NCBI RefSeq assembly: GCF_036013935.1
Contig: NZ_CP107902.1
Location: forward strand, 8,465,001 to 8,529,000
Source: Streptomyces sp. NBC_00461
Lineage (GTDB): Bacteria > Actinomycetota > Actinomycetes > Streptomycetales > Streptomycetaceae
DNA: 64,000 nt
Direction: 5' to 3'
A program made the position numbers and the translations under genes. The notes beneath the pieces are model-generated. The model saw nothing but the letters and a program-made list of their open reading frames with translations. It did no database searches and had not been told where the DNA came from. This document shows positions 1 through 64,000 of the stretch, piece after piece (position 1 is the stretch's first letter; each line of letters starts with the position of its first letter).

Positions 1-485
1 AGGGCCGTCAGTCGCAGAGCCGTACTCTGCGGGTCCGGGCAGCGGAACTCGCCCGCGGCCACGCCCTCAGCTATCACCTCGGCGATCGCAGCTTTCCACT
101 CCCTGTCGAGGTCCCGTGTGACCTCCTGCAGCGCGGGCTCGCGCAGCGCAGCCGCCCAGCCCTCGATCCACAGGCGCCAGCCCTTGGCCTGGCCCGTCGG
201 CGCGTACCAGCGCACGGCCGACCGCAGTCGCCGCAGCGCCGTGGTCCGGCGGCCGAGAAGCTTGCGCAGATGCCCGAGGTCGTCCTCGGCCGCGAACGTG
301 AACGCCGCGGCGACCAGCTTCTCCTTCGTCGAGAAGTGGTACAGCACCAGCGCGTTGCTCACGCCGAGCGCCGAGGCCACGTCGGCGATCCTGACCGCCG
401 CCACGCCCCGCGCCTCGATCTGCCCGATGGCGGCCCGCAGCAGCTCCTCGCGCCGCTCGGCCACGCTCAACCGCACTCTCGCCAC
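1..485 (-). CDS. TetR/AcrR-family transcriptional regulator (C-terminus cut off by window edge)
   Basis: A DNA-binding repressor of the TetR family, read from a GTG at 485 and running off the left edge after about 161 codons. The N-terminal helix-turn-helix is clear, with the segment IADVASALGVSNALVLYHF followed by STKEKL, the usual end of the TetR recognition helix region; this version is closest in style to BetI-like members. The ligand-binding half begins in the visible part but its end is missing. It lies downstream of, and in the same direction as, the amino-acid dehydrogenase at 711-1889. A 20-bp palindrome overlaps that gene's promoter, so control of the dehydrogenase is a reasonable inference. 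Ligand unknown. Confidence 0.85.
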   Translation of the reverse strand, partial: MARVRLSVAERREELLRAAIGQIEARGVAAVRIADVASALGVSNALVLYHFSTKEKLVAAAFTFAAEDDLGHLRKLLGRRTTALRRLRSAVRWYAPTGQAKGWRLWIEGWAAALREPALQEVTRDLDREWKAAIAEVIAEGVAAGEFRCPDPQSTALRLTA

Positions 486-710
486 GCGGTCACCCTATTC
501 CGTCGCCGCTCACGGTGCCGGGCGAGGTCATTACTTGGCGAGTTCGGCCGGGTACAGATCGGGCCACGTGATCGCCGCATCACGCCTCCCCGCATCCGGC
601 ATCCCGCTCAGGGCGGTGGGCCGTTCGGCGGCCATGAAACCGTGGGTTGTCTGAAGGCCTCCCAGAGCCGGGGGTGAACAGAGCCGAGGACAGCGGTTGG
701 CGGCCCGTCG

Positions 711-1889
711 TCAGCGGTACCAGCCGAACCGTTCCGCGATCACCGGCAGCCGGTCCGCGACGATGGCGTGCGCGGCCGCGCGCGGGGTCGTTCCGTCGGC
801 CTCCGCGCGGGCCAGCATCTGCTCGATCAGGGCGCGCATCGAGCGGCGGGTGTGGGCGAACGCCTCGTCCGCGTCCGGGCCGATGTCGCCGAACAGGGTC
901 CACCACCACCAGGCGTTCGTACCGGAGTTGACGACCACGTCGGGCAGCACGGTCACCCCGCGCGCGGCCAGCAGCTCCTCCGCCTCGGGCAGGACGGGCA
1001 TGTTGGCCGCCTCGACGACCCAACGGGCGCTGATCTGCTCCTGGTTGGCGACATCGATCGCGTACGAGACCGCCGCCGGCACGAGCACCTCCGCCTCGGC
1101 CGACAGCCAGGCGTCGCCGGGCAGTTCGCGGTCGTCGGAGCGCAGGACCGTGCGGTCCACGGTGCCGTACGCGTCCCGCGCGGTGAGCAGCGCCTCGACG
1201 TCGAGGCCCGCCGGGTTGGCGATCGTGCCCTTGATGTCGGCGACGGCCACGACGGTGAGCCCCGCGCGCGTGAGGAAGCGTGCCGTGGCCCCGCCCATCG
1301 TGCCCAGCCCCTGCACGGCGACCCGCGCCCGCGCATACGGCACGCCCGCCCGGTCCAGGGCCGCCAGCGCCGACTCGGCGACCCCGCAGCCGCCGGCCAG
1401 CTCGTCCAGGCCGATGCCGTCCACCTCCACCGCGAACGCGTCCGCGAGCCGCCGCCGCGCCGTCGCCTCGTCGTCCAACAGCGGATACACGGCCTGGATG
1501 GACGACACAAGACCCGCTTCCACGGCCGCCCGGTCCACCAGGTCCTGGGTGAGCCCGAGATCCTCTCCGGTGGTCCAGAGGCTCTCGATGTACGGCTTCA
1601 TGGCGCGCAGGTAGCGCACCAGGAGTGTGTACGCCCCCGGGTCCTGGGGATCGCAGTCGATGCCTCCCTTGGCGCCTCCGAGGGGGACGTAGCGGCCCTC
1701 GGGGTTGTAATGCAGCGCCTCTTTCATGGTCATGCCGCGGGCGAGCCCGGCGACCTCGTCCAGGGTGCAGCCCTCGCGCATGCGCAGCCCGCCGCTGGAG
1801 ACGCCGCGCACCAGCCGGTCGACGACCAGGAAACCCTGGCGGCCGGTGAGGTGATCGGTCCACGTGAGCGACATCAGGGGGGCGGTCAT
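711..1889 (-). CDS. Glu/Leu/Phe/Val-type amino acid dehydrogenase
   Basis: An NAD(P)-dependent amino acid dehydrogenase of 392 residues that would interconvert an amino acid and its 2-oxo acid plus ammonia in the cytosol. The catalytic region near residues 70-80 reads VPLGGAKGGI, the glycine-rich lysine motif of the family. The nucleotide-binding motif VAVQGLGTMGG is near residue 190, and a family-typical VVNSGTNAWWWW follows near residue 310. The start is an ATG at 1889 preceded by GAGGAG at good spacing. Substrate (Glu, Val, Leu or Phe) cannot be told from sequence alone. Its promoter lies about 200 nt upstream and is overlapped by a TetR-like palindrome, so regulated amino-acid use is likely. 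Confidence 0.85.
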   Translation of the reverse strand: MTAPLMSLTWTDHLTGRQGFLVVDRLVRGVSSGGLRMREGCTLDEVAGLARGMTMKEALHYNPEGRYVPLGGAKGGIDCDPQDPGAYTLLVRYLRAMKPYIESLWTTGEDLGLTQDLVDRAAVEAGLVSSIQAVYPLLDDEATARRRLADAFAVEVDGIGLDELAGGCGVAESALAALDRAGVPYARARVAVQGLGTMGGATARFLTRAGLTVVAVADIKGTIANPAGLDVEALLTARDAYGTVDRTVLRSDDRELPGDAWLSAEAEVLVPAAVSYAIDVANQEQISARWVVEAANMPVLPEAEELLAARGVTVLPDVVVNSGTNAWWWWTLFGDIGPDADEAFAHTRRSMRALIEQMLARAEADGTTPRAAAHAIVADRLPVIAERFGWYR

Positions 1890-1990
1890 GCGATCTCCTC
1901 GCGGATGGTGATCAGGGTGGAAGGTCCGAGGGTGTCGAGGGCCCAGGTGACGCGTGCGCTCGCATGCGAGGAGATCCGCCCACGCGGCCG

Positions 1991-2029
1991 CTACCCCGGC
2001 GACGGCGAGCTGCAGTTGAGGTCGGACAT
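1991..2029 (-). CDS. Possible 12-codon leader ORF upstream of the amino acid dehydrogenase
   Basis: A very short reading frame, MSDLNCSSPSPG then TAG, starts from an ATG with a strong GGAGG at 4-nt spacing. It sits inside the dehydrogenase leader, between the promoter at 2099-2128 and the ATG at 1889. After the stop the same frame stays open and ends in a TGA that overlaps the dehydrogenase ATG. It may be a leader peptide that tunes translation, or the remnant of a longer ORF broken by one stop. It has no run of Leu, Val or Phe codons, so classical attenuation is not supported. Low confidence. Confidence 0.3.
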   Translation of the reverse strand: MSDLNCSSPSPG

Positions 2030-2082
2030 GGTGCCTCCATCAGGCCGTGGGGGTTGCTCACCGACTGACGACTACCGAATCG

Positions 2083-2128
2083 TACTGAATGCTCATTCAG
2101 TATCGGAAGCGGGGGCACTCCCTGTCAA
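2083..2128 (-). promoter_or_regulatory. Sigma70-like promoter overlapped by a 20-bp TetR-type palindrome
   Basis: On the minus strand TTGACA (2128-2123) and GATACT (2104-2099) are separated by 18 nt. The -10 box runs into a perfect inverted repeat, TACTGAATG-2 nt-CATTCAGTA, at 2083-2102. A TGAATGnnCATTCA core is typical of TetR-family operators. This would drive the dehydrogenase transcript, and a bound repressor would cover the -10 box and start site. The TetR encoded at 1-485 is the obvious candidate to bind it, by proximity only. Confidence 0.65.
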
Positions 2129-2273
2129 CGTGCTGAACGGATCATCAGAAGCCTCCGGTGCGCATCGTGAAGGGAATGGACGACGGCGGTCCGCGGTTCA
2201 CCAAGCGGCGGGCCCGGGTTCCTGCGGGAGGTGGGCGCGGTGGCGTGCGGGGTGAGCCGGGAGAGCGGCACGG

Positions 2274-2300
2274 GACCTCTACTTCTACTTCGTAGAGGTC
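2274..2300. repeat. Perfect 9+9 bp inverted repeat in the long gap before the MBL gene
   Basis: GACCTCTAC and GTAGAGGTC flank a 9-nt loop (TTCTACTTC). No T-run follows on either strand and no gene ends here, so it is not an ordinary terminator. It lies 118 bp before the MBL-fold gene start and could be an operator or a leader hairpin. The rest of the 1890-2418 gap shows only the promoter, palindrome and short ORF listed separately. Confidence 0.5.
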
Positions 2301-2418
2301 GTTGGTTGTCGCATCTTTGGGCTTTCCTTGGAAAGTGGCCGCCGAGCCCGGACGACACAGGTGTTGTCGGAGGCGCCGACCATAATGGAATGCCTCACCC
2401 ACTCCACCTGGAGGTACC

Positions 2419-3684
2419 GTGTCCGGTTTCCGTTCCCTGAGCTCCGGGCTCCGCGCGCTGCAGCCCGCGGCCTTCGGCGCGGACCCGAGCGGTGAGCGCC
2501 TTGCGCGCATCCGTAGATCGCCCCACTTCAAGGACGGGGTCTTCCAGAATCCCGGGGGTACCGCCCGGACGCGGCCCTCCGGTTCGGCGGTCGACTTCGC
2601 GAAGGTCTTCTTCGACAAGGACGAGCGACCCCGGCGTGCCCCCAAGGGCACGGTGCCGGTGCACCCCACGACGCTCGCCGACATCGCCAGGCCGCCCGTC
2701 ACTGGGCTGCGGCTGACCTGGATGGGGCACTCCAGTGTGCTCGCCGAGATCGACGGTCAGCGGGTGCTCTTCGATCCCGTGTGGGGTGAGCGCTGCTCCC
2801 CGTTCTCCTTCGTCGGGCCCAAGCGGCTGCACCCGGTGCCGCTGCCGCTCGCCGCGCTGGGCCCGGTGGACGTCGTCGTCATCTCGCACGACCACTACGA
2901 CCACCTGGACCTGCCCACCATCAAGGCCCTGGCCGGCACGGACACGCTGTTCGCCGTGCCCCTCGGCGTCGGCGCCCACCTCGAACACTGGGGCGTCTCG
3001 GCCGACCGCGTGCGCGAGCTGGACTGGCACGAGGCGACCAAGGTCGGCGGCCTCACTCTGACGGCCACCCCGGCCCGCCACTTCTGCGGCCGCGGCCTGC
3101 GCAACACCCAGCACACCCTGTGGGCCTCCTGGGCCGTCGCCGGCGCCGAGCACCGGATCTTCCACAGCGGTGACACCGGCTACTTCGACGGCTTCAAGGA
3201 CATCGGTGCCGAGCACGGGCCGTTCGACGCCACGATGATCCAGATCGGCGCCTACTCCGACTTCTGGCCCGACATCCACATGACGCCGCAGGAGGGCATG
3301 CGCGCCCACCTAGACCTTCAGGGCGGTGAGCCGCACGGCGTGATGATGCCGATCCACTGGGCCACCTTCAACCTGGCGACGCACCCCTGGGCCGAGCCCG
3401 GCGAGGGCACGGTCGCGGCCGCACACGCCACCGGCTCCCGTGCCGCCCTGCCTCGCCCCGGGGAGCCCTTCGAGCCCACCGCGGAGACCATTCCGTCCGA
3501 GCCGTGGTGGCGCGCCGTGGCCCAGGCCCCGGCAGGCGGCTGGCCGGCCGCGGACGCCCTGACGGAGGCGGCGACGAAGACGGCCGTCGCCTCCGCCGCC
3601 CGCGCCCGGACCGACGCGGATGGCACGGGGCAGGGCAAGTCGGCAGAGGGTACGGGCGAGCCCGAGACCGTGCCGGCGGGCTGA
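2419..3684 (+). CDS. MBL-fold metallo-hydrolase, NAPE-PLD/UlaG-like
   Basis: A cytosolic hydrolase of 421 residues in the beta-lactamase-fold superfamily, closest in layout to N-acyl-phosphatidylethanolamine phospholipase D-like proteins. The metal site is visible as SHDHYDH near residue 155, with later ligands at ARHFCGRG, HSGDTGYFDG and the PIHWATF histidine, so both metals should bind. The start is a GTG at 2419 with GGAGG five nt ahead. The last 60 residues are Ala, Glu and Gly rich and probably disordered. It stands alone: a cupin gene converges on it from the right and an empty stretch precedes it. The physiological substrate is not evident. Confidence 0.85.
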   Translation: MSGFRSLSSGLRALQPAAFGADPSGERLARIRRSPHFKDGVFQNPGGTARTRPSGSAVDFAKVFFDKDERPRRAPKGTVPVHPTTLADIARPPVTGLRLTWMGHSSVLAEIDGQRVLFDPVWGERCSPFSFVGPKRLHPVPLPLAALGPVDVVVISHDHYDHLDLPTIKALAGTDTLFAVPLGVGAHLEHWGVSADRVRELDWHEATKVGGLTLTATPARHFCGRGLRNTQHTLWASWAVAGAEHRIFHSGDTGYFDGFKDIGAEHGPFDATMIQIGAYSDFWPDIHMTPQEGMRAHLDLQGGEPHGVMMPIHWATFNLATHPWAEPGEGTVAAAHATGSRAALPRPGEPFEPTAETIPSEPWWRAVAQAPAGGWPAADALTEAATKTAVASAARARTDADGTGQGKSAEGTGEPETVPAG

Positions 3685-3821
3685 CCTCGTCGCGGAGAGC
3701 GGCCACGCGCTGACCGGGCGTGCCGGGGCGGGTCATATGTCGTCCCGATGTGCCGGGGGAGCCGTCCGCCCTGGCGCGCTGCGGGGCGACGTGCCGTTTC
3801 AGGTGTGGTGGGGGTCGGGTC

Positions 3822-4208
3822 TCAGTCCGGTGCGGGTCCGTCGACGTTGAACGTGGACTGTCCGGTCCCGGCCCTGGTGACGATGATGTCGGCGGGCTCC
3901 GGGGAGGGGTTGCTCTCCCGGTGCACGGCGCCCTTCGGTACGTGGAGGAAGTCCCCGGGACCGGCTTCGACCGTGCGCGAGCCGCCCGGGCCGAACTCCA
4001 TCCTGAGGGACCCGGTGACGACGTAGATCACCGACTCGTGGTCGCCGTGGTGGTGCCAGCCGGAGACCGCCCCGGGTTCCGTGCGGACGAATCCCGACCA
4101 CATTCCCTCGGTCGCGAAGGCCTCCTGCCGGTCCATCCCCTCAGTGCCCGGTCCGGGCCTGCGGTCACCGGGACGGGCCACGCGAACCTCGTCGCGTCCC
4201 TGGTCCAT
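3822..4208 (-). CDS. Single-domain cupin protein
   Basis: A small cupin of 128 residues. The first cupin motif is clear as WHHHGDHESVIYVVTG, with GDFLHVPKGAVHRE as the second, so three histidines and a glutamate could bind a metal. Such proteins may be small dioxygenases, isomerases or ligand sensors; nothing in the sequence decides this. The ATG at 4208 is chosen because AGGAG lies six nt upstream; an upstream extension is possible but looks non-coding. It is transcribed away from the AraC gene at 4322, with about 110 bp between the two starts. Confidence 0.8.
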   Translation of the reverse strand: MDQGRDEVRVARPGDRRPGPGTEGMDRQEAFATEGMWSGFVRTEPGAVSGWHHHGDHESVIYVVTGSLRMEFGPGGSRTVEAGPGDFLHVPKGAVHRESNPSPEPADIIVTRAGTGQSTFNVDGPAPD

Positions 4209-4321
4209 GACGGCTCCTTCCGCTCGGGCCGTCGAGCGGCGGCCACGTCTCGTCGCCAGGCTAGTCCCGGGCTGCCGGCACCGGAGGAGAGGCACTCGCG
4301 GAACCATGGTGTGATGGCGGC

Positions 4322-4714
4322 GTGAGCCGCGCCGCCGAAGAGACCAATCGCCGCATGCTCAGGGCCCGGGACGCCATGGACCGCGCCTACGCGCAGCCGC
4401 TGGACGTGCCGGCCCTGGCGCGGATCGCCCATGTGTCCCCGGCCCACTTCGCGCGCACCTTCCGGGCCACGTTCGGCGAGACGCCCCACCGCTACCTGCA
4501 GCGCCGACGCGTCGAGCGCGCCATGTTCCTGCTGAGGGAGACCGACCGCAGCATCACGGACATCTGCTTCGAGGTCGGATTCGGCAGCCCGGGCACCTTC
4601 AGCCGCACGTTCCGCGACGTCGTCGGCCGGTCGCCGCGGGAGTACCGCAAGCAGGCCGTCGCCCTGGACGTCCCCACCTGTTTCACGATGGCGTGGATGC
4701 GGCCGAGCGCCTGA
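4322..4714 (+). CDS. Short AraC-family transcriptional regulator
   Basis: A DNA-binding protein of 130 residues that consists almost only of the two helix-turn-helix motifs of the AraC family. The first is seen around LARIAHVSPAHFARTF and the second around ITDICFEVGFGSPGTFSRTF. A separate ligand-binding domain is absent. The start is a GTG at 4322. It is followed 75 bp later by a VOC-domain gene on the same strand, an arrangement common in actinobacteria where the small AraC protein controls its glyoxalase-like neighbour. Inference: regulator of the VOC gene and possibly of the divergent cupin. Confidence 0.85.
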   Translation: MSRAAEETNRRMLRARDAMDRAYAQPLDVPALARIAHVSPAHFARTFRATFGETPHRYLQRRRVERAMFLLRETDRSITDICFEVGFGSPGTFSRTFRDVVGRSPREYRKQAVALDVPTCFTMAWMRPSA

Positions 4715-4789
4715 GAGTCCGCTCGCCCTTCGGCCGGCTGAGCAGTTTTGGATAAGTTTTCGCGGTGCCGGGCTCGTAGCGTGATGCAC

Positions 4790-5200
4790 ATGTTCACAGC
4801 AATCACGCACTCACAGATCTACGTCCTCGACCAGGACGAGGCACTCGACTTCTACGTCGGCAAGCTCGGCCTGGAGGTCAACACCGACGCCGACCTCGGC
4901 TTCATGCGCTGGCTCACGGTCAACGTCCCCGGTCGGCCGGACCGCGAGGTCCTGCTGGAGCGGCCCGGCCCGCCGCGGCTGTCCGAGGAGACCGCGGAAC
5001 AGGTCCGCGACCTGCTGACCAAGGGCGCGACAGGCGGGTTCCTCATCTTCAGTACCGATGACTGCCGCAAGACGTACGAGACCCTCAAGGCCAAGGGCGT
5101 CGAGTTCACCGAGGAGCCCACGGAGCGCCCGTACGGAATCGACTGCGGTCTCCGCGACCCCTTCGGCAACAGCATCCGCTTCACCCAGCCCAAGGGTTGA
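4790..5200 (+). CDS. VOC-family (glyoxalase-like) protein
   Basis: A 136-residue vicinal-oxygen-chelate fold protein. It opens with the typical YVLDQDEALDFYVGKLGLEV strand and ends with CGLRDPFGNSIRFTQP, where the last beta strand usually carries a metal-ligand region. The family includes glyoxalases, dioxygenases and drug-binding resistance proteins, so the activity is open. A TAGCGT hexamer ends seven nt before the ATG at 4790 and no Shine-Dalgarno is visible, which suggests a leaderless mRNA. It follows the short AraC gene and ends before a strong terminator at 5300. Confidence 0.75.
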   Translation: MFTAITHSQIYVLDQDEALDFYVGKLGLEVNTDADLGFMRWLTVNVPGRPDREVLLERPGPPRLSEETAEQVRDLLTKGATGGFLIFSTDDCRKTYETLKAKGVEFTEEPTERPYGIDCGLRDPFGNSIRFTQPKG

Positions 5201-5299
5201 TCGATACGCTGAGTGATGTTCGGGGGATGAATTCCGGGGATGCGGAAGCGCCTTGAAATGGCCCCGGCGGAGCGACGGCGAAACAGAAAAGGGCATTCG

Positions 5300-5342
5300 G
5301 TGAGGGCCGGGGAGCAATCGTTCCCCGGCCCTCACCGTTTTT
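5300..5342 (+). terminator. Rho-independent terminator after the VOC gene
   Basis: A perfect 14-bp stem, GTGAGGGCCGGGGA with its complement, closes an 8-nt loop and is followed by CG and five T residues. It lies 100 bp after the VOC stop codon and separates this transcript from the conservon. The remaining gap to 5584 shows no recognisable gene or convincing promoter. Confidence 0.85.
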
Positions 5343-5584
5343 CCGTGACCGCTTCTGACCAGCTCTGATCGATCCCGCGCCTGCCGAGATCGCGCACCCG
5401 CTGGGTTTATCGGTCTGTCGTACGAAGCCTCATACCAGAGCAGGACGCTGTGCGTGGGACTTTGTCAACTGCCCACCGCACATGATGGGTTGACGACTAC
5501 TGTGAGTGTCCATCGGGCGATGCCTGCCCGTACCGCGCAGCCCGCGCCCCAGGCACCGACGGAACCAGTACGACGAGGACACCG

Positions 5585-7744
5585 ATGTCTCACCTTCGCG
5601 CACCGGCCGCACGCGCAGACCGCCGCGAGGGCGGGCGGCACGGACGGCCGGTCGCCCGACCCGTTCCCTCGCTGCCCGAGACCCGCATTCGGCCCCAGCT
5701 GATGCGGCTCGCCGTGCTGCCGCCGATCGCGGTCGCCCTGAGCGCCGCGGCGGCGGTCCTGTTCACCGTCCGCTCCACCGGAGCACGGCCCGGCCTCACA
5801 CTGTGGGGCGTGCTCGCCGGCGCCGCCTCGGTGACCCTCGCGGGCATCCTGATCGCCACCGTGGCCGCCGACCGAGCCGCCAAGTCCGTGAGCGACCGCA
5901 TCGGCGCCCTGCGCCGCAGCAGCGCCCGCGGCGAGGCCGATCTGCGCGCCCTGGTCGAGTCGCTGCGCCACGGCGAGGCCCCGCCCCGGCGCAAGCCGCG
6001 CAGCGGCCCGCCCGACGACGCCGACGACTTCGAACTGCTCGCCGCCGATCTGACCCGAGCGCACGACGGCGCCGTCACCGCCGTCGTACAGGCCGCCCAG
6101 CTCTCCAGCCAGGCGGGCAGCGAACAGAAGCTCGAGGTGTTCGTGAACCTCGCGCGGCGGCTGCAGTCCCTGGTGCACCGGGAGATCTCGATCCTCGACG
6201 AGCTCGAGAACGAGATCGAGGACCCCGATCTGCTCAAGGGCCTCTTCCACGTCGACCACCTCGCCACCCGGATCCGCCGCCACGCCGAGAACCTCGCCGT
6301 CCTCGGCGGCGCCGTCTCCCGTCGGCAGTGGAGCCACCCCGTCTCCATGACCGAGGTACTGCGCTCCGCCATCGCCGAGGTCGAGCAGTACTCCCGGGTC
6401 AAGCTGGTGCCCCCGATCGACGGCACCCTGCGCGGCCACGCCGTCGCCGACGTCATCCACCTGCTGGCCGAACTCGTCGAGAACGCCACGGTGTTCAGCG
6501 CCCCGCACACCCAGGTTCTGCTGCGCGCCAACCTCGTCACCTCGGGACTCGCCGTCGAGGTGGAGGACCGCGGACTGGGCATGCCGGTCGCCGAGCAGAA
6601 GAAGATGAACGCCCTGCTCGACGACCCCGACCAGGTCAATGTCGCGAGCCTGCTCGCGGACGGCCGCATCGGACTGTTCGTCGTCTCACAGCTCGCCCGG
6701 CGGCACGGCATCAACGTCCGCCTGCAGACCAACATCTACGGCGGGGTGCAGGCCGTACTCGTCGTACCGCAGGGGCTGCTGGGCTCGAAACCGGGCGTTC
6801 CCGGAGTCGCGCCCCAGCCGCAGGGTGTCCCAGGGGCGATGGGCGCGGCCGGTTCGCCCGTGCCGCCGCGATCCCCGCAACCGCCCCTCCAGGCGCCGCC
6901 CGCACCCGAGATCGTCACACCGCGCGTCCCGCCCGAGCCGCCCGCACCGCGCCGTCCGCAGCACGGGGAGGCCGCGCGCCCCGCGGCTCCCGCGCCGAAC
7001 GGCAGCACGCAGGGCGGCAGCACGCAGGGCGGCAACGTGCTCAACGGCAGCACGCCGGGCGGCGCCGGACCGGCACCGCTTCCCATGCGCGGCACCCACC
7101 AGGAGCGAGCCAACCCCTCGGAGGCCCTGCCGGGCATCAGGCCGGAGGACCGGCACCTCGTCGCGGACAACGGGACCGCGCCGCCCACGCCCCGCACCGG
7201 CACCGTCCGCGGCACCATGGGCAAGCCCCAACTGCCCCGTCGCCGTGCCCAGGAACACATCGCGCCCCAACTGCGCGACGGCCCGGCACCACGCCAGGAC
7301 AGCGAGTACCTCGTCGGCCACGACCCGGGTCTGATGGCGGCCTTCCAGCGCGGCATCGGCCTGGCAGAGGCCCAGCAGAGCCTGGAGTCGGAGCACACGG
7401 GGGAGATGTACACAGCGTCGGAGCACACGGGGGCGATGCACACAGCGTCGGCATACGTGGAGCCGGAACATACGACGGCCTCGGCGCACCTGGAGCCGGA
7501 GCCCATGGGACAGGCGCCGCGCATCGACCTGCGCCCCCTCATGGACCCCGCTCACACGGAGCTGTCACCCATGCTCCCGACCTCGTCCCTGGACGCTCGC
7601 CACACGGACGTCACCGCCACTTCCCGGCCGTCCTCCATCGACGTACCGCACATGGACCCGGCCCACATAGCCGAGGCGCGCCCCGCGTCCGCGCGTGGCA
7701 TCGACCACCCCACCCGGCACGACGGGAGCGCACCAGCCGGATGA
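5585..7744 (+). CDS. cvnA: Conservon sensor-like histidine kinase CvnA
   Basis: The first gene of a conservon, encoding a 719-residue membrane protein with an ATPase domain of the histidine-kinase type. Two membrane segments lie near residues 38-60 and 76-98. The ATP-binding region follows, with the N box around LAELVENATVFS and G1 as VEDRGLGMP. From about residue 400 on the chain is proline-rich and low-complexity, with GSTQGG and a ten-residue repeat (SEHTGEMYTA, SEHTGAMHTA). CvnA proteins work with CvnB-D as a membrane-linked, G-protein-like signalling complex. The stop codon overlaps an ATG that could be an early start for the next gene. Confidence 0.9.
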   Translation: MSHLRAPAARADRREGGRHGRPVARPVPSLPETRIRPQLMRLAVLPPIAVALSAAAAVLFTVRSTGARPGLTLWGVLAGAASVTLAGILIATVAADRAAKSVSDRIGALRRSSARGEADLRALVESLRHGEAPPRRKPRSGPPDDADDFELLAADLTRAHDGAVTAVVQAAQLSSQAGSEQKLEVFVNLARRLQSLVHREISILDELENEIEDPDLLKGLFHVDHLATRIRRHAENLAVLGGAVSRRQWSHPVSMTEVLRSAIAEVEQYSRVKLVPPIDGTLRGHAVADVIHLLAELVENATVFSAPHTQVLLRANLVTSGLAVEVEDRGLGMPVAEQKKMNALLDDPDQVNVASLLADGRIGLFVVSQLARRHGINVRLQTNIYGGVQAVLVVPQGLLGSKPGVPGVAPQPQGVPGAMGAAGSPVPPRSPQPPLQAPPAPEIVTPRVPPEPPAPRRPQHGEAARPAAPAPNGSTQGGSTQGGNVLNGSTPGGAGPAPLPMRGTHQERANPSEALPGIRPEDRHLVADNGTAPPTPRTGTVRGTMGKPQLPRRRAQEHIAPQLRDGPAPRQDSEYLVGHDPGLMAAFQRGIGLAEAQQSLESEHTGEMYTASEHTGAMHTASAYVEPEHTTASAHLEPEPMGQAPRIDLRPLMDPAHTELSPMLPTSSLDARHTDVTATSRPSSIDVPHMDPAHIAEARPASARGIDHPTRHDGSAPAG

Positions 7745-7830
7745 CCACCTTCGCTTCCACCCCCCTCCCCACCCCCGTTCCCACCCCCACCGCTCCCGCA
7801 GACCTTCGTACCCCAAGGAGTCGATCCACC

Positions 7831-8265
7831 ATGGCGAGCGATGCGCCGACCGGCCATGTATCCGATCTCGACTGGCTGATGAGCGGCCTCGTGCAGCGCG
7901 TACCCCACACAACCAGTGCGGTGCTCCTGTCCTGCGACGGGCTCGTGAAGTCGGTCCACGGCCTCGACCCGGACAGCGCCGACCACATGGCCGCACTGGC
8001 CTCCGGCCTCTACTCCCTCGGCCGCAGCGCCGGGGTCCGCTTCGGCGAAGGCGGAGACGTCCGCCAGGTCGTCGTCGAACTCAACTCGACCCTGCTGTTC
8101 GTGACCACCGCCGGCTCGGGCACCTGTCTCGCCGTACTGGCAGGCCGCGAGGCCGACGCGGCGGTCCTCGGCTACGAGATGGCGATGCTGGTCAAGAGCG
8201 TCCGCCCCTACCTGGTCACCGCGCCCCGCCAGCACTCCGTCGAACCCTCGGCGATGAGGCCTTGA
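7831..8265 (+). CDS. cvnB: Roadblock/LC7-domain protein CvnB
   Basis: A 144-residue roadblock/LC7 protein, the second member of the conservon; in such systems it acts with the small GTPase encoded three genes on. It begins DLDWLMSGLVQRVPHTTSAV and keeps the family core SCDGLVKSV and LASGLYSLGRSAG. The ATG at 7831 gives the usual length. An alternative ATG at 7741 overlaps the CvnA stop and would add 30 Pro/Thr-rich residues, so translational coupling from there is possible. The stop is 2 nt before the next start. Confidence 0.88.
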   Translation: MASDAPTGHVSDLDWLMSGLVQRVPHTTSAVLLSCDGLVKSVHGLDPDSADHMAALASGLYSLGRSAGVRFGEGGDVRQVVVELNSTLLFVTTAGSGTCLAVLAGREADAAVLGYEMAMLVKSVRPYLVTAPRQHSVEPSAMRP

Positions 8266-8267
8266 GC

Positions 8268-8639
8268 GTGGCGACGGTCGGCGACGGGCCATGGCTCGAC
8301 GACGCGGCCGGTCGGCTTGTGCGCCCCTTCACGGTCAGCAACGGCCGCACCCGGCCCACCATCGCGCTCGACCTCCTGTCGCACGTGATGGCCACGGGAG
8401 CCACGCCTCTCGGCTATCTCGGCCCCGAACACGCGCATGCGCTCGACCTGTGCCGCGCGCCCGTGTCGGTCGCCGAGGTGGCCGCCCAACTGAAGCTGCC
8501 GGCGGTGGTCACCAAGGTGCTTCTGTCGGACCTCGTCGACTGCGGGGCGCTCACCACCAAGCCCCCCGAGTTCCACCACAACCCGACTGACCGGGCCCTT
8601 CTGGAGGCAGTGCTCGATGGACTACGACGACAGCTCTGA
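8268..8639 (+). CDS. cvnC: DUF742 protein CvnC
   Basis: The third conservon gene, a 123-residue DUF742 protein. It shows the family opening LVRPFTVSNGRT and a winged-helix-like C-terminal half with ALDLCRAPVSVAEVAAQL and VLLSDLVDCGAL. Translation most likely starts at the GTG at 8268, just after the CvnB stop, and the end overlaps the CvnD start by 23 bp, so the genes are coupled. CvnC is thought to bridge the other conservon proteins; its exact role is not defined. Confidence 0.88.
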   Translation: MATVGDGPWLDDAAGRLVRPFTVSNGRTRPTIALDLLSHVMATGATPLGYLGPEHAHALDLCRAPVSVAEVAAQLKLPAVVTKVLLSDLVDCGALTTKPPEFHHNPTDRALLEAVLDGLRRQL

Positions 8640-9216
8640 CCCCTTCCCCACCGCACTCAAGATCCTTGTGGCGGGCGGGTTCGGAGTAGGCAAGACGACC
8701 TTCGTGGGCGCGGTCAGCGAGATCGCGCCGCTCAGCACGGAGGAACTGCTCACCACGGTCAGCGCCGCGACCGACAGCCTCGAAGGGATCGAGAACAAGG
8801 TCGAGACGACGGTGGCCATGGACTTCGGCCGCATCACGCTCGATCCGGAACACGTGCTGTATCTGTTCGGCACGCCCGGGCAGGAGCGGTTCTGGTTCAT
8901 GTGGGACGAACTCTCCGAGGGCGCGCTCGGCGCCGTGATCCTCGCCGACACCCGGCGCCTGGAGGAGTGCTTCGCCGCTGTGGACTTCTTCGAGCAGCGG
9001 GGCCTCGGCTTCATCGTCGCGATCAACGAGTTCGACGGCTCCTACCGCTACGACCCCGAGGAGGTCCGTGCCGCCATAGACCTGCCCCCGGAGATTCCCG
9101 TCGTGCGCTGCGACGCCCGGATCTCCAGCTCCGGAGTCCAGACCCTGCTCACCCTCGTCCGGCATCTCATCGCCCACGCCCCCGCACACGCGCCGAGCCA
9201 CGGCGCCCACATGTGA
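8617..9216 (+). CDS. cvnD: Small GTPase-like protein CvnD
   Basis: The fourth conservon gene, encoding a 199-residue ATP/GTP-binding protein related to Ras-like and MglA GTPases. The P-loop is GGFGVGKTT at residues 20-28, the G3-like motif is FGTPGQERF and the G4-like position reads INEFDG rather than NKxD, as is usual for CvnD proteins. It would switch between nucleotide states and interact with the roadblock protein CvnB. A GAF gene follows after 60 bp and probably belongs to the same transcript. Confidence 0.9.
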   Translation: MDYDDSSDPFPTALKILVAGGFGVGKTTFVGAVSEIAPLSTEELLTTVSAATDSLEGIENKVETTVAMDFGRITLDPEHVLYLFGTPGQERFWFMWDELSEGALGAVILADTRRLEECFAAVDFFEQRGLGFIVAINEFDGSYRYDPEEVRAAIDLPPEIPVVRCDARISSSGVQTLLTLVRHLIAHAPAHAPSHGAHM

Positions 9217-9276
9217 TCCCCGCACACCGCCACGGAGCCCGTATATGCCCTGCGTCCACAGTGACGGAGCCCGCCC

Positions 9277-9858
9277 ATGACGTACGACCCGGCGCGCCCG
9301 GCCGGTCGTCTGCTGCTCACCCCCGAGGACAAGGAGGCCCCCGCCCGGGCCCGGCGCCTGAGCCGACTGGGCCTGGGAGAACACCCCGACCCCGCCCTCG
9401 ACGCCTACGCGGACCACCTCGCCGAGCTCACCGGGGCGCCGTACGCCATGGTCAACTTCATCGACGAGAACCGGCAGTTCTTCGCGGGCCTGCACCTTTC
9501 GAACGTGGCGCGCCCCGTGGTGAAGCCCGATGGCACCACCCCTGTCCTGGGCCGTGAGTTGGCCCGCGACCACGGCTTCTGCCCGCATGTGGTCGTGCGG
9601 CGCAAGGCCCTGGTCCTGGAGGACGTCTGCGACTACCCGCGGTTCGCGGGCAATCCGGTCGTCGACGAGTTCGGCATCCGCTCCTATCTGGGCGCGCCGC
9701 TGATCGACAGCACGGGGATGGTGCTCGGCACCGTGTGCGTCGTCGACATCGAGCCGCGGCCCTGGGGGAAGCCCGGCCTGGAGACCATCAAGGCGTCGGC
9801 GGCGGATCTGGTGGCCCGCCTGGAGCGCAGGGAGGCGGACGGGCTCCCGCTGCTCTGA
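9277..9858 (+). CDS. GAF-domain protein linked to the conservon
   Basis: A 193-residue protein made of one GAF domain, a fold that binds small molecules such as cyclic nucleotides, haem or redox cofactors. The stretch FIDENRQFFAGLHL and the later YLGAPLIDSTGMVLGTVCVV are typical of GAF proteins that sit beside phosphorelays. It follows cvnD by 60 bp on the same strand with no terminator between. Some conservons carry a P450 in this place; here a sensor-like GAF takes it. Inference: it feeds a signal to, or receives one from, the conservon complex. Confidence 0.85.
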   Translation: MTYDPARPAGRLLLTPEDKEAPARARRLSRLGLGEHPDPALDAYADHLAELTGAPYAMVNFIDENRQFFAGLHLSNVARPVVKPDGTTPVLGRELARDHGFCPHVVVRRKALVLEDVCDYPRFAGNPVVDEFGIRSYLGAPLIDSTGMVLGTVCVVDIEPRPWGKPGLETIKASAADLVARLERREADGLPLL

Positions 9859-9875
9859 CGGGCAGCCGCCGCTTG

Positions 9876-9906
9876 CTAGCCGACCGGTCTAGTACTTACG
9901 TACACT
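9876..9906 (+). promoter_or_regulatory. Palindromic operator and leaderless promoter of the TetR gene at 9913
   Basis: CTAGCCGACCGGTCTAG at 9876-9892 carries the 8-bp palindrome GACCGGTC. A TACACT hexamer at 9901-9906 ends six nt before the GTG start, so the mRNA is probably leaderless and the palindrome would lie around the -35 and spacer. The left half TAGnCGACCGGTC recurs before the SDR gene at 13903, which suggests one TetR protein binds both. Confidence 0.6.
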
Positions 9907-9912
9907 TGCCGT

Positions 9913-10512
9913 GTGGGACGCACCAGTGACGCCAGGCAGAAGATCCTCGGTGCCGCGCGCTCGCTCATCGAGGGGCGCGGCTACACGGGCCTGGGCGTAG
10001 CCGAGATCTGCAAGGCGGCCGGCGTGCCGAAGGGCAGCTTCTACTACTTCTTCGAGTCGAAGGAGGCCCTGGCGCTCACCGTCGTCGACGAGCACTGGGC
10101 CGCCCAGCAGCGCGACTGGGCCCGCGTCCTGGGCGGCGACGCGCAGCCGCTGCAGCGGCTGCGCACGCTCTTCGAGGAGACCGAGGCCGGCCAGCGCGCC
10201 GGTCAGCAGGGCTGCGGCACCGTCTCGGGCTGTCTGTTCGGGAATCTCACCCTGGAGCTGAGCAACCAGACCGAGGCCGTCCGCGGGAGACTGCAGGAGA
10301 TCTTCGACGCGCAGGTCGACATGGTCGAAGCGGTGATCGCCGAGGCCCGGGAGCGCGGCGAGGTCACCGTGGCCGACCCGCGGGAGTCGGCCCGGGCGGT
10401 GGTGGCCCAGCTGGAGGGCCAGGTGATGTTCGCCAAGCTCTACAACAGCACCGGCCGGCTGAGTCCCCTGTGGGACAACTGCCGGGCTCTGCTCGGGGCC
10501 ACGGTCTCCTAG
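9913..10512 (+). CDS. TetR/AcrR-family transcriptional regulator
   Basis: A 199-residue TetR repressor. The helix-turn-helix spans about residues 25-45 with VAEICKAAGVPKGSFYYFF, the classic TetR signature. The C-terminal domain contains GCLFGNLTLELS, a stretch typical of the AcrR/NemR-like subgroup that often controls reductases or detoxification genes. It starts at a GTG with no Shine-Dalgarno and a TACACT -10 box six nt upstream. Its stop overlaps the stop of the convergent GPP34 gene. The shared operator motif points to autoregulation and control of the SDR gene at 13903. Confidence 0.88.
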   Translation: MGRTSDARQKILGAARSLIEGRGYTGLGVAEICKAAGVPKGSFYYFFESKEALALTVVDEHWAAQQRDWARVLGGDAQPLQRLRTLFEETEAGQRAGQQGCGTVSGCLFGNLTLELSNQTEAVRGRLQEIFDAQVDMVEAVIAEARERGEVTVADPRESARAVVAQLEGQVMFAKLYNSTGRLSPLWDNCRALLGATVS

Positions 10513-11114
10513 TAACCGCGCCAGACGTTGTCGAAGGCGGCATCCTCGATCTGCCGCCGCTGGCGTACGGCTTCCAGCTCCATCACCGCGTCGCCGACGG
10601 CGGCCAGTACGGTCGTGACCGCGTCACCGGCCAGTTCGGCAGCGTCCTCGGCCGGGTCGTCGTGGATCCCGGCGGTGGCGGCCAGGGCGGAGAGAACCGG
10701 TTCGCCCGCCGCCCAGCGCTCCTCGGCCCGGCGCCGGGCCGGAGAGTCGACCAGCTCGGTCCGCGCGGTGCGCAGAGGGATGCGGCGGCCACGTGCCCGG
10801 GCCGTCACCCCGATCCGCTCCAGGTCGTCGACATAGGCCGAGGACAGTCCGCGGCCCCGCCGCCAGAGCCAGTCCTCGACCGACTCGTAAGGCTCCTGCC
10901 GTACGAGCGAGGCGGCGGCCTCGTCCAACAGGCGGTCGCCCGTGGGCGACTGGGCGCTGGGCAGGATGCGGTCGTCCTCCAGCGCGAGCGCCAGCGCCTC
11001 GATGAGGTCGAGCATCTCGGCTCCGGCGAGCGCGAGCGACAGGTCGCCCTGTTCCACCGGACGGCTGGGCGCCACGTCCAGGGCGACGATCGCGAGGTCC
11101 CGTGCGGTGTTCAT
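10509..11114 (-). CDS. GPP34 (GOLPH3/Vps74-like) family protein
   Basis: A 201-residue protein of the GPP34 family, related to eukaryotic GOLPH3 phosphoinositide-binding proteins. The N-terminal part has the recognisable ALAGAEMLDLIEALAL helix and ends of helices rich in Ala, Leu and Arg. Actinobacteria carry many paralogues of unknown function. The ATG at 11114 is preceded by GGAG at seven nt. It lies just behind the MFS gene (gap of 13 nt), so it is likely the last gene of that operon. Its own stop overlaps the TetR stop by convergent transcription. Confidence 0.75.
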   Translation of the reverse strand: MNTARDLAIVALDVAPSRPVEQGDLSLALAGAEMLDLIEALALALEDDRILPSAQSPTGDRLLDEAAASLVRQEPYESVEDWLWRRGRGLSSAYVDDLERIGVTARARGRRIPLRTARTELVDSPARRRAEERWAAGEPVLSALAATAGIHDDPAEDAAELAGDAVTTVLAAVGDAVMELEAVRQRRQIEDAAFDNVWRGY

Positions 11115-11127
11115 GAGCGGCTCCACG

Positions 11128-12372
11128 TCAGTTGGCCGAGTGCGGGGCGAGCGTGTCGGCGCCGGCCTCTGCGGACCGGGTGTTCTCCGCCGATTCTCGC
11201 TGCTGCTGCGGTGCTGTGTGTCGTACTACGACCATGTGGTGCGGGAAGCCGATCCGCAGCACGGCGGCGGCCGCCGCCGCGGCGAGAACGACGAGGGCGG
11301 CCAGCAGCAGGGCCTGATGGTAGCCGTGGTGCAGCAGCGGGGCGACGGCCAGGGGGCCCAGGATCTGCCCGACGGAGTATCCGGCGGTCAGCAATGCGAC
11401 CGAGCGAGGGAAGCGCAGGTGGGCCCCGGTGGCCAGGGCGATGGTGCTGACGCCGATGAAGGTGGCGCCGAAGAGGACCGCCGAGACGAGCGCGGCGGCC
11501 GGTGTGCCGATCAGGGCGGGCAGGCCGATGCCGACCGCCTGGACCACGAGCGCGGCGAACAGCAGACCGGGGCGGGACCAGCGGCGCCCGAGCCGGGCCC
11601 ACAGCGCCGCCGACGGTGCGGCGGCAAGCCCCACCAGTACCCAGGCGCCGCTGCCGACCCAGCCGGGGGAGCCCTGCCCGATCGCCGAGACCAGGAAGGT
11701 CCCGGCGACGATGTAGCCGACGCCCTCCAGGGTGTAGCTCACGAACAGCGCACCGAACCAGCGGTGCGTGCGCGCTGCCGTGGCCCCCGATGCCGGGGCG
11801 GCCGCCGGTACCACGGCTTCCGGCCACAGGTTCCACGAGCCGGCCGTGAGCAGCGCGGCGAGTGCGGCCGACGCCCACCAGGCGGTCCGCCAGTCGGCCA
11901 CGGACCGCAGGACCAGCACCAGCAGGCCGGACAGCGCGATGCCGACGCCCACACCGCCGAACGCCCAGCCGGACAGGTGCGGCGGATGTTCCCGCAGATG
12001 GTGCAGGAGGGACCCGGCCGCGACGACGAACACCAGGGCGCTCGCCACCCCGGCCACCAGCCGCAGCAGGCCCCACACCGCCGTGCTGTGGGTGAGCGGC
12101 ATCGCGGCGAGAGTCGCGGTCAGCAGGAGCAGCGAGCAGCGCAGCACGGCGCGGGACCGCACCAGCGCGGGGAGCAGGATGCCCGCGACCGCTCCGATGA
12201 GATAGCCGACGTAGTTGGCGGTGGCCAGGTGCGCGCCTGCGCCGGCGGACAGACCCGCCTGGGCGTGCATCAGAGGCAGGATCGGGGTGTAGACGAAGCG
12301 GCCGACGCCCATGCCCGCCGCGAGCGCAGCCGCGGCCTGGGCGACGTGGGCCCAGGGGGAGGGGGCACTCAT
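11128..12372 (-). CDS. YbfB/YjiJ-like MFS transporter
   Basis: A 414-residue permease of the major facilitator superfamily with about twelve hydrophobic segments. The first loop reads GMGVGRFVYTPILPLM, the hallmark of the YbfB/YjiJ subgroup. The C-terminal tail after residue 380 is polar. The substrate is unknown. Its start codon overlaps the stop of the muconolactone-isomerase-like gene (ATGA), so both are translated together; a role in moving an aromatic-derived compound is a plausible inference from that neighbour. Confidence 0.85.
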   Translation of the reverse strand: MSAPSPWAHVAQAAAALAAGMGVGRFVYTPILPLMHAQAGLSAGAGAHLATANYVGYLIGAVAGILLPALVRSRAVLRCSLLLLTATLAAMPLTHSTAVWGLLRLVAGVASALVFVVAAGSLLHHLREHPPHLSGWAFGGVGVGIALSGLLVLVLRSVADWRTAWWASAALAALLTAGSWNLWPEAVVPAAAPASGATAARTHRWFGALFVSYTLEGVGYIVAGTFLVSAIGQGSPGWVGSGAWVLVGLAAAPSAALWARLGRRWSRPGLLFAALVVQAVGIGLPALIGTPAAALVSAVLFGATFIGVSTIALATGAHLRFPRSVALLTAGYSVGQILGPLAVAPLLHHGYHQALLLAALVVLAAAAAAAVLRIGFPHHMVVVRHTAPQQQRESAENTRSAEAGADTLAPHSAN

Positions 12373-12671
12373 CGCGTGCCGTCGACCCGCCCCGGGTCGT
12401 TGGGGTGGGATTCGAGCGGGGTGACGGCGACGGTCATCCACGGGCGCAGCGGCAGCGTGCCGAGCACCTTCTCGTGCAGCTCCGCCTCGTCGGCGGCGCG
12501 CCACACGCCGATGCTGCGCAACTCGCCCACGGGGCGCCACAGTCGGGCCAGATGGCCCGTGGCGGCCAGCTCCTTCGCACGGACGGCTTCGGCGGCGCGG
12601 CGCCGGTCGGCCTCGTCCTGACCGGTGCCCTCGGGAATGGTGGTGGTGATCTCGACCAGGAACTCTCGCAT
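12369..12671 (-). CDS. Muconolactone delta-isomerase-like protein
   Basis: A 100-residue protein of the muconolactone isomerase family, small decameric enzymes that shift a double bond in the catechol branch of the beta-ketoadipate pathway. It begins MREFLVEITTTIPEG and shows LWRPVGELRSIGVWRAADEA and LPLRPWMTVAVTPL, all typical of the fold. GGAGAG precedes the ATG at 12671. No other catechol-pathway gene is near, so a related isomerase or a non-enzymatic relative is possible. It leads the operon with the MFS and GPP34 genes and diverges from a LysR gene. Confidence 0.75.
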   Translation of the reverse strand: MREFLVEITTTIPEGTGQDEADRRRAAEAVRAKELAATGHLARLWRPVGELRSIGVWRAADEAELHEKVLGTLPLRPWMTVAVTPLESHPNDPGRVDGTR

Positions 12672-12803
12672 GATCTCTCTCCGTTGCTCCGTCACTCAGA
12701 GGCTCAGTGGCTCAGTCCTCAGTGGCATTCGGAAGTCCGCCGCGACCCTCATCGTGCGCCCGTCACCAGCATCGATGCCACGACCGGCTTCCTCGCTGCT
12801 GAT

Positions 12804-12819
12804 AGGCGCAGCCTCCCAG
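12804..12819. promoter_or_regulatory. Candidate LysR binding site, inverted copy of the site at 13775
   Basis: AGGCGCAGCCTCCCAG lies between the divergent muconolactone-isomerase and LysR genes. Its exact reverse complement occurs at 13775-13790, just after the LysR gene and before the SDR gene. A 16-bp match flanking a regulator in this way is what would be expected if LysR binds at its own promoter and at that of the SDR gene. Confidence 0.55.
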
Positions 12820-12829
12820 CGCGCGTAGC

Positions 12830-13768
12830 ATGACGCGCGTGGAACTGCGCCAGCTGCGGTATTTCGTCGCGGTCGCCGAGGAACTGAACTTCGGCCGGGC
12901 CGCCGAGCGGCTGCTCATCGCGGGCCCCTCGCTCTCCCAGCAGATCAAGGCGCTCGAACGGGACCTGGGGGTACGGCTGTTCGACCGGGATCGCCGCTCG
13001 GTGTCCCTCACCCCGGCCGGAGCCGCCCTGCTCCCGCCCACCCGCGCCCTGCTGGACCGGGCCGACGACCTCAAGCGCCGGGCGGGCCGACTCTCGGGCT
13101 CCGAGTCCGTACGGCTCGGTTACGTCAACTGGCTTCCTCCGGACTTGACTTCGCGCACGGCCGCGGTGGCACGGGTGCATGTCGACGCATGGGTCGCCCC
13201 CTCGCACACCCAGGTCGCCCGGGTCGCTGACGGCAGCCTGGATCTCGCCGTGTGCTGGGTGCGCACCGAGGACCTGGAACGGCTCGGGCTGCGCGCCCGC
13301 CTCCTCGGCGCCGACCGGCTCTACGCCGTGGCCAAGGGCGGCGACAGCAGTGACGTACCGGATGTGGCGGCCCGGGACAGCGACGTCCTGATCGACGACG
13401 ACGTCACCTCCTGGGCGTCCTGGAACGGGTACGCAGAGGAGCTGGCGCAGGTCACCGGGGCCCGTACGGTACGCATCTCCGACGGGGCGATCACCGGCCC
13501 CGCCTTCTTCGACCACGTCCGCCGCTGCCACCGCCCGGTCCTCAACTCGCCCAAGGGGCAGACCACTCCGCTCCCGCCCGACCTGGTCCGCCGCGAGATC
13601 GTCGCGCCGAAGGTCTACTGGACCTGGTCCCTGGTGTGGCGCGAGAGCGAGGACAGGGCGGGGGTCCTCGCCGCCGTGGACGCCCTTTGCGACGGGGTGG
13701 GAGACCTCGGGATCCACGCCCCGGACGCCTGGCTGCCCGCCGACGATCCGTACGCGATCCCGGGCTGA
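12830..13768 (+). CDS. LysR-family transcriptional regulator
   Basis: A 312-residue LysR regulator. The N-terminal winged helix-turn-helix is standard, with ELRQLRYFVAVAEELNFGRA and GPSLSQQIKALERDLGVRLF. The effector domain occupies residues 90-300 and is somewhat divergent, being rich in Asp near residues 170-190. It starts at an ATG at 12830 with no clear Shine-Dalgarno. It is divergent from the isomerase/MFS/GPP34 operon and upstream of the SDR gene, and a 16-bp motif lies at both ends of the gene, so it likely controls both neighbours. Confidence 0.88.
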   Translation: MTRVELRQLRYFVAVAEELNFGRAAERLLIAGPSLSQQIKALERDLGVRLFDRDRRSVSLTPAGAALLPPTRALLDRADDLKRRAGRLSGSESVRLGYVNWLPPDLTSRTAAVARVHVDAWVAPSHTQVARVADGSLDLAVCWVRTEDLERLGLRARLLGADRLYAVAKGGDSSDVPDVAARDSDVLIDDDVTSWASWNGYAEELAQVTGARTVRISDGAITGPAFFDHVRRCHRPVLNSPKGQTTPLPPDLVRREIVAPKVYWTWSLVWRESEDRAGVLAAVDALCDGVGDLGIHAPDAWLPADDPYAIPG

Positions 13769-13774
13769 CCTGTA

Positions 13775-13793
13775 CTGGGAGGCTGCGCCTCCC
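13775..13793. promoter_or_regulatory. Palindrome after LysR and before the SDR gene
   Basis: GGGAGGC-TGC-GCCTCCC at 13777-13793 is a perfect 7+3+7 inverted repeat. It lies just after the LysR stop, could form a short hairpin, and lacks a T-run. Bases 13775-13790 are the exact reverse complement of 12804-12819, which favours an operator over a terminator. Confidence 0.55.
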
Positions 13794-13847
13794 GCACAGA
13801 AGGAAACCGATCCTTCCGCCTCCGGTCCGCCCGACCTACCTTCCGAA

Positions 13848-13865
13848 TAGTCGACCGGTCGTCTA
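13848..13865. promoter_or_regulatory. TetR-type operator before the SDR gene
   Basis: TAG-T-CGACCGGTCG-T-CTA is palindromic apart from one T on each side of the centre. It lies about 40 bp before the SDR start and shares TAGnCGACCGGTC with the site before the TetR gene at 9913. This is the sequence basis for linking that TetR to the SDR gene. Confidence 0.6.
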
Positions 13866-13902
13866 GTCGGTCCTCCACCGATTCATCGAGGAGAAGGTCA
13901 CC

Positions 13903-14619
13903 ATGAACGAGGCCACCATGAGCAAGGTCGCGATCATCACCGGCGCGTCGCAGGGCATCGGCGCCGCCCTCGTCGAGGGCTACCGCAAGCTCGGCCACGC
14001 CGTCGTCGCCACGTCACGCACCATCGCCCCCGTCGACGACGCCGGCGTCCTCACCGTGCAGGGCGACATCGCCGACCCGGCGACCGCCGAGCGGGTCGTC
14101 GCGGCCGCCGTCGAGCGGTTCGGCCGTATCGACACCGTGGTCAACAACGCGGGCATCTTCGTCGCGAAGCCCTTCACCGACTACACGGCCGAGGATTTCG
14201 CCGCCGTGACCGGCATCAATGTCACCGGCTTCTTCCACCTCACCCAGCGGGCCCTGCCGCACCTGCTCGCCCAGGGCGGCGGTCACGTCGTCAACGTCAC
14301 CACCAGCCTGGTCGACAACGCGGACGCCAACGTGCCTTCCGTGCTTGCCTCGTTGACCAAGGGCGGTCTGCAGTCCGCCACCAAGTCCCTCGCCATCGAG
14401 TACGCCACCCGCGGCGTGCGCGTCAACGCCGTGTCGCCCGGCACCATCAAGACGCCCATGCACCCGGAGGAGAGCCACGAGTTCCTTGCCGCCCTGCATC
14501 CGATGGGCCGGATGGGCGAAGTGGGCGACATCGTCGACGCCGTGCTCTACCTGGAGACGGCCCCGTTCGTCACCGGAGAGATCCTGCACGTCGACGGCGG
14601 TATGAGCGCCGGACACTGA
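13903..14619 (+). CDS. SDR-family oxidoreductase lacking the catalytic tyrosine
   Basis: A 238-residue short-chain dehydrogenase/reductase. The cofactor motif ITGASQGIGAAL is near residue 12, NNAG is present, and the serine of the active site appears in NVTTS. Where the family has YxxxK, this protein reads LASLTKGGL: the lysine is kept but the tyrosine position is alanine. The C-terminal GEILHVDGGMSAGH is normal. Such Tyr-less SDRs form a known subgroup; whether they catalyse ordinary redox chemistry is uncertain. Two candidate operators lie upstream, and a SnoaL-like gene follows 34 bp later in the same operon. Confidence 0.85.
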   Translation: MNEATMSKVAIITGASQGIGAALVEGYRKLGHAVVATSRTIAPVDDAGVLTVQGDIADPATAERVVAAAVERFGRIDTVVNNAGIFVAKPFTDYTAEDFAAVTGINVTGFFHLTQRALPHLLAQGGGHVVNVTTSLVDNADANVPSVLASLTKGGLQSATKSLAIEYATRGVRVNAVSPGTIKTPMHPEESHEFLAALHPMGRMGEVGDIVDAVLYLETAPFVTGEILHVDGGMSAGH

Positions 14620-14653
14620 AGCACTCGACATCACTTGAGGAGAGAAACCCGCG

Positions 14654-15025
14654 ATGAGCACCGCGACGGACAACGAGACGATCCTGCGTGACGTCCTCGA
14701 CCGGTGGAAGTCGGCCGTCGACGCGCACGACCCGCAGCGGGTCGCGTCCGCCTTCACCGAGGACGCCATCTTCCAGGGCCTGCACCCCTACAGCGTCGGA
14801 CGGCACGGCGTCGCCGAGTACTACGACTCCCAGCCGCTGGGCATGAAAGCGGCGTACCGCGTTCTCGAAACGCGACGGCTCGCGGACGACCTGGTACTCG
14901 GCTACCTGGACGTCGACTTCTCGTTCACCGACCGGCCCACGCTCCCCGTCAAGCTCGCCGTCCTGGTGAAACGAGGCGACGAGGGCTGGGCGATCCTCCA
15001 CTACCAGGTGTCCCGCCTGGACTAG
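14654..15025 (+). CDS. SnoaL/NTF2-like protein
   Basis: A 123-residue protein with the NTF2-like cone fold, of the SgcJ/SnoaL type. It opens ETILRDVLDRWKSAVDAHD and continues with VASAFTEDAIFQGLHPYSVG, typical of these small cyclases, isomerases or ligand-binding proteins. GAGG lies ahead of the ATG. It directly follows the Tyr-less SDR gene and is probably co-transcribed, so the two may act on one substrate. The reaction is not evident. Confidence 0.8.
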   Translation: MSTATDNETILRDVLDRWKSAVDAHDPQRVASAFTEDAIFQGLHPYSVGRHGVAEYYDSQPLGMKAAYRVLETRRLADDLVLGYLDVDFSFTDRPTLPVKLAVLVKRGDEGWAILHYQVSRLD

Positions 15026-15040
15026 CCGTCCGGCCGTCCG

Positions 15041-15262
15041 GACCGAGGCGCCGGGCACGGCGGTGCGGATCCGCTGATCGGCGACGAGTTCCTGCCGTCC
15101 GTACGGGAGGGAGGGCGCACCGACACCTCGCCCGTGGCCGCACGGAAGGCGGTGGCGGCCGGGTTCGGGGCGACCGAGTCGCTGCGTGCCGGCGGTGTCG
15201 TACGGGAAGTGCCGTCGCTGGACCCGCAGCCGGACGCCTGCTTCGAGCGCGGGCAGGTGTGA
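15041..15262 (+). pseudogene. C-terminal remnant of a Gfo/Idh/MocA-type oxidoreductase
   Basis: Between the SnoaL-like gene and tdh an open frame with good coding character but no plausible start ends in TGA at 15260-15262. It reads GHGGADPLIGDEFL and then VREGGRTDTSPVAARKAVAA, which matches the usual C-terminal end of Gfo/Idh/MocA sugar or inositol dehydrogenases. The NAD-binding N-terminal part is absent, so about 70 residues of a lost gene remain. No flanking insertion element is visible. Family assignment is by pattern recognition only. Confidence 0.55.
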
Positions 15263-15348
15263 AGCGGAGCTGCGGCGCGGCTTAAGAAATCCTCGATGGA
15301 CCCCGGGCGGTGCCGTACGGCAGATTGCTGGGTGATTCCACCCCCCTC

Positions 15349-15385
15349 CCCGGATGCGGACCGCTTCGGCGTGCCCGCATCCGGG
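15349..15385 (+). promoter_or_regulatory. Hairpin in the tdh leader
   Basis: CCCGGATGCGG and CCGCATCCGGG form a perfect 11-bp stem around a 15-nt loop. It ends about ten nt before the GGAG of tdh, too far from any upstream gene to be its terminator and without a T-run. It may control translation or mRNA stability of tdh-kbl, or be an operator. Confidence 0.45.
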
Positions 15386-15409
15386 ACCTCACGCACAGGA
15401 GCCGTAGCG

Positions 15410-16438
15410 TTGAAGGCGCTGGTCAAGGAGAAGGCGGAGCCCGGGCTGTGGCTCGCGGACGTCCCGGAGCCCGCCGTCGGACCCGGCGACGTGCTGATCA
15501 AGGTGCTGCGCACCGGCATCTGCGGCACCGACCTGCACATCCGCGCCTGGGACGGCTGGGCGCAGCAGTCGATCCGCACCCCGCTCGTCGTGGGGCACGA
15601 GTTCGTCGGTGAGGTCGTGGAGACCGGGCGCGATGTCGCGGACATCGCCGTCGGCGACCGGGTCAGCGGCGAGGGCCATCTGGTGTGCGGCAAGTGCCGC
15701 AACTGCCTCGCCGGGCGGCGGCACCTGTGCCGGGCCACGGTCGGGCTCGGCGTGGGACGGGACGGTGCCTTCGCCGAGTACGTCGCCCTGCCCGCCGCCA
15801 ATGTGTGGGTGCACCGCAGTCCGGTGGACCTCGACGTCGCGGCGATCTTCGACCCGTTCGGGAACGCCGTGCACACGGCGCTCTCCTTCCCGCTGGTCGG
15901 CGAGGACGTCCTGATCACCGGCGCCGGGCCGATCGGCCTCATGGCCGCCGCCGTCGCCCGGCACGCGGGCGCCCGCAACGTCGTCGTCACCGACGTCAGC
16001 GAGGAGCGGCTGGAGCTGGCCCGCAAGATCGGCGTGAGCCTCGCGCTGAACGTGTCCCAGGCCGAAATCGCCGACGGACAGCGGGAGTTGGGCCTGCGGG
16101 AGGGCTTCGACATCGGCCTGGAGATGTCCGGCCGCCCCGAGGCCATGCGCGACATGATCGCCAACATGACGCACGGCGGCCGGATCGCCATGCTCGGCCT
16201 GCCCGCCCAGGAGTTCCCGGTCGACTGGGCCCGGATCGTCACCTCGATGATCACCATCAAGGGCATCTACGGCCGCGAGATGTTCGAGACCTGGTACGCG
16301 ATGTCGGTGCTCCTGGAAGGCGGCCTCGACCTGTCGCCCGTGATCACCGGCCGGTACGGATACCGCGACTTCGAGGCGGCGTTCGCCGACGCGGCGAGCG
16401 GCCGCGGCGGCAAGGTCATCCTCGACTGGACCCTCTGA
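15410..16438 (+). CDS. tdh: L-threonine 3-dehydrogenase
   Basis: A zinc-containing alcohol dehydrogenase of 342 residues that oxidises L-threonine to 2-amino-3-ketobutyrate with NAD. The catalytic zinc site is [10 protein letters not shown] with GHEFVGEV, and the structural zinc loop has four cysteines in [15 protein letters not shown]. The NAD-binding motif [12 protein letters not shown] is near residue 165. A TTG start at 15410 with GGAG upstream gives the length of E. coli Tdh. The next gene, 20 bp on, is kbl, which completes the two-step route from threonine to glycine and acetyl-CoA. A hairpin lies in its leader. Confidence 0.93.
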
Positions 16439-16457
16439 CCTCCACAAGGGATTGATG

Positions 16458-17651
16458 ATGTTCGACTCCGTGCGCGACGACCTGCGCGCCACCCTCGACG
16501 AGATCCGCGCCGCCGGGCTGCACAAGCCCGAGCGCGTCATCGGCACCCCGCAGTCCGCGACCGTCGCCGTCACCGCGGGCGGCCGCCCCGGCGAGGTCCT
16601 CAACTTCTGCGCCAACAACTACCTCGGCCTCGCCGACCACCCCGAAGTGGTCGCCGCCGCCCACGAGGCCCTGGACCGCTGGGGCTACGGCATGGCCTCC
16701 GTCCGCTTCATCTGCGGCACGCAGGAGGTGCACAAGGAGCTGGAGGCGCGACTGTCCGCCTTCCTCGGCCAGGAGGACACGATCCTGTACTCCTCCTGCT
16801 TCGACGCCAACGGCGGCGTCTTCGAAACGCTCCTCGGCCCCGAGGACGCGGTCATCTCCGACGCCCTCAACCACGCGTCGATCATCGACGGCATCCGCCT
16901 GTCCAAGGCCCGCCGCTTCCGGTACGCCAACCGCGATCTGGCCGATCTGGAACGGCAGTTGAAGGACGCCTCCGACGCCCGGCGGCGCCTCGTCGTCACC
17001 GACGGCGTGTTCTCCATGGACGGCTACGTGGCCCCGCTCGCCGAGATCTGCGACCTCGCCGACCGCTACGACGCCATGGTCATGGTCGACGACTCGCACG
17101 CCGTCGGCTTCGTCGGCCCCGGCGGCCGCGGCACCCCCGAGCTGCACGGCGTCATGGACCGCGTCGACATCATCACCGGCACCCTCGGCAAGGCGCTCGG
17201 CGGCGCCTCCGGCGGCTACGTGGCCGCCCGCGCCGAGATCGTCGCCCTGCTGCGCCAGCGCTCACGGCCCTACCTCTTCTCGAACACCCTCGCCCCGGTG
17301 ATCGCCGCGGCCTCGCTGAAGGTGCTCGACCTGCTGGAGTCGGCGGACGACCTGCGCGTGCGGCTCGCCGAGAACACCGCGCTGTTCCGCAGCCGGATGA
17401 CCGAGGAGGGCTTCGACATCCTCCCCGGCGACCATGCCATCGCACCCGTGATGATCGGCGACGCGACGAAGGCGGGCCGCCTCGCGGAGCTGCTGCTGGA
17501 GCGGGGCGTGTACGTGATCGGCTTCTCGTACCCGGTGGTGCCGCAGGGCCAGGCGCGCATTCGCGTGCAGCTGTCCGCCGCGCACTCGACCGAGGACGTG
17601 AACCGCGCCGTGGACGCCTTCGTCGGGGCGCGGGCGGAATTGGAAGGCTGA
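16458..17651 (+). CDS. kbl: 2-amino-3-ketobutyrate CoA ligase (glycine C-acetyltransferase)
   Basis: A PLP-dependent enzyme of 397 residues that splits 2-amino-3-ketobutyrate with CoA into glycine and acetyl-CoA. It shows [14 protein letters not shown] near the N-terminus, the aspartate and histidine of [11 protein letters not shown], and the cofactor lysine in [14 protein letters not shown]. The ATG at 16458 follows AAGGG; TTG and ATG codons just upstream are in frame and would add one or two residues. It forms an operon with tdh and is the same length as E. coli Kbl. Confidence 0.95.
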
Positions 17652-17700
17652 GCAGGAGCACACGGGGGCAGTCACGTGGGCATTTGAGACAATCGTTCCC

Positions 17701-18603
17701 ATGATCGAAGCGCGGCGGTTGCACATCCTCCGTGCGGTGGCCGACCACCGCACCGTGACGGCGGCAGCCGCCGCGCTGTACCTCACCCCCTCCGCCGTCT
17801 CCCAGCAGTTGACGGCCCTGGAGCAGGAGACCGGCCACCGCCTGGTCGAGCGCGGCGCCAAGGGCGTACGGCTGACCCCGGCCGGCGAGATCCTGCTCAG
17901 CCACACCAATGCGGTCCTCGCCCAGCTGGAGCGGGCCGAGGCGGAGCTCGCCGCGTACAGCTCGGGCGCGGCCGGCACGGTCACCGTCGCCTCCTTCGCG
18001 ACCGGCATCGCTCAGGTCGTGGCCCCCGCGATCGCCCGCCTCGCCGAAACGGCGCCGGGCATCCGCATCCGCGTCCAGGACGCGGAGGGCGACGCCAGCC
18101 TGCCGATGGTCCTGGACCGCCAGGTCGATGTCGCGGTCGCAGTCGAGTACCGCGGGGCGCCCCCCGCCGACGATCCGCGCCTGATCCACGTGCCGTTGTA
18201 CGCCGAGCCCTTCGACGCGGTCGTCCCGGTGAGCCATCGGCTGGCCGACGCCGCCGAGGTCCCGCTGGCCGAGCTGGCCAAAGACCCGTGGATCGGCCCC
18301 TACCCCGGCAACCCCTGCCACGAAGTGGTGGTGCTGGCCTGCGAGAGCGCAGGCTTCCAGCCCCGCCTCGAACACTCCTCGGACGACTTCCGCGCCGTCG
18401 TGGCCCTCGCCTCCGCTGACGCGGGCGTGGCCCTCGTACCGCGATCGGCCCTGCGCGGAATGGACCTCAAGGGCGTGGTCGTGCGCCCCGTGGACGGAGT
18501 GGCTCCCACACGGCGGGTCTTCGCGGCGGTGCGGCGCGGTGCTGAGGAGCACCCCCTGATCCGTCCGGTCCTGGCGGCGCTGGAAGAAGCAGCCCGCACA
18601 TAA
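17701..18603 (+). CDS. LysR-family transcriptional regulator
   Basis: A 300-residue LysR regulator with an N-terminal helix-turn-helix seen in TAAAAALYLTPSAVSQQLTA and LERGAK-type wing, then an effector domain with AGTVTVASFATGIAQVVAPA. It starts at an ATG 49 bp after kbl on the same strand, so it may be co-transcribed with tdh-kbl and could regulate that operon, although LysR genes more often diverge from their targets. No clear T-N11-A box is assigned. A separate XRE gene follows after about 50 bp. Confidence 0.88.
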   Translation: MIEARRLHILRAVADHRTVTAAAAALYLTPSAVSQQLTALEQETGHRLVERGAKGVRLTPAGEILLSHTNAVLAQLERAEAELAAYSSGAAGTVTVASFATGIAQVVAPAIARLAETAPGIRIRVQDAEGDASLPMVLDRQVDVAVAVEYRGAPPADDPRLIHVPLYAEPFDAVVPVSHRLADAAEVPLAELAKDPWIGPYPGNPCHEVVVLACESAGFQPRLEHSSDDFRAVVALASADAGVALVPRSALRGMDLKGVVVRPVDGVAPTRRVFAAVRRGAEEHPLIRPVLAALEEAART

Positions 18604-18624
18604 GCTCACTCGCTGCCTCACCCG

Positions 18625-18663
18625 CTGTTTCATTTATGGGATAGATTCCCGGATATGAAACAG
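18625..18663. promoter_or_regulatory. 9-bp inverted repeat over the XRE-cupin start
   Basis: CTGTTTCAT at 18625-18633 and ATGAAACAG at 18655-18663 are exact inverted copies separated by 21 nt, and the right arm contains the start codon of the XRE gene. A regulator binding here would block its own promoter, which fits autoregulation by the XRE-cupin protein. Confidence 0.5.
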
Positions 18664-19248
18664 ACGACGCGAGGCGACGCGGAGTCCGCCCCGGACCCCG
18701 TCGACACCCGCCTCGGCGCGCGCCTGGCCGAGCTGCGGGCCGAACACGGCTGGTCCCTGGGCGAGTTGGCGGAGCGCAGCGGCTTGAGCCGCTCGACCCT
18801 CTCCCGGGCCGAGCGCGCGGAGATCAGCCCCACCGCCGCGCTGCTGAACCGGCTCTGCCACGTCTACGGACGCACCATGTCCCAACTGCTCAGTGAGATC
18901 GAGGCCGAACAGGCCCAGCTGGTGCGGGCCGCCGGGCAACAGGTGTGGCAGGACACGGCCTCCGGCTTCCTTCGCCGCTCCGTGTCGCCGCCCCACGCCG
19001 GGCTGCGCGGCGAGCTGGTCGAGGGCCGGCTGACCGCGGGCGCCGACATCGCCTACGACCGGCCGCCCGTGCCCGGACTGGAACAGCACATCTGGGTTCT
19101 GGAAGGAGCGCTCGAGGTGACGGCACAGGACGTGGAACACCACCTCGACACGGGGGACTGCCTGCGGCTGCGAGTGTGGGGGCCGACGCGATTCAGGTGT
19201 ACGGACCCCAGGGGCGTGCGCTACGTACTGGCGGTGGTGCTGCCGTGA
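18655..19248 (+). CDS. XRE-family regulator with C-terminal cupin domain
   Basis: A 197-residue regulator. The N-terminal XRE helix-turn-helix covers about residues 20-75 with LGELAERSGLSRSTLSRAER, and the C-terminal half is a cupin with EQHIWVLEGALEVTAQD and HHLDTGDCLRLRVWGPTRF. Proteins of this layout sense a small molecule with the cupin and often control transport or modification genes next door. Its stop overlaps the start of a GNAT gene (GTGA), so the pair is coupled. An inverted repeat spans its start codon. Confidence 0.88.
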   Translation: MKQTTRGDAESAPDPVDTRLGARLAELRAEHGWSLGELAERSGLSRSTLSRAERAEISPTAALLNRLCHVYGRTMSQLLSEIEAEQAQLVRAAGQQVWQDTASGFLRRSVSPPHAGLRGELVEGRLTAGADIAYDRPPVPGLEQHIWVLEGALEVTAQDVEHHLDTGDCLRLRVWGPTRFRCTDPRGVRYVLAVVLP

Positions 19249-19778
19249 ACGTGAACCGGCTGGACCGCGGTGAACTGCACGCGCGTGTGGAGGAGTTGGC
19301 GGACCTCCTGGTCGACACCGTGGACGACGGCGCCTCCGTCGGCTTCCTCGCACCCCTCGACCGCGCGGAGGCGCGCGCCTGGTGGAAGCAGCGCGCCGTG
19401 GGCGTCGCCGCCGGGCAACTCGCCATGTGGGCGGCGTACGACGGGCACCGGGTGGTCGGCACCGTCAGCCTGGCCTTCCCGGACAAGCCCAACAGCCGCC
19501 ACCGCGCCGAACTGGTCAAGCTGATGGTGCACCGGGGCGCCCGAGGACGGGGTCTCGGCCGCAGGCTCCTGGCCACCGCCGAGGACGCGGCCGCGGCGGC
19601 CGGCATCACGTTGTTGCACCTGGACACGGAGACCGACAGCCTTGCCGAGGGGCTGTACCGCTCGGCGGGCTGGACCCGGATCGGCGCGATACCGGACTAC
19701 GCGGCCGCCCCGGACGGTGTGTTGAGGCCGACGTCGATCTACTTCAAGCAACTGAACTCCGACGCTCTCACCAGGTGA
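19245..19778 (+). CDS. GNAT-family N-acetyltransferase
   Basis: A 177-residue acetyltransferase. The acetyl-CoA binding motif A is clear as VHRGARGRGLGRRLL, preceded by the beta strand AELVKLMV and followed by LYRSAGWTRIGAIPDY. The acceptor substrate is unknown. The GTG start at 19245 overlaps the stop of the XRE-cupin gene, so translation is coupled and the regulator probably controls this acetyltransferase. Such pairs occur widely in Streptomyces and may modify a small toxic amine. Confidence 0.88.
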   Translation: MNVNRLDRGELHARVEELADLLVDTVDDGASVGFLAPLDRAEARAWWKQRAVGVAAGQLAMWAAYDGHRVVGTVSLAFPDKPNSRHRAELVKLMVHRGARGRGLGRRLLATAEDAAAAAGITLLHLDTETDSLAEGLYRSAGWTRIGAIPDYAAAPDGVLRPTSIYFKQLNSDALTR

Positions 19779-19808
19779 TTGTCAGTGGGAGCGGCTACGG
19801 TGCGAGGC

Positions 19809-20168
19809 ATGTCGGATGCCGAAGACGTACGCCGTATCTGCCTTGCCCTGCCGGACACGACGGAGAAGATCGCCTGGAGCATGCCCACGTTCCGGGTCGC
19901 GGGGAAGATGTTCGCCACGCTGCCCGAGGACGAGACCTCCATCGCCGTGCGCTGCCCCAAGGAGGAGCGCGACGAACTGGTGCTGGCCGAACCGGAGAAG
20001 TTCTGGATCGCCGACCACGAGGCACAGTTCGCCTGGGTGAGAGCCCGGCTCGCCTCGATCGACGACGAGGGCGAACTGCGCGACATCCTCGCCGACTCCT
20101 GGCGCCAGGCGGCGCCGCCCCGACTGCTCGACGCGCACCCGGAGTTGGGCCTCCCGGGGCAGAGCTGA
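19809..20168 (+). CDS. MmcQ/YjbR-family DNA-binding-like protein
   Basis: A 119-residue protein of the MmcQ/YjbR family with the usual features: VRRICLALPDTTEKIAWSMP at the N-terminus, FRVAGKMFATLPEDE, and DSWRQAAPPRLLDAHPEL at the end. The fold resembles a DNA-binding double wing, but the function is not established. The ATG at 19809 lacks a Shine-Dalgarno and is preceded by TACGGT at seven nt, suggesting a leaderless mRNA. Confidence 0.8.
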   Translation: MSDAEDVRRICLALPDTTEKIAWSMPTFRVAGKMFATLPEDETSIAVRCPKEERDELVLAEPEKFWIADHEAQFAWVRARLASIDDEGELRDILADSWRQAAPPRLLDAHPELGLPGQS

Positions 20169-20209
20169 AATCCCGCGAACCCGTCCCGCTTCACCCGCCC
20201 CGCCCCGCT

Positions 20210-21136
20210 TCACCCGACCTGCACAGCCGCCCGCCGTCCGCCGGAGACGAACCCGCCGATCCGCTCCCGCAGCGACCGGACGTCCAGGCCGTGCGCGGCG
20301 ATGTGCTCCTCGATTCGGCCGTACCGCCGCAGCTCGCGGCGCCCCACGCCGAGGCCCAACACGCGGTGGGGAACATCGGAGAGTGCGTCGTTCGCGGCCG
20401 CGGTCGATGTGCCCGCAAGGTACGGCTCGACGAGGACGACGTCGGTTCCTGCCGTCTCCGTGGCCCGGCGCAGCGCGGCCGAGTCGAAGGGCCGTACGGT
20501 CGTCGCGTACAGCACGGTCACATCGAGCCCTTCCGTGGCGGTGAGCACGGCATCCAGCGTCGGCCCGACGGCCACGACCACGCCTGAGCGTCCCTCGCGG
20601 ACGGTGAGGAACCGCTCCCCGTCGACCGCGAGACCGGCCGGGTTCGACTGCGTGGACAACCGCACATACACCTTGTCGTCACCCGCGGCGACCGCGTGCC
20701 GCAGCAGGGTCTCGGCCTCGTCGGGATGCCCCGGCACGTGCACGGTCCAGCCGTCCAGGGTGTCGAGGAGGGCCACATCGCCCGGAGCCATGTGCGTGTA
20801 CCCGCCGGCGGGCCAGTCGAAGGACGCGGCGGCACTCACCAGCACCGCGCCCACGTCCTGATGCCCCAGATCCAGTTTGACCTGCTCGAAGGGCCGCTCG
20901 ACGAGGAAGCTCGCGAACGTGTGCAGCACGGGCCGCATCCCGGTCAGCGCCAGTCCCGCGCCGGTCCCGATCAGCAGCTGCTCGCGGATGCCGACGTTCA
21001 CCACCCGGTCCGGGTGCCGCCGCCGCGCCTCGGTGAAGCCGTCCTTGCCGATCTCGGCGAGGACGACGGCGACGCGTGGATCCTCGTCGAGCAGCCGTGA
21101 GACGACGGGAGCGAAACGGTCACGCATGGTGTCCAT
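20210..21136 (-). CDS. Transketolase-like, C-terminal subunit
   Basis: The second half of a split transketolase (308 residues), with the pyrimidine-binding and C-terminal domains. It shows VNVGIREQLLIGTGAGLALTG, where the glutamate would activate the TPP ring, and ASFLVERPFEQVKLD. It needs the N-terminal subunit encoded just upstream at 21239-21958 to bind TPP. Split transketolases in actinobacteria are often outside the central pentose pathway and may make or break specific sugar or ketol bonds. The gap to the partner gene is 102 bp with no promoter or terminator evident. Confidence 0.88.
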   Translation of the reverse strand: MDTMRDRFAPVVSRLLDEDPRVAVVLAEIGKDGFTEARRRHPDRVVNVGIREQLLIGTGAGLALTGMRPVLHTFASFLVERPFEQVKLDLGHQDVGAVLVSAAASFDWPAGGYTHMAPGDVALLDTLDGWTVHVPGHPDEAETLLRHAVAAGDDKVYVRLSTQSNPAGLAVDGERFLTVREGRSGVVVAVGPTLDAVLTATEGLDVTVLYATTVRPFDSAALRRATETAGTDVVLVEPYLAGTSTAAANDALSDVPHRVLGLGVGRRELRRYGRIEEHIAAHGLDVRSLRERIGGFVSGGRRAAVQVG

Positions 21137-21238
21137 GGAAGGTCGGGCCTTTCTCGTGGTCGAAAGAGGTGCCGTACGCGGCAGGAGCGGAATACGGCAG
21201 GTGCGGTACGGGGCCGGGCTCGGACGTGGGCGGGGGGC

Positions 21239-21958
21239 TCAGACGTTCTTCGGCTCCACCCGGGCCACGACGACGTGCGGGCGGTCCGGATGCGGAGCGG
21301 TGAAGGCGGCGTACAGCGCCTCGTGGTCACGGCCGTCGACGGTGACCGCGGACCAGCCCGCGGCCTCGAAACGGGCGGCGATGCCGCCGGGTCGCGCATG
21401 ACTGGCGGAGGAGTTGTCGACGACGACGGTGTGCAGCTGCTCCAGCCCGGCGGGCCCGGCGAAGGCGATCGCCTCGTGGTTGCTGCCCTCGTCCAGTTCG
21501 GCGTCCCCGATCAGCACCCAGGTCCGCGGCTCACGCAGTCCCTGGGCCCGCAGACCCAGCGCCGTACCCACACCGATCGGCAGCCCGTGCCCCAGCGACC
21601 CGCTGCCGATCTCGGCACCCGGAACGAGCACACGGTCGGGGTGGTGCCCGAGCGGAGAGTCGTACGAGCCGAACCCCGGCAGCCAGTCCACGGGTACGAA
21701 GCCCTTGGCGGCGAGCACCGCGTAGTACGCCATCGGCCCATGCCCCTTGGAGAGCAGGAACCGGTCCCGCTCCGCGTCGCCCGTCCGCTCCGGCCCCACC
21801 CGCAGCACACGGTCGTACAACACCCACAACACATCCAGCGTGGACGTCGCCGCCGGGCCGTGCTTCTCGTCGCCCGTCATCAACCCCATGAGCCGGGGCA
21901 GGTCTTCGTAGGCGTAGCCACGCCGCTGTTCCTCGGTGATCGCGTCAGTCATCGTCAT
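21239..21958 (-). CDS. Transketolase-like, N-terminal TPP-binding subunit
   Basis: The first half of the split transketolase, 239 residues. The TPP diphosphate and Mg2+ site appears as IGDAELDEGSNHEAIAFA, and LSKGHGPMAYYAVLA with EIGSGSLGHGLPIGVG are standard for this domain. It forms the active site together with the downstream C-terminal subunit. The upstream region carries a promoter with a 19-bp spacer and a SoxR/MerR-like dyad, so induction by a MerR-family activator is likely. An in-frame ATG six bases downstream is an alternative start. Confidence 0.88.
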   Translation of the reverse strand: MTMTDAITEEQRRGYAYEDLPRLMGLMTGDEKHGPAATSTLDVLWVLYDRVLRVGPERTGDAERDRFLLSKGHGPMAYYAVLAAKGFVPVDWLPGFGSYDSPLGHHPDRVLVPGAEIGSGSLGHGLPIGVGTALGLRAQGLREPRTWVLIGDAELDEGSNHEAIAFAGPAGLEQLHTVVVDNSSASHARPGGIAARFEAAGWSAVTVDGRDHEALYAAFTAPHPDRPHVVVARVEPKNV

Positions 21959-21965
21959 ACGGACG

Positions 21966-21996
21966 ATCGTGCAACCTCAACCAAACTTCAGGTCAA
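21966..21996 (-). promoter_or_regulatory. MerR/SoxR-type promoter of the split transketolase
   Basis: On the minus strand TTGACC (21996-21991) and CACGAT (21971-21966) are separated by 19 nt, the long spacer that MerR-family activators untwist. The spacer holds CCTGAAGTTTGGTTGAGG (21992-21975), which agrees with the classical SoxR box at 14 of 18 positions. No merR or soxR gene lies within the window nearby. Confidence 0.6.
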
Positions 21997-22171
21997 GCGG
22001 ACAACTCTCCCCGCCCAGCGATGAATTGGCTTGCCTGCGGAGAAAGGGCTGTGCGAGCCTCGTACCTCATCTCTCTGAAAGGGCTGGTCGTGACGCTCGG
22101 CATGGTTCTAGGCGACTCCTCCTCTCGCGCTTCGACGCGGGAGCGGTAGCCCTACCTGCCCTGACACACGC

Positions 22172-22191
22172 GCCCGTGCTGCGGCACGGGC
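22172..22191 (+). repeat. GC-rich hairpin in the leader of the methyltransferase gene
   Basis: GCCCGTGC and GCACGGGC form an 8-bp stem with a 4-nt loop, 66 bp before the GTG at 22258. Few T residues follow (CGTTTG). It may be a weak terminator or a leader element. The 21959-22257 gap otherwise holds only the transketolase promoter. Confidence 0.4.
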
Positions 22192-22257
22192 CGTTTGCCC
22201 TGCTCCTCGTCGAAGTGCTCTTCGTGCCCCTGCACGTTCGATCACGAGGAGTACCTG

Positions 22258-23391
22258 GTGTCCACGATCCACTGGACCGAGATGAACACCCCCCGTTCTG
22301 CCCGCTGGCATTCCGAGAGCGCGACACCGCCTCCCAGCCGGGTCATCGCGGCGGACGACCGTATGAAAGCCGACTCCGCCTACCGTCTGGCCTGCGAAGG
22401 AACCGCCTTGCTGTGGCGGGGTGACTTCCACAACGCGCGTCAACTGCTGCAAGCGATGGGCCGCCGCATCAACCGCAAACCTTCCCGGCAGAGCGACAGC
22501 CCGGCACACTCCTTCCATCTGCACCGCAGGGCCCGCAGCGACCGCGCCCGCGTGCTCGGCAAGCTCCTCGTCCGGCTGGAAGCGGACTACGGCCTGAACC
22601 TCCGCAGGGCCCCCGATGTGCGCCAGGCATGCACCGAGGCGTACGGTCCGCCGTCCGAGCCGATGGCTGTCCCGCTCACGGAACTACTGGGCGTGATCGG
22701 AGCGCATCAATGGCGGGTGAAGGGCGTGGAGGTGCCGGCCCTCGACGCTCGTATTCACCCGCACTACGGCGTGTTCTCCCCGGTCAGGGGCGAGTACGTC
22801 GACCTCGTTGCACATGCACCGCTTCCCGCGCCGGCGGGCCGCCGCGCGAGGCGCCGTGCCGCAATCGACGTCGGGACGGGGACAGGAGTGCTCGCCGCCG
22901 TCCTGGTCCAACGGGGGATCGACCACGTCGTGGCCACCGACATCAGCCCGCGTGCCCTGGCCTGCGCACGCGAGAACGTCCGCCGACTACAACTCACCGG
23001 GCGCGTCGACATCGTGGGCCCCGGCCTCTTTCCGGACGGGAGGGCGGGCCTCGTGGTCTGCAACCCACCCTGGATTCCGGCCCGGCCCACCTCCGCCGTG
23101 GAGCAAGGTGTCTACGACCCGGGCAGCAGCATGCTCCGCGACTTCCTGGACGGACTCACCGCGCATCTCGAACCGGGAGGTGAAGGATGGCTCATCCTGT
23201 CGGACCTGGCCGAGCGCCTCGGACTCAGGACGCGCGGCGAACTTCTTGCCGGCATCAAGGCAGCGGGCCTGCACGTGGTGGACAGGATTGACACCCGGCC
23301 GCGGCATCCACGAGCGAGGGACGCCGATGATCCCCTCCACGCCGCCCGAGCCACGGAAGTCACTTCGCTCTGGCGTCTCGCCGGCACGTGA
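22258..23391 (+). CDS. HemK/PrmC-like class I methyltransferase
   Basis: A 377-residue SAM-dependent methyltransferase. The SAM motif I is AIDVGTGTGVLAAVL and the catalytic NPPW motif is VCNPPWIP, which together point to an amino- or glutamine-N methyltransferase of the HemK/PrmC type, or a related enzyme of secondary metabolism. About 200 residues precede the catalytic domain and include many Arg and Ala, with no fold recognised. The GTG at 22258 is chosen for its GAGGAG six nt upstream. It stands alone between divergent and convergent neighbours; the true substrate is open. Confidence 0.82.
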   Translation: MSTIHWTEMNTPRSARWHSESATPPPSRVIAADDRMKADSAYRLACEGTALLWRGDFHNARQLLQAMGRRINRKPSRQSDSPAHSFHLHRRARSDRARVLGKLLVRLEADYGLNLRRAPDVRQACTEAYGPPSEPMAVPLTELLGVIGAHQWRVKGVEVPALDARIHPHYGVFSPVRGEYVDLVAHAPLPAPAGRRARRRAAIDVGTGTGVLAAVLVQRGIDHVVATDISPRALACARENVRRLQLTGRVDIVGPGLFPDGRAGLVVCNPPWIPARPTSAVEQGVYDPGSSMLRDFLDGLTAHLEPGGEGWLILSDLAERLGLRTRGELLAGIKAAGLHVVDRIDTRPRHPRARDADDPLHAARATEVTSLWRLAGT

Positions 23392-23479
23392 CGATCAGCG
23401 CCGGCTGTCTCCGGGGGCGATCAGGCTGGTGACCTCGGCGATCGCCTCCGGGGAGGGGGAAGCGGAAGTGAGCTGACGG

Positions 23480-24154
23480 TTACCAGCCCAGCAGAGGCTC
23501 GCCGAGAGCCAGGCCGGTGGCGGCGAGCCACTCCTCCTGCACGTCCCGGTTCCTGGTCCCGATGGAGAGGTAGACACCGTGCGTACCCTGGGCCGGTTCG
23601 GCGGACTGGGAGGTCCAGACGCTGTTGAGGCACAGCTGGACACCGCACAGCTTGCTGGAGGGCAGTCCGCGCAGCGCGGCGTACCAGCCCACGTCGAACG
23701 ACAGCGGGCCGACGTCCGCGACCAGGGCGTCGATGTCGGCTTCCCTGCAGTTCTCCTCCAGACGGGAGAGCACGAGCGGCGGCCAGGCGTCACGCCACGG
23801 TTCCAGACATATCTCCGGGGGAAGCGGCCAAAGCCCCTCCAACTCGGGTATCAGCTCCACCTGCACCTCGTACGGACTCTCGCCACGCGGCACGCCCAGC
23901 GCGTGCAGCCGCCTCCAGAAGTCCTCCAGGCCCGTCTCGGGAAAGCGCATACCGGCCCGTGTCATGAACCGGCCCTCGCGAAAGAACGTGAGCGCGTGAA
24001 CGTACTGCTCCGCCGTCACGACCTGGCCGATCTGAGGGATGTCCGGGTCGTCCGCCCAATCGGCGAACTCTCTCAAAAGCGCGCGTGCGCGACGCAGAGC
24101 GCTCTCCGCGTCCGGTAGCGGCTCCAGTACCTCGTACAGCAACGACATCCCCAT
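23480..24154 (-). CDS. Hypothetical protein, 224 residues
   Basis: A well-supported coding frame with Streptomyces codon use, GGAGG seven nt before the ATG at 24154 and a TAA stop. I do not recognise a domain. The protein is acidic, with many Glu, Leu and Trp, and no signal peptide or membrane segment. Stretches such as ALRRARALLREFADWADDP and PYEVQVELIPELEGLWPLPP suggest a soluble alpha/beta protein, perhaps of the immunity-protein type. It converges on the methyltransferase gene. Nothing in the context suggests a function. Confidence 0.75.
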   Translation of the reverse strand: MGMSLLYEVLEPLPDAESALRRARALLREFADWADDPDIPQIGQVVTAEQYVHALTFFREGRFMTRAGMRFPETGLEDFWRRLHALGVPRGESPYEVQVELIPELEGLWPLPPEICLEPWRDAWPPLVLSRLEENCREADIDALVADVGPLSFDVGWYAALRGLPSSKLCGVQLCLNSVWTSQSAEPAQGTHGVYLSIGTRNRDVQEEWLAATGLALGEPLLGW

Positions 24155-24225
24155 GGGCGACCTCCGCGGGCAGCCTAACGACGACCGAGCAGCCCCATCA
24201 CTTCATTTGACGCGACCGTCGACGC

Positions 24226-24405
24226 ATGGCCTTCCGCGCCGCGCTCGACATGGACGACGCCACCTGGATGCGGGGCCGCGGCTGGGCCCTGGCCACCGGG
24301 TTGAACGCCTGCACCTGCTACGCCGCCGTCACCCCCGGGTTGCCGCGCAGACCACCCGGCAGATCACCGAGGCGCTCATCGGCCAGGCAATCAGGAATGC
24401 AACGG
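24226..24405 (+). pseudogene. Frameshifted C-terminal remnant of an aminoglycoside phosphotransferase-like gene
   Basis: A short stretch before tRNA-Pro carries FRAALDMDDATWMRGRGWAL and then, after a shift of frame near 24335, VAAQTTRQITEALIGQAI. Together they match the C-terminal end of APH/choline-kinase family phosphotransferases, where DDATWxRGRGWAL is common. The kinase core is absent. It is therefore a decayed tail. The rest of the 24155-24556 gap shows nothing else. Confidence 0.6.
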
Positions 24406-24556
24406 AAGGCCGAGGGCTCGTCGCCGTCATTCCGGTGGTCAGGCCTGTCGCGCAACCCTGGTCGGCGCACGCAAAAGCCATGCGCGACCATCGACCCGAG
24501 TGCGGTATGGTTTCCATGCACGTTCGGCCGGGGGAAACCCCAGGTCAGACGGGCAT

Positions 24557-24633
<77 letters not shown>

Positions 24634-24650
24634 GCTTCATGGCAGGTCGG

Positions 24651-24684
24651 AGGCCGTTTTCTCAGTGATGGGAAAGCGGCCTTT
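24651..24684 (+). terminator. Terminator of tRNA-Pro
   Basis: AGGCCGTTTTC pairs with GAAAGCGGCCT through one G-U wobble around a 10-nt loop and is followed by TT. It starts 18 nt after the tRNA CCA. Confidence 0.7.
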
Positions 24685-24837
24685 GTCGTGCGCGTGAGCG
24701 GGCGGTCGCGGGGCAGGGTGATCGCGACGGAATGTCTTGAGCTTGAGCTTGAGCTCGGGCGAGACCGCCAGGCACATGCCCACGCCTCTGCCCGTCCCCG
24801 ATGGCCGCGCCTCGGCGGAGGCCCTAGCGTCGACACC

Positions 24838-26046
24838 ATGCACTCGCCCCGCAGCGAGCCGGCCGTGGACACGGTGCCCGCTCTGTCCGCCGGGCCGGTC
24901 GCGCTGGCCTGGCTGACGCAGTTCCTGGTGGGAACCGATCTCTTCGTGGTGGCGCCGCTGCTCCCTCATATCGCCACGTCGTTCGATGTCTCCGCAGCCA
25001 GTGCCGGCCTGCTGGTCACGGCCTTCTCCATCGCCTACGTGGTGGCCTCACCCTTGGCCGGCTGGGTCTCGGACCGATGGGACCGCGCCACGGTCCTGGT
25101 CGTCGCTCTGGTGCTGTTCTCCGCCTCGAACGTCGGCACCGCTCTGGCGCCGGGTTTCGGTGTGCTGCTGGTCGCCCGGGTCGTGGCGGGCCTTGCCGCC
25201 GCCGCGACCGGCCCGACGGTGTACGCCCTGGTCAGCACCCGTGCGCGGCCTCAGGCACGGGCGCAGGTGCTGGCTGTGGTCGGATCGGGTCTGCTGACCG
25301 CCCTGTGGGTGGGCGCGCCGGCCGGGTCGCTCCTGGGGCGGTACGTGGGCTGGCAGGCCGCATTCGTCATCCTGGCGGCGGGCACGTTCCTTCTGGCCTT
25401 CCCGCACGCGTTCGTCTGGCGCGCGCTTCCGGTCCCGGCGGCCCTCTCCCCGCCCAGCGCACGGCAGGGGGCCGGGCGGCCCCGTACGGGGATCGCGGTG
25501 TCCGCCGTAGCGGTGACGAGCCTGTGGGCGTTCTCCGTGTACAGCCTCTACACCTTCCTCGCCGTCGCCCTGCATGCCGACGGCAGGGCCACCGCGGTGA
25601 CGTGGCTGCTGGTCGTCTACGGCGTCGGTGCCGTCGTCGGCGGGCAGGTCGGGGGCCGGATCGCGGACCGGGCCGATGCCGTACGGGTCACCGGGGCGGC
25701 GCTGGCGCTGACGGCAGCGCTGGAAACCGTCGTGGCCCTGGTGTTCTCCGCCACCTGGGCGCTGGCCTGCGCGTTGGCCCTGTTCGCGTTGGCTGCCTAC
25801 GCCTTCTTCCCTGCCCAGCAACGCCACTTGGTCGACATGTTCCCCGAGCGGGCGACCGCGATGCTGTCGTGGAACAACAGCGCGCTGTTCGTGGGCCTGT
25901 CCCTGGCCGGCGCCGCCGGTGGCCAGATCGTGCGTGCCCTGGACTACCAGGCGTTGCTGTACATCGGCGCCGCCGTGGCCGTGCCGGCGTGTCTTGTCGC
26001 CCGTGGCCGGCCGGCCCGGCCCCGTGGGAACGAGGGACGGCCATGA
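24838..26046 (+). CDS. MFS transporter, DHA1-type
   Basis: A 402-residue major facilitator permease with about twelve hydrophobic segments. The loop between segments 2 and 3 reads GWVSDRWDRATVLVV, the usual MFS signature, and ATGPTVYALVSTRARPQARA follows segment 4. The pattern fits the drug:H+ or sugar/arabinose-efflux (AraJ-like) group. The ATG at 24838 is preceded at seven nt by TAGCGT and no Shine-Dalgarno, so the mRNA is likely leaderless. The longer upstream frame contains a CTTGAG triplet repeat and looks non-coding. Substrate unknown. Confidence 0.85.
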   Translation: MHSPRSEPAVDTVPALSAGPVALAWLTQFLVGTDLFVVAPLLPHIATSFDVSAASAGLLVTAFSIAYVVASPLAGWVSDRWDRATVLVVALVLFSASNVGTALAPGFGVLLVARVVAGLAAAATGPTVYALVSTRARPQARAQVLAVVGSGLLTALWVGAPAGSLLGRYVGWQAAFVILAAGTFLLAFPHAFVWRALPVPAALSPPSARQGAGRPRTGIAVSAVAVTSLWAFSVYSLYTFLAVALHADGRATAVTWLLVVYGVGAVVGGQVGGRIADRADAVRVTGAALALTAALETVVALVFSATWALACALALFALAAYAFFPAQQRHLVDMFPERATAMLSWNNSALFVGLSLAGAAGGQIVRALDYQALLYIGAAVAVPACLVARGRPARPRGNEGRP

Positions 26047-26166
26047 AGCATGAAGGAGAGGCCGTTCCGGGCACGTGCCGTGCGCGCCGCCTGACAGCCC
26101 GGGCCGGGGCCCAGCGGTGACAATTTCGCTTGCCGGAGAGTGATCACCACATCTACGGTCGGTCGC

Positions 26167-26859
26167 ATGGCGGACGACGAACTCACGCGCGCGGCACGGC
26201 TGCTGGACGCCCAGGCCAAGGCCGAGCGGCTCTTCGCGGAGATCGAGGAGCGCGGACTCGTCGCGCCGGGTGAGGGGGAGCGGGCGGTCAGCGACCGGAT
26301 CCGGGACCTGGCCAACGAACTGTTCGGCACGACCCGGCACTGGCACAAGCGCATCGTGCGCTCGGGGCCGAACACGCTCATGCCGTACCGGGAGAACCCG
26401 CCGGACCGGGCGATCGGCACGGACGACATCGTGTTCGCCGACTTCGGCCCGATCTTCGAAGAATACGAGGCCGACTTCGGACGGACCTTCGTCCTCGGCG
26501 ACGACCCGGACAAGGGGCGGCTGAGGGACGACCTGGCGGAGATCTTCGCTGCCGCCAAGCAGTACTTCAGCCGCGATCCGGAGATCACCGGGCAACAGCT
26601 GTACGCCGAGGTCGAGCGGCTGGCCGCCGAGTGCGGGTGGCAGCTGGGCGGCTGGCACGCCGGGCACCTGGTCGGCGAGTTCCCGCACGAGACGATCGAC
26701 GGCGCGGACACGGAGTCGTACATCACCCCCGCCAACGACACCCCGCTGCGCCGCACCGACAAGGCCGGGCGCCGCTGCCACTGGATCCTGGAGATCCATC
26801 TCATCGACCGGGAGCGGGAGTTCGGCGGCTTCTACGAGGAACTGCTCACCCTCGGCTGA
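26167..26859 (+). CDS. M24-family metallopeptidase (Xaa-Pro aminopeptidase-like)
   Basis: A 230-residue protein with the pita-bread fold of the M24 family. Metal ligands look complete: the two aspartates in FADFGPIFEEYEADFGRTF, the histidine in WHAGHLVGEFPHE and the glutamate in WILEIHL. It lacks the N-terminal domain of full Xaa-Pro aminopeptidases, so it is the catalytic domain alone. A promoter is visible: TTGCCG, 18 nt, then TACGGT ending seven nt before the ATG, indicating a leaderless mRNA. It converges on the flotillin operon; its peptide substrate is unknown. Confidence 0.82.
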   Translation: MADDELTRAARLLDAQAKAERLFAEIEERGLVAPGEGERAVSDRIRDLANELFGTTRHWHKRIVRSGPNTLMPYRENPPDRAIGTDDIVFADFGPIFEEYEADFGRTFVLGDDPDKGRLRDDLAEIFAAAKQYFSRDPEITGQQLYAEVERLAAECGWQLGGWHAGHLVGEFPHETIDGADTESYITPANDTPLRRTDKAGRRCHWILEIHLIDREREFGGFYEELLTLG

Positions 26860-26912
26860 ACCTGCACGGGCGGTGTCCTGGATTCACAGAGCGCTTCCCC
26901 CTTGATCCCGGA

Positions 26913-26966
26913 CCGAGCCCGGGGACCGTGCCGAGCCCGGGGACCGTGCCGAGCCCGGGGACCGCC
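26913..26966. repeat. Three tandem copies of an 18-bp unit
   Basis: The unit CCGAGCCCGGGGACCGTG is present twice perfectly and a third time with two changes at its end. It lies between the convergent M24 and flotillin genes, after the M24 stop. No protein is read through it. It may act as a transcription barrier or be a slippage product. Confidence 0.75.
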
Positions 26967-27022
26967 CCGTACTCAGCCCAGCCCCCGGGCTCATGCTCTG
27001 CTCAGGCTCTGCAGAGATCCCG

Positions 27023-28210
27023 CTAGTCCACGTCCACCGGGCCGTCGTCCGTCTTGCGGTCCTTGCCCGAGCGGAGCTGGAGCAGCCCGTTGGCGCTGCT
27101 CTCATCGGGGCGGCGGTTTTCGTTGGCGTCCTGGTTGCCCAGGTTCTGCCGGACCGAATCGAGGATGGTCAGGCCCTGGGACACCAGGCCCGCGGCGATC
27201 TCGCCCAGGCCGTCAGCGCCGTTGAGGACGTTGACGTTGGCGCCGGCCAGACCGCCGGCCGCCTCCTTGACGATCTGCGGGAGCTGGTCGATCAGCATCC
27301 GGTCGAGCGCGACCCGGTCGTAGGAGGCGGCTGCCTCCGCCTGGATCTTCATGCGCTGCGCGTCGGCGGCGGCGAGCACCTTGATCCGCTCGGCCTCGGC
27401 CTCGGCGGGCTTCACGATCTCGGCCACCAGCTGCTGCTGGCGGAGCTTGGCCTGGCGCAGAGCCAGATCCGTCTGGGCGTCGAGCACCTCCTGCTGGGCA
27501 TGAGCCTGGGCCAGCGGCCCGGCCTGGGAGGCCTTCGCCTGTGCGCGGTCCACCTCGGCCGAGTACTCCGCCTTGACCACGGCGGTCTGCCGGGCGTACT
27601 CGGCCTGGTTGCGGGCCGCCGCCTGCTCCGCCTCGACGGAGGCCTGGGTGGCCTGCGCCTGGGCGATCTGGGCCTGCCGCTGGATGGCCGCCTTGTGCGG
27701 CGCGGACATGGCCTCGATGTAGCCGACCTCGCCGTCGTCGATCGACTGGATCTGCAGTGAGTCCACGATCAGGCCGATCTTCGCCATCTCGACCTTCGAG
27801 GTGTCCAGGACCTCCGCGGCGAGCTTCTGCCGCTCCGTGACGATTTCCTCGACCGTCATCGAGCCGATGATGGCGCGCAGGTGGCCCGCGAAGATCCGGC
27901 CGGTCAGCACCGACATCTGGTCCTGGTCGGAGAGGAACCGCTGGCCGGCGTTGATGATGCTCTCGGTGTCGTTGCCGACCTTGAACGCGATGACGGCGCG
28001 GACGTGCAGTGCGATGCCCTGCTTGGTCACACAGGTCTCGGTGACCTCGGCCTCACACATCGACAGGGTGAGGAAACGGGTCTTGCGGAAGATCGGGAGC
28101 ACGAACTTTCCGTGCCCCGTCACCACTCGGAACGGCGCGCCCCCCAGTCCCCGTCGCCCGCCCGAGATCAACATCGCCTCGTCGGGAGCGGGAACGCGGT
28201 ATCCGAACAT
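27023..28210 (-). CDS. Flotillin/SPFH-domain protein
   Basis: A 395-residue flotillin-like protein that would assemble into large rings on the inner face of the membrane and organise lipid microdomains. The SPFH (prohibitin-like) domain covers about residues 1-180 with FVLPIFRKTRFLTLSM and SILTGRIF-like segments, and the C-terminal half is a long Ala/Gln/Glu-rich coiled coil (EAEQAAARNQAEYARQ and others). A classical membrane segment at the N-terminus is weak. GAGGAG precedes the ATG. The neighbour 12 bp upstream encodes a small NfeD-like protein, the usual partner of flotillins, which supports the call. Confidence 0.9.
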   Translation of the reverse strand: MFGYRVPAPDEAMLISGGRRGLGGAPFRVVTGHGKFVLPIFRKTRFLTLSMCEAEVTETCVTKQGIALHVRAVIAFKVGNDTESIINAGQRFLSDQDQMSVLTGRIFAGHLRAIIGSMTVEEIVTERQKLAAEVLDTSKVEMAKIGLIVDSLQIQSIDDGEVGYIEAMSAPHKAAIQRQAQIAQAQATQASVEAEQAAARNQAEYARQTAVVKAEYSAEVDRAQAKASQAGPLAQAHAQQEVLDAQTDLALRQAKLRQQQLVAEIVKPAEAEAERIKVLAAADAQRMKIQAEAAASYDRVALDRMLIDQLPQIVKEAAGGLAGANVNVLNGADGLGEIAAGLVSQGLTILDSVRQNLGNQDANENRRPDESSANGLLQLRSGKDRKTDDGPVDVD

Positions 28211-28222
28211 GCTGCTTACTCC

Positions 28223-28477
28223 TCAATCTGCGCCCGCGGCGTCGCCGCCGAGCGCGTCCAATGGATCCACCCACTCGATGACGCCGACCTCACGACATCC
28301 ACGCGACTCGATCACGAGCACCGTCGCCCCCGTGGGCAGGGGATCTTCGGACCAGGCGAGAAAGGTTTCGGTACCGCCCCTGACCCGGACCAGGACCTCG
28401 CCGGGGCCCGCGGATCCGCGGGTTCCGATGAGTACTGTGCCGGTGCAGCCGATCACTGCCTCGTCCTGCGGCATCAT
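28223..28477 (-). CDS. Small NfeD-like OB-fold protein
   Basis: An 84-residue protein resembling the C-terminal OB domain of NfeD: IGCTGTVLIGTRGSAGPGEV is followed by VRVRGGTETFLAWSEDPLP and GATVLVIESRG. It has no protease or membrane part, unlike full-length NfeD. Such short partners are usually encoded directly before flotillin genes, as here (12-bp gap), and are thought to help flotillin assembly. Two in-frame ATG codons lie at 28477 and 28474. Confidence 0.7.
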   Translation of the reverse strand: MMPQDEAVIGCTGTVLIGTRGSAGPGEVLVRVRGGTETFLAWSEDPLPTGATVLVIESRGCREVGVIEWVDPLDALGGDAAGAD

Positions 28478-28688
28478 GGCCGCTCTTCTATGTTCTGGCC
28501 CACGATTCAGACGATAGACCTACCTGGGGCGGGGACCCAACGGGCCCGCCGGTTCCGACCTCGTCACAGGGACGTATCGTCTCTGTCCGGCGGGGAGTTC
28601 GGCCCGCGCGCCATGATCGATTCCTGTCCACGACGGCTTCCGTCACCCGTGCGTCAGCTGCTTGTGTCCTGCCTCTGGCCCCGGGGAC

Positions 28689-28702
28689 ATACCGAACGGT
28701 AT
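28689..28702. promoter_or_regulatory. TetR-type palindrome before the SGNH hydrolase
   Basis: ATACCG-AA-CGGTAT is a perfect 14-bp inverted repeat, 88 bp before the ATG at 28791. Its form is typical of TetR-family operators, but no TetR gene lies next to it. No other element is recognised in the 28478-28790 gap. Confidence 0.5.
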
Positions 28703-28790
28703 ACAGGCTCCGTCGCGTGTGACGCCCGCGCCCCTTGGTGCCGGCTCCGCGCGACGTCCATGTCTCAGGGGCCTCAGGGGGAGGATTCGC

Positions 28791-29708
28791 ATGGCGGACG
28801 ACACGGGTTCGGGCACAGCTGCGAGACGTCGGCGGCGCGGGATCGCGATGGGGGCGGCACTCGGGGGCTGTGCCCTCGTCGCCGTATCGACGACTCCTGC
28901 CGCGGCGCACGGCGGGGGAGGTGGCCGCGACACGCGCTACGTGTCGCTCGGGGACTCGTACACGGCGGGCCCTCTCATCCCGACGCAGGTGGACGCGAAC
29001 TGCGCCCGCTCCGACCACAATTACCCCTCGATCGTGGCGGCGGAGCGCAGCGTGACCGCGTTCAAGGACGTGAGCTGCAGCGGAGCGACGACCGAGAACA
29101 TGTGGAAGGCGCAGGGCACCAACGACCCGCAGCTGAACGCCCTGCACCGGGACACCGATCTGGTGACGGTCCAGATCGGCGGCAACGACGTCGGATTCGG
29201 CTCCATCATCGCCACCTGCGCTCGTCTCGGCCCCCAGGATCCGACGGGGGACCCGTGCCGGCGCTACTACGCCTCCTCCGGGATCGACCAACTGGCGGTC
29301 AACATCGCGCAGACGGCGCCGAAGGTCGACGCGGTGCTGCGGGCCGTGCACACCAGGGCGCCGCACGCGCGGGTGCTCGTCGTCGGCTACCCGGACCTGC
29401 TGCCCGACGACGGCAGCGGCTGCTTCCCCTCGGTGCCGTTCGCGGCGGGGGACTTCCCCTATCTGCGGGACACCGGCAAGCGGCTGAACCTGATGCTTCG
29501 CCTGGTCGCCGAGTGGAACCGAGCCGAGTACGTCGACACGTACGGCCCCACGCGGGGCCACGACATGTGCAAGTCGCCCGCGGACCGCTGGATCGAACCA
29601 CTCCAGCCGGCCTCGCCCGCCGCCCCCGCGCACCCGAACGCCAAGGGCGAACAAGCGATGGCGCGTGCCGTGCTCGAACGTCTGGGCAAGGGGCACGGCC
29701 GTCACTGA
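28791..29708 (+). CDS. Secreted SGNH/GDSL-family hydrolase
   Basis: A 305-residue exported esterase or lipase. The N-terminus has a run of arginines (RRRRR) and a hydrophobic stretch ending TTPAAAHG, a typical Sec signal peptide with AxA cleavage. The mature enzyme starts with VSLGDSYTAGP (block I serine), then SCSGATTENM, IGGNDVGFGS (block III) and AHPNAKG (block V histidine). The acidic residue usually three before that histidine is missing, as in the Ser-His dyad enzymes of Streptomyces. Cysteines may form disulphides outside the cell. It ends before a hairpin at 29715. Confidence 0.9.
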   Translation: MADDTGSGTAARRRRRGIAMGAALGGCALVAVSTTPAAAHGGGGGRDTRYVSLGDSYTAGPLIPTQVDANCARSDHNYPSIVAAERSVTAFKDVSCSGATTENMWKAQGTNDPQLNALHRDTDLVTVQIGGNDVGFGSIIATCARLGPQDPTGDPCRRYYASSGIDQLAVNIAQTAPKVDAVLRAVHTRAPHARVLVVGYPDLLPDDGSGCFPSVPFAAGDFPYLRDTGKRLNLMLRLVAEWNRAEYVDTYGPTRGHDMCKSPADRWIEPLQPASPAAPAHPNAKGEQAMARAVLERLGKGHGRH

Positions 29709-29714
29709 GCGGTG

Positions 29715-29735
29715 TGCCGCCGATGTTCGTCGGCA
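29715..29735 (+). terminator. Hairpin after the SGNH hydrolase gene
   Basis: TGCCGCCGA pairs with TCGTCGGCA with one mismatch around a 3-nt loop, seven nt after the stop codon. Only TT follows, so it would be a weak or factor-assisted terminator. Confidence 0.45.
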
Positions 29736-29842
29736 TTGGTGTGACGTTGGGTACGGGACGGAATGAAAGGTGCTGAACGGGCAACGTTCCCCTTCATGCC
29801 CCGTTTCACGCCCCGTACTCACAGCCCCCGGCAGGTGATTCG

Positions 29843-31003
29843 ATGACGACGGCGACCAGGGCGCCCCGGCCGCCGTCCGCCACCGAAACCGCCGCCACCG
29901 CCACCACCGAGAGTCCTTCGCCCGCCGCGGCGCCCTCACTGCCCTCCCTCACCGGGCTGCGCTGGGTCGCCGCGCTGCTGGTCTTCGGACTGCACGTGAA
30001 CAACTTCCGCTATTTCGACGGCACCGCCGGCCGCACGGTCAACTGGGCGTTCGGGGCCGGCGCCACAGGCGTGTCGTTCTTCTTCGTGCTGTCAGGGTTC
30101 GTCCTGACCTGGTCCGCCCGTCCGGGCGACCGCGCACCCGCGTTCTGGCGGCGGCGCATCGCGCGCATCCTGCCGGTGCACCTGGTCACCGCCGCGATCG
30201 CGCTGCTCATGGCCTACACGCTGGCCCACCAGACGAAGCCGACCCTGCGCCAGGGACTGGCCAACGTCCTGCTGGTGCATTCCTGGTGGCGCCCGTGGTG
30301 GCAGACCCTGGACCCGGTCAGCTGGTCACTGGCCTGCGAGGCCTTCTTCTACGCCGCCTTCCCGCTGCTGGCCCTCCTGCTGCGCCGGATCGGCGGCCGG
30401 GGAGCGGCGGCGCTGGCCGGGGCGTCGGTGCTGGGGGTCCTGGCACTGGCCTGGGTGGACACGCACCACCTGCTCGGCCAGCCGATCGACTCCCTCCCCG
30501 CCGCGCGTCTGCCCGAGTTCGTCCTCGGAGCCGCCGTCGCCCGGCTGGTGCTGCTCGACCGGTGGCGCGGACCCGGCCTGGAGGCCTCGCTCGCCCTGGC
30601 GATCATCGGCTACTTCCTCGTCCCGCAGGTCACCGCCGGCTACCCGGCCACCACCTGCACCGTCATCGGCTTCGCGCTGCTCATCCCCGCGGCGGCCGTC
30701 GCGGACCTGCGCGGCCTGCCGTCGCTGTGGCGCCACCGGCGACTGGTACGGCTGGGAGAGCTCTCGTTCGCCTTCTACATGGTCCACCTGCTGGTGCTGC
30801 GGGCCGGGACCAACGTGCTCGGCGTCAAACCCCGGTACGGCGTGACGGAGGGCCTGGCCGTCACCGCCGTCGCGTTCACCGTCTCCCTCGGCCTGTCCTG
30901 GATCCTGTACGAGGCGGTGGAACGGCCCGCGAGACGTCTGCTGCTCCGAGGCCGCCGCCGCACCGACACGCGCCGTCCGGCCGCCCGGCAGCCGGACGCC
31001 TAG
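29843..31003 (+). CDS. Membrane acyltransferase, family 3 (OafA/NodX-like)
   Basis: A 386-residue integral membrane acyltransferase with about ten hydrophobic segments. The catalytic histidine region is seen as SLTGLRWVAALLVFGLH, then SFFFVLSGFVLTWS and FWRRRIARILPVHL, all typical of the family, which transfers acyl groups to sugars, peptidoglycan or secondary metabolites at the membrane. A Thr/Ala-rich N-terminal stretch of about 30 residues precedes the first segment. It stands alone, so the acceptor is unknown. Confidence 0.88.
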   Translation: MTTATRAPRPPSATETAATATTESPSPAAAPSLPSLTGLRWVAALLVFGLHVNNFRYFDGTAGRTVNWAFGAGATGVSFFFVLSGFVLTWSARPGDRAPAFWRRRIARILPVHLVTAAIALLMAYTLAHQTKPTLRQGLANVLLVHSWWRPWWQTLDPVSWSLACEAFFYAAFPLLALLLRRIGGRGAAALAGASVLGVLALAWVDTHHLLGQPIDSLPAARLPEFVLGAAVARLVLLDRWRGPGLEASLALAIIGYFLVPQVTAGYPATTCTVIGFALLIPAAAVADLRGLPSLWRHRRLVRLGELSFAFYMVHLLVLRAGTNVLGVKPRYGVTEGLAVTAVAFTVSLGLSWILYEAVERPARRLLLRGRRRTDTRRPAARQPDA

Positions 31004-31155
31004 CGCGCAGCCTCCGGGCGCGAGGTTCACCATGGCGGCCCACGTCGCCGTCGTCGCGGTGGCCCCGGTCGCCGTCGCCTCGGAGGCCCCAGTCGCCGCC
31101 GTACTCAAGGCGACCGGGCTTGTCAGCGACGGCCGGACGGCCGCCGTGGCGCGGC

Positions 31156-31623
31156 TCAGACGCGCGGACGGGCAGCCGGTCCCGGCGACACCGTGACCTC
31201 TCGCGGGGAGAGCGCCGTGTGGTCGTCGGGGCACTCGACCACCACCCGGACCGGGGCGCCGCAGTCGCGGTGCCGGATGTCCAGGACCGGGCCCTCGGGA
31301 TCGCCGACGTAGGTCTCGCCCCACTGCCGCAGGGCCACCAGGACGGGCCACAGGTCGCGGCCCTTGGGTGTGAGGCGGTACTCGTGCCGGGTCCGGCTGC
31401 CGCGGTCCTGGTAGGGGACGGCGGCCAGGATCCCGGCCGCGACCAGCTTGCGCAGCCGGTCGGCGAGGACCGCCTCGGAGAGCCCCATATGGCGGCGGAA
31501 GTCGTCGAAGCGACGGACCCCGTTGAAGGCGTCGCGCACGAGCAGCAGCGTCCACTTCTCGCCGACCAGGTCGAGGGTGCGCTGGACCGTGCAGTTCTCG
31601 GTGCTCGTCTCGAGCCACTTCAT
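31156..31623 (-). CDS. HxlR-family transcriptional regulator
   Basis: A 155-residue winged-helix regulator of the HxlR/MarR-like family. It begins with TENCTVQRTLDLVGEKWTLL, the conserved Cys-containing start of HxlR proteins, followed by RDAFNGVRRFDDFRRHMGLS. The cysteine near residue 12 may sense electrophiles or oxidants, as in related regulators. The ATG at 31623 is used; one three codons upstream is possible. It is divergent from a PaaI-type thioesterase gene with about 100 bp between, and likely controls it. Confidence 0.88.
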   Translation of the reverse strand: MKWLETSTENCTVQRTLDLVGEKWTLLLVRDAFNGVRRFDDFRRHMGLSEAVLADRLRKLVAAGILAAVPYQDRGSRTRHEYRLTPKGRDLWPVLVALRQWGETYVGDPEGPVLDIRHRDCGAPVRVVVECPDDHTALSPREVTVSPGPAARPRV

Positions 31624-31654
31624 ACCGCCCATCGTAGGGCACCTGGCTTCATCA

Positions 31655-31684
31655 TTGACAGTCAGCGGAGGAGGCAGCTAGCTT
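31655..31684 (+). promoter_or_regulatory. Promoter of the PaaI-type thioesterase gene
   Basis: TTGACA (31655-31660) and TAGCTT (31679-31684) are separated by 18 nt, 40 bp before the ATG at 31725. It lies in the divergent gap with the HxlR gene, so HxlR probably acts here. Confidence 0.6.
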
Positions 31685-31724
31685 CGAGAAGCAGAGTCAG
31701 AGGCCAGGGAGGAACGACAGCCGC

Positions 31725-32219
31725 ATGGAACGCTCTCGTACGTACGACTGGGACGACCCCGCGATCTCGGCGGCCGCCGTCGGGCAGGGCTCCGGCCTGC
31801 ACTTCCTGCGGGAGATACTCGCCGGTCGGCTGCCCGCGCCGCCGATCGCCGCCACTCTGGGCATGGACCTCGAAGAGGTGGACCACGGGCACGCCGTGTT
31901 CTCCATGGTGCCGGGGGAGGAGCACTACAATCCCATCGGCAGCGTCCACGGAGGGATCTACGCGACGATGCTCGACTCGGCGGCCGGCTGTGCCGTCCAG
32001 TCCACCCTGCCGCAGGGCATGGCCTACACCTCGCTCGACCTGACCGTGAAGTTCCTGCGCCCGATCACGGCCGACACGGGCAAGGTCCGCGCCGTCGGCA
32101 GCGTCCTCAGCAGCGGCCGGCGCACCGCCCTCGCCGAGGCCAGGCTCCTCGACCCGACCGACCGCCTGCTGGCCCACGCGACCAGCAGCTGCATGCTGTT
32201 CCCGGCACCGGCTGTCTGA
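31725..32219 (+). CDS. PaaI-family hotdog thioesterase
   Basis: A 164-residue hotdog-fold thioesterase that would release CoA from an aromatic or small acyl-CoA. The active-site stretch HYNPIGSVHGGIYATMLDSA is the PaaI signature with the conserved catalytic aspartate, and LTVKFLRPITADTG is the usual second strand. It is divergent from HxlR and has its own promoter. A role in relieving CoA trapping under HxlR control is plausible, but the acyl group is unknown. Confidence 0.88.
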   Translation: MERSRTYDWDDPAISAAAVGQGSGLHFLREILAGRLPAPPIAATLGMDLEEVDHGHAVFSMVPGEEHYNPIGSVHGGIYATMLDSAAGCAVQSTLPQGMAYTSLDLTVKFLRPITADTGKVRAVGSVLSSGRRTALAEARLLDPTDRLLAHATSSCMLFPAPAV

Positions 32220-32401
32220 GCCTCGACTCCCGCCGGGCTCGGCCCTGTTGCCGCCGTTCGTCCATGCCGGACATCAGGGCGTCCGAGCATCCGACGGACA
32301 GGGAACCCATCCCTCCGCCGCCCACCCATTGCGGGCGTGCCCGGTACGCCAGAGTCTGGGAGCAGTGCCGGGCCGGCAGGGCCAGGCCCAGGGAGGCGGC
32401 G

Positions 32402-35137
32402 ATGGTGTCGGACAGCGGTGCGGCGGGTGCCGAACGGCAGCGGCTCCAGGAGGCCGACGTGGCCCGCGCGGCCTGGCGCCGGTGGGGCCCCTACCTCAGC
32501 GAACGCCAGTGGGGGACCGTCCGGGAGGACTACAGCCCCGACGGTGACGCCTGGTCGTACTTCACCCATGACCAGGCCCGCTCCCGCGCCTATCGGTGGG
32601 GCGAGGACGGCATCGCCGGCGTAAGCGACGACAAGCAGCGGCTGTGCTTCGCGCTCGCCCTGTGGAACGGCCGGGACCCCATCCTCAAGGAACGGATGTT
32701 CGGCCTGACCAACGCCGAGGGCAACCACGGCGAGGACGTCAAGGAGTACTACTTCCACCTCGACAGCACACCCACCCACTCGTACATGAAGTACCTGTAC
32801 AAGTACCCGCAGGGCGAGTTCCCCTACGCCGACCTCGTCGACACCAACAGGGCCCGCGGCCGCGGCGAATTCGAGTACGAGCTGCTCGACACCGGCATCT
32901 TCGACGAGGACCGCTACTTCGACGTCTTCGTCGAATACGCCAAACAGGGCCCCGAGGACGTGCTGGTCGAGATCACCGCGCACAACCGGGGCCCCGACGA
33001 AGCCACCCTCCACCTGCTGCCGACCCTCTGGTTCCGGCACACCTGGTCCTGGGCCGGCCCCGCCCCCGTACCGAGCCTGCACCAGACCGAGGACTCCGTC
33101 CGCGCCGATCACGAGGAACTCGGCCCGCGCCGGCTGTACGTCGACTCCGACGCCCCCGTCCTGTTCACCGAGAACGAGACGAACAACGAGCGCATCTTCG
33201 GCAGCCCGAACAGCACGCCGTACGTCAAGGACGGCATCGACCGGTACGTCGTCCACAGCGAGAGCACGGCCGTCAACCCCGCGCGGACCGGCACCAAGGC
33301 CGCCGTCCATCACGTGGTGGCGATCCCCGCCGGCGGCAGTACGACCCTGCGGCTGCGGCTGTCCGACACCGAACTCGCCGACCCCTGGGCCGAGTTCACC
33401 GCCACGATGGAGGCACGGCGGGCCGAGGCCGACGCCTTCTACGAGGACGTCGTCCCGGACGGCATGGGCGAGGACGAGCGCCGCCTGGTGCGGCAGGCGC
33501 TGGCCGGGATGCTGTGGAGCAAGCAGTACTACTACCTCGACGTCGAGCGATGGCTGGCCGAGCACGGCGTCGACCCGCTCGCCGCCGACCCCGGCGTCCG
33601 CAACAGCTCCTGGTACCACATGGTCAACGACGAGATCATGTCGATGCCGGACACCTGGGAGTACCCGTGGTTCGCGGCCTGGGACCTCGCCTTCCACACC
33701 GTCGCCCTGTCCATGGTCGACATCGGCTTCGCCAAGGGCCAGCTGGAGCTGCTCCTGCGCCGCCTCTATCTGCACCCCAACGGCCAGATCCCCGCGTACG
33801 AATGGAACTTCGGCGACGTCAACCCGCCCGTCCACGCCTGGGCGGTCCTGTTCGTCTACGAACTCGAGAAGCACCGCACGGGGCGCGCCGACCGAGCCTT
33901 CCTGGAGAACGCCTTCCAGAAGCTGACGAAGAACTTCACCTGGTGGCTCAACCGCAAGGACGTCGACGGCAACAACGTCTTCCAGGGAGGCTTCCTCGGC
34001 CTGGACAACATCGGCGTCTTCGACCGCAGCGCCCCCCTGCCGACCGGCGGCCACCTCGACCAGGCGGACGGCACCGCCTGGATGGCGCTGTACTGCCAGA
34101 ACCTCCTCGACATCGCCATCGAACTCGCCGTGGACAACCCGGTCTACATCGAGCAGGCGCAGATGCTGTTCGAGCATTTCGCCTGGATCGCGGTCGCCAT
34201 GAACCGCATCGGCAAGGACAACGCCAGCCTGTGGGACGAGGAGGACGGCTTCTTCTACGACGTGCTGCGGCTGCCCGACGGCAGCGCCACGCGGCTGAAG
34301 GTGCGGTCCCTGGTCGGCCTGATACCACTGGCGGCGACCAGTGTGATCGGCGGCCGAGCCAACCGCACCTTTCCCGAACTCGTGGAAGGGGCACGGGAGT
34401 TCATCCAGCGGCATCCGGCTGTCGAGGCCTTCGTGACACAGTATGCCGCCCCGCACCAGGGCGCCGACGGACGCTATCTGTTCGCGCTGTTCGGCGAGGA
34501 CCGGCTGCGCCGCATCCTGGCCAGGATGCTCGACGAGGAGGAGTTCCTGGGCCCGCACGGCATCCGGTCCCTCTCCCGCCACCACGCGGAGCACCCGTAC
34601 CACTTCGAGGTGAACGGCCAGACCTACGGCGTCGGTTATCTGCCCGCGGAGTCCGACTCCGGCATGTTCGGCGGCAACTCCAACTGGCGTGGCCCGGTCT
34701 GGTTCCCGATGAACCTCCTGCTGATCCGCGCCCTGCTGAACCTGCACGGCTATCACGGCCCCGGCTTCACCGTGGAATGCCCGACCGGCTCCGGCCGGCA
34801 GCTGAACCTGTACGAGGTCGCCCGCGAGATCTCCGACCGGCTCACCGCGACCTTCCTCGTCGGTCAGGACGGCCACCGGCCGGTGCACGGCGCACAGCCC
34901 AAGTTCGCCAAGGACCCGCACTGGAAGGACCTGATCCTCTTCTACGAGTACTTCCACGGCGACAACGGCGCGGGCCTCGGCGCCTCCCACCAGACCGGCT
35001 GGACCGGACTGGTCGCGGCCACCGCGACACTGTTCCACGTGGTCAGCGCCGACGACTGGCAGCGCGGCGGCCGGGACTCCCTGCGGCCGGTCGACGAACG
35101 CTTCACCGGCTCGGGTGACGAGGAGCCCCTGTCATGA
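32402..35137 (+). CDS. GH63/MGH1-like glycoside hydrolase
   Basis: A 911-residue cytosolic glycosidase of the GH63-like (alpha/alpha)6 barrel group. Conserved sections include MFGLTNAEGNHGEDVKEYYF, WEYPWFAAWDLAFHTVALSM (with the general-acid region) and SNWRGPVWFPMNLLLIRAL near the C-terminus (the usual catalytic base region). No signal peptide is present. The ATG at 32402 has GGGAGG six nt upstream. The stop overlaps the start of a GH13 gene (ATGA), so the two enzymes are made together and likely act on the same alpha-glucoside, for example a compatible solute or glucan fragment. Confidence 0.85.
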   Translation: MVSDSGAAGAERQRLQEADVARAAWRRWGPYLSERQWGTVREDYSPDGDAWSYFTHDQARSRAYRWGEDGIAGVSDDKQRLCFALALWNGRDPILKERMFGLTNAEGNHGEDVKEYYFHLDSTPTHSYMKYLYKYPQGEFPYADLVDTNRARGRGEFEYELLDTGIFDEDRYFDVFVEYAKQGPEDVLVEITAHNRGPDEATLHLLPTLWFRHTWSWAGPAPVPSLHQTEDSVRADHEELGPRRLYVDSDAPVLFTENETNNERIFGSPNSTPYVKDGIDRYVVHSESTAVNPARTGTKAAVHHVVAIPAGGSTTLRLRLSDTELADPWAEFTATMEARRAEADAFYEDVVPDGMGEDERRLVRQALAGMLWSKQYYYLDVERWLAEHGVDPLAADPGVRNSSWYHMVNDEIMSMPDTWEYPWFAAWDLAFHTVALSMVDIGFAKGQLELLLRRLYLHPNGQIPAYEWNFGDVNPPVHAWAVLFVYELEKHRTGRADRAFLENAFQKLTKNFTWWLNRKDVDGNNVFQGGFLGLDNIGVFDRSAPLPTGGHLDQADGTAWMALYCQNLLDIAIELAVDNPVYIEQAQMLFEHFAWIAVAMNRIGKDNASLWDEEDGFFYDVLRLPDGSATRLKVRSLVGLIPLAATSVIGGRANRTFPELVEGAREFIQRHPAVEAFVTQYAAPHQGADGRYLFALFGEDRLRRILARMLDEEEFLGPHGIRSLSRHHAEHPYHFEVNGQTYGVGYLPAESDSGMFGGNSNWRGPVWFPMNLLLIRALLNLHGYHGPGFTVECPTGSGRQLNLYEVAREISDRLTATFLVGQDGHRPVHGAQPKFAKDPHWKDLILFYEYFHGDNGAGLGASHQTGWTGLVAATATLFHVVSADDWQRGGRDSLRPVDERFTGSGDEEPLS

Positions 35138-36582
35138 CGGTCGTGTACGAGATCAACACCCTTGTCTGGCTGGGCGAGTTGAGCGGACGATACGGGCGGC
35201 GGGTCACCCTGGGCGACGTACCCGCCGAGGTCTGGGACGAGGTCGCCCGGCCCGGCGTCGACACGGTCTGGCTGATGGGTGTGTGGCAACGCAGCCCGGC
35301 CGGCCTCGCGATCGCCCTGCGCGACGAGCCCCTGCGCGCCTCGTTCCGCGACGCCCTGCCCGACCTCACCGAGGCGGACATCGCCGGATCCCCGTACTGC
35401 GTACGCGACTACGTCGTCGACGCGACCCTCGGCGGTCCGGCCGGGCTCGCCGAAGCCCGCTCGCAACTGGCCGCCCGAGGGCTGCGGTTGATCCTCGACT
35501 ACGTCCCCAACCACGTGGCCCCCGACCACCCGTGGCTCACCGCACGCCCGCACTGCCTGGTCCGCGGCACGCGCGACGACCTGGCCGGCGCGCCCGACGC
35601 CTTCGTCGAGGTCGACGGGCAGATCTACGCCCGCGGCCGCGACCCGTACTTCGCACCCTGGCCGGACGTCGTCCAGCTCAACGCCTTCAGCGACGACTTG
35701 CGCACGGCAGCCGTGGACACGCTCACCTCCCTCGGCGACCAGGCGGACGGTGTGCGCTGCGACATGGCGATGCTGATGATGAACGACGTGTTCGCCAAGA
35801 CCTGGGGGGACCGGGCCGGACCCCACCCCGCCGAGGACTTCTGGCCGTACGTCATCGAGCGGGTACGAGCGCACCACCCGGACCTCCTCTTCGTCGCGGA
35901 GGCGTACTGGGACCTCGAATGGGCCCTGCAGCAACAGGGCTTCGACCACTGCTACGACAAGCGGCTCTACGACCGGCTCCTCCACGAGGACGCCGCCTCG
36001 ACCCGCGCTCACCTCCAGTCGGACCTCACCTACCAGCGCGGCCTGGTCCGCTTCCTGGAGAACCACGACGAGCCCCGTGCTGCCGCTGCCCTCCCCGACG
36101 CCCGCCACCGCGCCGCGGCCGTCACGGTCGCCACCCTGCCCGGCGCGACGCTCTGGCACGAGGGCCAGTTCGAGGGTCGCAAGGTCCGCCTGCCGGTGTT
36201 CCTCTCGCGCCGCCCGCAGGAGCCCGTGGACGATCAACTCCGCGCCTTCTACAGCGAGTTGCTGCCCGCGGCAGCCGCCGTATGCGACGGCGACTGGCGT
36301 CTGCTGGACACGACCGGCTGGCCGGACAACGACAGCCACCGCAACCTGCTGGCCTGGAGCTGGACCGGCGCCGACACCCGCCACGTGGTGATCGTCAACT
36401 GCTCCGACAGCCCGGCCCAGGGCGAAGTGCCCCTGCCCTGGCCCGACCTGGCCGGCCGCCCCTGCCGGCTGACCGACCTGCTCTCGGCACAGACGTACGA
36501 CCGAGGCGGCGACGAGCTGCTCGCCCCGGGCCTGTTCGTCGACCTGCCCGGCTGGCATACCCACGTACTTTCCCTGATCTGA
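35134..36582 (+). CDS. GH13 alpha-amylase-family enzyme
   Basis: A 482-residue protein of the alpha-amylase superfamily. The catalytic residues can be placed: nucleophile Asp in GVRCDMAM, general acid Glu in FVAEAYWDLEW and transition-state Asp in FLENHDEPR; the region-I motif is DYVPNHVAPDH. No signal peptide, so it is cytosolic. It is translationally coupled to the GH63-like gene. The family includes hydrolases, sucrose/maltose phosphorylases and transglycosylases; which applies is not decided. It lacks the calcium-binding loops of secreted amylases. Confidence 0.85.
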   Translation: MTVVYEINTLVWLGELSGRYGRRVTLGDVPAEVWDEVARPGVDTVWLMGVWQRSPAGLAIALRDEPLRASFRDALPDLTEADIAGSPYCVRDYVVDATLGGPAGLAEARSQLAARGLRLILDYVPNHVAPDHPWLTARPHCLVRGTRDDLAGAPDAFVEVDGQIYARGRDPYFAPWPDVVQLNAFSDDLRTAAVDTLTSLGDQADGVRCDMAMLMMNDVFAKTWGDRAGPHPAEDFWPYVIERVRAHHPDLLFVAEAYWDLEWALQQQGFDHCYDKRLYDRLLHEDAASTRAHLQSDLTYQRGLVRFLENHDEPRAAAALPDARHRAAAVTVATLPGATLWHEGQFEGRKVRLPVFLSRRPQEPVDDQLRAFYSELLPAAAAVCDGDWRLLDTTGWPDNDSHRNLLAWSWTGADTRHVVIVNCSDSPAQGEVPLPWPDLAGRPCRLTDLLSAQTYDRGGDELLAPGLFVDLPGWHTHVLSLI

Positions 36583-36607
36583 CCGGCGGCCGTGGTAGAC
36601 AGCGACC

Positions 36608-36643
36608 ATGACCTACGCACACACGGCCGGCGGTCCACGATGA
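36608..36643 (+). CDS. Possible 11-codon upstream ORF coupled to the NUDIX gene
   Basis: The frame MTYAHTAGGPR ends in a TGA that overlaps the ATG of the NUDIX gene at 36640. No good Shine-Dalgarno precedes either start, so ribosomes finishing this peptide could restart on the NUDIX ATG. It could equally be chance. Low confidence. Confidence 0.25.
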   Translation: MTYAHTAGGPR

Positions 36644-37302
36644 CCGCCGGCGTCGACACCCCGGACCGCCGCGGCCGCACCGGCCTGGACCGGACCGGCC
36701 TGGATCTGACCGGCAACCCCCGCGTGAAGGTGCGGGACGTGAAGCTGCTCTCCAGCCACTGGTACGTGGAGCGCGCCACCACCTTCGAACTCCAGCGCGC
36801 CGACGGCACCTGGAGCACCCAGCAGCGCGAGACGCACGACCGCGGCAACGGCGCCACCATGCTGCTGTACGACGCCGACCGCGAAACCGTCCTGCTCACC
36901 CGGCAGTTCCGCTTCCCGGTGTATGTCAACGGTCACCCCGACGGCATGCTCGTCGAGACGCCGGGCGGACTCCTCGACGACGATGACGAGCACCCCGAAC
37001 TGGCCGTGCGACGCGAGGTGGTGGAGGAGACCGGGCACACCATCGGCGAGGTCCAGCACGTCTTCGACGTCTACATGAGTCCGGGCTCGGTCACCGAGCG
37101 CGTGAGCTTCTATGCCGCGGCCTACGGCCCCTCGACCCACACCCACGAGGGCGGCGGCCTCGACGAGGAGGGCGAGGACATCGAGATCGTCGAACTGCCC
37201 TTCCGCCGGGCCCTGGAGATGATCCGCAGCGGCGAGATCGCCGACGCCAAGACCATCATGCTGCTGCAGTGGGCGGCCCTGGACGGACCGTTCGCCGCAT
37301 AG
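36640..37302 (+). CDS. NUDIX hydrolase, NudK/ADP-ribose pyrophosphatase-like
   Basis: A 220-residue NUDIX enzyme. The NUDIX box starts GGLLDDDDEHPELAVRREVV and continues EETGH, matching GX5EX7REUXEEXGU closely. Its overall layout (VLLTRQFRFPVYVNGH, VYMSPGSVTERVSFYAA) is that of NudK/GDP-mannose or ADP-sugar pyrophosphatases. The N-terminal 30 residues are Asp/Arg/Thr rich and contain a GLDRTGLD repeat. It lies 57 bp after the GH13 gene and may follow the same transcript, which would link nucleotide-sugar turnover with glucoside breakdown. Confidence 0.85.
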   Translation: MTAGVDTPDRRGRTGLDRTGLDLTGNPRVKVRDVKLLSSHWYVERATTFELQRADGTWSTQQRETHDRGNGATMLLYDADRETVLLTRQFRFPVYVNGHPDGMLVETPGGLLDDDDEHPELAVRREVVEETGHTIGEVQHVFDVYMSPGSVTERVSFYAAAYGPSTHTHEGGGLDEEGEDIEIVELPFRRALEMIRSGEIADAKTIMLLQWAALDGPFAA

Positions 37303-37314
37303 CCGCGCACTCCC

Positions 37315-37382
37315 TTGACTTCGCGTGCGCTTCAACATGAAGACTCCCGTTCGTACCCGGACACCCGGGTGCGAACGGGAGG
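37315..37382 (+). promoter_or_regulatory. Promoter candidate and long hairpin covering the Shine-Dalgarno of the aldo/keto reductase
   Basis: TTGACT at 37315-37320 and AAGACT at 37340-37345 are spaced by 19 nt, as in MerR-type promoters. Directly after it a near-perfect 17-bp stem (37344-37360 with 37365-37381) closes a 4-nt loop. The GGGAGG ribosome-binding site at 37377-37382 lies in the right arm. The hairpin would hide that site in the mRNA, or its DNA form is an operator, or it terminates the upstream NUDIX transcript. Confidence 0.6.
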
Positions 37383-37388
37383 ACACCC

Positions 37389-38372
37389 ATGAAGTACCGC
37401 ACGATCGGAACCGACCCGAACAACCGTCGTGAGGTGAGCGCCCTCGCCCTGGGCGCGATGCTCATGGGCTCGCGGACGGACGAGGAGACGTCGTTCGCCC
37501 TGCTCGACCGCTATGTCGAGGCCGGCGGGAACTTCATCGACACCTCGGACAACTACGCCTTCTGGGAGGACGGAAGCCAGGGCGGCCAGAGCGAGGAACT
37601 CCTCGGGCGGTGGCGGCGCAGCCGCGGCATCGGCGACGAGATCGTCATCGCCACCAAGCTCGGCGCCCGCCCGCTCGCCCCCGGCACCAGCTACACCGAC
37701 AACCCGGAAGGCCTGTCCGCCAAGGTGATCCGCGAGTCCGCCGAACGCAGCCGGGAACGGCTCGGCGTGGAGAAACTGGACCTGCTCTACGCCCACATCG
37801 ACGACCCCACCGTCCCCCAGCGCGAGACGGTCGAGGGCTTCGCCGAACTCGTCGCTGAGGGCACGGTCGGCCTGCTCGGCGTGAGCAACCAGGCCGCATG
37901 GCGGGTGGAGCGGGCCCGCGCGATCGCGGCAGCTGCCGGTCTGCCGGGTTACGAGGTCCTCCAGTACTCCCACAGCCACCTGCGCCCACGCACCGACGTA
38001 CCCAGCGACCTGTTCCCGGACGGCAGTCTCGGCCACGCCGGCCCCGACCTGCTCAGCTACCTGCGGTCCGAGCCCGGCCTGACCCTGGTCGCCTACTCAC
38101 CACTCCTGAAGGGAGCCTACGTCCACGAGGACAGGCTCCCCTCCGACTACGACCACCCCGGCACCCAGGCCCGCCGCACCGTGCTGCACGAGGTGGCACG
38201 CGAGACCGGAGCAACCGTCAATCAGGTCGTCCTGTCCTGGCAGCTGACCGGAGACCTTCCGATCATCCCCCTGGCCGGCGTCTCGTCCCTGTCCCAGCTG
38301 GATGAGAACCTGTCGGCGATCGACCTGGAACTGACGCCGGAACAGCGGGAACGGCTGGACGCGGCACACTGA
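37389..38372 (+). CDS. Aldo/keto reductase
   Basis: A 327-residue NADPH-dependent aldo/keto reductase. The catalytic tetrad is visible in part: FIDTSDNYAFW (Asp and Tyr), then VIATKLGARP (Lys) and LLYAHIDDPT (His). The C-terminal part has VAYSPLLKGAYVHE and the cofactor-binding end. The substrate is an aldehyde or ketone not identifiable from sequence. It stands alone behind a 19-bp-spacer promoter and a hairpin over the Shine-Dalgarno, so expression is likely tightly controlled. A broken TfoX gene converges on it and runs into its 3' end. Confidence 0.88.
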   Translation: MKYRTIGTDPNNRREVSALALGAMLMGSRTDEETSFALLDRYVEAGGNFIDTSDNYAFWEDGSQGGQSEELLGRWRRSRGIGDEIVIATKLGARPLAPGTSYTDNPEGLSAKVIRESAERSRERLGVEKLDLLYAHIDDPTVPQRETVEGFAELVAEGTVGLLGVSNQAAWRVERARAIAAAAGLPGYEVLQYSHSHLRPRTDVPSDLFPDGSLGHAGPDLLSYLRSEPGLTLVAYSPLLKGAYVHEDRLPSDYDHPGTQARRTVLHEVARETGATVNQVVLSWQLTGDLPIIPLAGVSSLSQLDENLSAIDLELTPEQRERLDAAH

Positions 38373-38689
38373 CCGGACGCGGGGCCGGCGGCAAAGGCCC
38401 AGCCCTCGTCGATCCACTCGCCGAGCGCTTCGTCCTGCGTGACGGCGGACGAGGCGACCACGACCCGGCCGCGCATCGGGCGGCCCGTCATGTCGAACAG
38501 ACGGGCTCCGGCCGGGCCGGCGCGACGGCCATGTTCCCGCGGAGCAGGAAGGGCGATACCGCCGAACGTAACCTTCTCGGCCACGGCGGGATCGGCGGCC
38601 AGGCGCTGCCGGATCCGTTCGGCGAGTCCTTCGCCGTACGCCGTGAGGGGCCTCGATCCGGGCGCGCGGACGAGGAAGGGTGCCGTCAT
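38373..38689 (-). pseudogene. TfoX/Sxy N-terminal-domain gene broken by frameshift and deletion
   Basis: From an ATG at 38689 that overlaps the stop of the DHFR-like gene, the frame reads LVRAPGSRPLTAYGEGLAER and then VAEKVTFGGIALPAP. The next frame contains FLLRGNMAVAPA, the true TfoX_N continuation, so an extra C near 38560 shifts the frame. The middle of the domain is missing, and LFDMTGRPMRG, the C-terminal half, follows. No stop is found before the aldo/keto reductase, so the end is also lost. It is a decayed third gene of the sigma-factor operon. AGGAG precedes the start. Confidence 0.65.
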
Positions 38690-39243
38690 CGCCCGCTCCT
38701 GCGGTAGCGCGTGTGGACGAGGGGGCCCGCCTGCTCGGCCGACTCGCACTCCAGGTGCACGGGCGGGCCGCCCGCGGGGAAGAGTCGGTCGCCGGTGCCG
38801 AGGAGCGTGGGGAAGGTGATCAGACGGTACTCGTCGACCAGGTCCTCGGCCATCAGCATGTGGACGACGCTCAGGCTGCCGATGACGATCACGTCGCGCC
38901 GCTCCCGCTTGACCGCGTCCACCACGTCGCCGTCGAGGATCCGGGAGTTCGCCCAGGCCGAGACGTCGGTGAGGGTGCGGGTGGCGACGAGCTTCGCGGC
39001 GGCGTTCATGCGTGCGGCGAACGGGTCGTCGCGTCCCGGCCACAGCTGGGAGAACTGCTCCCAGGTGGTGCGGCCCAGCAGCATGACCCCGTCGTCCAGG
39101 ACGGCCCCGAGCCGGAACTTGTCCCCGGCGACCGCCTCGGGGCCGTGCCGGAACATCCAGCCGCCGCCCGGTGTGCCCCCGCGGCCGTCCGGGTCGGTCA
39201 CGATGCCGTCCAGCGTGGTGAATGCGATGACGATGACGCTCAT
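38686..39243 (-). CDS. Dihydrofolate-reductase-like (RibD C-terminal) protein
   Basis: A 185-residue protein of the DHFR/RibD-C fold, an NADPH-binding reductase family common in actinobacteria. It opens with MSVIVIAFTTLDGIVTDPDG, followed by LLGRTTWEQFSQLW and DVIVIGSLSVVHMLM, the last being the GSxxxxxxL nucleotide-binding part. It is not a housekeeping dihydrofolate reductase by length or motif. GAGGAC precedes the ATG at 39243. It lies 55 bp after an ECF sigma gene, a frequent partner; the reaction is unknown. Confidence 0.82.
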   Translation of the reverse strand: MSVIVIAFTTLDGIVTDPDGRGGTPGGGWMFRHGPEAVAGDKFRLGAVLDDGVMLLGRTTWEQFSQLWPGRDDPFAARMNAAAKLVATRTLTDVSAWANSRILDGDVVDAVKRERRDVIVIGSLSVVHMLMAEDLVDEYRLITFPTLLGTGDRLFPAGGPPVHLECESAEQAGPLVHTRYRRSGR

Positions 39244-39298
39244 GGCGATGTCCTCTCGATCGGTGGTCACCGGTATGTACCGGCGCCACCGGCCGGAC

Positions 39299-40237
39299 TC
39301 ATCGCCCGCGAGCGGATCCGTTCGAAGAAATCTCGCCGGGCAGGTCGAACGCCTCGAAGACCCGCGGGTCGGCGAACACCACGTTGTGTGCGACCTGCCC
39401 GCCGCTGACGGTGAAGACCTGGAGGGTGTGCAGGTGATGGGCGCCGTCCGGAGCCGGCGCGTACGCGGCGAGCGCCGGCTGACCGCCCGCCGTGAGCTGT
39501 CGCGTGACCCAGCCCGTCCCGCGCAGCGCGAACACCCGCTCCATGAACAGGCCGTAGTCGCGCCGGCCGCGGTACCACAACGGCACCGGCGGCATCTCCA
39601 GCACGGCCGCGTCGGTCAGCAGCCGTACGAGTGCGGGTACGTCGGCCGCCTCGAAGGCCCGCGCGTACCGCTGGACGGCCTCCCGCGCCTCGGCGTCGTC
39701 CGGTTCGGAGACCGAGCCCGGACCACCCACGTCGGCAACCGCCGCCCGGGCCCGCTGCAGCGAGCTGTTGACGGCCGCGACCGTCGTCCCGAGCTGCTCG
39801 GCGACCTCCGCGGCACTGAACTCCAGCACCTCCCGCAACACCAGCACCGCCCGCTGCCGGGCCGGCAGCACCTGCATCGCGGCCACCAGCGCCAGCCGCA
39901 GGTCGGCCCGCGCCTCGACGTCGTAGCGGGCGTCGGGGAACGGCTGGAGCCACGGAATGTCGAAGGCCGGCGTGAGCGGCGCCCCCGGGTCCTCGCTCGG
40001 CGCCCCGAGCCCCGACGGCAACGGCCGCCGCGCCCGCCCCTCCAGCGCGGTCAGGCACACATTCGTCGCGATCCGGTACAGCCAGGTCCGCACCGACGCG
40101 CGCGAGGCGTCGTACCGCTCACGGGCCTTCCACGCCCGCAGCATCGTCTCCTGCACCAGGTCCTCGGCCTCGTGGAACGAGCCCACCATCCGATAGCAGT
40201 ACGCCACCAGTTCGCCCCGGTACCGCTCAAGGTCCAT
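39299..40237 (-). CDS. ECF sigma factor of the SigG/SigJ type with C-terminal SnoaL domain
   Basis: A 312-residue RNA polymerase sigma factor. Region 2 is seen in YCYRMVGSFHEAEDLVQETM and WLYRIATNVCLTALEG; region 4 in LPARQRAVLVLREVLEFSAA and LGTTVAAVNSSLQRARA. After residue 190 a SnoaL-like domain follows (VRLLTDAAVLEMPPVPLWYR), as in the SigG/SigJ groups, which lack a separate anti-sigma factor and use this domain for control. The ATG at 40237 starts the MDLERYRGELVAY motif. It leads an operon with the DHFR-like gene and the broken TfoX gene. Confidence 0.9.
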   Translation of the reverse strand: MDLERYRGELVAYCYRMVGSFHEAEDLVQETMLRAWKARERYDASRASVRTWLYRIATNVCLTALEGRARRPLPSGLGAPSEDPGAPLTPAFDIPWLQPFPDARYDVEARADLRLALVAAMQVLPARQRAVLVLREVLEFSAAEVAEQLGTTVAAVNSSLQRARAAVADVGGPGSVSEPDDAEAREAVQRYARAFEAADVPALVRLLTDAAVLEMPPVPLWYRGRRDYGLFMERVFALRGTGWVTRQLTAGGQPALAAYAPAPDGAHHLHTLQVFTVSGGQVAHNVVFADPRVFEAFDLPGEISSNGSARGR

Positions 40238-40293
40238 AGGCCCATCATGGCGCACCCCTGGCGGGCTCCCGCCCGCTGTGCCTGACTGGAAGC

Positions 40294-41124
40294 ATGAGCC
40301 CACTTCCCACAGAGCGGTCCCTGAGCACCACCCCCGAAGGCCTCACGTGGGAGCCCAGCGAGCGCTGGGTGCGCGGCCGCAAGGGCGATGTCACCGTCGT
40401 CGACAGCCGGCACCCCGTCCTCGTCTGGGAGCCCGACCTGCCCGTACCGCAGTACGCCTTCCCGCGCGCGGACGTCCGCGCGGACCTTCTGCGCCCCGCC
40501 AAGAACCCGCACATCGGCACACACACCGGATCGCAGGTCTTCTACGATCTCGAAGTCGAGGGCGAGATGCTGGCGAACGCCGCCTGGACCTTCGCGGCCG
40601 ACGACCTGGCCGACCACATCGCCTTCGAGTGGTTCCGGCGCAGCGGCAGGGGACTCGACCACTGGTACGAGGAGGAGGAAGAGATCTTCATCCACCCCCG
40701 CGACCCCCACAAACGCGTCGACGCCATGGCCAGCAGCCGCCACGTCCAGGTCGAGATCGACGGCATGCTCGTCGCGGACACCCGCCACCCGGTGCTGCTC
40801 TTCGAGACCGGCCTGCCCACCCGGTACTACATCCCGCCCGAGGACGTCCGCCTCGACCTGCTCGAACCCACCGACCACCGCACCGGCTGCCCCTACAAGG
40901 GCACAGCCCAGTACTGGTCGTGGCATGCCGGGACCGACGTGCCGCCCAACCTCGTCTGGAGCTACCCGGAGCCGCTGCCCGCGGTGGGCCCCGTCCAGGG
41001 GCTGCTCGCCTTCTTCAACGAGACGGTCGACATCACAGTGGACGGGGAACGGCTGGAGCGCCCCGTCACACCGTTCAGTGCGATGCTCAGACCGCGCAGC
41101 CCACGTGGGCAAGCGCCTGCTTGA
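40294..41124 (+). CDS. Protein with two DUF427 domains
   Basis: A 276-residue protein carrying two related DUF427 modules. The first spans about residues 20-120 with VTVVDSRHPVLVWEPDLPVP and the second about 145-250 with VEIDGMLVADTRHPVLLFET and TRYYIPPEDVRLDLLEPT. Both share the VADSRHPVLL-type motif. The family is common in actinobacteria and of unknown biochemical function. It diverges from the ECF sigma gene with 56 bp between. The last 38 bp overlap the convergent NUDIX gene. Confidence 0.85.
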   Translation: MSPLPTERSLSTTPEGLTWEPSERWVRGRKGDVTVVDSRHPVLVWEPDLPVPQYAFPRADVRADLLRPAKNPHIGTHTGSQVFYDLEVEGEMLANAAWTFAADDLADHIAFEWFRRSGRGLDHWYEEEEEIFIHPRDPHKRVDAMASSRHVQVEIDGMLVADTRHPVLLFETGLPTRYYIPPEDVRLDLLEPTDHRTGCPYKGTAQYWSWHAGTDVPPNLVWSYPEPLPAVGPVQGLLAFFNETVDITVDGERLERPVTPFSAMLRPRSPRGQAPA

Positions 41125-41623
41125 GCAGCACTCCGTGGCCGCCCGGCATCTCGCTCTCCACCGCGGGCGACACGGCCTCCTGCGGGCTGAACCAGACCAG
41201 GTCCAGAGCGTCCTGCCGGGGCCGGCAGTCGCCGGTGACCGGGACGACGTAGGCCAGGGACACCGCGTGCTGGCGCGGGTCGTGGTACGGCGTGACGCCG
41301 TGCGTCGGGAAGTACTCCGCGACGGTGAAGGGCTGCAGGGACGCCGGGATCCGGGGCAGCGCCACCGGGCCGAGGTCCTTCTCCAGGTGCCGCAGCAGGG
41401 CGTCACGGACCCGCTCGTGGTGCAGCACCCGCCCGGAGACCAGCGTCCGGCTGACCGTCCCGTCCGGGCCAATGCGCAACAGCAGGCCGACGCTGGTGAC
41501 TTCGCCGCTGTCGTCGACGCGCACGGGCACGGCCTCGACGTACAGGATCGGCATACGGGCGCGTGCGAGTTCGAGGTCGTCGGCGCTCAGCCAGCCCGGC
41601 GTGGTTTCGGTCATGTCAGACAT
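41087..41623 (-). CDS. NUDIX-like protein (DUF4916)
   Basis: A 178-residue protein of the NUDIX-fold DUF4916 family. It begins TPGWLSADDLELARARMPIL and continues with VEAVPVRVDDSGEVTSVGLL. The catalytic NUDIX box is not standard: after SRTLVSGRVLHHERVRDALL the Glu-rich helix is partly replaced, so pyrophosphatase activity is uncertain. The start could be the ATG at 41623 or one at 41614. Its end overlaps the DUF427 gene by 38 bp from the opposite strand. Confidence 0.78.
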   Translation of the reverse strand: MSDMTETTPGWLSADDLELARARMPILYVEAVPVRVDDSGEVTSVGLLLRIGPDGTVSRTLVSGRVLHHERVRDALLRHLEKDLGPVALPRIPASLQPFTVAEYFPTHGVTPYHDPRQHAVSLAYVVPVTGDCRPRQDALDLVWFSPQEAVSPAVESEMPGGHGVLLKQALAHVGCAV

Positions 41624-41638
41624 TGCTTGATCATACTT

Positions 41639-42778
41639 TCAGGTGGTGCCGGACAGGCGGTAGACCCGGCGGGCATTGTGTGCTCCTGCCCACTCGGCGA
41701 TGCGCAGTGCGTCGGGCAGGCTCAGTTCGTCGGCGTCCACCCGGTCCTGCAGCAGACCGGCCAGACCCTGGCGGAAGGCGAGCGCGCCCAGACAGTAGAA
41801 CTCGGCAACACCGTACGCGTCCGAGCTGTACAGCAGCTTGCGGAACGGCGTGATCTCAAGGGCCTCCTCCAGGACGGCACGGGCCCGCACCGGCCCGACG
41901 TAGTGAAGGGTGAGGCCCACATCCAGGTACACGTGCTCGAAGACCGCGGCCAGGTAGGCGGCCTGGCGCTGGTAGGGCCAGCAGTGCAGCAGGAGCACCG
42001 GGATCGTGCCGCTGGTCAGATGCAGCCAGTCGGTGAGGTGGGTCGGGTCGACCCGGTGCAGACGGATGTCGTTGTCGCCGAAGCCGGTGTGGAGCTGGAG
42101 AGGGAGGCCGAGGTCGACCGCGGTCCACAGCAGATGCCGTACGAGCACCGGATCGTCGAGCCGGCCACCGCGCGCCGACCAGCGCCGGGCGGCCGCGGTG
42201 ACCTCCGCGTCCGAGGGGCGCACGGGGTCCAGGTCGAAGCCGGTGCGGTAGGCGGCCACGGACTTGACCGCCACCACACCCGGCCGCCCCACGGCCTCCC
42301 GCGCGGCCGTGCGAAACGCGTCGGCGTACTCGTCGGGCTCGACCCCCTTCGCCGCCACCGCCTCGGCGACGCCCTCCAGCCGTACGACCTCGTACGCCGT
42401 GCCGCCGGCGATCCCGGCCAGCTGCGCCGGAGTGGTGAGGCCCTCCGGCGCGTACCCGGTGTCCACGCAGAACGTGCCCGTCCCCGAGGCGGCGAGGAAG
42501 CGGCGCTGTACCTCGTGCCGGCCCAACTCGGCCCGCCGGGCCAGGTACACGTCGGCCGACGCGTGCCGCGGCAGGTCGAGCAGCGGGGCGCAGTGGCGGC
42601 GGACGGCCACGCCGACGGGGCTGTCGAAGGGCGAGATCCCGGGCCATGCGGCACCCTCGGTGATCAGCTCCTCGAAGCCCTCCCGGGTCAGGTCCGCCGT
42701 GACCACACCATGGCAGTGGTGGTCCACCAACGGCAGCGCGGCGAGCGCCTCCCGGACAGCCCCGCCGACCGCGCCCAC
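41639..42778 (-). CDS. Amidohydrolase (FluG-like N-terminal type) linked to a glutamine-synthetase-like gene
   Basis: A 379-residue TIM-barrel metal-dependent hydrolase. The N-terminal HxH metal motif reads LVDHHCHGVV, with later ligands in LQLHTGFGDND, LLLHCWPY and LLYSSDAYGV. Fungal FluG and some bacterial proteins fuse this kind of amidohydrolase to a glutamine synthetase; here they are separate genes one nt apart. The GTG start at 42778 follows the stop of the GS-like gene directly, so both are coupled. Likely it hydrolyses or opens an amide related to the GS-like product; the exact substrate is unknown. Confidence 0.82.
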   Translation of the reverse strand: MGAVGGAVREALAALPLVDHHCHGVVTADLTREGFEELITEGAAWPGISPFDSPVGVAVRRHCAPLLDLPRHASADVYLARRAELGRHEVQRRFLAASGTGTFCVDTGYAPEGLTTPAQLAGIAGGTAYEVVRLEGVAEAVAAKGVEPDEYADAFRTAAREAVGRPGVVAVKSVAAYRTGFDLDPVRPSDAEVTAAARRWSARGGRLDDPVLVRHLLWTAVDLGLPLQLHTGFGDNDIRLHRVDPTHLTDWLHLTSGTIPVLLLHCWPYQRQAAYLAAVFEHVYLDVGLTLHYVGPVRARAVLEEALEITPFRKLLYSSDAYGVAEFYCLGALAFRQGLAGLLQDRVDADELSLPDALRIAEWAGAHNARRVYRLSGTT

Positions 42779-42779
42779 G

Positions 42780-44183
42780 TCAGTACTTCCAGCGGTACGC
42801 CGCCGCGACCCGCTCGTCGTCCAGCCCGTGGACCGCCGCGATCTCCCCGTGCCGTACGGCGATCACCGCGTCCGCGAGGACCGGCCCGAGCGCGGCCCGC
42901 AGCCGTTCGTCCTTGCGGAACTCCTCGACGGACTCGATCAGCGAGGTCGGCAGGCGCCGTACGCCTCGGGCGGCCGCCTCCGTGGGGTCGAGACGGGCCG
43001 GATCGCCGGTGATCTCCTCGGGCAGGGGAGCGGACGACGTCAGGCCCTCCAGCCCGGCCGAGAGGAGACAGGCGAGGGCCACATACGGGTTGGCGGCCAG
43101 GTCGACCGGCTTCACCTCCAGGTTCGCGGCCTGGTCGCGCAGGCCCGCCGTCCCCGTGACGACCCGCAGCGCGGCCTCGCGGGTCTCGCGGCCCCACGCG
43201 GTGAACACCCCGGCCCACTGGGAGGGTTTGAGCCGCAGATAGCTCGCCGGGCTGGGCGCGGTCACGGCCGTGAGAGCCGGGAGGTGACCGAGCACTCCGG
43301 CCGTGAACGACTCGGCGTCGGCCGTCATGCCGTACCGGCCCTCACCGCGGGCGTGCAGGTTGACGCCCTCACGCCAGGCGGAGAGGTGGACATGGCCGCC
43401 GTTGCCGACTCCCTGGGCGAAGACCGCCGGGGCGAAGGAGACCACGAGCCCGTGGCGCCGGGCCACCGCCCGGATCGTCTGCCGTACCAGCACGCTGCGG
43501 TCGGCCGCCGCCACCGGGTCGAGGGCGCCCACCGAGATCTCGAACTGCCCGGCCGCGTACTCGGGATGGATCTGCTCGACGTCCACACCCTGCGTGGCCA
43601 GCGCGGCCAGCAGGTCGGCGGTGCAGTCGCTCAGTTCGACCTGGCGTGTCGCGCTGTACGCGGGCCCCGAGAGCGCGGGGACGAACTCGCCGCCCTCCGC
43701 CGGGCCTTCCCCGACGGCCCACTCGATCTCGATGGCGGCCTTGAAGGTGAGGCCGTGCCGTTCGGCGGCATCGGAGACGATGCGGCGCAAGGCGGTGCGG
43801 CTGCACCCGGGATGCGGCTCGCCCTCCTGCGTGATCCGGTCGACCGGCGCCCACGCCCAGCCGGGCTGCCCGGCCAGGGCGACGAGTTGGTCGAGGTCGG
43901 GGTAGAGGCGCAGGTCGCCGTCCGGGGAACCCAGGACGTCGGTGGAGACGATGGAGTCGTTCGCCAGGAACGTGTCGAACACCGGTGACATGCCGACGCC
44001 CCAGGCAGCGGCCGAGGCGAGCCTGGCCGTCGGGACCGACTTCACCCGGGCCACACCCGCGGTGTCGACATAGGACAAGACGACGCCGTGCACCCCTTGC
44101 CCGGACAGCTCTTCCGCGAGCGCCCCGGCCCGCTCGACGTCACCGGGGCGTCCGCCGGGGACGGGGTCGGCAAGGGTGGTCAT
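42780..44183 (-). CDS. Glutamine-synthetase-like enzyme (gamma-glutamylamide ligase type)
   Basis: A 467-residue member of the glutamine synthetase family. It keeps the metal and substrate motifs AAIEIEWAV, NGGHVHLSAW and NPYVALACLLSAGLEG, and the ATP-region KPSQWAGVFTAW. It lacks the adenylylation tyrosine loop of housekeeping GlnA. Paralogues of this type in Streptomyces ligate glutamate to polyamines or ethanolamine rather than ammonia. Coupled to an amidohydrolase gene, it resembles a split FluG, so a gamma-glutamylation/deamidation route for an amine is the best guess. Which amine is open. Confidence 0.85.
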   Translation of the reverse strand: MTTLADPVPGGRPGDVERAGALAEELSGQGVHGVVLSYVDTAGVARVKSVPTARLASAAAWGVGMSPVFDTFLANDSIVSTDVLGSPDGDLRLYPDLDQLVALAGQPGWAWAPVDRITQEGEPHPGCSRTALRRIVSDAAERHGLTFKAAIEIEWAVGEGPAEGGEFVPALSGPAYSATRQVELSDCTADLLAALATQGVDVEQIHPEYAAGQFEISVGALDPVAAADRSVLVRQTIRAVARRHGLVVSFAPAVFAQGVGNGGHVHLSAWREGVNLHARGEGRYGMTADAESFTAGVLGHLPALTAVTAPSPASYLRLKPSQWAGVFTAWGRETREAALRVVTGTAGLRDQAANLEVKPVDLAANPYVALACLLSAGLEGLTSSAPLPEEITGDPARLDPTEAAARGVRRLPTSLIESVEEFRKDERLRAALGPVLADAVIAVRHGEIAAVHGLDDERVAAAYRWKY

Positions 44184-44223
44184 ACATCCTCCACTGGCAC
44201 GTCGGCGACGGTCGGCACGTGTG

Positions 44224-45033
44224 TCAGGGTTTCACGGCCACCGCGCCGAACTGCGGTACCACGGCGGGCGATTCGGAATCGGCGCGCCACCGCGAGCACG
44301 ACACAAGGCCCGGCTCCAGGAGGTCCAGCCCCTCGAAGAACGCCGCGATGTCCTCGCCGCTGCGGGCGGTGATCGGCGGGGTGGCGTTCTCGTTCCAGAA
44401 CTTCATGGCCGGGATCTGGCCCGCACCGCCGAGGTCGGCGTCGAAGGTGGGGTGGGTGAGCACCAGGAAGCTGCCCGAGGGCACCTCGGCCATGACGTTC
44501 GCCACGATCTCCCGCGCCTTCTCCGTGTCCAGCACGAAGTTGAGGATGCCCAGCATCATCACCGCGACCGGCTTGGTGAAGTCCAGGATTCCGGCGGCGC
44601 GTTCGAGGATCGCGGCCGGGTCGTGCACATCCGCGTCGACGTAGTCGGTGACGCCCTCGGGGGTGCCGGTCAGCAGGGTGCGGGCGTGGGCCAGGACGAT
44701 GGGGTCGTTGTCGACGTACACGATCCGCGCGTCGGGTGCGATCCGCTGGGCGATCTGGTGGGTGTTGTCCGCCGTGGGCAGGCCCGTGCCGATGTCCAGG
44801 AACTGCCGCACGCCGCGCTCCTCGGCCAGGAACCGCACCGCCCGGCCCAGGAACCAGCGGTCCGCGCGGGCGATGTCCCGGATGATCGGGAACATCCCGG
44901 CGACCTGCTCGCCGACCTGCTGGTCGACCTGGTAGTTGTCCTTGCCGCCGATCCAGTAGTTCCACACGCGCGCGTTGTGCGCCACCCCGGTGTTCAGCCT
45001 CGCCGACCCGCCCGGGGTGTGGCTCTCACTCAC
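44224..45033 (-). CDS. DUF574 / SAM-dependent methyltransferase family protein
   Basis: A 269-residue protein of the DUF574 (Methyltransf_19) family, very abundant in Streptomyces. It opens with AHNARVWNYWIGGKDNYQVD and has the SAM-binding motif QFLDIGTGLPTADNTHQIA, then YVDNDPIVLAHART. The reaction and substrate are unknown; members often sit beside regulators. It is a single gene, transcribed in the same direction as the GS-like operon with a 40-bp gap. Confidence 0.88.
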   Translation of the reverse strand: MSESHTPGGSARLNTGVAHNARVWNYWIGGKDNYQVDQQVGEQVAGMFPIIRDIARADRWFLGRAVRFLAEERGVRQFLDIGTGLPTADNTHQIAQRIAPDARIVYVDNDPIVLAHARTLLTGTPEGVTDYVDADVHDPAAILERAAGILDFTKPVAVMMLGILNFVLDTEKAREIVANVMAEVPSGSFLVLTHPTFDADLGGAGQIPAMKFWNENATPPITARSGEDIAAFFEGLDLLEPGLVSCSRWRADSESPAVVPQFGAVAVKP

Positions 45034-45155
45034 GACTCAGCTCCTTCGCACGCACCTGTGACCGTCGTCGCCATTGTGCCGCCCGGTGATCACGCTGTCC
45101 CGGGAATCGGCTGATCAGGTGTGCGGAATCGGCTGTGCCGATCGCGTCGGCCGCG

Positions 45156-46007
45156 TCAGCGGGTTCGGCCTGGGCCCGCGGCCGGTGTCTTCCCGGAGAG
45201 GACGTCCTTCAGCCGCGGGGTGCCCTTCTGGACGGCCTGCTCGGTGGACTGGTGCTCGTCCCCGTCGAGCCCGCCGGCGGTGACGGTGATGGCGTCGTCG
45301 CCGACGCGTACGACGGCGACGTCCAGGGAGAGGGTGGCGGGCGAGCCGTTCGAGGTGCCCTGCACCGTCACGTGCAGATCCTGCCGGGCGTCGCCCACGT
45401 CGGGCAGCGAGCCCTGGGTCACCTGGACGGTCCGCTTGCCGCCCTTGGAGTCGATCGCGGTGAACTGGTCGCACTTGACCGGCAGCGTCTTCAGCCAGGC
45501 CCAGGAGGCGTCGAGGCGGGCGTGGTCGTAGGCGGCGACCTGGTAGAGGAGGCGGGAGTCGTCCTGCTCGAACCCGGTCAGCGCGGACGCGCCGGACGGT
45601 TTGCCCAGCAGGTCGTCGTCGTAGAGGGCGTCGAGGAGTTTCTGGCAGTCGGCGCCGTTCGCCTTCGCGGTGAGCAGGGCGGCGACGTCGACCTTGCCGA
45701 TGAGGAGGGTGTCGCCCCACTTGGCGGCGTCCTTGACCTGGTTCCAGTCGTCCTCGATGTCGCCCTCGGTGATCAGCGCGGCCTGTGCGCCGGCCTCGGT
45801 GAGGCGGGCCGAGGCCGAGGGAGAGGGCGTCTTCGCGGCAAGGGGCGAGGCGGGCCTGGACTCCTCGGCAAGGGGCGACGCGGCGGCGTCGGAGGCCTTG
45901 GCACCGGAGCTGTCACCGTCGTCCGAACAGGCCGCGGTGGTCAGCAGCGCGGCCGCGGCCAGCGCTGAAGCCAGCACGCGTACGAGGAGGGACGGACGTC
46001 GGGTCAT
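45156..46007 (-). CDS. Putative lipoprotein
   Basis: A 283-residue exported protein anchored by lipid. The N-terminus is MTRRPSLLVRVLASALAAAA followed by the lipobox LTTAAC, with Cys at about residue 27, then an acidic and Ser/Pro-rich linker. The mature domain after residue 70 has alternating beta strands, LLYQVAAYDHARLDASWAWL and TVQVTQGSLPDVGDARQDL, in the style of sensor-like domains such as PknH-type extracellular parts, but I do not recognise it. Function unknown. Confidence 0.85.
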   Translation of the reverse strand: MTRRPSLLVRVLASALAAAALLTTAACSDDGDSSGAKASDAAASPLAEESRPASPLAAKTPSPSASARLTEAGAQAALITEGDIEDDWNQVKDAAKWGDTLLIGKVDVAALLTAKANGADCQKLLDALYDDDLLGKPSGASALTGFEQDDSRLLYQVAAYDHARLDASWAWLKTLPVKCDQFTAIDSKGGKRTVQVTQGSLPDVGDARQDLHVTVQGTSNGSPATLSLDVAVVRVGDDAITVTAGGLDGDEHQSTEQAVQKGTPRLKDVLSGKTPAAGPGRTR

Positions 46008-46135
46008 GGCGGATGCCTCCAGAGAAGCCGCGTCAGACAGGGGCTCTCCTCAGCGCACCATCGGCGGCTCCGGCCCACCAGCGCACCGGGCCGTTCGGGG
46101 GAGTGCCCGGCCAGGTCGGGGCGGACGTGGGCTGG

Positions 46136-46387
46136 TCAGGGCGACTCAGGGGGTGGCCCGGCAGCCCGCACCTGTACCCGTCGTCCGCCGCACTCGGGGC
46201 AGACCGCCTCCGTGAGCGGCGACCGGACGGCGCGGCCCGCCTCGTCCACGTACTCCTGGGTGGTCAGGCCCAAGGTGTCCAGGGGGTCGGTGAAGAACAT
46301 GACCCGGAAGCCGGCCTCCCAGGCGTGACCGCAGTTCCCGCAGGCGAACGCGAAGGTCTCCGCCACCTCGCGGGGTTCCGCCGCCAT
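46136..46387 (-). CDS. Small zinc-ribbon protein
   Basis: An 83-residue protein with two CxxC pairs, FACGNCGHAW and VCPECGGRR, that would bind one zinc ion. The middle reads MFFTDPLDTLGLTTQEYVDE. AGGAGG lies before the ATG at 46387, so it is likely translated. It is a soluble accessory or regulatory protein of unknown role. It diverges from the K+ channel gene at 46537. Confidence 0.75.
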   Translation of the reverse strand: MAAEPREVAETFAFACGNCGHAWEAGFRVMFFTDPLDTLGLTTQEYVDEAGRAVRSPLTEAVCPECGGRRVQVRAAGPPPESP

Positions 46388-46536
46388 GGGACCGCCCTCC
46401 TGCCGTGGCCCGCCGGTTCCTGTCCTCAGCCCACAACGCCGCAGCTCGGACGGCAACTCGAACGCCCCGCCCGGCATGCCCGCACACCCGCCCCCGACCA
46501 CACTGACCCCATGCCGACGTATCCCAAGGAGTGACC

Positions 46537-46998
46537 ATGCTGCCCGGATTCCTCGCCAGGGCGGTCGAGTTGCTGCTCGGCCGGGAGGGCCGCTCGCTGC
46601 ATGTGAAGGCGGCGGGCGCCGCGACGGCCGTCCTCGGCGTGGTGATGCTCATCGGCTCGTGGGCCGTCGTCGTCGCCGAGCACGCCGCACTGCGCGCCAA
46701 TCTGCGGACGTACCCGCAGGCGCTGTGGTGGTCGATCGAGACGGCGACCACCGTGGGGTACGGCGACTTCTTCCCGGTGACCTTCGGCGGCCGGGTCATC
46801 GGCACGGTCATGATGATCGTCGGGATCACGACATACGGCATGGTCACCGCCGCACTGGCGACCTGGTTCGTCGGGCGGGAACAGAAACGCCGTCACCATC
46901 TCGCCCATCGCGCCGAGGAGTTGACCGAGGAGACCGTCCACGCCCTGCACGAACGCTTCGACCGCATCGAGCGGATGATGGCCGGGAAGGACGAATGA
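46537..46998 (+). CDS. Two-TM potassium channel
   Basis: A 153-residue membrane protein with the selectivity filter TATTVGYGDFFPV between two membrane segments, VLGVVMLIGSWAVVVAEH and VIGTVMMIVGITTYGMV. This is the KcsA-like or ion-transport-2 domain. The C-terminal 45 residues form a charged helix rich in Glu and Arg, probably a tetramer-forming coiled coil. AAGGAG precedes the ATG at 46537. A 15-bp direct repeat lies across its stop codon (46980-46994 and 47000-47014). Confidence 0.88.
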   Translation: MLPGFLARAVELLLGREGRSLHVKAAGAATAVLGVVMLIGSWAVVVAEHAALRANLRTYPQALWWSIETATTVGYGDFFPVTFGGRVIGTVMMIVGITTYGMVTAALATWFVGREQKRRHHLAHRAEELTEETVHALHERFDRIERMMAGKDE

Positions 46999-47162
46999 CG
47001 GCCGGGAAGGACGAGCGCGAACGAGGGCTTGGGCACGCCTTGCTACCGGCGAGTACCCCGCCCTGTCACCTCCCTGACACCTGAGGTACGGTCCCTCCCG
47101 AGTCCGCAAGCACCCACAGGTCGCGGACCGTTACGGACGGTGTGGACGGGGGCGGCGGAAGC

Positions 47163-48572
47163 ATGGGATTCCACCTGGTCGACGAGGGCGGCGAAGGGCG
47201 CGCGGAGCCCGACGGCACGCCGCTGGAGGCCCTCGCCCCCGAGCCCCTGCTGACCCGGGACTACGAGACGCGCCCAGGGCTCGTCTACGAGCGGCTGCGC
47301 GAACGCCACGGCCCGGTCGCGCCGGTCGATCTGCTGGGCGTGCCCGCGTGGCTGGTGCTCGGCTACCGCGAGTCGCTCCAGGTCCTCCAGGACGACGCCG
47401 GCTGGCCCAAGGGACTGGAGAACTGGCGGGCTCGCACGGAGGGCCGGGTGCCCGCCGACTGGCCGCTCGGCCCCTCCCTGGAGGTCAACCACGTGCTGAT
47501 CCAGGGCGGCCCCGGCCATCGCACCCTGCGCGGCGCCTGGGACGTGGCCCTGCGCCCCTTCCAGGATCCGCGCAACCCGCAGGCCAAGCGGCTCAAGTCG
47601 GCCGTCACCGGCTGTGCCGACGAGCTGATCACCCTCCTCGCGCAGGGCGGCCGTACGGGCCTGGCGGACCTGTCGGCGCAGTTCTCCCGTCCCCTGCCGC
47701 TGATGGCGGCGAGCCATCTGCTCGGCTTCCCCGGCTCGCAGGGCGACGAGGCCCTGATGGACATGTGGCGGGTACTGGACGCCGGCCCGGACGCGGAACC
47801 CGCACTGGCACGCCTGCTGGTGACGCTCTCCGAACTGGCCGCCGCCAAGATCGAGAAGCCGGGCGACGACTTCCCCTCCCACCTGCTCGCCGCCCACCCG
47901 GACCTCTCGGTCGACGCGCTGGCCCGGGAACTGTTCATGCTGCTGGGCATGACCTCCGACCACGTCGGCATCCTCATCTCCAACACCGTCGTCGAGGTGA
48001 TCTCCGGGGACGCCGACGGCGGAGTGCGTACCTCCCAGTCCGCCGGCATGGTCCGGGAGACCATGAACCGCGTGGTCATGCGCAAGCCGCCGCTGGTCAA
48101 CTTCGTGCCGAGGTTCGCGGCCGAGGACAGCCGGCTCGGGAACTACACCATCCGCGCCGGTGACCCCGTGTGGGTCTCGCCCGCCGGCGCGCACGCCGAC
48201 CCGCTCTTCGCCGGCCGGATGGCACCGGGCTCCAGCATCAGCAGCCGGGCCCATCTGTCATGGGGTGCGGGACCCCGCCAGTGCCCGGCCCGCGAGCTGG
48301 CGTCCACCATCGCGGCGGCGGGCGTGAGCCGCGTCTTCGAACGGTTCGGGCACCTGGAGCTCGCCCTGCCCGTCGACCAACTGCCGTGGCGCTCCTCGCC
48401 GTTCATGCGGGGACTGCGCTCGCTGCCCGTGCGCTACGAGCTCTCCGGACCGGCGCTGCCGGTACCGACGGCGCCCGCCCCCGGCCTGCCCGACGCACCC
48501 GCCGCACCGGACCAGGCCGCCAGGCGGCGATCCTCGCTGTGGCGGTACCTCGCGGGACTGATCCGGTCCTGA
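47163..48572 (+). CDS. Cytochrome P450 without the ExxR motif (CYP157-like)
   Basis: A 469-residue cytochrome P450 of the bacterial soluble type. The heme-binding cysteine is in HLSWGAGPRQCPARELA; the usual Phe before the glycine is Trp. The I helix reads MLLGMTSDHVG without the acid-alcohol pair, and the K helix reads VRETMNRVVMRKPP, so the normally invariant ExxR arginine is replaced by asparagine (E-T-M-N). Loss of ExxR is a known trait of the CYP157 family of Streptomyces, often paired with conservons. No ferredoxin gene is next to it. Substrate unknown; catalytic competence uncertain. Confidence 0.85.
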   Translation: MGFHLVDEGGEGRAEPDGTPLEALAPEPLLTRDYETRPGLVYERLRERHGPVAPVDLLGVPAWLVLGYRESLQVLQDDAGWPKGLENWRARTEGRVPADWPLGPSLEVNHVLIQGGPGHRTLRGAWDVALRPFQDPRNPQAKRLKSAVTGCADELITLLAQGGRTGLADLSAQFSRPLPLMAASHLLGFPGSQGDEALMDMWRVLDAGPDAEPALARLLVTLSELAAAKIEKPGDDFPSHLLAAHPDLSVDALARELFMLLGMTSDHVGILISNTVVEVISGDADGGVRTSQSAGMVRETMNRVVMRKPPLVNFVPRFAAEDSRLGNYTIRAGDPVWVSPAGAHADPLFAGRMAPGSSISSRAHLSWGAGPRQCPARELASTIAAAGVSRVFERFGHLELALPVDQLPWRSSPFMRGLRSLPVRYELSGPALPVPTAPAPGLPDAPAAPDQAARRRSSLWRYLAGLIRS

Positions 48573-48625
48573 AACTGACTGACTTCGGGCTCACCTGAGA
48601 CTCTGGCGCCACGGACGGCCCCGGC

Positions 48626-48644
48626 TGTTCAATGGTGTTGAACA
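48626..48644. promoter_or_regulatory. Operator candidate of the XRE-cupin gene
   Basis: TGTTCAA-TGGTG-TTGAACA is a perfect 7+5+7 inverted repeat, 24 bp before the GTG at 48669. Its position over the promoter region suggests that the XRE-cupin protein binds here and controls itself. No copy was found before the operon at 49408. Confidence 0.6.
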
Positions 48645-48668
48645 TGTCCGTCGCGGAGAGGAGCCGCC

Positions 48669-49355
48669 GTGTCTCCTGCCGCCGTGCCGCCCGTCGGCGC
48701 GCGCATCCGGCAGGCCCGCCTCGCGAAAGGCGTGAGCCTGCGCGCCCTCGCGCGGGAGGTCGGCGTCTCCGCGAGCCTGGTCTCCCAGATCGAGACCGGT
48801 AAGAGCCAGCCGTCCGTGAGCACGCTGTACGGCATCACCACCGCGCTGTCGATATCCGTGGAGTCGCTGTTCGACGCCTACGAGGACGAGATCGCCGCGC
48901 CCCCGGTCGTGACCGCGTCCGCCGGATCCGGCGCTCCCGCTGTTCCGGCCACCGTCCTGCACGCCCTCGCCGCCTTCGCCGCCGACCCGGGGCGGCGCAT
49001 CGGACCGCTGGTCACGCCGGGGGAGCGGGAGGTGCTGGAGCTGGACTCGGGGGTCGTGTGGGAGCGGCTGGGGCATGTTCCGGGCGCGGACGTCGACTTC
49101 CTGCAGGTGACATACCGGCCCGGTGGCTCCTCCTCAAGCTCCGGCGGCCTGATGCGCCACGCGGGCACCGAGTACGGCTGTCTCACCTCCGGCGCGCTCG
49201 TCCTCACCCTCGGCTTCGACGAGTACACGCTGGGTCCCGGCGACGCCGTCTGCTTCGAGTCGACCACCCCGCACCGCTACCGCAACGACGGCGCCGAGCC
49301 GGCCGTAGGAGTGTGGTTCGTGTTCGGCCAAGGGGCCGGCCAAGACGTTCAGTAG
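48669..49355 (+). CDS. XRE-family regulator with cupin domain
   Basis: A 228-residue regulator. The XRE helix-turn-helix is at residues 10-65 with IRQARLAKGVSLRALAREVG and VSQIETGKSQPS. The C-terminal cupin has GTEYGCLTSGALVLTLG and FESTTPHRYRNDG, which would sense a small molecule. It starts at a GTG with AGGAG upstream. It lies directly before the seven-gene catabolic operon and is probably its regulator; similar XRE-cupin proteins control amine, purine or amino-acid catabolism. A palindrome covers its own promoter. Confidence 0.9.
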   Translation: MSPAAVPPVGARIRQARLAKGVSLRALAREVGVSASLVSQIETGKSQPSVSTLYGITTALSISVESLFDAYEDEIAAPPVVTASAGSGAPAVPATVLHALAAFAADPGRRIGPLVTPGEREVLELDSGVVWERLGHVPGADVDFLQVTYRPGGSSSSSGGLMRHAGTEYGCLTSGALVLTLGFDEYTLGPGDAVCFESTTPHRYRNDGAEPAVGVWFVFGQGAGQDVQ

Positions 49356-49358
49356 CAC

Positions 49359-49387
49359 TTGACACTCGCGCGGCACGGTCGTCTACT
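49359..49387 (+). promoter_or_regulatory. Promoter of the seven-gene operon
   Basis: TTGACA (49359-49364) and TCTACT (49382-49387) are spaced by 17 nt and lie 20 bp before the ATG at 49408. This places the transcription start just before the first gene and separates the operon from the XRE-cupin gene. Confidence 0.65.
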
Positions 49388-49407
49388 CCGAAGTGGGGGT
49401 GGTCGCC

Positions 49408-50742
49408 ATGGCGATCCGTACGTTCGGACCCAATGCAGTCGACTGGGAAGAGCGCATCGACCTGGACCGGCTCCGCAAGGAGCGGCTGGCCAGGCTCCAC
49501 GAGACGCTGAACGGCTCGTCGCTCGGCGCCGTGCTCAGCTTCGACTTCGCCAACATCCGCTACATGACCGCCACACACATCGGCACCTGGGCGATCGACA
49601 AGCTGATCCGCTTCGCCCTGCTGGTGCGCGGCGGCGAACCGGTCGTCTGGGACTTCGGCTCCGCCGCCCGCCACCACCAGATCTACAACCCCTGGCTCGA
49701 CTACAGCGACGGCAAGGACGGCCCGCCCACCGGCGCCCGGGCCGGCATCTCCACTCTGCGCGGCGCCTTCCACCCGGACGCGGGGATCGCCGAGGACGTG
49801 GCCCGCAAGATCGCCACCGAACTGCGCGAACACGGTCTCGCGGGCGAGCCGCTCGGCATCGACGTCGCCGAGATGCCGATCCTGGCCGCCCTGCGCGCCG
49901 AGGGCATCGACGTCGTCGACGGCCAGCAGGTCTTCCTGGAGGCCCGCCGCACCAAGACCCGCGACGAGATCTCCCTGCTCACCCAGGCCTGCGCGATGGT
50001 GGACGCGGCGTACGAGGAGCTGTACGGCTACCTCCGCCCGGGTGTCCGCGAGAACGAGTGCGTCGGACTCGTCAGCAAGGTCCTCTACGACCTCGGTAGC
50101 GAGTACGTCGAAGGCGTCAACGCCATCTCCGGCGAACGCTGTTCACCCCACCCGCACGTCTACAGCGACCGCCTGATCCGCCCCGGCGACCCCGCCTTCT
50201 TCGACATCCTGCACAGCCACCTCGGCTACCGCACCTGCTATTACCGCACCTTCGCCGTCGGCAGCGCCTCGCGCGCGCAACGGGACGCCTATGTCCGCTG
50301 CCGCGAGTACATGGACCAGGCCATCGCCCTCGTCCGGCCCGGCGCCACCACCGCCGACATCGTCCAAGTCTGGCCGTGCGCCGAGGAGTTCGGCTTCGCC
50401 GACGAGACCGCCGCCTTCGCCCTGCAGTACGGCCACGGGGTCGGCCTGTCGATCTGGGAGAAGCCCATCTTCAGCCGTCTGGTCTCCCTCGACCACCCCG
50501 AAGTCCTCCAGGAGGGCATGGTGTTCGCCCTGGAGACCTACTGGCCGGCGGCGGACGGCTGGTCGGCGGCCCGTATCGAGGAGGAGCTGGTCGTCACCGC
50601 CGACGGCTGCGAGGTCATCACCAAGTTCCCGGCCGAGGAACTGCTGGTCGCGGGCCGCAAGTACTGGACGGTCGGCGGCGAGCTCAACACCCGCCGCGAG
50701 TCCCAGTCCCACCTCAACACCCGTACCAACGGGAGCACTTGA
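49408..50742 (+). CDS. M24-fold hydrolase (Xaa-Pro peptidase/DddP-like) with altered metal site
   Basis: A 444-residue protein with the creatinase/prolidase fold: an N-terminal domain (VLSFDFANIRYMTATHIGTW) and the pita-bread domain. Of the five M24 metal ligands, the first Asp is in FFDILHSHLGYR, but the second is Cys in GYRTCYYRTF instead of Asp. His is kept in YGHGVGLS, Glu in MVFALETYW and in RIEEELVV. The second His region reads IWEKP. Layout and N-terminal motif resemble the DMSP lyase DddP more than a peptidase. It opens the operon; its stop overlaps the E1-alpha start (TGATG). Confidence 0.8.
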   Translation: MAIRTFGPNAVDWEERIDLDRLRKERLARLHETLNGSSLGAVLSFDFANIRYMTATHIGTWAIDKLIRFALLVRGGEPVVWDFGSAARHHQIYNPWLDYSDGKDGPPTGARAGISTLRGAFHPDAGIAEDVARKIATELREHGLAGEPLGIDVAEMPILAALRAEGIDVVDGQQVFLEARRTKTRDEISLLTQACAMVDAAYEELYGYLRPGVRENECVGLVSKVLYDLGSEYVEGVNAISGERCSPHPHVYSDRLIRPGDPAFFDILHSHLGYRTCYYRTFAVGSASRAQRDAYVRCREYMDQAIALVRPGATTADIVQVWPCAEEFGFADETAAFALQYGHGVGLSIWEKPIFSRLVSLDHPEVLQEGMVFALETYWPAADGWSAARIEEELVVTADGCEVITKFPAEELLVAGRKYWTVGGELNTRRESQSHLNTRTNGST

Positions 50743-51722
50743 TGGTCGACCGCGACGAACTCCTCACGCTCTACGAGCAGATGGCCGTCATCCGCCGTAC
50801 GGAGAAGGCCGCCCACGACCTGTTCCTGTCCGGTCTGGTCAAGGGCACCACCCACCTCGCCGCCGGCCACGAGGCGATCGCCGTCGGCACGAGCGCCGCC
50901 CTGCGCCCCGACGACTACGTCTTCGCCACCTACCGCGGCCACCACCACGCGATGGCCCGCGGCGCCACCCCCGAGGAGTGCCTCGCCGAACTCATGAGCC
51001 GCGCGACCGGGTTGTGCAAGGCCAAGGGCGGCTCCATGCACCTCACCAAGGCCGACGCCTTCATGCTCGGCTCCTACGCCATTGTCGGCGCCCACCTGCC
51101 GATGGCGGTCGGCGCCGCCTGGTCGGCCCGGCTGCGCGGGACACAGCAGCTGGCCGTCGCCTTCTTCGGCGACGGCGCCACCAACATCGGCGCCTTCCAC
51201 GAGGCACTCAACCTGGCCGCCGTATGGAAGCTGCCCGTGCTGTTCGTCTGCGAGAACAACCTGTACATGGAGTACACCCCCATCGCCGACGTCACGGCGG
51301 TGGCCCGGCCCGCGGCCGACCGCGCCCCCTCGTACGGCATCCCGGGCGAGGTCGTCGACGGCAACGACGTGGTGGCTGTCCGGGACGCGGTGGCCGCCCT
51401 CGCACGGCGGGCCCGGGCCGGAGACGGGCCCGCCCTCCTGGAGGCCGAGACCTACCGCCACTTCGGGCACAGCCGTGCCGACCCGGCCACCTACCGCCCG
51501 GCCGAGGAGGTCGAACGCTGGCTCAAGCACGACCCGTTGGACCTCGCGCGCGGACGCCTCGTCGAGCTGGGGGTGCCCGAGGAGACGGTCACCGCGGCCG
51601 ACGAACGCGCCCGTGACGTCGTACAGAAGGCGGTCCAGGCGGCGAAGGCCGCGCCGCCGGCCGATCCGGGTGAGGCGCTGACCGACGTGTGGGCGGACGG
51701 GGGTGCGGCGTGGCGGACGTGA
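50742..51722 (+). CDS. TPP-dependent 2-oxoacid/acetoin dehydrogenase E1 alpha subunit
   Basis: A 326-residue E1 alpha subunit. The TPP motif is FFGDGATNIGAFHEALN ending in CENN, and LCKAKGGSMHLTKADAFML with HSRADPATYRPAEE match acetoin or pyruvate dehydrogenase E1 alpha. With the beta subunit it would decarboxylate a 2-oxo acid or cleave an acyloin. No E2 (lipoyl) or E3 gene is in the operon, so the acyl acceptor must come from elsewhere or be different. Start and stop are coupled to the genes on each side. Confidence 0.9.
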   Translation: MVDRDELLTLYEQMAVIRRTEKAAHDLFLSGLVKGTTHLAAGHEAIAVGTSAALRPDDYVFATYRGHHHAMARGATPEECLAELMSRATGLCKAKGGSMHLTKADAFMLGSYAIVGAHLPMAVGAAWSARLRGTQQLAVAFFGDGATNIGAFHEALNLAAVWKLPVLFVCENNLYMEYTPIADVTAVARPAADRAPSYGIPGEVVDGNDVVAVRDAVAALARRARAGDGPALLEAETYRHFGHSRADPATYRPAEEVERWLKHDPLDLARGRLVELGVPEETVTAADERARDVVQKAVQAAKAAPPADPGEALTDVWADGGAAWRT

Positions 51723-52690
51723 TCAGCTATCGGGAGGCGGTCGCCGAGGGCATCGCGCGGGAGATGCGCCGGGACCCGGCCGTCGTGTGCCTCGGCGAGG
51801 ACATCGGCGAGGCGGGCGGGGTGTTCAAGACGACCGCCGGGCTGCTGAAGGAGTTCGGGCCCGAACGGGTGTGGGACACGCCCATCTCCGAACAGGCCAT
51901 CGTGGGTGCGGCGATGGGCGCCGCGATGACCGGGATGCGGCCGGTCGCGGAGATCATGTTCTCGGACTTCCTGGCCTGTTGCTGGGACTACCTCGCCAAC
52001 GAGATACCGAAAGTCCGTTACATGACGGGTGGTCAGGTCACCGTCCCGCTCGTGGTGCGCACCGCCAACGGCGGCGGGCTCGGCTTCGGCGCCCAGCACT
52101 CGCAGGCCACGGAGAACTGGGCGCTGACCGTCCCGGGGCTGAAGATCGCCGCCCCCGCCACGCCCGCCGACGTCATCGGCATGATGGCGGCGGCGATCCG
52201 CAGCGACGACCCGGTCGTCTTCTTCGAGCACAAGGGACTGCTGGCGAGCAAGGGAGCCCCCGCGCCGCCGGGGCACGTGGTCGAGCTGGGGCGGGCGGCC
52301 GTCGTGCGCGAGGGCGCCGACGTGACGCTGGTCGCCCTCGCCTCCATGGTGCCGCTGGCGTTGAAGGCCGCCGACGTCCTCGCCGGCGAGGGCATCGGCG
52401 TGGAGGTCGTCGACCTTCGCTGTCTCGTTCCGCTCGACGTCTCCACCGTCCTCGCCTCTCTCGACAGGACCTCGCGGCTCGTGACCGTCGAGGAGAACCC
52501 CTACCAGGGAGGCTGGGGCGCCACCCTCGTGTCGGTCGTCGCCGACGAGGGGTTCGCACTGCTGGACGCGCCCGTGCGCCGGGTGGCGGGGGAATGCGTG
52601 CCGCTGCCGTTCGCCGACGTACTGGAGGAACAGGTCATCCCCACCGTGGACAAGGTCGTGGCGGCCGTCCGGAGTCTCGCCGCGTACTGA
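51710..52690 (+). CDS. TPP-dependent 2-oxoacid/acetoin dehydrogenase E1 beta subunit
   Basis: A 326-residue E1 beta subunit. It shows ISYREAVAEGIAREMRRDP, LGEDIGEAGGVFKTTAGL, TPISEQAIVGAAMGAAMTG with the catalytic glutamate, and the C-terminal VTVEENPYQGGWGATLVSVV. The GTG at 51710 overlaps the E1-alpha end by 13 bp; a GTG at 51719 is an alternative. It works as an alpha2beta2 complex with the previous gene. It lies upstream of an amidohydrolase gene with 31 bp between. Confidence 0.9.
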   Translation: MADVISYREAVAEGIAREMRRDPAVVCLGEDIGEAGGVFKTTAGLLKEFGPERVWDTPISEQAIVGAAMGAAMTGMRPVAEIMFSDFLACCWDYLANEIPKVRYMTGGQVTVPLVVRTANGGGLGFGAQHSQATENWALTVPGLKIAAPATPADVIGMMAAAIRSDDPVVFFEHKGLLASKGAPAPPGHVVELGRAAVVREGADVTLVALASMVPLALKAADVLAGEGIGVEVVDLRCLVPLDVSTVLASLDRTSRLVTVEENPYQGGWGATLVSVVADEGFALLDAPVRRVAGECVPLPFADVLEEQVIPTVDKVVAAVRSLAAY

Positions 52691-52721
52691 ACACCCCTGA
52701 CACCCCCGAGGAGGAAGCGCG

Positions 52722-54122
52722 ATGACCGATCGGATACTGCTGCGCGCGGGGCACGTGATCTCGATGGATCCCTCCGTCGGGGAACTGCCGAAGGGAGACG
52801 TCCTCATCGAGGACGGCAGGATCGCGGCCGTGCGGCCGGAGATCAGTGCTGACGCCGAGGTCCTCGACATGACCGGGCGCATCGTGATCCCCGGCTTCGT
52901 CGACACCCACCGCCACACCTGGGAGGCCCCCATCAGGGGCGTCGCCCCGGACGCCACCCTGGACGACTACTTCGTCGACATCCTCGACACCTTCGCCCCG
53001 CTGTACACCCCCGAGGACGTGTACGCGGGCAACCTCGCCGGCGCTCTGGAGTGCCTGAACGCCGGCATCACGACACTGGTCGACTGGTCCCACATCAACA
53101 ACACACCCGAGCACCCGGATGCCGCGATCCAGGCGCTCGGCGAGACCGGCATCCGCGCCCAGTACGCCTACGGCAGCGCCAACACCTCCCTCGCCGACTA
53201 CTGGTTCGAGAGCAAGATCGCGATTCCCGGCGACGACGTCCGCCGTATCCGTGCCAAGCACTTCGCCTCCGACGACGGCCTGCTGACCATGGGACTCGCC
53301 ACCCGTGGCCCCGGATTCTGCGTCAACGACGTCGTCACCTCGGAGTGGACCCTCGCGCGCGAGCTGGACATCCCGATCACCGTGCACGTGGCGATGGGGC
53401 GGCTCGCCGGCCGCTTCGGCATGGTCAGGCAACTGCACGACCTGGGGCTCCTCGGCCCGGACACCACCTACGTCCACTGCTGCTACCTCAGCGAGGAGGA
53501 GTGGCGGATGGTCGCCGACACCGGTGGCACGGTGTCGATCGCGCCACAGGTGGAGACGCAGATGGGGCACGGCTGGCCGCCCGTGATGAGCGCGATCGAG
53601 CACGGACTGCGGCCCTCGCTCAGCATCGACGTCGTCACCACCGTGCCCGGCGACATGTTCACCCAGATCCGCGCGGCCTTCGGCGTCGAGCGGGCCCGGG
53701 TCAACGCGGACTGCTGGCAGGCCAACATGCCGGTTCCCAGCACCATGTTGACGGCACGTCAGATGCTGGAGATCGCCACGAGCAACGGCGCGCATGTCGC
53801 GGGACTGGAGCACCGCACCGGTTCCCTGACCCCCGGCAAGCGCGCCGACGTCGTCGCCCTCGACGCCACCGCGCTGAACATGGCGCCGGTGCACGACGCG
53901 GCCTCCGCGGTCACGCTGTGCGCGGACGTCTCGAACGTCGAGACGGTCATCGTCGACGGCGTGGTCCGCAAGCGCGACGGCAGGCTGACAGCCGACGTCG
54001 CGAGGGCCCGACGGCTCGTCGAGGAGTCCCGCGACCGGCTCCTGGCGGCGAAGGAAGCCAAGGCGCAGGAAGCGGTGGCGAAGGACGAAGCGGAGGCGAA
54101 GGAGGGGAAGCCGACCGTATGA
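52722..54122 (+). CDS. Amidohydrolase of the ATZ/TRZ (deaminase) type
   Basis: A 466-residue metal-dependent hydrolase. The metal motif VDTHRHTWE is at residues 61-69, with later histidines in ITVHVAMGRL and VHCCYLSEEE, and the aspartate in LSIDVVTTVPG. This is the layout of the ATZ/TRZ group that deaminates or dechlorinates N-heterocycles, including guanine deaminase and SsnA. The last 35 residues are Lys/Glu/Ala-rich and likely a flexible helix. GAGGAGG precedes the ATG. Its stop overlaps the bicupin start (ATGA). Confidence 0.87.
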   Translation: MTDRILLRAGHVISMDPSVGELPKGDVLIEDGRIAAVRPEISADAEVLDMTGRIVIPGFVDTHRHTWEAPIRGVAPDATLDDYFVDILDTFAPLYTPEDVYAGNLAGALECLNAGITTLVDWSHINNTPEHPDAAIQALGETGIRAQYAYGSANTSLADYWFESKIAIPGDDVRRIRAKHFASDDGLLTMGLATRGPGFCVNDVVTSEWTLARELDIPITVHVAMGRLAGRFGMVRQLHDLGLLGPDTTYVHCCYLSEEEWRMVADTGGTVSIAPQVETQMGHGWPPVMSAIEHGLRPSLSIDVVTTVPGDMFTQIRAAFGVERARVNADCWQANMPVPSTMLTARQMLEIATSNGAHVAGLEHRTGSLTPGKRADVVALDATALNMAPVHDAASAVTLCADVSNVETVIVDGVVRKRDGRLTADVARARRLVEESRDRLLAAKEAKAQEAVAKDEAEAKEGKPTV

Positions 54123-54994
54123 CCCGGCATCTGGTGCGGCGGGCCGCCGACGTGGCCGAGCCGCCGTACGACGCACACGGCTACCGGCGCCGCACGCTGG
54201 TCGGCGAGGACGACGGCAGCGTGCACACCGGCTTCGGTCTTTGCGAACTGCGGCCGGACGGTGGGGTGTCGGCGCATGTGCACTCGTACGAGGAGAGCTT
54301 CCACATCCTCGACGGGACGGCCGTCCTCGACGCGCCCGACGGCTCGTACCTCCTCGAAGAAGGCGACTACGGCATCCTCCCGGCCGGCGTCCCGCACGCC
54401 TGGCGCGGCGCCGGCGACACGGCCGCACGCTGGGCGGACATGCTCGCGCCGGTGCCACGGGCACGCTACGGGCACGACACGCAGCCCGTGCCCGACCTGC
54501 CGGCGAGGCCCCCCGCGCGCATCGACGTCCGCGACCCGCGCACCCGCTCCTTCGGCCACTTCGAGCCCGCCCAGATGGACCCGGGCAAACAGTCCCAGGA
54601 TCTCCTGACCGTCTCGGCGAGCATGCGCACCGCGCTGCTCGTCTACAGCGGCATCACGGTCAGGATGATGGTCGACAGCGACCTCGGTGCGGTCGCCTCC
54701 ACGATGTTCATGGTGCAGTACGCCCCCGACGGCGTCGCCGGCACGCACGACCACCCCTTCGAGGAGACGTACCTGTTCCTCGACGGCGAGGCGGACGCCG
54801 TGTTCGACGGCGAACGGTATCGGCTCGGGCCCGGCGACTGCGCCTGGGCGGGCGCCGGTTGCGTGCACGGCTTCGCCAACGCCGGTCAGGGGCCGCTGCG
54901 TTGGCTGGAGACACAGGCGCCGCAGCCGCCGCCGCGTCACTCGTACCGGTTCACGCGCGACTGGGAGTACCTGAGGGAGGCCCTGGAGTCATGA
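54119..54994 (+). CDS. Bicupin protein
   Basis: A 291-residue protein with two cupin domains. The first has HVHSYEESFHILDGTAV and YGILPAGVPHAWR; the second has HDHPFEETYLFLDGEADA and WAGAGCVHGFAN, so each may bind a metal. Bicupins include (S)-ureidoglycine aminohydrolase, oxalate decarboxylase and dioxygenases. Next to an amidohydrolase, an allantoin-like route is tempting but not shown. Both ends overlap neighbours (ATGA at each), so it is co-translated. Confidence 0.85.
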   Translation: MTRHLVRRAADVAEPPYDAHGYRRRTLVGEDDGSVHTGFGLCELRPDGGVSAHVHSYEESFHILDGTAVLDAPDGSYLLEEGDYGILPAGVPHAWRGAGDTAARWADMLAPVPRARYGHDTQPVPDLPARPPARIDVRDPRTRSFGHFEPAQMDPGKQSQDLLTVSASMRTALLVYSGITVRMMVDSDLGAVASTMFMVQYAPDGVAGTHDHPFEETYLFLDGEADAVFDGERYRLGPGDCAWAGAGCVHGFANAGQGPLRWLETQAPQPPPRHSYRFTRDWEYLREALES

Positions 54995-55680
54995 GCAGCG
55001 TCCTGGTCGTCGGCGGCACGTCCGGCATCGGCCGTGAGCTCGCCCTCGTCCGCGCCGAGCAGGGCGACGAGGTCGTCCTCACCGGCCGCGACCTCGGTCG
55101 GGCCGACGCCGTCGCCAAGGAACTCGGCGCCCGCGGCCTCGCCCTCGACCTGTCCCGACCACGCGAGATCGCAGGGGCGTTGGCGGACGTCGGACACGTC
55201 GACCACCTGGTCCTCGCGGGCGTCTCCCGCGACGAGAACCGGGCGACCGACTACGACATCGCCGCCGCCCTCGAACTGGTCACCCTCAAGCTCGTCGGCT
55301 ACACCGAGGTCGTGCACGTGCTGCGGCAGCGGATCACCGACGACAGCGCGATCGTGATCTTCGGCGGCCAGGCCAAGGAGCGCCCCTACCCCGGCGCGAC
55401 GACGGTCGCCACGGTCAACGCGGGCGTACGGGGACTGGTGAACACCCTCGCGGTCGAACTCGCGCCGATCCGGGTCAACGCCGTCCATCCCGGTGTCGTG
55501 GGCGACAGCCCCTACTGGCGGGACAAGCCGGAGCAGGTGCTGGCCGGTCTGCGCGCCAGGACCCCGACCGGTCGGCTCGCCACCATGGCGGACGTGGTGG
55601 ACGCCGTGGACTTCCTGCTGCGCAACAGGTCCGTCAATGCGGTGGAGTTGAGTGTGGACGGGGGGTGGCTGCTGGGGTGA
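54991..55680 (+). CDS. SDR-family protein lacking catalytic Tyr and Lys
   Basis: A 229-residue short-chain dehydrogenase-like protein. The nucleotide motif is VVGGTSGIGRELAL. Where active SDRs have Ser, Tyr and Lys, this one reads FGGQAKERPYPGATTVATVN, so the YxxxK positions appear as VATVN. It may bind NAD(P) but use other residues, or act as a non-catalytic partner. The end SVNAVELSVDGGWLLG is normal. It is coupled to its neighbours by overlapping start and stop codons. Confidence 0.82.
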   Translation: MSSVLVVGGTSGIGRELALVRAEQGDEVVLTGRDLGRADAVAKELGARGLALDLSRPREIAGALADVGHVDHLVLAGVSRDENRATDYDIAAALELVTLKLVGYTEVVHVLRQRITDDSAIVIFGGQAKERPYPGATTVATVNAGVRGLVNTLAVELAPIRVNAVHPGVVGDSPYWRDKPEQVLAGLRARTPTGRLATMADVVDAVDFLLRNRSVNAVELSVDGGWLLG

Positions 55681-56579
55681 GCGGCACGGAACCGCGCATG
55701 GCGATGAGCGACACGGAACCGCGTGTCGCGGTGATCGGCACGGGCCGGATGGGCGCGGCCATGGCGGTGCGGCTGCGCGCGGCAGGGTGCGCGGTGACGG
55801 CGTACAACCGTACGCGCGCCAAGGCCGAGGCCACCGGGGCCGCCGTCGCCGGCACGCCCCGCGAGGCCGTCGCGACGGCGGACGTCGTCCTCGTCTCCCT
55901 CGCCGACGACACGGCCGTGCGGCAGGCGTACGGCGGGGAGGACGGCATCGCCGCCGGGCTGCGCCCCGGCACGGTCGTCGTGGAGACCAGCACCGTCGCC
56001 CCGGACACGGTGACCGCCCTGGGCCCGCTCGTCGACAAGGCGGGCGCGGCCCTGCTGGACGCACCTGTCTCCGGCAGCGTCAGCTTCGTAGAACAGGGCA
56101 GGCTCACCGTCATGGCGGGCGGGGACCGGTCGGCCCTGGAGCAGGCCCGCGCCGTGCTGGACGTCCTGGCTGCCCACGTCGTCCATGTCGGCCCCGGTGG
56201 CACCGGCGCGGCGATGAAGCTGTCGGTCAACTCCCTTCTCCTCGGCCTCAACCAGGCCCTCTCCGAGGCCCTCGTCCTCGCCGAACGCGCCGGTGTGTCC
56301 CGGGAGTCGGCGTACGAGGTGTTCGCGTCCGGCGCCGCGGGTGCGCCGTTCGTGCAGTACAAGAGGGACGCGTATCTGCACCCCGAGGACGCCACGGTCG
56401 CCTTCACCCTCGAACTCGTAGCCAAGGACCTGGACCTGGTCCTCGCCCTTGCCGAACGACTGGGGGCACCCATGCAACAGGCCGCCGTCAACCGTGGCGT
56501 GGTTGCCGATGCCGTGCAACAGGGCTTCGGCGAGCGGGACTTGAGCGCCCTGGCCGACTTCCTGCGCTTCCGGGCCTGA
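55677..56579 (+). CDS. 3-hydroxyisobutyrate-dehydrogenase-like oxidoreductase
   Basis: A 300-residue NAD(P)-dependent beta-hydroxyacid dehydrogenase. It has VAVIGTGRMGAAMAVRL, the substrate motif LDAPVSGSVSFVEQG and the catalytic lysine in AAMKLSVNSLLLGLNQ. It would oxidise a beta-hydroxy acid or reduce the matching semialdehyde. Two starts are possible, the GTG at 55677 and an ATG at 55704: a 27-bp duplication repeats the SDTEPR/SGTEPR coding start. It is the last gene of the operon. Confidence 0.87.
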   Translation: MSGTEPRMAMSDTEPRVAVIGTGRMGAAMAVRLRAAGCAVTAYNRTRAKAEATGAAVAGTPREAVATADVVLVSLADDTAVRQAYGGEDGIAAGLRPGTVVVETSTVAPDTVTALGPLVDKAGAALLDAPVSGSVSFVEQGRLTVMAGGDRSALEQARAVLDVLAAHVVHVGPGGTGAAMKLSVNSLLLGLNQALSEALVLAERAGVSRESAYEVFASGAAGAPFVQYKRDAYLHPEDATVAFTLELVAKDLDLVLALAERLGAPMQQAAVNRGVVADAVQQGFGERDLSALADFLRFRA

Positions 56580-56583
56580 CAAC

Positions 56584-56610
56584 GGCCCCGGTGGCCCGAT
56601 GCCCGGGGCC
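56584..56610 (+). terminator. GC-rich hairpin after the operon
   Basis: GGCCCCGG and CCGGGGCC form an 8-bp stem around an 11-nt loop, five nt after the operon stop. The U-tract is missing (CTTCC follows), so it may end or protect the transcript. Confidence 0.5.
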
Positions 56611-56645
56611 CTTCCGGCCGGTCATGGTTCAGGTCGTGGTTACGG

Positions 56646-56978
56646 TCATGGTTTGAGCGGATCGTGGCCGATCGTCATCAGCAGGTGACGGCGGTCGGAG
56701 TCCTCGGCCACCGGCTCGTTCTCCAGGTCCGCCTGCTGCTCGACGGTGTCCACGACCTCGTACATCACTCGGAGGTCGTCGTCGGTGAGGTCCGTGCGCC
56801 GTTTCTGCAGGATAGCGAGGACGTGCTGCCCGACGGGGCTGCCCGCCTGGTCGGGCAGGGGCTCCGTCACCTCGCCGGCGTCACTGACCCGCAGCCAGGC
56901 CGCCAGCTCCTGTGAGGTCATGTTCACCACGCGGTGGAAGTCCTCCCACAGCGCGTCGAGTTCGAGGGCGTCGGTCAT
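56646..56978 (-). CDS. DUF3140 protein
   Basis: A 110-residue acidic protein of the DUF3140 family. It begins MTDALELDALWEDFHRVVNM and has LAAWLRVSDAGEVTE and ILQKRRTDLTDDDLRVMYEV. Such proteins are small, helical and common in actinobacteria; they may bind DNA. GGGGGA precedes the ATG at 56978. It converges on the operon. No function is known to me. Confidence 0.8.
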   Translation of the reverse strand: MTDALELDALWEDFHRVVNMTSQELAAWLRVSDAGEVTEPLPDQAGSPVGQHVLAILQKRRTDLTDDDLRVMYEVVDTVEQQADLENEPVAEDSDRRHLLMTIGHDPLKP

Positions 56979-57131
56979 CGTGTCCCCCTTTCCGTACGTG
57001 TGCGTATGTGCTTCTGCGCTTCGCCGGTCAGCTGTCGCGCGGCCGGTACGGGCCGGCTGGTGCCCGCAGGTACTCGCGCGAGTGCCCAGGGCGAACCAGC
57101 GCAAACGCGACGCCCGGCTGCCGACGCGGTC

Positions 57132-57971
57132 TCACCTGGTCTCAGTCCGTGGACGCACCGTTCGGCTCGTGGGCACGCCGTCCAGGAACCGGGTCAGGTC
57201 CGCGAAGACCTCCGCCCTGTTCGTCTCGTTGAAGACCTCGTGCCGGGCGCCGGGGTAGATCCGCTCGGTGAGGTTGCCGCCGCTGAGCTGTTCGACGCCG
57301 ATGCGGCTGCCGGCCAGAGGGACGAGCCGGTCGTCGTCGCCGTGCAGCCACAGCAGCGGAAGCCGGCCGACGTCGCCACCCTCGGCGACGGTCTCCAGAG
57401 TCCGCGCGAACGCCTCCACGGTCGGCCGCTTCATCGGACCGTGCCAGACCAGCGGATCCACGGCATACGCCGCCCCGACCGCCGGGTCCCGGGAGAGCGA
57501 GGCCGGGCTGATGGGCGTGTCGGGGATCTCGTCGAGCGCGAGCAGCCGTTCCGGCAGCTCCCAGGCGCCGATCACCGGCCCGGACAGTACGAGGGCTGCG
57601 AGCCCCGCGCCGTGGCGCTGGGCGTAACGGGCCGCGATCAGTCCGCCCATGGAGTGGCCGATCAGCACGACCGGCAGGTCCGGGTGGGAGGACCGGGCCA
57701 GCCCCGCCACGGAGTGCACATCGCCGACCACGTCCTCGAAGTCCTCGATCAGCACCCGCTCGCCCGCCGACCTGCCGTGGCCCGTGTGGTCGGGCCCGAA
57801 GACGGCCGCGCCGTGCCCGGTCAGGACACCGGCCAGTTCCTCGTACCGGCCGATGTGCTCTCCGTAGCCGTGGGCGACCAGAGCGATGTACCGCGGCCTT
57901 TCGTGAGGCCACTCGCGGACGGTGATCGAGCCGCGGGTGCCGGGCAGGACGTGCTCGTGGGCGTCGGCCAT
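57132..57971 (-). CDS. Alpha/beta hydrolase, monoacylglycerol-lipase-like
   Basis: A 279-residue serine hydrolase. The nucleophile elbow is IGHSMGGLIAARYA, the oxyanion region VAHGYGEHIGRYEELA, the acid is in LLWLHGDDDRLVP and the histidine in YPGARHEVFNE, all as in monoacylglycerol lipase/lysophospholipase. No signal peptide is present. GGAGG lies before the ATG at 57971. It is divergent from the thiolase gene across a 209-bp gap with a TAGC-AGC-GCTA dyad. Confidence 0.88.
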   Translation of the reverse strand: MADAHEHVLPGTRGSITVREWPHERPRYIALVAHGYGEHIGRYEELAGVLTGHGAAVFGPDHTGHGRSAGERVLIEDFEDVVGDVHSVAGLARSSHPDLPVVLIGHSMGGLIAARYAQRHGAGLAALVLSGPVIGAWELPERLLALDEIPDTPISPASLSRDPAVGAAYAVDPLVWHGPMKRPTVEAFARTLETVAEGGDVGRLPLLWLHGDDDRLVPLAGSRIGVEQLSGGNLTERIYPGARHEVFNETNRAEVFADLTRFLDGVPTSRTVRPRTETR

Positions 57972-58046
57972 GTGTCCTCCAACTGCGTCGGTGGAAGGTT
58001 CCGGCGATCTTCCCAGGGGGCGGGGCGGAGGTCTATAGTCCAAAAC

Positions 58047-58100
58047 TAGCAGCGCTAATTAAGTTCCTGCGGGTCCGCGCCACCGAACGGACCCCGCAGG
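58047..58100. promoter_or_regulatory. Dyad and leader hairpin between lipase and thiolase genes
   Basis: TAGC-AGC-GCTA at 58047-58057 lies in an AT-rich patch and may be an operator for both divergent genes. At 58066-58100 CCTGCGGGTCCG pairs with CGGACCCCGCAGG (one bulged C) around a 10-nt loop, in the thiolase leader. TACAGC occurs three times just after it (58112-58137). No T-run follows, so this looks like a leader structure rather than a terminator. Confidence 0.45.
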
Positions 58101-58180
58101 TCGAACAGCCCCTACAGCCCAATACAGCCTCGGTACAGCGCGTACGGCCTCGTAGAGCGTCGTCGGTCAGGAGTCCTGTC

Positions 58181-59368
<1,188 letters not shown>

Positions 59369-59416
59369 AACGCGCGGCTCGTGAGGCGCCTCAAAAGGAC
59401 ACTGCTCGACGCCGGT

Positions 59417-59493
59417 CAGGGCAATTCGGCCCGTCCGGCGTTTGAGGACGAGGCCGTCCAGGCCGAAGCGGGGGCCTGGGGCGGCTGCCCCGG
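59417..59493 (+). repeat. Streptomyces-type interspersed intergenic repeat
   Basis: The stretch has the blocks GGCCCGTCCGGCGTTTGAGG, ACGAGGCCGTCCAGGCCG and AAGCGGGGGCCTGGGGC, ending in a CTGGGGC/GCCCCGG hairpin. I recognise this order from many Streptomyces intergenic regions. It lies 50 bp after the thiolase stop and its hairpin may end transcription. Confidence 0.65.
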
Positions 59494-59568
59494 CACGCCA
59501 CCGCCGAGTGCCACCCAGCGAGACGGTACTTACACGCCCCGTTGGCTGCACATAGCATCGGTCCCCGC

Positions 59569-60342
59569 ATGAACACGATGACGCTCTGGCACATATCCGG
59601 CTGGGAGTTCGCCGCCCTCGCCTTCGCGGCCCTCCTCGTCGGCTTCTCGAAGACCGCGGTGAGCGGGGCCAACACGGTGAGCCTCGCCGTCTTCGCGGCG
59701 GTCCTGCCCGCCCGCGCCTCCACCGGCGTACTCCTGCCCATCCTGATCGTCGGCGACGTCCTCGCGGTCCTGACCTATCGGCGGCACGCCCACTGGCCCA
59801 CGCTGTGGCGGCTGTTCCCGGCGGTCGCGGCGGGCGTGGTCGTCGGCACACTGTTCCTGGTGTGGGCCGACGACGGAGTCGTACGGACGTCGATCGGCGC
59901 GATCCTGCTGCTGATGGCGGGCGTGACCGTGTGGCGGCGGCGTACGGCGGAGCCCGACGAGGAGCCGGACTCGGTGGCGACGAAGTCCGGCCGCGTCAAG
60001 GCGCGCTCGTACGGCGTCCTCGGCGGCTTCACCACGATGGTCGCCAACGCGGGCGGCCCGGTGATGTCGATGTACCTGTTGTCGGCGGGTTTCCGGAAGC
60101 TCGGCTTCCTGGGGACGTCCGCGTTCTTCTTCCTGATCGTGAACGTGTCGAAGGTGCCCTTCAGCGCCGGCCTCGGCCTGATCGACGGCCACTCGCTACT
60201 CCTTGACGCCGCACTCGCGGTGTTCGTCGTACCTGGTGCGTTGTTCGGCAAATGGGCTGTGAACCGAATCAACCAGCGCCTCTTCGAACAACTCGTGATC
60301 GCGGCGACGATCGTGGGTGGCCTGCAGCTGCTGCTGCGCTAG
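59569..60342 (+). CDS. TauE/SafE-family sulfite/sulfonate exporter-like permease
   Basis: A 257-residue membrane permease with about eight hydrophobic segments. The first reads WEFAALAFAALLVGFSKTAV, followed by GANTVSLAVFAAVLPARAS, the conserved N-terminal repeat of TauE/SafE; the second repeat begins LGGFTTMVANAGGPVMSMYL. The family exports sulfite, sulfolactate or other small organic anions. The ATG at 59569 is used. It stands alone, so the substrate is unknown. Confidence 0.85.
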   Translation: MNTMTLWHISGWEFAALAFAALLVGFSKTAVSGANTVSLAVFAAVLPARASTGVLLPILIVGDVLAVLTYRRHAHWPTLWRLFPAVAAGVVVGTLFLVWADDGVVRTSIGAILLLMAGVTVWRRRTAEPDEEPDSVATKSGRVKARSYGVLGGFTTMVANAGGPVMSMYLLSAGFRKLGFLGTSAFFFLIVNVSKVPFSAGLGLIDGHSLLLDAALAVFVVPGALFGKWAVNRINQRLFEQLVIAATIVGGLQLLLR

Positions 60343-60443
60343 CCGCCCTCTGCGCACCGCCGTTTTGCGTCGGCCACTGCTCCGCCGGTGGGCGGGAATG
60401 CGAGGGCGGCATGCGTTGTTGCACGGGATGTGATTGACATGCT

Positions 60444-60458
60444 CGGATCAAAGATCCG
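60444..60458. promoter_or_regulatory. Palindrome upstream of the cysteine-free ribosomal protein genes
   Basis: CGGATC-AAA-GATCCG is a perfect 15-bp inverted repeat, five nt after a TTGACA (60434-60439) and 24 bp before the L33 start. It is a candidate operator. A canonical Zur box (TGATAATGATTTTCATTATCA type) is not seen in the gap. Confidence 0.45.
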
Positions 60459-60482
60459 TGGTGTGGGCGAAGGGAGGACCTC

Positions 60483-60647
60483 ATGGCACGCAGCACCGCG
60501 CGCCCCGTCGTCACGCTGAAGTCGACGGCCGGAACCGGTGTCACCTACGTGACCCGCAAGAACCGCCGGAACCACCCCGACCGGCTGGTCCTGCGCAAGT
60601 ACGACCCGGTGGTGGGCGAACACGTCCCGTTCCGCGAGGAGCGCTGA
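60483..60647 (+). CDS. rpmG: 50S ribosomal protein L33, cysteine-free type
   Basis: A 54-residue L33: [19 protein letters not shown] and [20 protein letters not shown]. The two CxxC pairs of the zinc-binding form are absent, so this is the zinc-independent paralogue that replaces the usual L33 when zinc is scarce. GGGAGG precedes the ATG. It starts a three-gene block with L31 and L36 of the same kind. Confidence 0.93.
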
Positions 60648-60693
60648 CCCAACCTGCGCCATTCCGGCGCAGGGCTCCGAGGAAGGAAACCCC

Positions 60694-60951
60694 ATGAAGC
60701 CCCGCATCCATCCCGACTCCCGGCTCGTGGTCTTCCGCGACCGCGCCGCGGACGTCGCGTTCCTGACCCGTTCCACCGCCGACTCGTCTAAGACGATCGA
60801 GTGGGAGGACGGTCACTCGTACCCCCTGATCGACGTCGAGATCTCCTCGGCGTCCCACCCCTTCCACACAGGCAACACGCGGGTCATGGACACCGCGGGC
60901 CGGGTGGAGCGCTTCGAGCGTCGCTACGGCCGTGCCATCACGCGTGACTAG
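60694..60951 (+). CDS. rpmE2: 50S ribosomal protein L31 type B (cysteine-free)
   Basis: An 85-residue L31 of type B, reading [20 protein letters not shown] and [20 protein letters not shown]. It lacks the zinc-binding cysteines of type A L31 and would replace it under zinc limitation. It lies 46 bp after L33 with AGGAAGG before the ATG. Confidence 0.94.
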
Positions 60952-60963
60952 GAGAGCAGAACC

Positions 60964-61086
60964 ATGAAGGTGCGCAAATCCCTGCGCTCACTGAAGTCCA
61001 AGCCCGGGGCCCAGGTGGTCCGCCGACGCGGCGTGGTCTTCGTCATCAACAAGAAGGACCCCCGCTTCAAGGCCCGCCAGGGCTGA
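60964..61086 (+). CDS. rpmJ: 50S ribosomal protein L36, cysteine-free 40-residue form
   Basis: A 40-residue L36, [19 protein letters not shown] followed by [20 protein letters not shown] and G. The cysteines and histidine of the zinc-binding 37-residue form are missing. It follows L31 by 12 bp and completes the zinc-independent set. A long hairpin lies 17 nt after its stop. Confidence 0.93.
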
Positions 61087-61103
61087 CGAGGATCCACACA
61101 TCA

Positions 61104-61139
61104 GGACGGCCGCCGGGCACCCCTGCCGGGCGGCCGTCC
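61104..61139 (+). terminator. Hairpin after the ribosomal protein operon
   Basis: GGACGGCCGCCGGGCA and TGCCGGGCGGCCGTCC pair over 16 positions with one mismatch around a CCCC loop. It separates the L36 gene from cobK. The T-run is weak (CGTCATG). Confidence 0.65.
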
Positions 61140-61207
61140 CGTCATGTGCTCCCCTCGGGGCGGGCCCTGCACGTCCGCCCCCGCACGCGACCTCGTACGC
61201 TCGCCCC

Positions 61208-61951
61208 ATGTCCCCCCACGTGCTGATCCTCGGCGGCACCGCCGAGGCCCGCGAACTGGCCGCCGTGCTCGCGGCACGCCCCGGCGTGCGGGTCACCACC
61301 TCCCTCGCGGGGCGCGTGACACGACCGGGCGCCCTGGCGGGAGACGTGCGCGTCGGGGGCTTCGGCGGGGCGGCAGGGCTGGCCGACTGGCTGCGTGAAC
61401 AGCACGTGGACGCCCTCGTCGACGCGACGCACCCCTTCGCCGAGACGATCACCGCCAACGGCGCGCGGGCCGCGGCGGCCAGTGGAGTGTCGTCGGTGGT
61501 GCTGCGCCGCCCCGGCTGGCGGCCGGGCCCCGAGGACCGCTGGCACCTGGTCACGTCGCTGAGCGCGGCGGCCGACGCGCTGCCGCGGTTCGGCTCCCGG
61601 GCATTCCTGACCACCGGCCGCCTCGGCCTGTCGGCCTTCGCACACCTCGCGGACATGCACTTCGTCGTACGGTCGGTGGAGCCCCCCGAGCCGCCTGTGC
61701 CGCCGCACACCGAAGTGCTGCTCGCACGCGGGCCGTTCACGGTCGCCGACGAGACGACGCTGCTGCGCGAGTACCTGATCGACGTCCTGGTCACGAAGGA
61801 CAGCGGGGGAGAGGCGACGGCTGCCAAGCTCACGGCCGCACGCCAACTCGGGCTGCCCGTCGTGGTCGTACGTCGACCGCCCCTGCCGAGGGGTGTGAGC
61901 GCGGTGTCGGACGTGGCGGGTGTCCTGGTCTGGTTGGGCTTCAACTCGTAG
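61208..61951 (+). CDS. cobK: Cobalt-precorrin-6A reductase
   Basis: A 247-residue CobK/CbiJ enzyme that reduces a macrocycle double bond of precorrin-6A with NAD(P)H during cobalamin synthesis. The N-terminal nucleotide-binding motif is VLILGGTAEARELAAVL; later VDATHPFAETITANGARA and FLTTGRLGLSAF and VTKDSGGEATAAKL are family landmarks. TACGCT six nt before the ATG indicates a leaderless mRNA. It converges with cobF, the enzyme of the preceding step. Confidence 0.92.
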   Translation: MSPHVLILGGTAEARELAAVLAARPGVRVTTSLAGRVTRPGALAGDVRVGGFGGAAGLADWLREQHVDALVDATHPFAETITANGARAAAASGVSSVVLRRPGWRPGPEDRWHLVTSLSAAADALPRFGSRAFLTTGRLGLSAFAHLADMHFVVRSVEPPEPPVPPHTEVLLARGPFTVADETTLLREYLIDVLVTKDSGGEATAAKLTAARQLGLPVVVVRRPPLPRGVSAVSDVAGVLVWLGFNS

Positions 61952-62014
61952 AGGGACAAGGGAGAAGGGAAGTCGGACACAGGCCAAGCGCCGCTTGGGC
62001 TCACTCCCTTGGGC

Positions 62015-62788
62015 TCACTCCCTTGGGTTACGGCGCAGCAGATACGTGTCCATGATCCATCCCTTGCGCTCCCGGGCCTCGGCCCGCAACCGCTCGATCC
62101 GCGGAGCGGCCTCGCCGATCGGCCCGGAGACGAGGATCTCGTCCGGAGTGCCTATGTACGCGCCCCAGTAGATGTCGATGTCCTGGTCGGCGTACTGCCG
62201 GAACGTCCGATGGGCATCCAGCATCACCACCACGTCGTCCACCCCTTCCGGGAAACCCTCGGCGAGCCGGCGCCCGGTGGTGATCTGGACGGGCCGGGCG
62301 ACCCGGTTGAGCCCCGTACGATGCCGGGCGACGAGCGCGGAGACGCTGCTGATCCCGGGCACGACGTCGTACTCGAAGGTCACGCTGCCGCGCCCCAGGA
62401 TCTCCTCCAGGATCCCGAGCGTGCTGTCGTACAACGCCGGATCCCCCCACACCAGGAACGCGCCGCTCTCGTCCTCGCCCAGCTCCTCGGCGATCAACTG
62501 CTCGTAGATGTCGGCACGGGCACTGCGCCAGTCACCGACGGCGGGGGAGTAGGCCGCACCCCCCGCGCTCCGGTCCCGCTCCGGATCCCGTGCCTCGACC
62601 ACCCGGTACGACGCCCCGTCCGGGAGGTGCGCGTCGAGCATGTCCCGGCGCAGCCGCGTGAGATCGTCCTTCACCTCACCCTTCTCGAGGATGAAGAACA
62701 CGTCCGTACTCCGCAGCGCCCTGACCGCCTGCAGGGTGAGCTGGTCGGGGTCGCCCGCGCCGATACCGATGACATGAATCTTTCGCAC
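62015..62788 (-). CDS. cobF: Precorrin-6A synthase (deacetylating)
   Basis: A 257-residue SAM-dependent tetrapyrrole methylase. The N-terminal motif is IHVIGIGAGDPDQLTLQ, and FLVWGDPALYDSTLGILEE and YDVVPGISSVSALVARH are conserved in CobF. It methylates C-1 with loss of acetate in aerobic cobalamin synthesis. The GTG at 62788 is chosen; the longer upstream frame is non-coding Arg-rich sequence. A 14-bp tandem repeat (61995-62022) covers its stop codon. It converges with cobK; no cobalamin riboswitch is evident upstream. Confidence 0.9.
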   Translation of the reverse strand: MRKIHVIGIGAGDPDQLTLQAVRALRSTDVFFILEKGEVKDDLTRLRRDMLDAHLPDGASYRVVEARDPERDRSAGGAAYSPAVGDWRSARADIYEQLIAEELGEDESGAFLVWGDPALYDSTLGILEEILGRGSVTFEYDVVPGISSVSALVARHRTGLNRVARPVQITTGRRLAEGFPEGVDDVVVMLDAHRTFRQYADQDIDIYWGAYIGTPDEILVSGPIGEAAPRIERLRAEARERKGWIMDTYLLRRNPRE

Positions 62789-62903
62789 ACCCCGAGTCTG
62801 CCGCACGCCACTGACAGTCCGTACACCGCGTCGGCACCGAGCGAATACGGCACGGGCGCGGCATGGCCGCAGCACGGACGCGGGCCCTGCGGCGCAGGTG
62901 TTG

Positions 62904-63446
62904 CTACGGCACCTGCCCGCGCAGCCTCGGCGCCCGCGCCCCGGCATCGACGGCCCGGCCGCCGCCCTCCACGTCGTCCGCCAGCTCTCGCGCCCAGCCG
63001 ACCAGCCCCACCAGATCCATCCCAAACGGCCGCTGCCGCCCCGACTCCGCCGCCCACTCCGTCACGGCCCCGGCGCCCCGCCGCAGCAGCCGGGCGCCGC
63101 CCGTCACATTGCCCCGGGCGGCATGAGTGAGCCCCACGGAGACCTGCGCCAGGCCCCGCCACAGCCCCCGCTCCTCCTCGGGCCCGGACTTCCAGGCATC
63201 CTCGAACACCTCGTGCGCATGGAAGGGCTGCCCCGCGTCGAGCAGCTCCTGCGCCTCGGCGACGCTCTGCTCCGGCGTACGTACGACACCCTCGGGCTGC
63301 CGGGCCACCCCCTCGGCGCCGTACGGCAGGGGCCGCCCGAGCCCGTCCCGCGGCCGGGCATTGCGCGCCCGCCCCTCGCCGTCCCGGTCCCGCGCCCCGG
63401 CCACCCGGCCCGACGGCGCGCTGCTCCTGCGTCCCGTGCTGCCCAT
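62904..63446 (-). CDS. DUF309 protein
   Basis: A 180-residue protein with a DUF309 helical domain in its second half: LLDAGQPFHAHEVFEDAWK, then WRGLAQVSVGLTHAARGNVT and GGARLLRRGA. The HAHEVFE motif with its histidines and glutamates is the conserved core and could bind metal. The first 50 residues are Arg/Gly rich and probably disordered; a later start is possible. Function unknown. Confidence 0.8.
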   Translation of the reverse strand: MGSTGRRSSAPSGRVAGARDRDGEGRARNARPRDGLGRPLPYGAEGVARQPEGVVRTPEQSVAEAQELLDAGQPFHAHEVFEDAWKSGPEEERGLWRGLAQVSVGLTHAARGNVTGGARLLRRGAGAVTEWAAESGRQRPFGMDLVGLVGWARELADDVEGGGRAVDAGARAPRLRGQVP

Positions 63447-63544
63447 ACGTCGATTGTCCCGCGCCCCGGGTCCGCTTCGGCGCCAGCCCGGACGTGGGGT
63501 AAAGTGCAGTCCGCGCGATCACGCGGTTCACCGCGGAAGCGCAC

Positions 63545-63599
<55 letters not shown>

Positions 63600-63618
<19 letters not shown>

Positions 63619-63779
63619 CTGGAGACAGTCGCAAGGTCAGGGCCGGTTTCGGAGGCATCCGAAACCGGCCCTTGATCATTCTTGGGGACCAGTTGGGGAC
63701 CGGCGTCCTTGACCGAGGTCAGCGGGTCGTTCCAGTTCTCTTGTAGTCCGTCTATGAACGCGCTCCGCCGACCACTCAA
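63600..63779 (-). pseudogene. Possible C-terminal remnant of a tyrosine integrase ending in tRNA-Pro
   Basis: On the minus strand a frame opens after a TAA at 63782-63780 and ends in a TGA at 63602-63600, inside the T arm of tRNA-Pro. It includes ENWNDPLTSVKDAGPQLVPK, which resembles the C-terminal end of integrases of actinobacterial elements that insert in tRNA genes, where the stop codon lies in the attachment site. The catalytic domain is absent. No start codon with ribosome-binding site is seen, so this would be a leftover of an element that was lost. Confidence 0.4.
63639..63674. terminator. Terminator of the second tRNA-Pro
   Basis: AGGGCCGGTTTCGGA pairs perfectly over 15 bp with TCCGAAACCGGCCCT around a GGCA loop and is followed by TT. 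It lies 20 nt after the tRNA and is symmetric enough to work in both directions. Confidence 0.85.
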
Positions 63780-63856
63780 TTACTTCACATCGGGTGCGGA
63801 AAAGAGGACCTCCGCTTGTGCGACTGCCATGCTCACAAGCGCCGAAGGAGGTGGCT

Positions 63857-64000
63857 GTGACCTCGATCGCGGAGACCCGGGAATCGCCCGCTCTTGCTGT
63901 GGATACAACGGCGCAACGGCTCGCGGACCTTGCCGCTCGACAGCGGCGGGCCCTGGCCGGTGGATCCGCGCAGGCGGTGGCTCGGCAGGCGGCGCGCGGC
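63857..64000 (+). CDS. Acyl-CoA carboxylase beta (carboxyltransferase) subunit, N-terminus only
   Basis: The first 48 codons of a gene cut by the right edge. The stretch AQRLADLAARQRRALAGGSA and QAVARQAARG matches the start of propionyl-/acetyl-CoA carboxylase beta chains. The GTG at 63857 follows AAGGAGG by five nt. The enzyme would transfer CO2 from biotin to an acyl-CoA. Assignment is from the N-terminus alone, so it is provisional. Confidence 0.6.
   Translation, partial: MTSIAETRESPALAVDTTAQRLADLAARQRRALAGGSAQAVARQAARG

Follow-up and report, generated by a model that had tools for sequence, protein, structure and literature searches.

A conserved six-enzyme block with an XRE-cupin regulator gene in Streptomyces: a candidate catabolic operon with altered catalytic sites

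The locus described here, from Streptomyces sp. NBC_00461, raises the question of what a compact operon may do when its products belong to familiar enzyme families and several of them carry unfamiliar catalytic sites. The window, i.e. the whole stretch of 64,000 nucleotides that was analysed, contains a gene for an XRE-cupin regulator and seven close-packed genes at 48669-56579 on the + strand, which is the gene set given by the first-pass annotation. The operon span of 48626..56610 given there needs adjustment, as the regulator starts at 48669 (GTG) and not at 48626, and the final stop codon ends at 56579. The junctions are as it had described them, namely TGATG (1-nt overlap), a 13-nt overlap, a 31-nt gap, ATGA, ATGA and GTGA, and rechecking of the coordinates gives five overlapping junctions out of six. 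Short gene overlaps are commonplace in Streptomyces operons, and the above-chance feature is the conservation of the block, not the short overlaps. Scans for terminators and for a sigma-70 promoter gave none.

The search for the same gene order in other actinobacteria, suggested by the first-pass annotation, allowed us to reject the possibility that the order is peculiar to this strain. The genes for the M24 protein, E1-alpha, E1-beta, amidohydrolase, bicupin and SDR-fold protein stand in the same sequence and orientation in 71 of the 79 Streptomyces loci compared, namely the window and 78 others from the best 80 of 209 loci found. Of the eight remaining loci, two (L034 and L073) were missed by gene calling only, and tblastn recovers the genes there (E1-alpha of L073 over 82%), four (L074, L075, L078 and L087) have a contig edge near the absent genes, one (L052) is without E1-alpha and most of E1-beta, and one (L104) has neither an M24 nor a regulator match. 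The 13-nt overlap of E1-alpha with E1-beta is present in all 74 loci in which both genes were called. The comparison of loci thus demonstrates a conserved block of six predicted enzyme genes with an XRE-cupin regulator gene. The conserved unit is not one of seven genes, as had been claimed, since the last gene, encoding an HIBADH-type protein, is present in just 7 and missing from 70 of 77 Streptomyces loci (79 minus two without 1.5 kb after the SDR gene or without an SDR call), yet it recurs in distant Actinobacteria. Further afield, 15 regions contain the components in reshuffled form, with M24 in 12, the E1 pair in 9, the amidohydrolase in 10, the SDR in 13 and the HIBADH-type gene in 12. 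Orthologs of M24 (at least 84% identity), amidohydrolase (at least 73%) and bicupin (at least 57%) have an identical distribution, each being present in the same eight of 61 genomes, with the own genome among these; weaker amidohydrolase matches elsewhere (35-48%) and M24 matches in two genomes (54-59%) were not counted as orthologs. For each of the eight genes, comparison with Streptomyces orthologs gives a median dN/dS of 0.10-0.27 (six comparisons only for the HIBADH-type gene), and on this measure the operon genes are under purifying selection.

The regulator gene (48669..49355, + strand) encodes an XRE-family protein with a C-terminal cupin domain (HTH_3 and Cupin_2 above cut-off). The architecture is PuuR-like, and the score against the PuuR model (65 bits) is below its cut-off of 211. 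An operator-like palindrome, GTTCAATGGTGTTGAAC, lies at 48627..48643 (+ strand), 25 bp 5' of the regulator, and a second operator-like site, GTTCAGTAGCACTTGAC, at 49347..49363 (+ strand) overlaps the regulator stop codon 44 bp 5' of the M24 gene. A wider 17-bp pattern, GTTCARTRNNNYTKVAC, made after a mismatch-tolerant palindrome search and fitted on these sites, has two matches in the 10.37-Mb own genome, so that the two operator-like sites, ahead of the regulator and of M24, are found there only at this operon. The pattern is present at the same position before the regulator in 51 and before M24 in 66 of 70 Streptomyces loci (79 minus 9 with a missing or edge regulator or M24), which are related loci compared with a pattern derived from the sites. 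Seven related genomes gave ten matches, nine of them at this operon; the reversed pattern gave two in these genomes and none in the own genome. The tenth match, in genome G032, was considered as a further regulon member and taken as chance; it lies 5' of a gene for a radical-SAM protein, next to one of ATP-grasp type, and not of a transporter gene. The M24-side site is a poor GTTCAA-N5-TTGAAC palindrome, with at most three mismatches in 1 of 70 loci against 3 of 70 in shuffles, and the only near-perfect palindrome before the regulator among 73 loci is that of the window itself.

The first enzyme gene encodes an M24 pita-bread family protein (49408..50742, + strand; PF00557, 129 bits). M24 metallopeptidases have five metal ligands, D, D, H, E and E. 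Here the second Asp is replaced by Cys277 in 85 of 85 orthologs (for residue counts, proteins below 75% of the length of the window protein were left out), and the ligand set is incomplete, with Asp266, His343, Glu376 and Glu391-393 kept. The Cys motif was also found in all eight plasmid M24 relatives examined, drawn from 540 plasmid records with a match. A structure model of the protein, with a mean pLDDT of 41, was discarded. Cys-type M24 proteins occur in Actinobacteria, Roseobacters and a haloarchaeon. The genes that follow encode the alpha (50742..51722, + strand; PF00676, 256 bits) and beta (51710..52690, + strand; PRK09212 subfamily, 336 bits, cut-off 321) subunits of a TPP-dependent dehydrogenase E1. 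E1-alpha scores 335 bits against TIGR03182, below the cut-off of 394, and all five comparators have the same below-threshold pattern.

The amidohydrolase (52722..54122, + strand) is of the COG0402 or ATZ/TRZ type, PRK08204 subfamily (637 bits, cut-off 391). COG0402 deaminases have the metal ligands HxH, H, H and D, and an acid/base Glu in HxxE after strand 5. The metal ligands are kept in the orthologs (His63/His65 in 88 of 89; His222, His252 and Asp303 in 89 of 89), whereas the catalytic Glu is absent: the position aligned with the Glu of 7ww2 is Met225, which is Met in 86 of 89 and a gap in the other three. The two plasmid relatives compared have Met (L176) and a gap (L175) there. The deamination proposed in the first-pass annotation is therefore unsupported. 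The bicupin (54119..54994, + strand) has, judged by its motif columns, two intact metal sites (HxH..E..H), the C-terminal one present in 94 of 94 orthologs at each residue and the N-terminal one in 88-94 of 94. The SDR-fold protein (54991..55680, + strand) keeps the nucleotide-binding motif GGTSGIG and is without the classical Ser-Tyr-Lys triad, with Gly125-Gly126 in the Ser region, Val/Ile139 for Tyr and Asn143 for Lys (each in 92 of 92). The HIBADH-type (3-hydroxyisobutyrate-dehydrogenase) beta-hydroxyacid dehydrogenase (55677..56579, + strand), accessory in Streptomyces, belongs to its family, with Rossmann (PF03446) and NAD_binding_11 (PF14833) domains and the catalytic Lys181 in 19 of 19. 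Models for sulfolactaldehyde, threonate and HIBADH enzymes were also considered, and their cut-offs were missed. As the M24 protein, the amidohydrolase and the SDR have altered catalytic residues, their family names do not give their reactions.

Some indication of the substrate comes from the neighbours of more distant relatives. ABC importers and LacI regulators adjoin the block in several distant loci, and the transporter types are discordant, including CUT2-like, branched-chain-amino-acid and NMT1-like types, a PotA-type set (L130) and an EamA gene (L138). Where relatives are accompanied by LacI regulators and transporters of the sugar type (CUT2-like), these point to a sugar-like molecule. 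On plasmids RidA, amidase or flavin-enzyme genes adjoin the M24 relatives, and from these a nitrogen-containing substrate is plausible. Among the eight plasmid regions with an M24 relative, six have E1 and five have a HIBADH-type gene. The Paenarthrobacter SD-1 and R1 plasmids suggested breakdown of sulfonamide heterocycles, and this candidate was dropped, since passages of PMC10873849 regard the heterocyclic amines released from sulfonamides as accumulating dead-end metabolites.

Overall, the best explanation of the locus is a self-regulated, dedicated catabolic operon, a reading to which we give an even chance. The substrate would probably be a small polar, nitrogen-containing compound, taken up via a transporter encoded outside the operon. 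The regulator may bind both operator-like sites, with its cupin domain as the sensor of the substrate or of an intermediate, and then release them. The amidohydrolase and the M24 protein could hydrolyse or open the compound, and the metal sites of the bicupin would serve for rearrangement or oxidative cleavage of the resulting product, with the oxidation state adjusted by the SDR-fold protein, joined in some loci by the HIBADH-type dehydrogenase. A TPP-dependent carbon-carbon cleavage most likely belongs to the route: E1 would cleave a 2-oxo acid or an alpha-hydroxyketone to give an aldehyde, which an aldehyde dehydrogenase would take over, or else hand an acyl group to an E2 encoded elsewhere. 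Against this explanation count the absence of a transporter gene from the Streptomyces operon, the discordance of the transporter types beside relatives and the lack of an E2-like match around the 96 loci searched. The unusual catalytic sites of several enzymes make it probable that the compound broken down is one not yet identified, and a matching described pathway was not found in the open-licence literature searched. What stands of the first-pass annotation is thus a conserved metabolic operon with no counterpart among the pathways described in that literature, without the seven-gene unit and the deamination; nor is the "complete route" supported, since the operon lacks a transporter gene and E2 is absent from the flanks of the 96 loci.

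The E1 step is the point at which a serious competitor, somewhat short of an even chance, departs from this explanation, and the only one. The pair could work as the E1 of a standard oxidative 2-oxoacid dehydrogenase, drawing on the E2 and E3 of central metabolism and forming an acyl-CoA, where the alternative is an E2-free lyase that gives an aldehyde. Such borrowing would be in line with His130 of E1-beta, presumably involved in E2 acylation and invariant in 85 of 85 orthologs, with an E2 gene of the own genome that has no adjacent E1-alpha hit (2712147-2712827), and with the E2, sometimes also E3, that accompanies E1 where this lies within or close to the M24 clusters of plasmids. Of the eight E1-alpha genes that are clear in the own genome, however, seven have an E2 match (one of them partial) within 3 kb, with the operon gene as sole exception, and the flanks of the 96 loci contain no E2-like match (tblastn, E 1e-8, five own-genome E2 queries). 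Six such queries had been extracted, and one (L169) was dropped as it matched E1-beta and is evidently an E1-beta reading frame; as a control, one query detected E2 in six plasmid loci. The operon accordingly does not encode a 2-oxoacid dehydrogenase complex with E2 beside E1, and the aldehyde dehydrogenase gene directly 3' of E1-beta in the distant loci L136 and L138 fits aldehyde release.

The loss of the usual catalytic residues in three enzymes also makes a biosynthetic, detoxifying or regulatory role possible. A biosynthetic or tailoring operon, whose altered-site enzymes build a small metabolite with the regulator answering to the product, would suit the patchy occurrence within Streptomyces (7 of 37 genomes), the EamA gene of L138, often an exporter, and the triad-less SDR folds known from biosynthesis, with PDB 6nkh, which we take to be PhqE, among the SDR matches. 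We nevertheless consider it unlikely, as no NRPS, PKS or other synthase is present among the 50 neighbouring proteins annotated, and importers with LacI regulators adjoin the block in distant relatives. The E. coli allantoin/glyoxylate cluster has an amidohydrolase, a bicupin, a TPP enzyme and a HIBADH-type reductase, the same four enzyme types as the operon and a somewhat similar working. A variant of this ureide pathway would make the amidohydrolase an allantoinase, the bicupin a ureidoglycine aminohydrolase, the TPP enzyme glyoxylate carboligase and the HIBADH-type protein tartronate semialdehyde reductase. The last is the best NCBIfam model of this protein (TIGR01505), and the fold matches of the bicupin include 1sef, 1sfn and 1sq4, but the scores of 162 bits (cut-off 341) and, for the ureidoglycine aminohydrolase model (ura-cupin), 21 bits (cut-off 200) are far below the curated cut-offs. 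With a PRK08204 amidohydrolase that is not an allantoinase, a TPP enzyme that is an E1 pair and most Streptomyces loci lacking the HIBADH-type gene, this variant appears very improbable. Breakdown of DMSP or ectoine, with the M24 protein as DddP or ectoine hydrolase and a DMSP-lyase-like cupin, is hardly credible. DddP is the top NCBIfam model of the M24 protein (107 bits), followed by PepQ dipeptidase (76 bits) and ectoine hydrolase (59 bits), and the bicupin has a weak DMSP_lyase match (19 bits, cut-off 27), while the DddP and ectoine hydrolase cut-offs, 600 and 575, are far off and Cys invariably occupies the metal-ligand Asp position of the M24 orthologs.

If the catabolic explanation is true, a compact, self-contained pathway is present in dozens of Streptomyces species and other Actinobacteria, the annotations peptidase, deaminase and dehydrogenase are probably misleading for its enzymes, and work on the operon could supply a first function for Cys-type M24 proteins. 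A single operon with a single regulator and two operator-like sites makes it testable. It is tempting to go further, tentatively and with more doubt than confidence, and to propose an undescribed degradative route across Actinobacteria for a sugar-like, nitrogen-containing compound under one XRE-cupin regulator. In this route the Glu-less amidohydrolase, the Cys-substituted M24 protein, the triad-less SDR and the E2-less TPP-dependent E1 would each have reactions new to their family, and M24, E1 and the HIBADH-type enzyme would be a common lower part, to which different upper pathways are joined on the plasmids of Roseobacter and Paenarthrobacter.

Among known systems, bicupins of the quercetin 2,4-dioxygenase type (YxaG) give the best fold and the best PDB sequence match to the operon bicupin and share its two intact metal sites, but identity is 15-18% and the TM-score about 0.6, with a large rmsd. 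The E1-alpha is 45-50% identical to those of plasmid clusters, one of them annotated acoA, and thus resembles acetoin:DCPIP oxidoreductase or PDH-type E1, from which the operon pair differs in that no E2/E3 partner genes were found with it and in its score below the PDH model cut-off. On two Roseobacter plasmids (Phaeobacter inhibens pP92_e and Tritonibacter mobilis plasmid 3) an M24 relative with 55% identity and the same Cys motif is followed by E1-alpha, E1-beta, a lipoyl protein, an aldehyde dehydrogenase and E2, with SDR genes nearby and, in the case of Phaeobacter, a HIBADH-type gene. These clusters differ from the operon in having their own lipoyl protein and E2, which Phaeobacter supplements with E3, and ABC transporters annotated for sugar, and the regions fetched contain no amidohydrolase or bicupin match. 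The plasmids of Paenarthrobacter SD-1 and R1 and of Streptomyces YIM 121038 carry M24 proteins 59-75% identical, with the Cys motif, and a HIBADH-type gene, and that of R1 also an SDR 55% identical. SD-1 and YIM 121038 have E1 and E2, with E1 alpha and beta fused, unlike in the operon, whereas the R1 region fetched is without E1; in these actinobacterial plasmids RidA, amidase, VOC, flavin reductase or LLM flavin-enzyme genes, depending on the plasmid, take the place of the amidohydrolase and the bicupin.

The operon is real and conserved, and its enzymes are unusual. The eight genes of the first-pass annotation (an XRE-cupin regulator, then M24, E1-alpha, E1-beta, amidohydrolase, bicupin, SDR and 3-hydroxyisobutyrate-dehydrogenase-type (HIBADH-type) genes, plus strand) were all confirmed in position, family and junctions within the window, which is 8,465,001-8,529,000 of the single-contig 10.37-Mb genome of Streptomyces sp. 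NBC_00461. The limits, initially placed at 48626..56610, were adjusted to the regulator start at 48669 and the end of the last gene at 56579. We are highly confident that the genes form one functional unit. Upstream of the regulator lies a P450-like protein (47142-48572; PF00067, 30.7 bits), whose gene is present in 10 loci of the gene clustering, the window counted, at a varying distance from the operon, and is therefore probably not a member of it. On the minus strand, a glutamine-synthetase-like gene (42780-44183; best model gamma-glutamylputrescine synthetase, 308 bits, below the cut-off of 650) stands beside an Amidohydro_2 gene (41639-42778), possibly as a separate polyamine-type locus. 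Cobalamin-type genes (CbiJ/CobK reductase and tetrapyrrole methylase) are found at 61208-62788.

A 17-row bicupin alignment scanned against genome contigs gave 209 encoding loci, of which only the best 80 (L031-L110) were kept, so that the sample is biased to close relatives; these 80 comprise 78 Streptomyces, one Nitriliruptorales MAG and one Phytoactinopolyspora, and the closest named loci among them are from Streptomyces. The seven-gene order described at first recurs for six genes, M24, E1-alpha, E1-beta, amidohydrolase, bicupin and SDR following one another on one strand in 71 of 79 Streptomyces loci (the window plus 78), with 8 exceptions. It fails for the seventh, the HIBADH-type gene, present in 7 of the 77 Streptomyces loci whose sequence runs on for 1.5 kb or more past the SDR gene. 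Since seven distant loci (L109, L110, L130, L131, L140, L141 and L142) nevertheless have this gene directly adjoining SDR, the gene is probably ancestral and frequently lost. The genomes with orthologs of M24 (at least 84%), amidohydrolase (at least 73%) and bicupin (at least 57%) are in each case the same 8 of 61 (our strain and 60 relatives), 7 of them from its own genus, which has 37 genomes in the sample; across the phylum, 17 of the 396 genomes sampled, our strain counted, matched the bicupin at an E-value of 1e-40 or below. The 15 distant regions (L129-L143) have members in other orders (M24 12, E1 pair 9, amidohydrolase 10, SDR 13, HIBADH-type 12), counted from single-linkage clusters at 35% identity that include some paralogs, and some regions end at contig edges. 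A second, different M24 protein with a Creatinase_N domain adjoins the HIBADH-type gene in L129 (18809-19900). Median dN/dS per gene against Streptomyces orthologs is 0.10-0.27.

The operon is apparently self-regulated. Operator-like sites lie 25 bp upstream of the regulator (GTTCAATGGTGTTGAAC, 48627-48643) and 44 bp upstream of M24 (GTTCAGTAGCACTTGAC, 49347-49363), and the pattern covering both, GTTCARTRNNNYTKVAC, has two matches in the genome, both at the operon (reversed-pattern control, 0). Seven other operon-bearing genomes gave 10 matches, 9 at the operon (control, 2), the assignment in genome G185 resting on how far the match lies from the bicupin gene; genome G001 had none, and its M24 match runs into a contig end. 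Of 70 assessable Streptomyces loci, 51 have the pattern at the regulator, 66 at M24 and 48 at both, with no match elsewhere in these loci (1.43 Mb). Because these very sites served to derive GTTCARTRNNNYTKVAC, and the loci share ancestry, its presence is partly by construction, and the informative part is its absence elsewhere. As counter-evidence, a near-perfect palindrome precedes the regulator in a single locus out of 73. Allowing 3 mismatches, GTTCAA-N5-TTGAAC is found upstream of the regulator in 70/70 loci (shuffles, 0/70) but upstream of M24 in only 1/70 (shuffles, 3/70), so the two sites have one half in common and not the whole palindrome. A sigma-70 promoter scan found none.

CUT2-like permease, ATPase and binding protein genes adjoin distant relatives in L130, L133 and L137 (in L142 the permease only), and also beside distant relatives are transporter genes of branched-chain-amino-acid type (L129, L134), an NMT1-like gene (L129), a PotA-type set (L130), EamA (L138) and LacI regulators, assigned by Pfam in L138 and L139 and through cluster membership in L129 and L134. 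Plasmid records matching the bicupin number only 14, all below 60% identity. Eight plasmid regions carry M24 relatives, with E1 in 6, a HIBADH-type gene in 5, and neighbours including RidA, amidase, flavin reductase and LLM-, HpaB- or acyl-CoA-dehydrogenase-fold flavin enzymes. Together these neighbours suggest that a polar compound is taken up as candidate substrate, one that may be sugar-like and contain nitrogen; on nitrogen itself our judgement is evenly balanced. In sulfonamide-degrading Paenarthrobacter, a plasmid M24 module with RidA and HIBADH-type genes (in R1 also SDR) lies at 15600-19002 of L145 and 16447-21422 of L144.

An E2 match, partial in one case, lies no more than 3 kb from seven of the eight clear E1-alpha genes in the genome, the operon's being the exception. 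With five E2 queries from the same genome (tblastn, E 1e-8), no match was found in 96 loci (the window, L031-L110 and L129-L143); one query did detect E2 in six plasmid loci. An aldehyde dehydrogenase gene immediately follows E1-beta in L136 and L138, and the M24-E1 set of two Roseobacter plasmids also has a lipoyl protein, aldehyde dehydrogenase and E2. Taken together, the operon's E1 would either borrow an E2 or free an aldehyde. We give about equal weight to the operon being, or not being, catabolic with TPP-dependent carbon-carbon cleavage.

That no described pathway was recognised initially agrees with our searches of an open-licence literature library, in which no paper described the gene set; given that coverage, this is no proof of novelty. 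Active-site residues were read from alignments to solved relatives and to orthologs. The deamination first proposed is not borne out, since the amidohydrolase keeps its metal ligands while Met225 occupies the deaminase Glu position in 86/89 orthologs (gap in 3). In M24, whose structure model was discarded (pLDDT 41), Cys277 replaces the second metal Asp of prolidases in 85/85 orthologs, and likewise in the 8/8 plasmid relatives checked, one haloarchaeal. This haloarchaeal relative (L177, 9968-12340; 36%) with the same Cys motif adjoins an LLM flavin oxidoreductase gene. In SDR, Tyr is replaced by Val/Ile and Lys by Asn in 92/92. With such changes the reactions cannot be predicted from the family names, and neither deamination nor peptidase activity should be assumed from them. 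Both metal sites of the bicupin are intact in almost every ortholog, the C-terminal one being invariant (94/94), and the protein's AlphaFold2 model (pLDDT 83) best matches quercetin 2,4-dioxygenase and next oxalate decarboxylase, at 15-18% identity.
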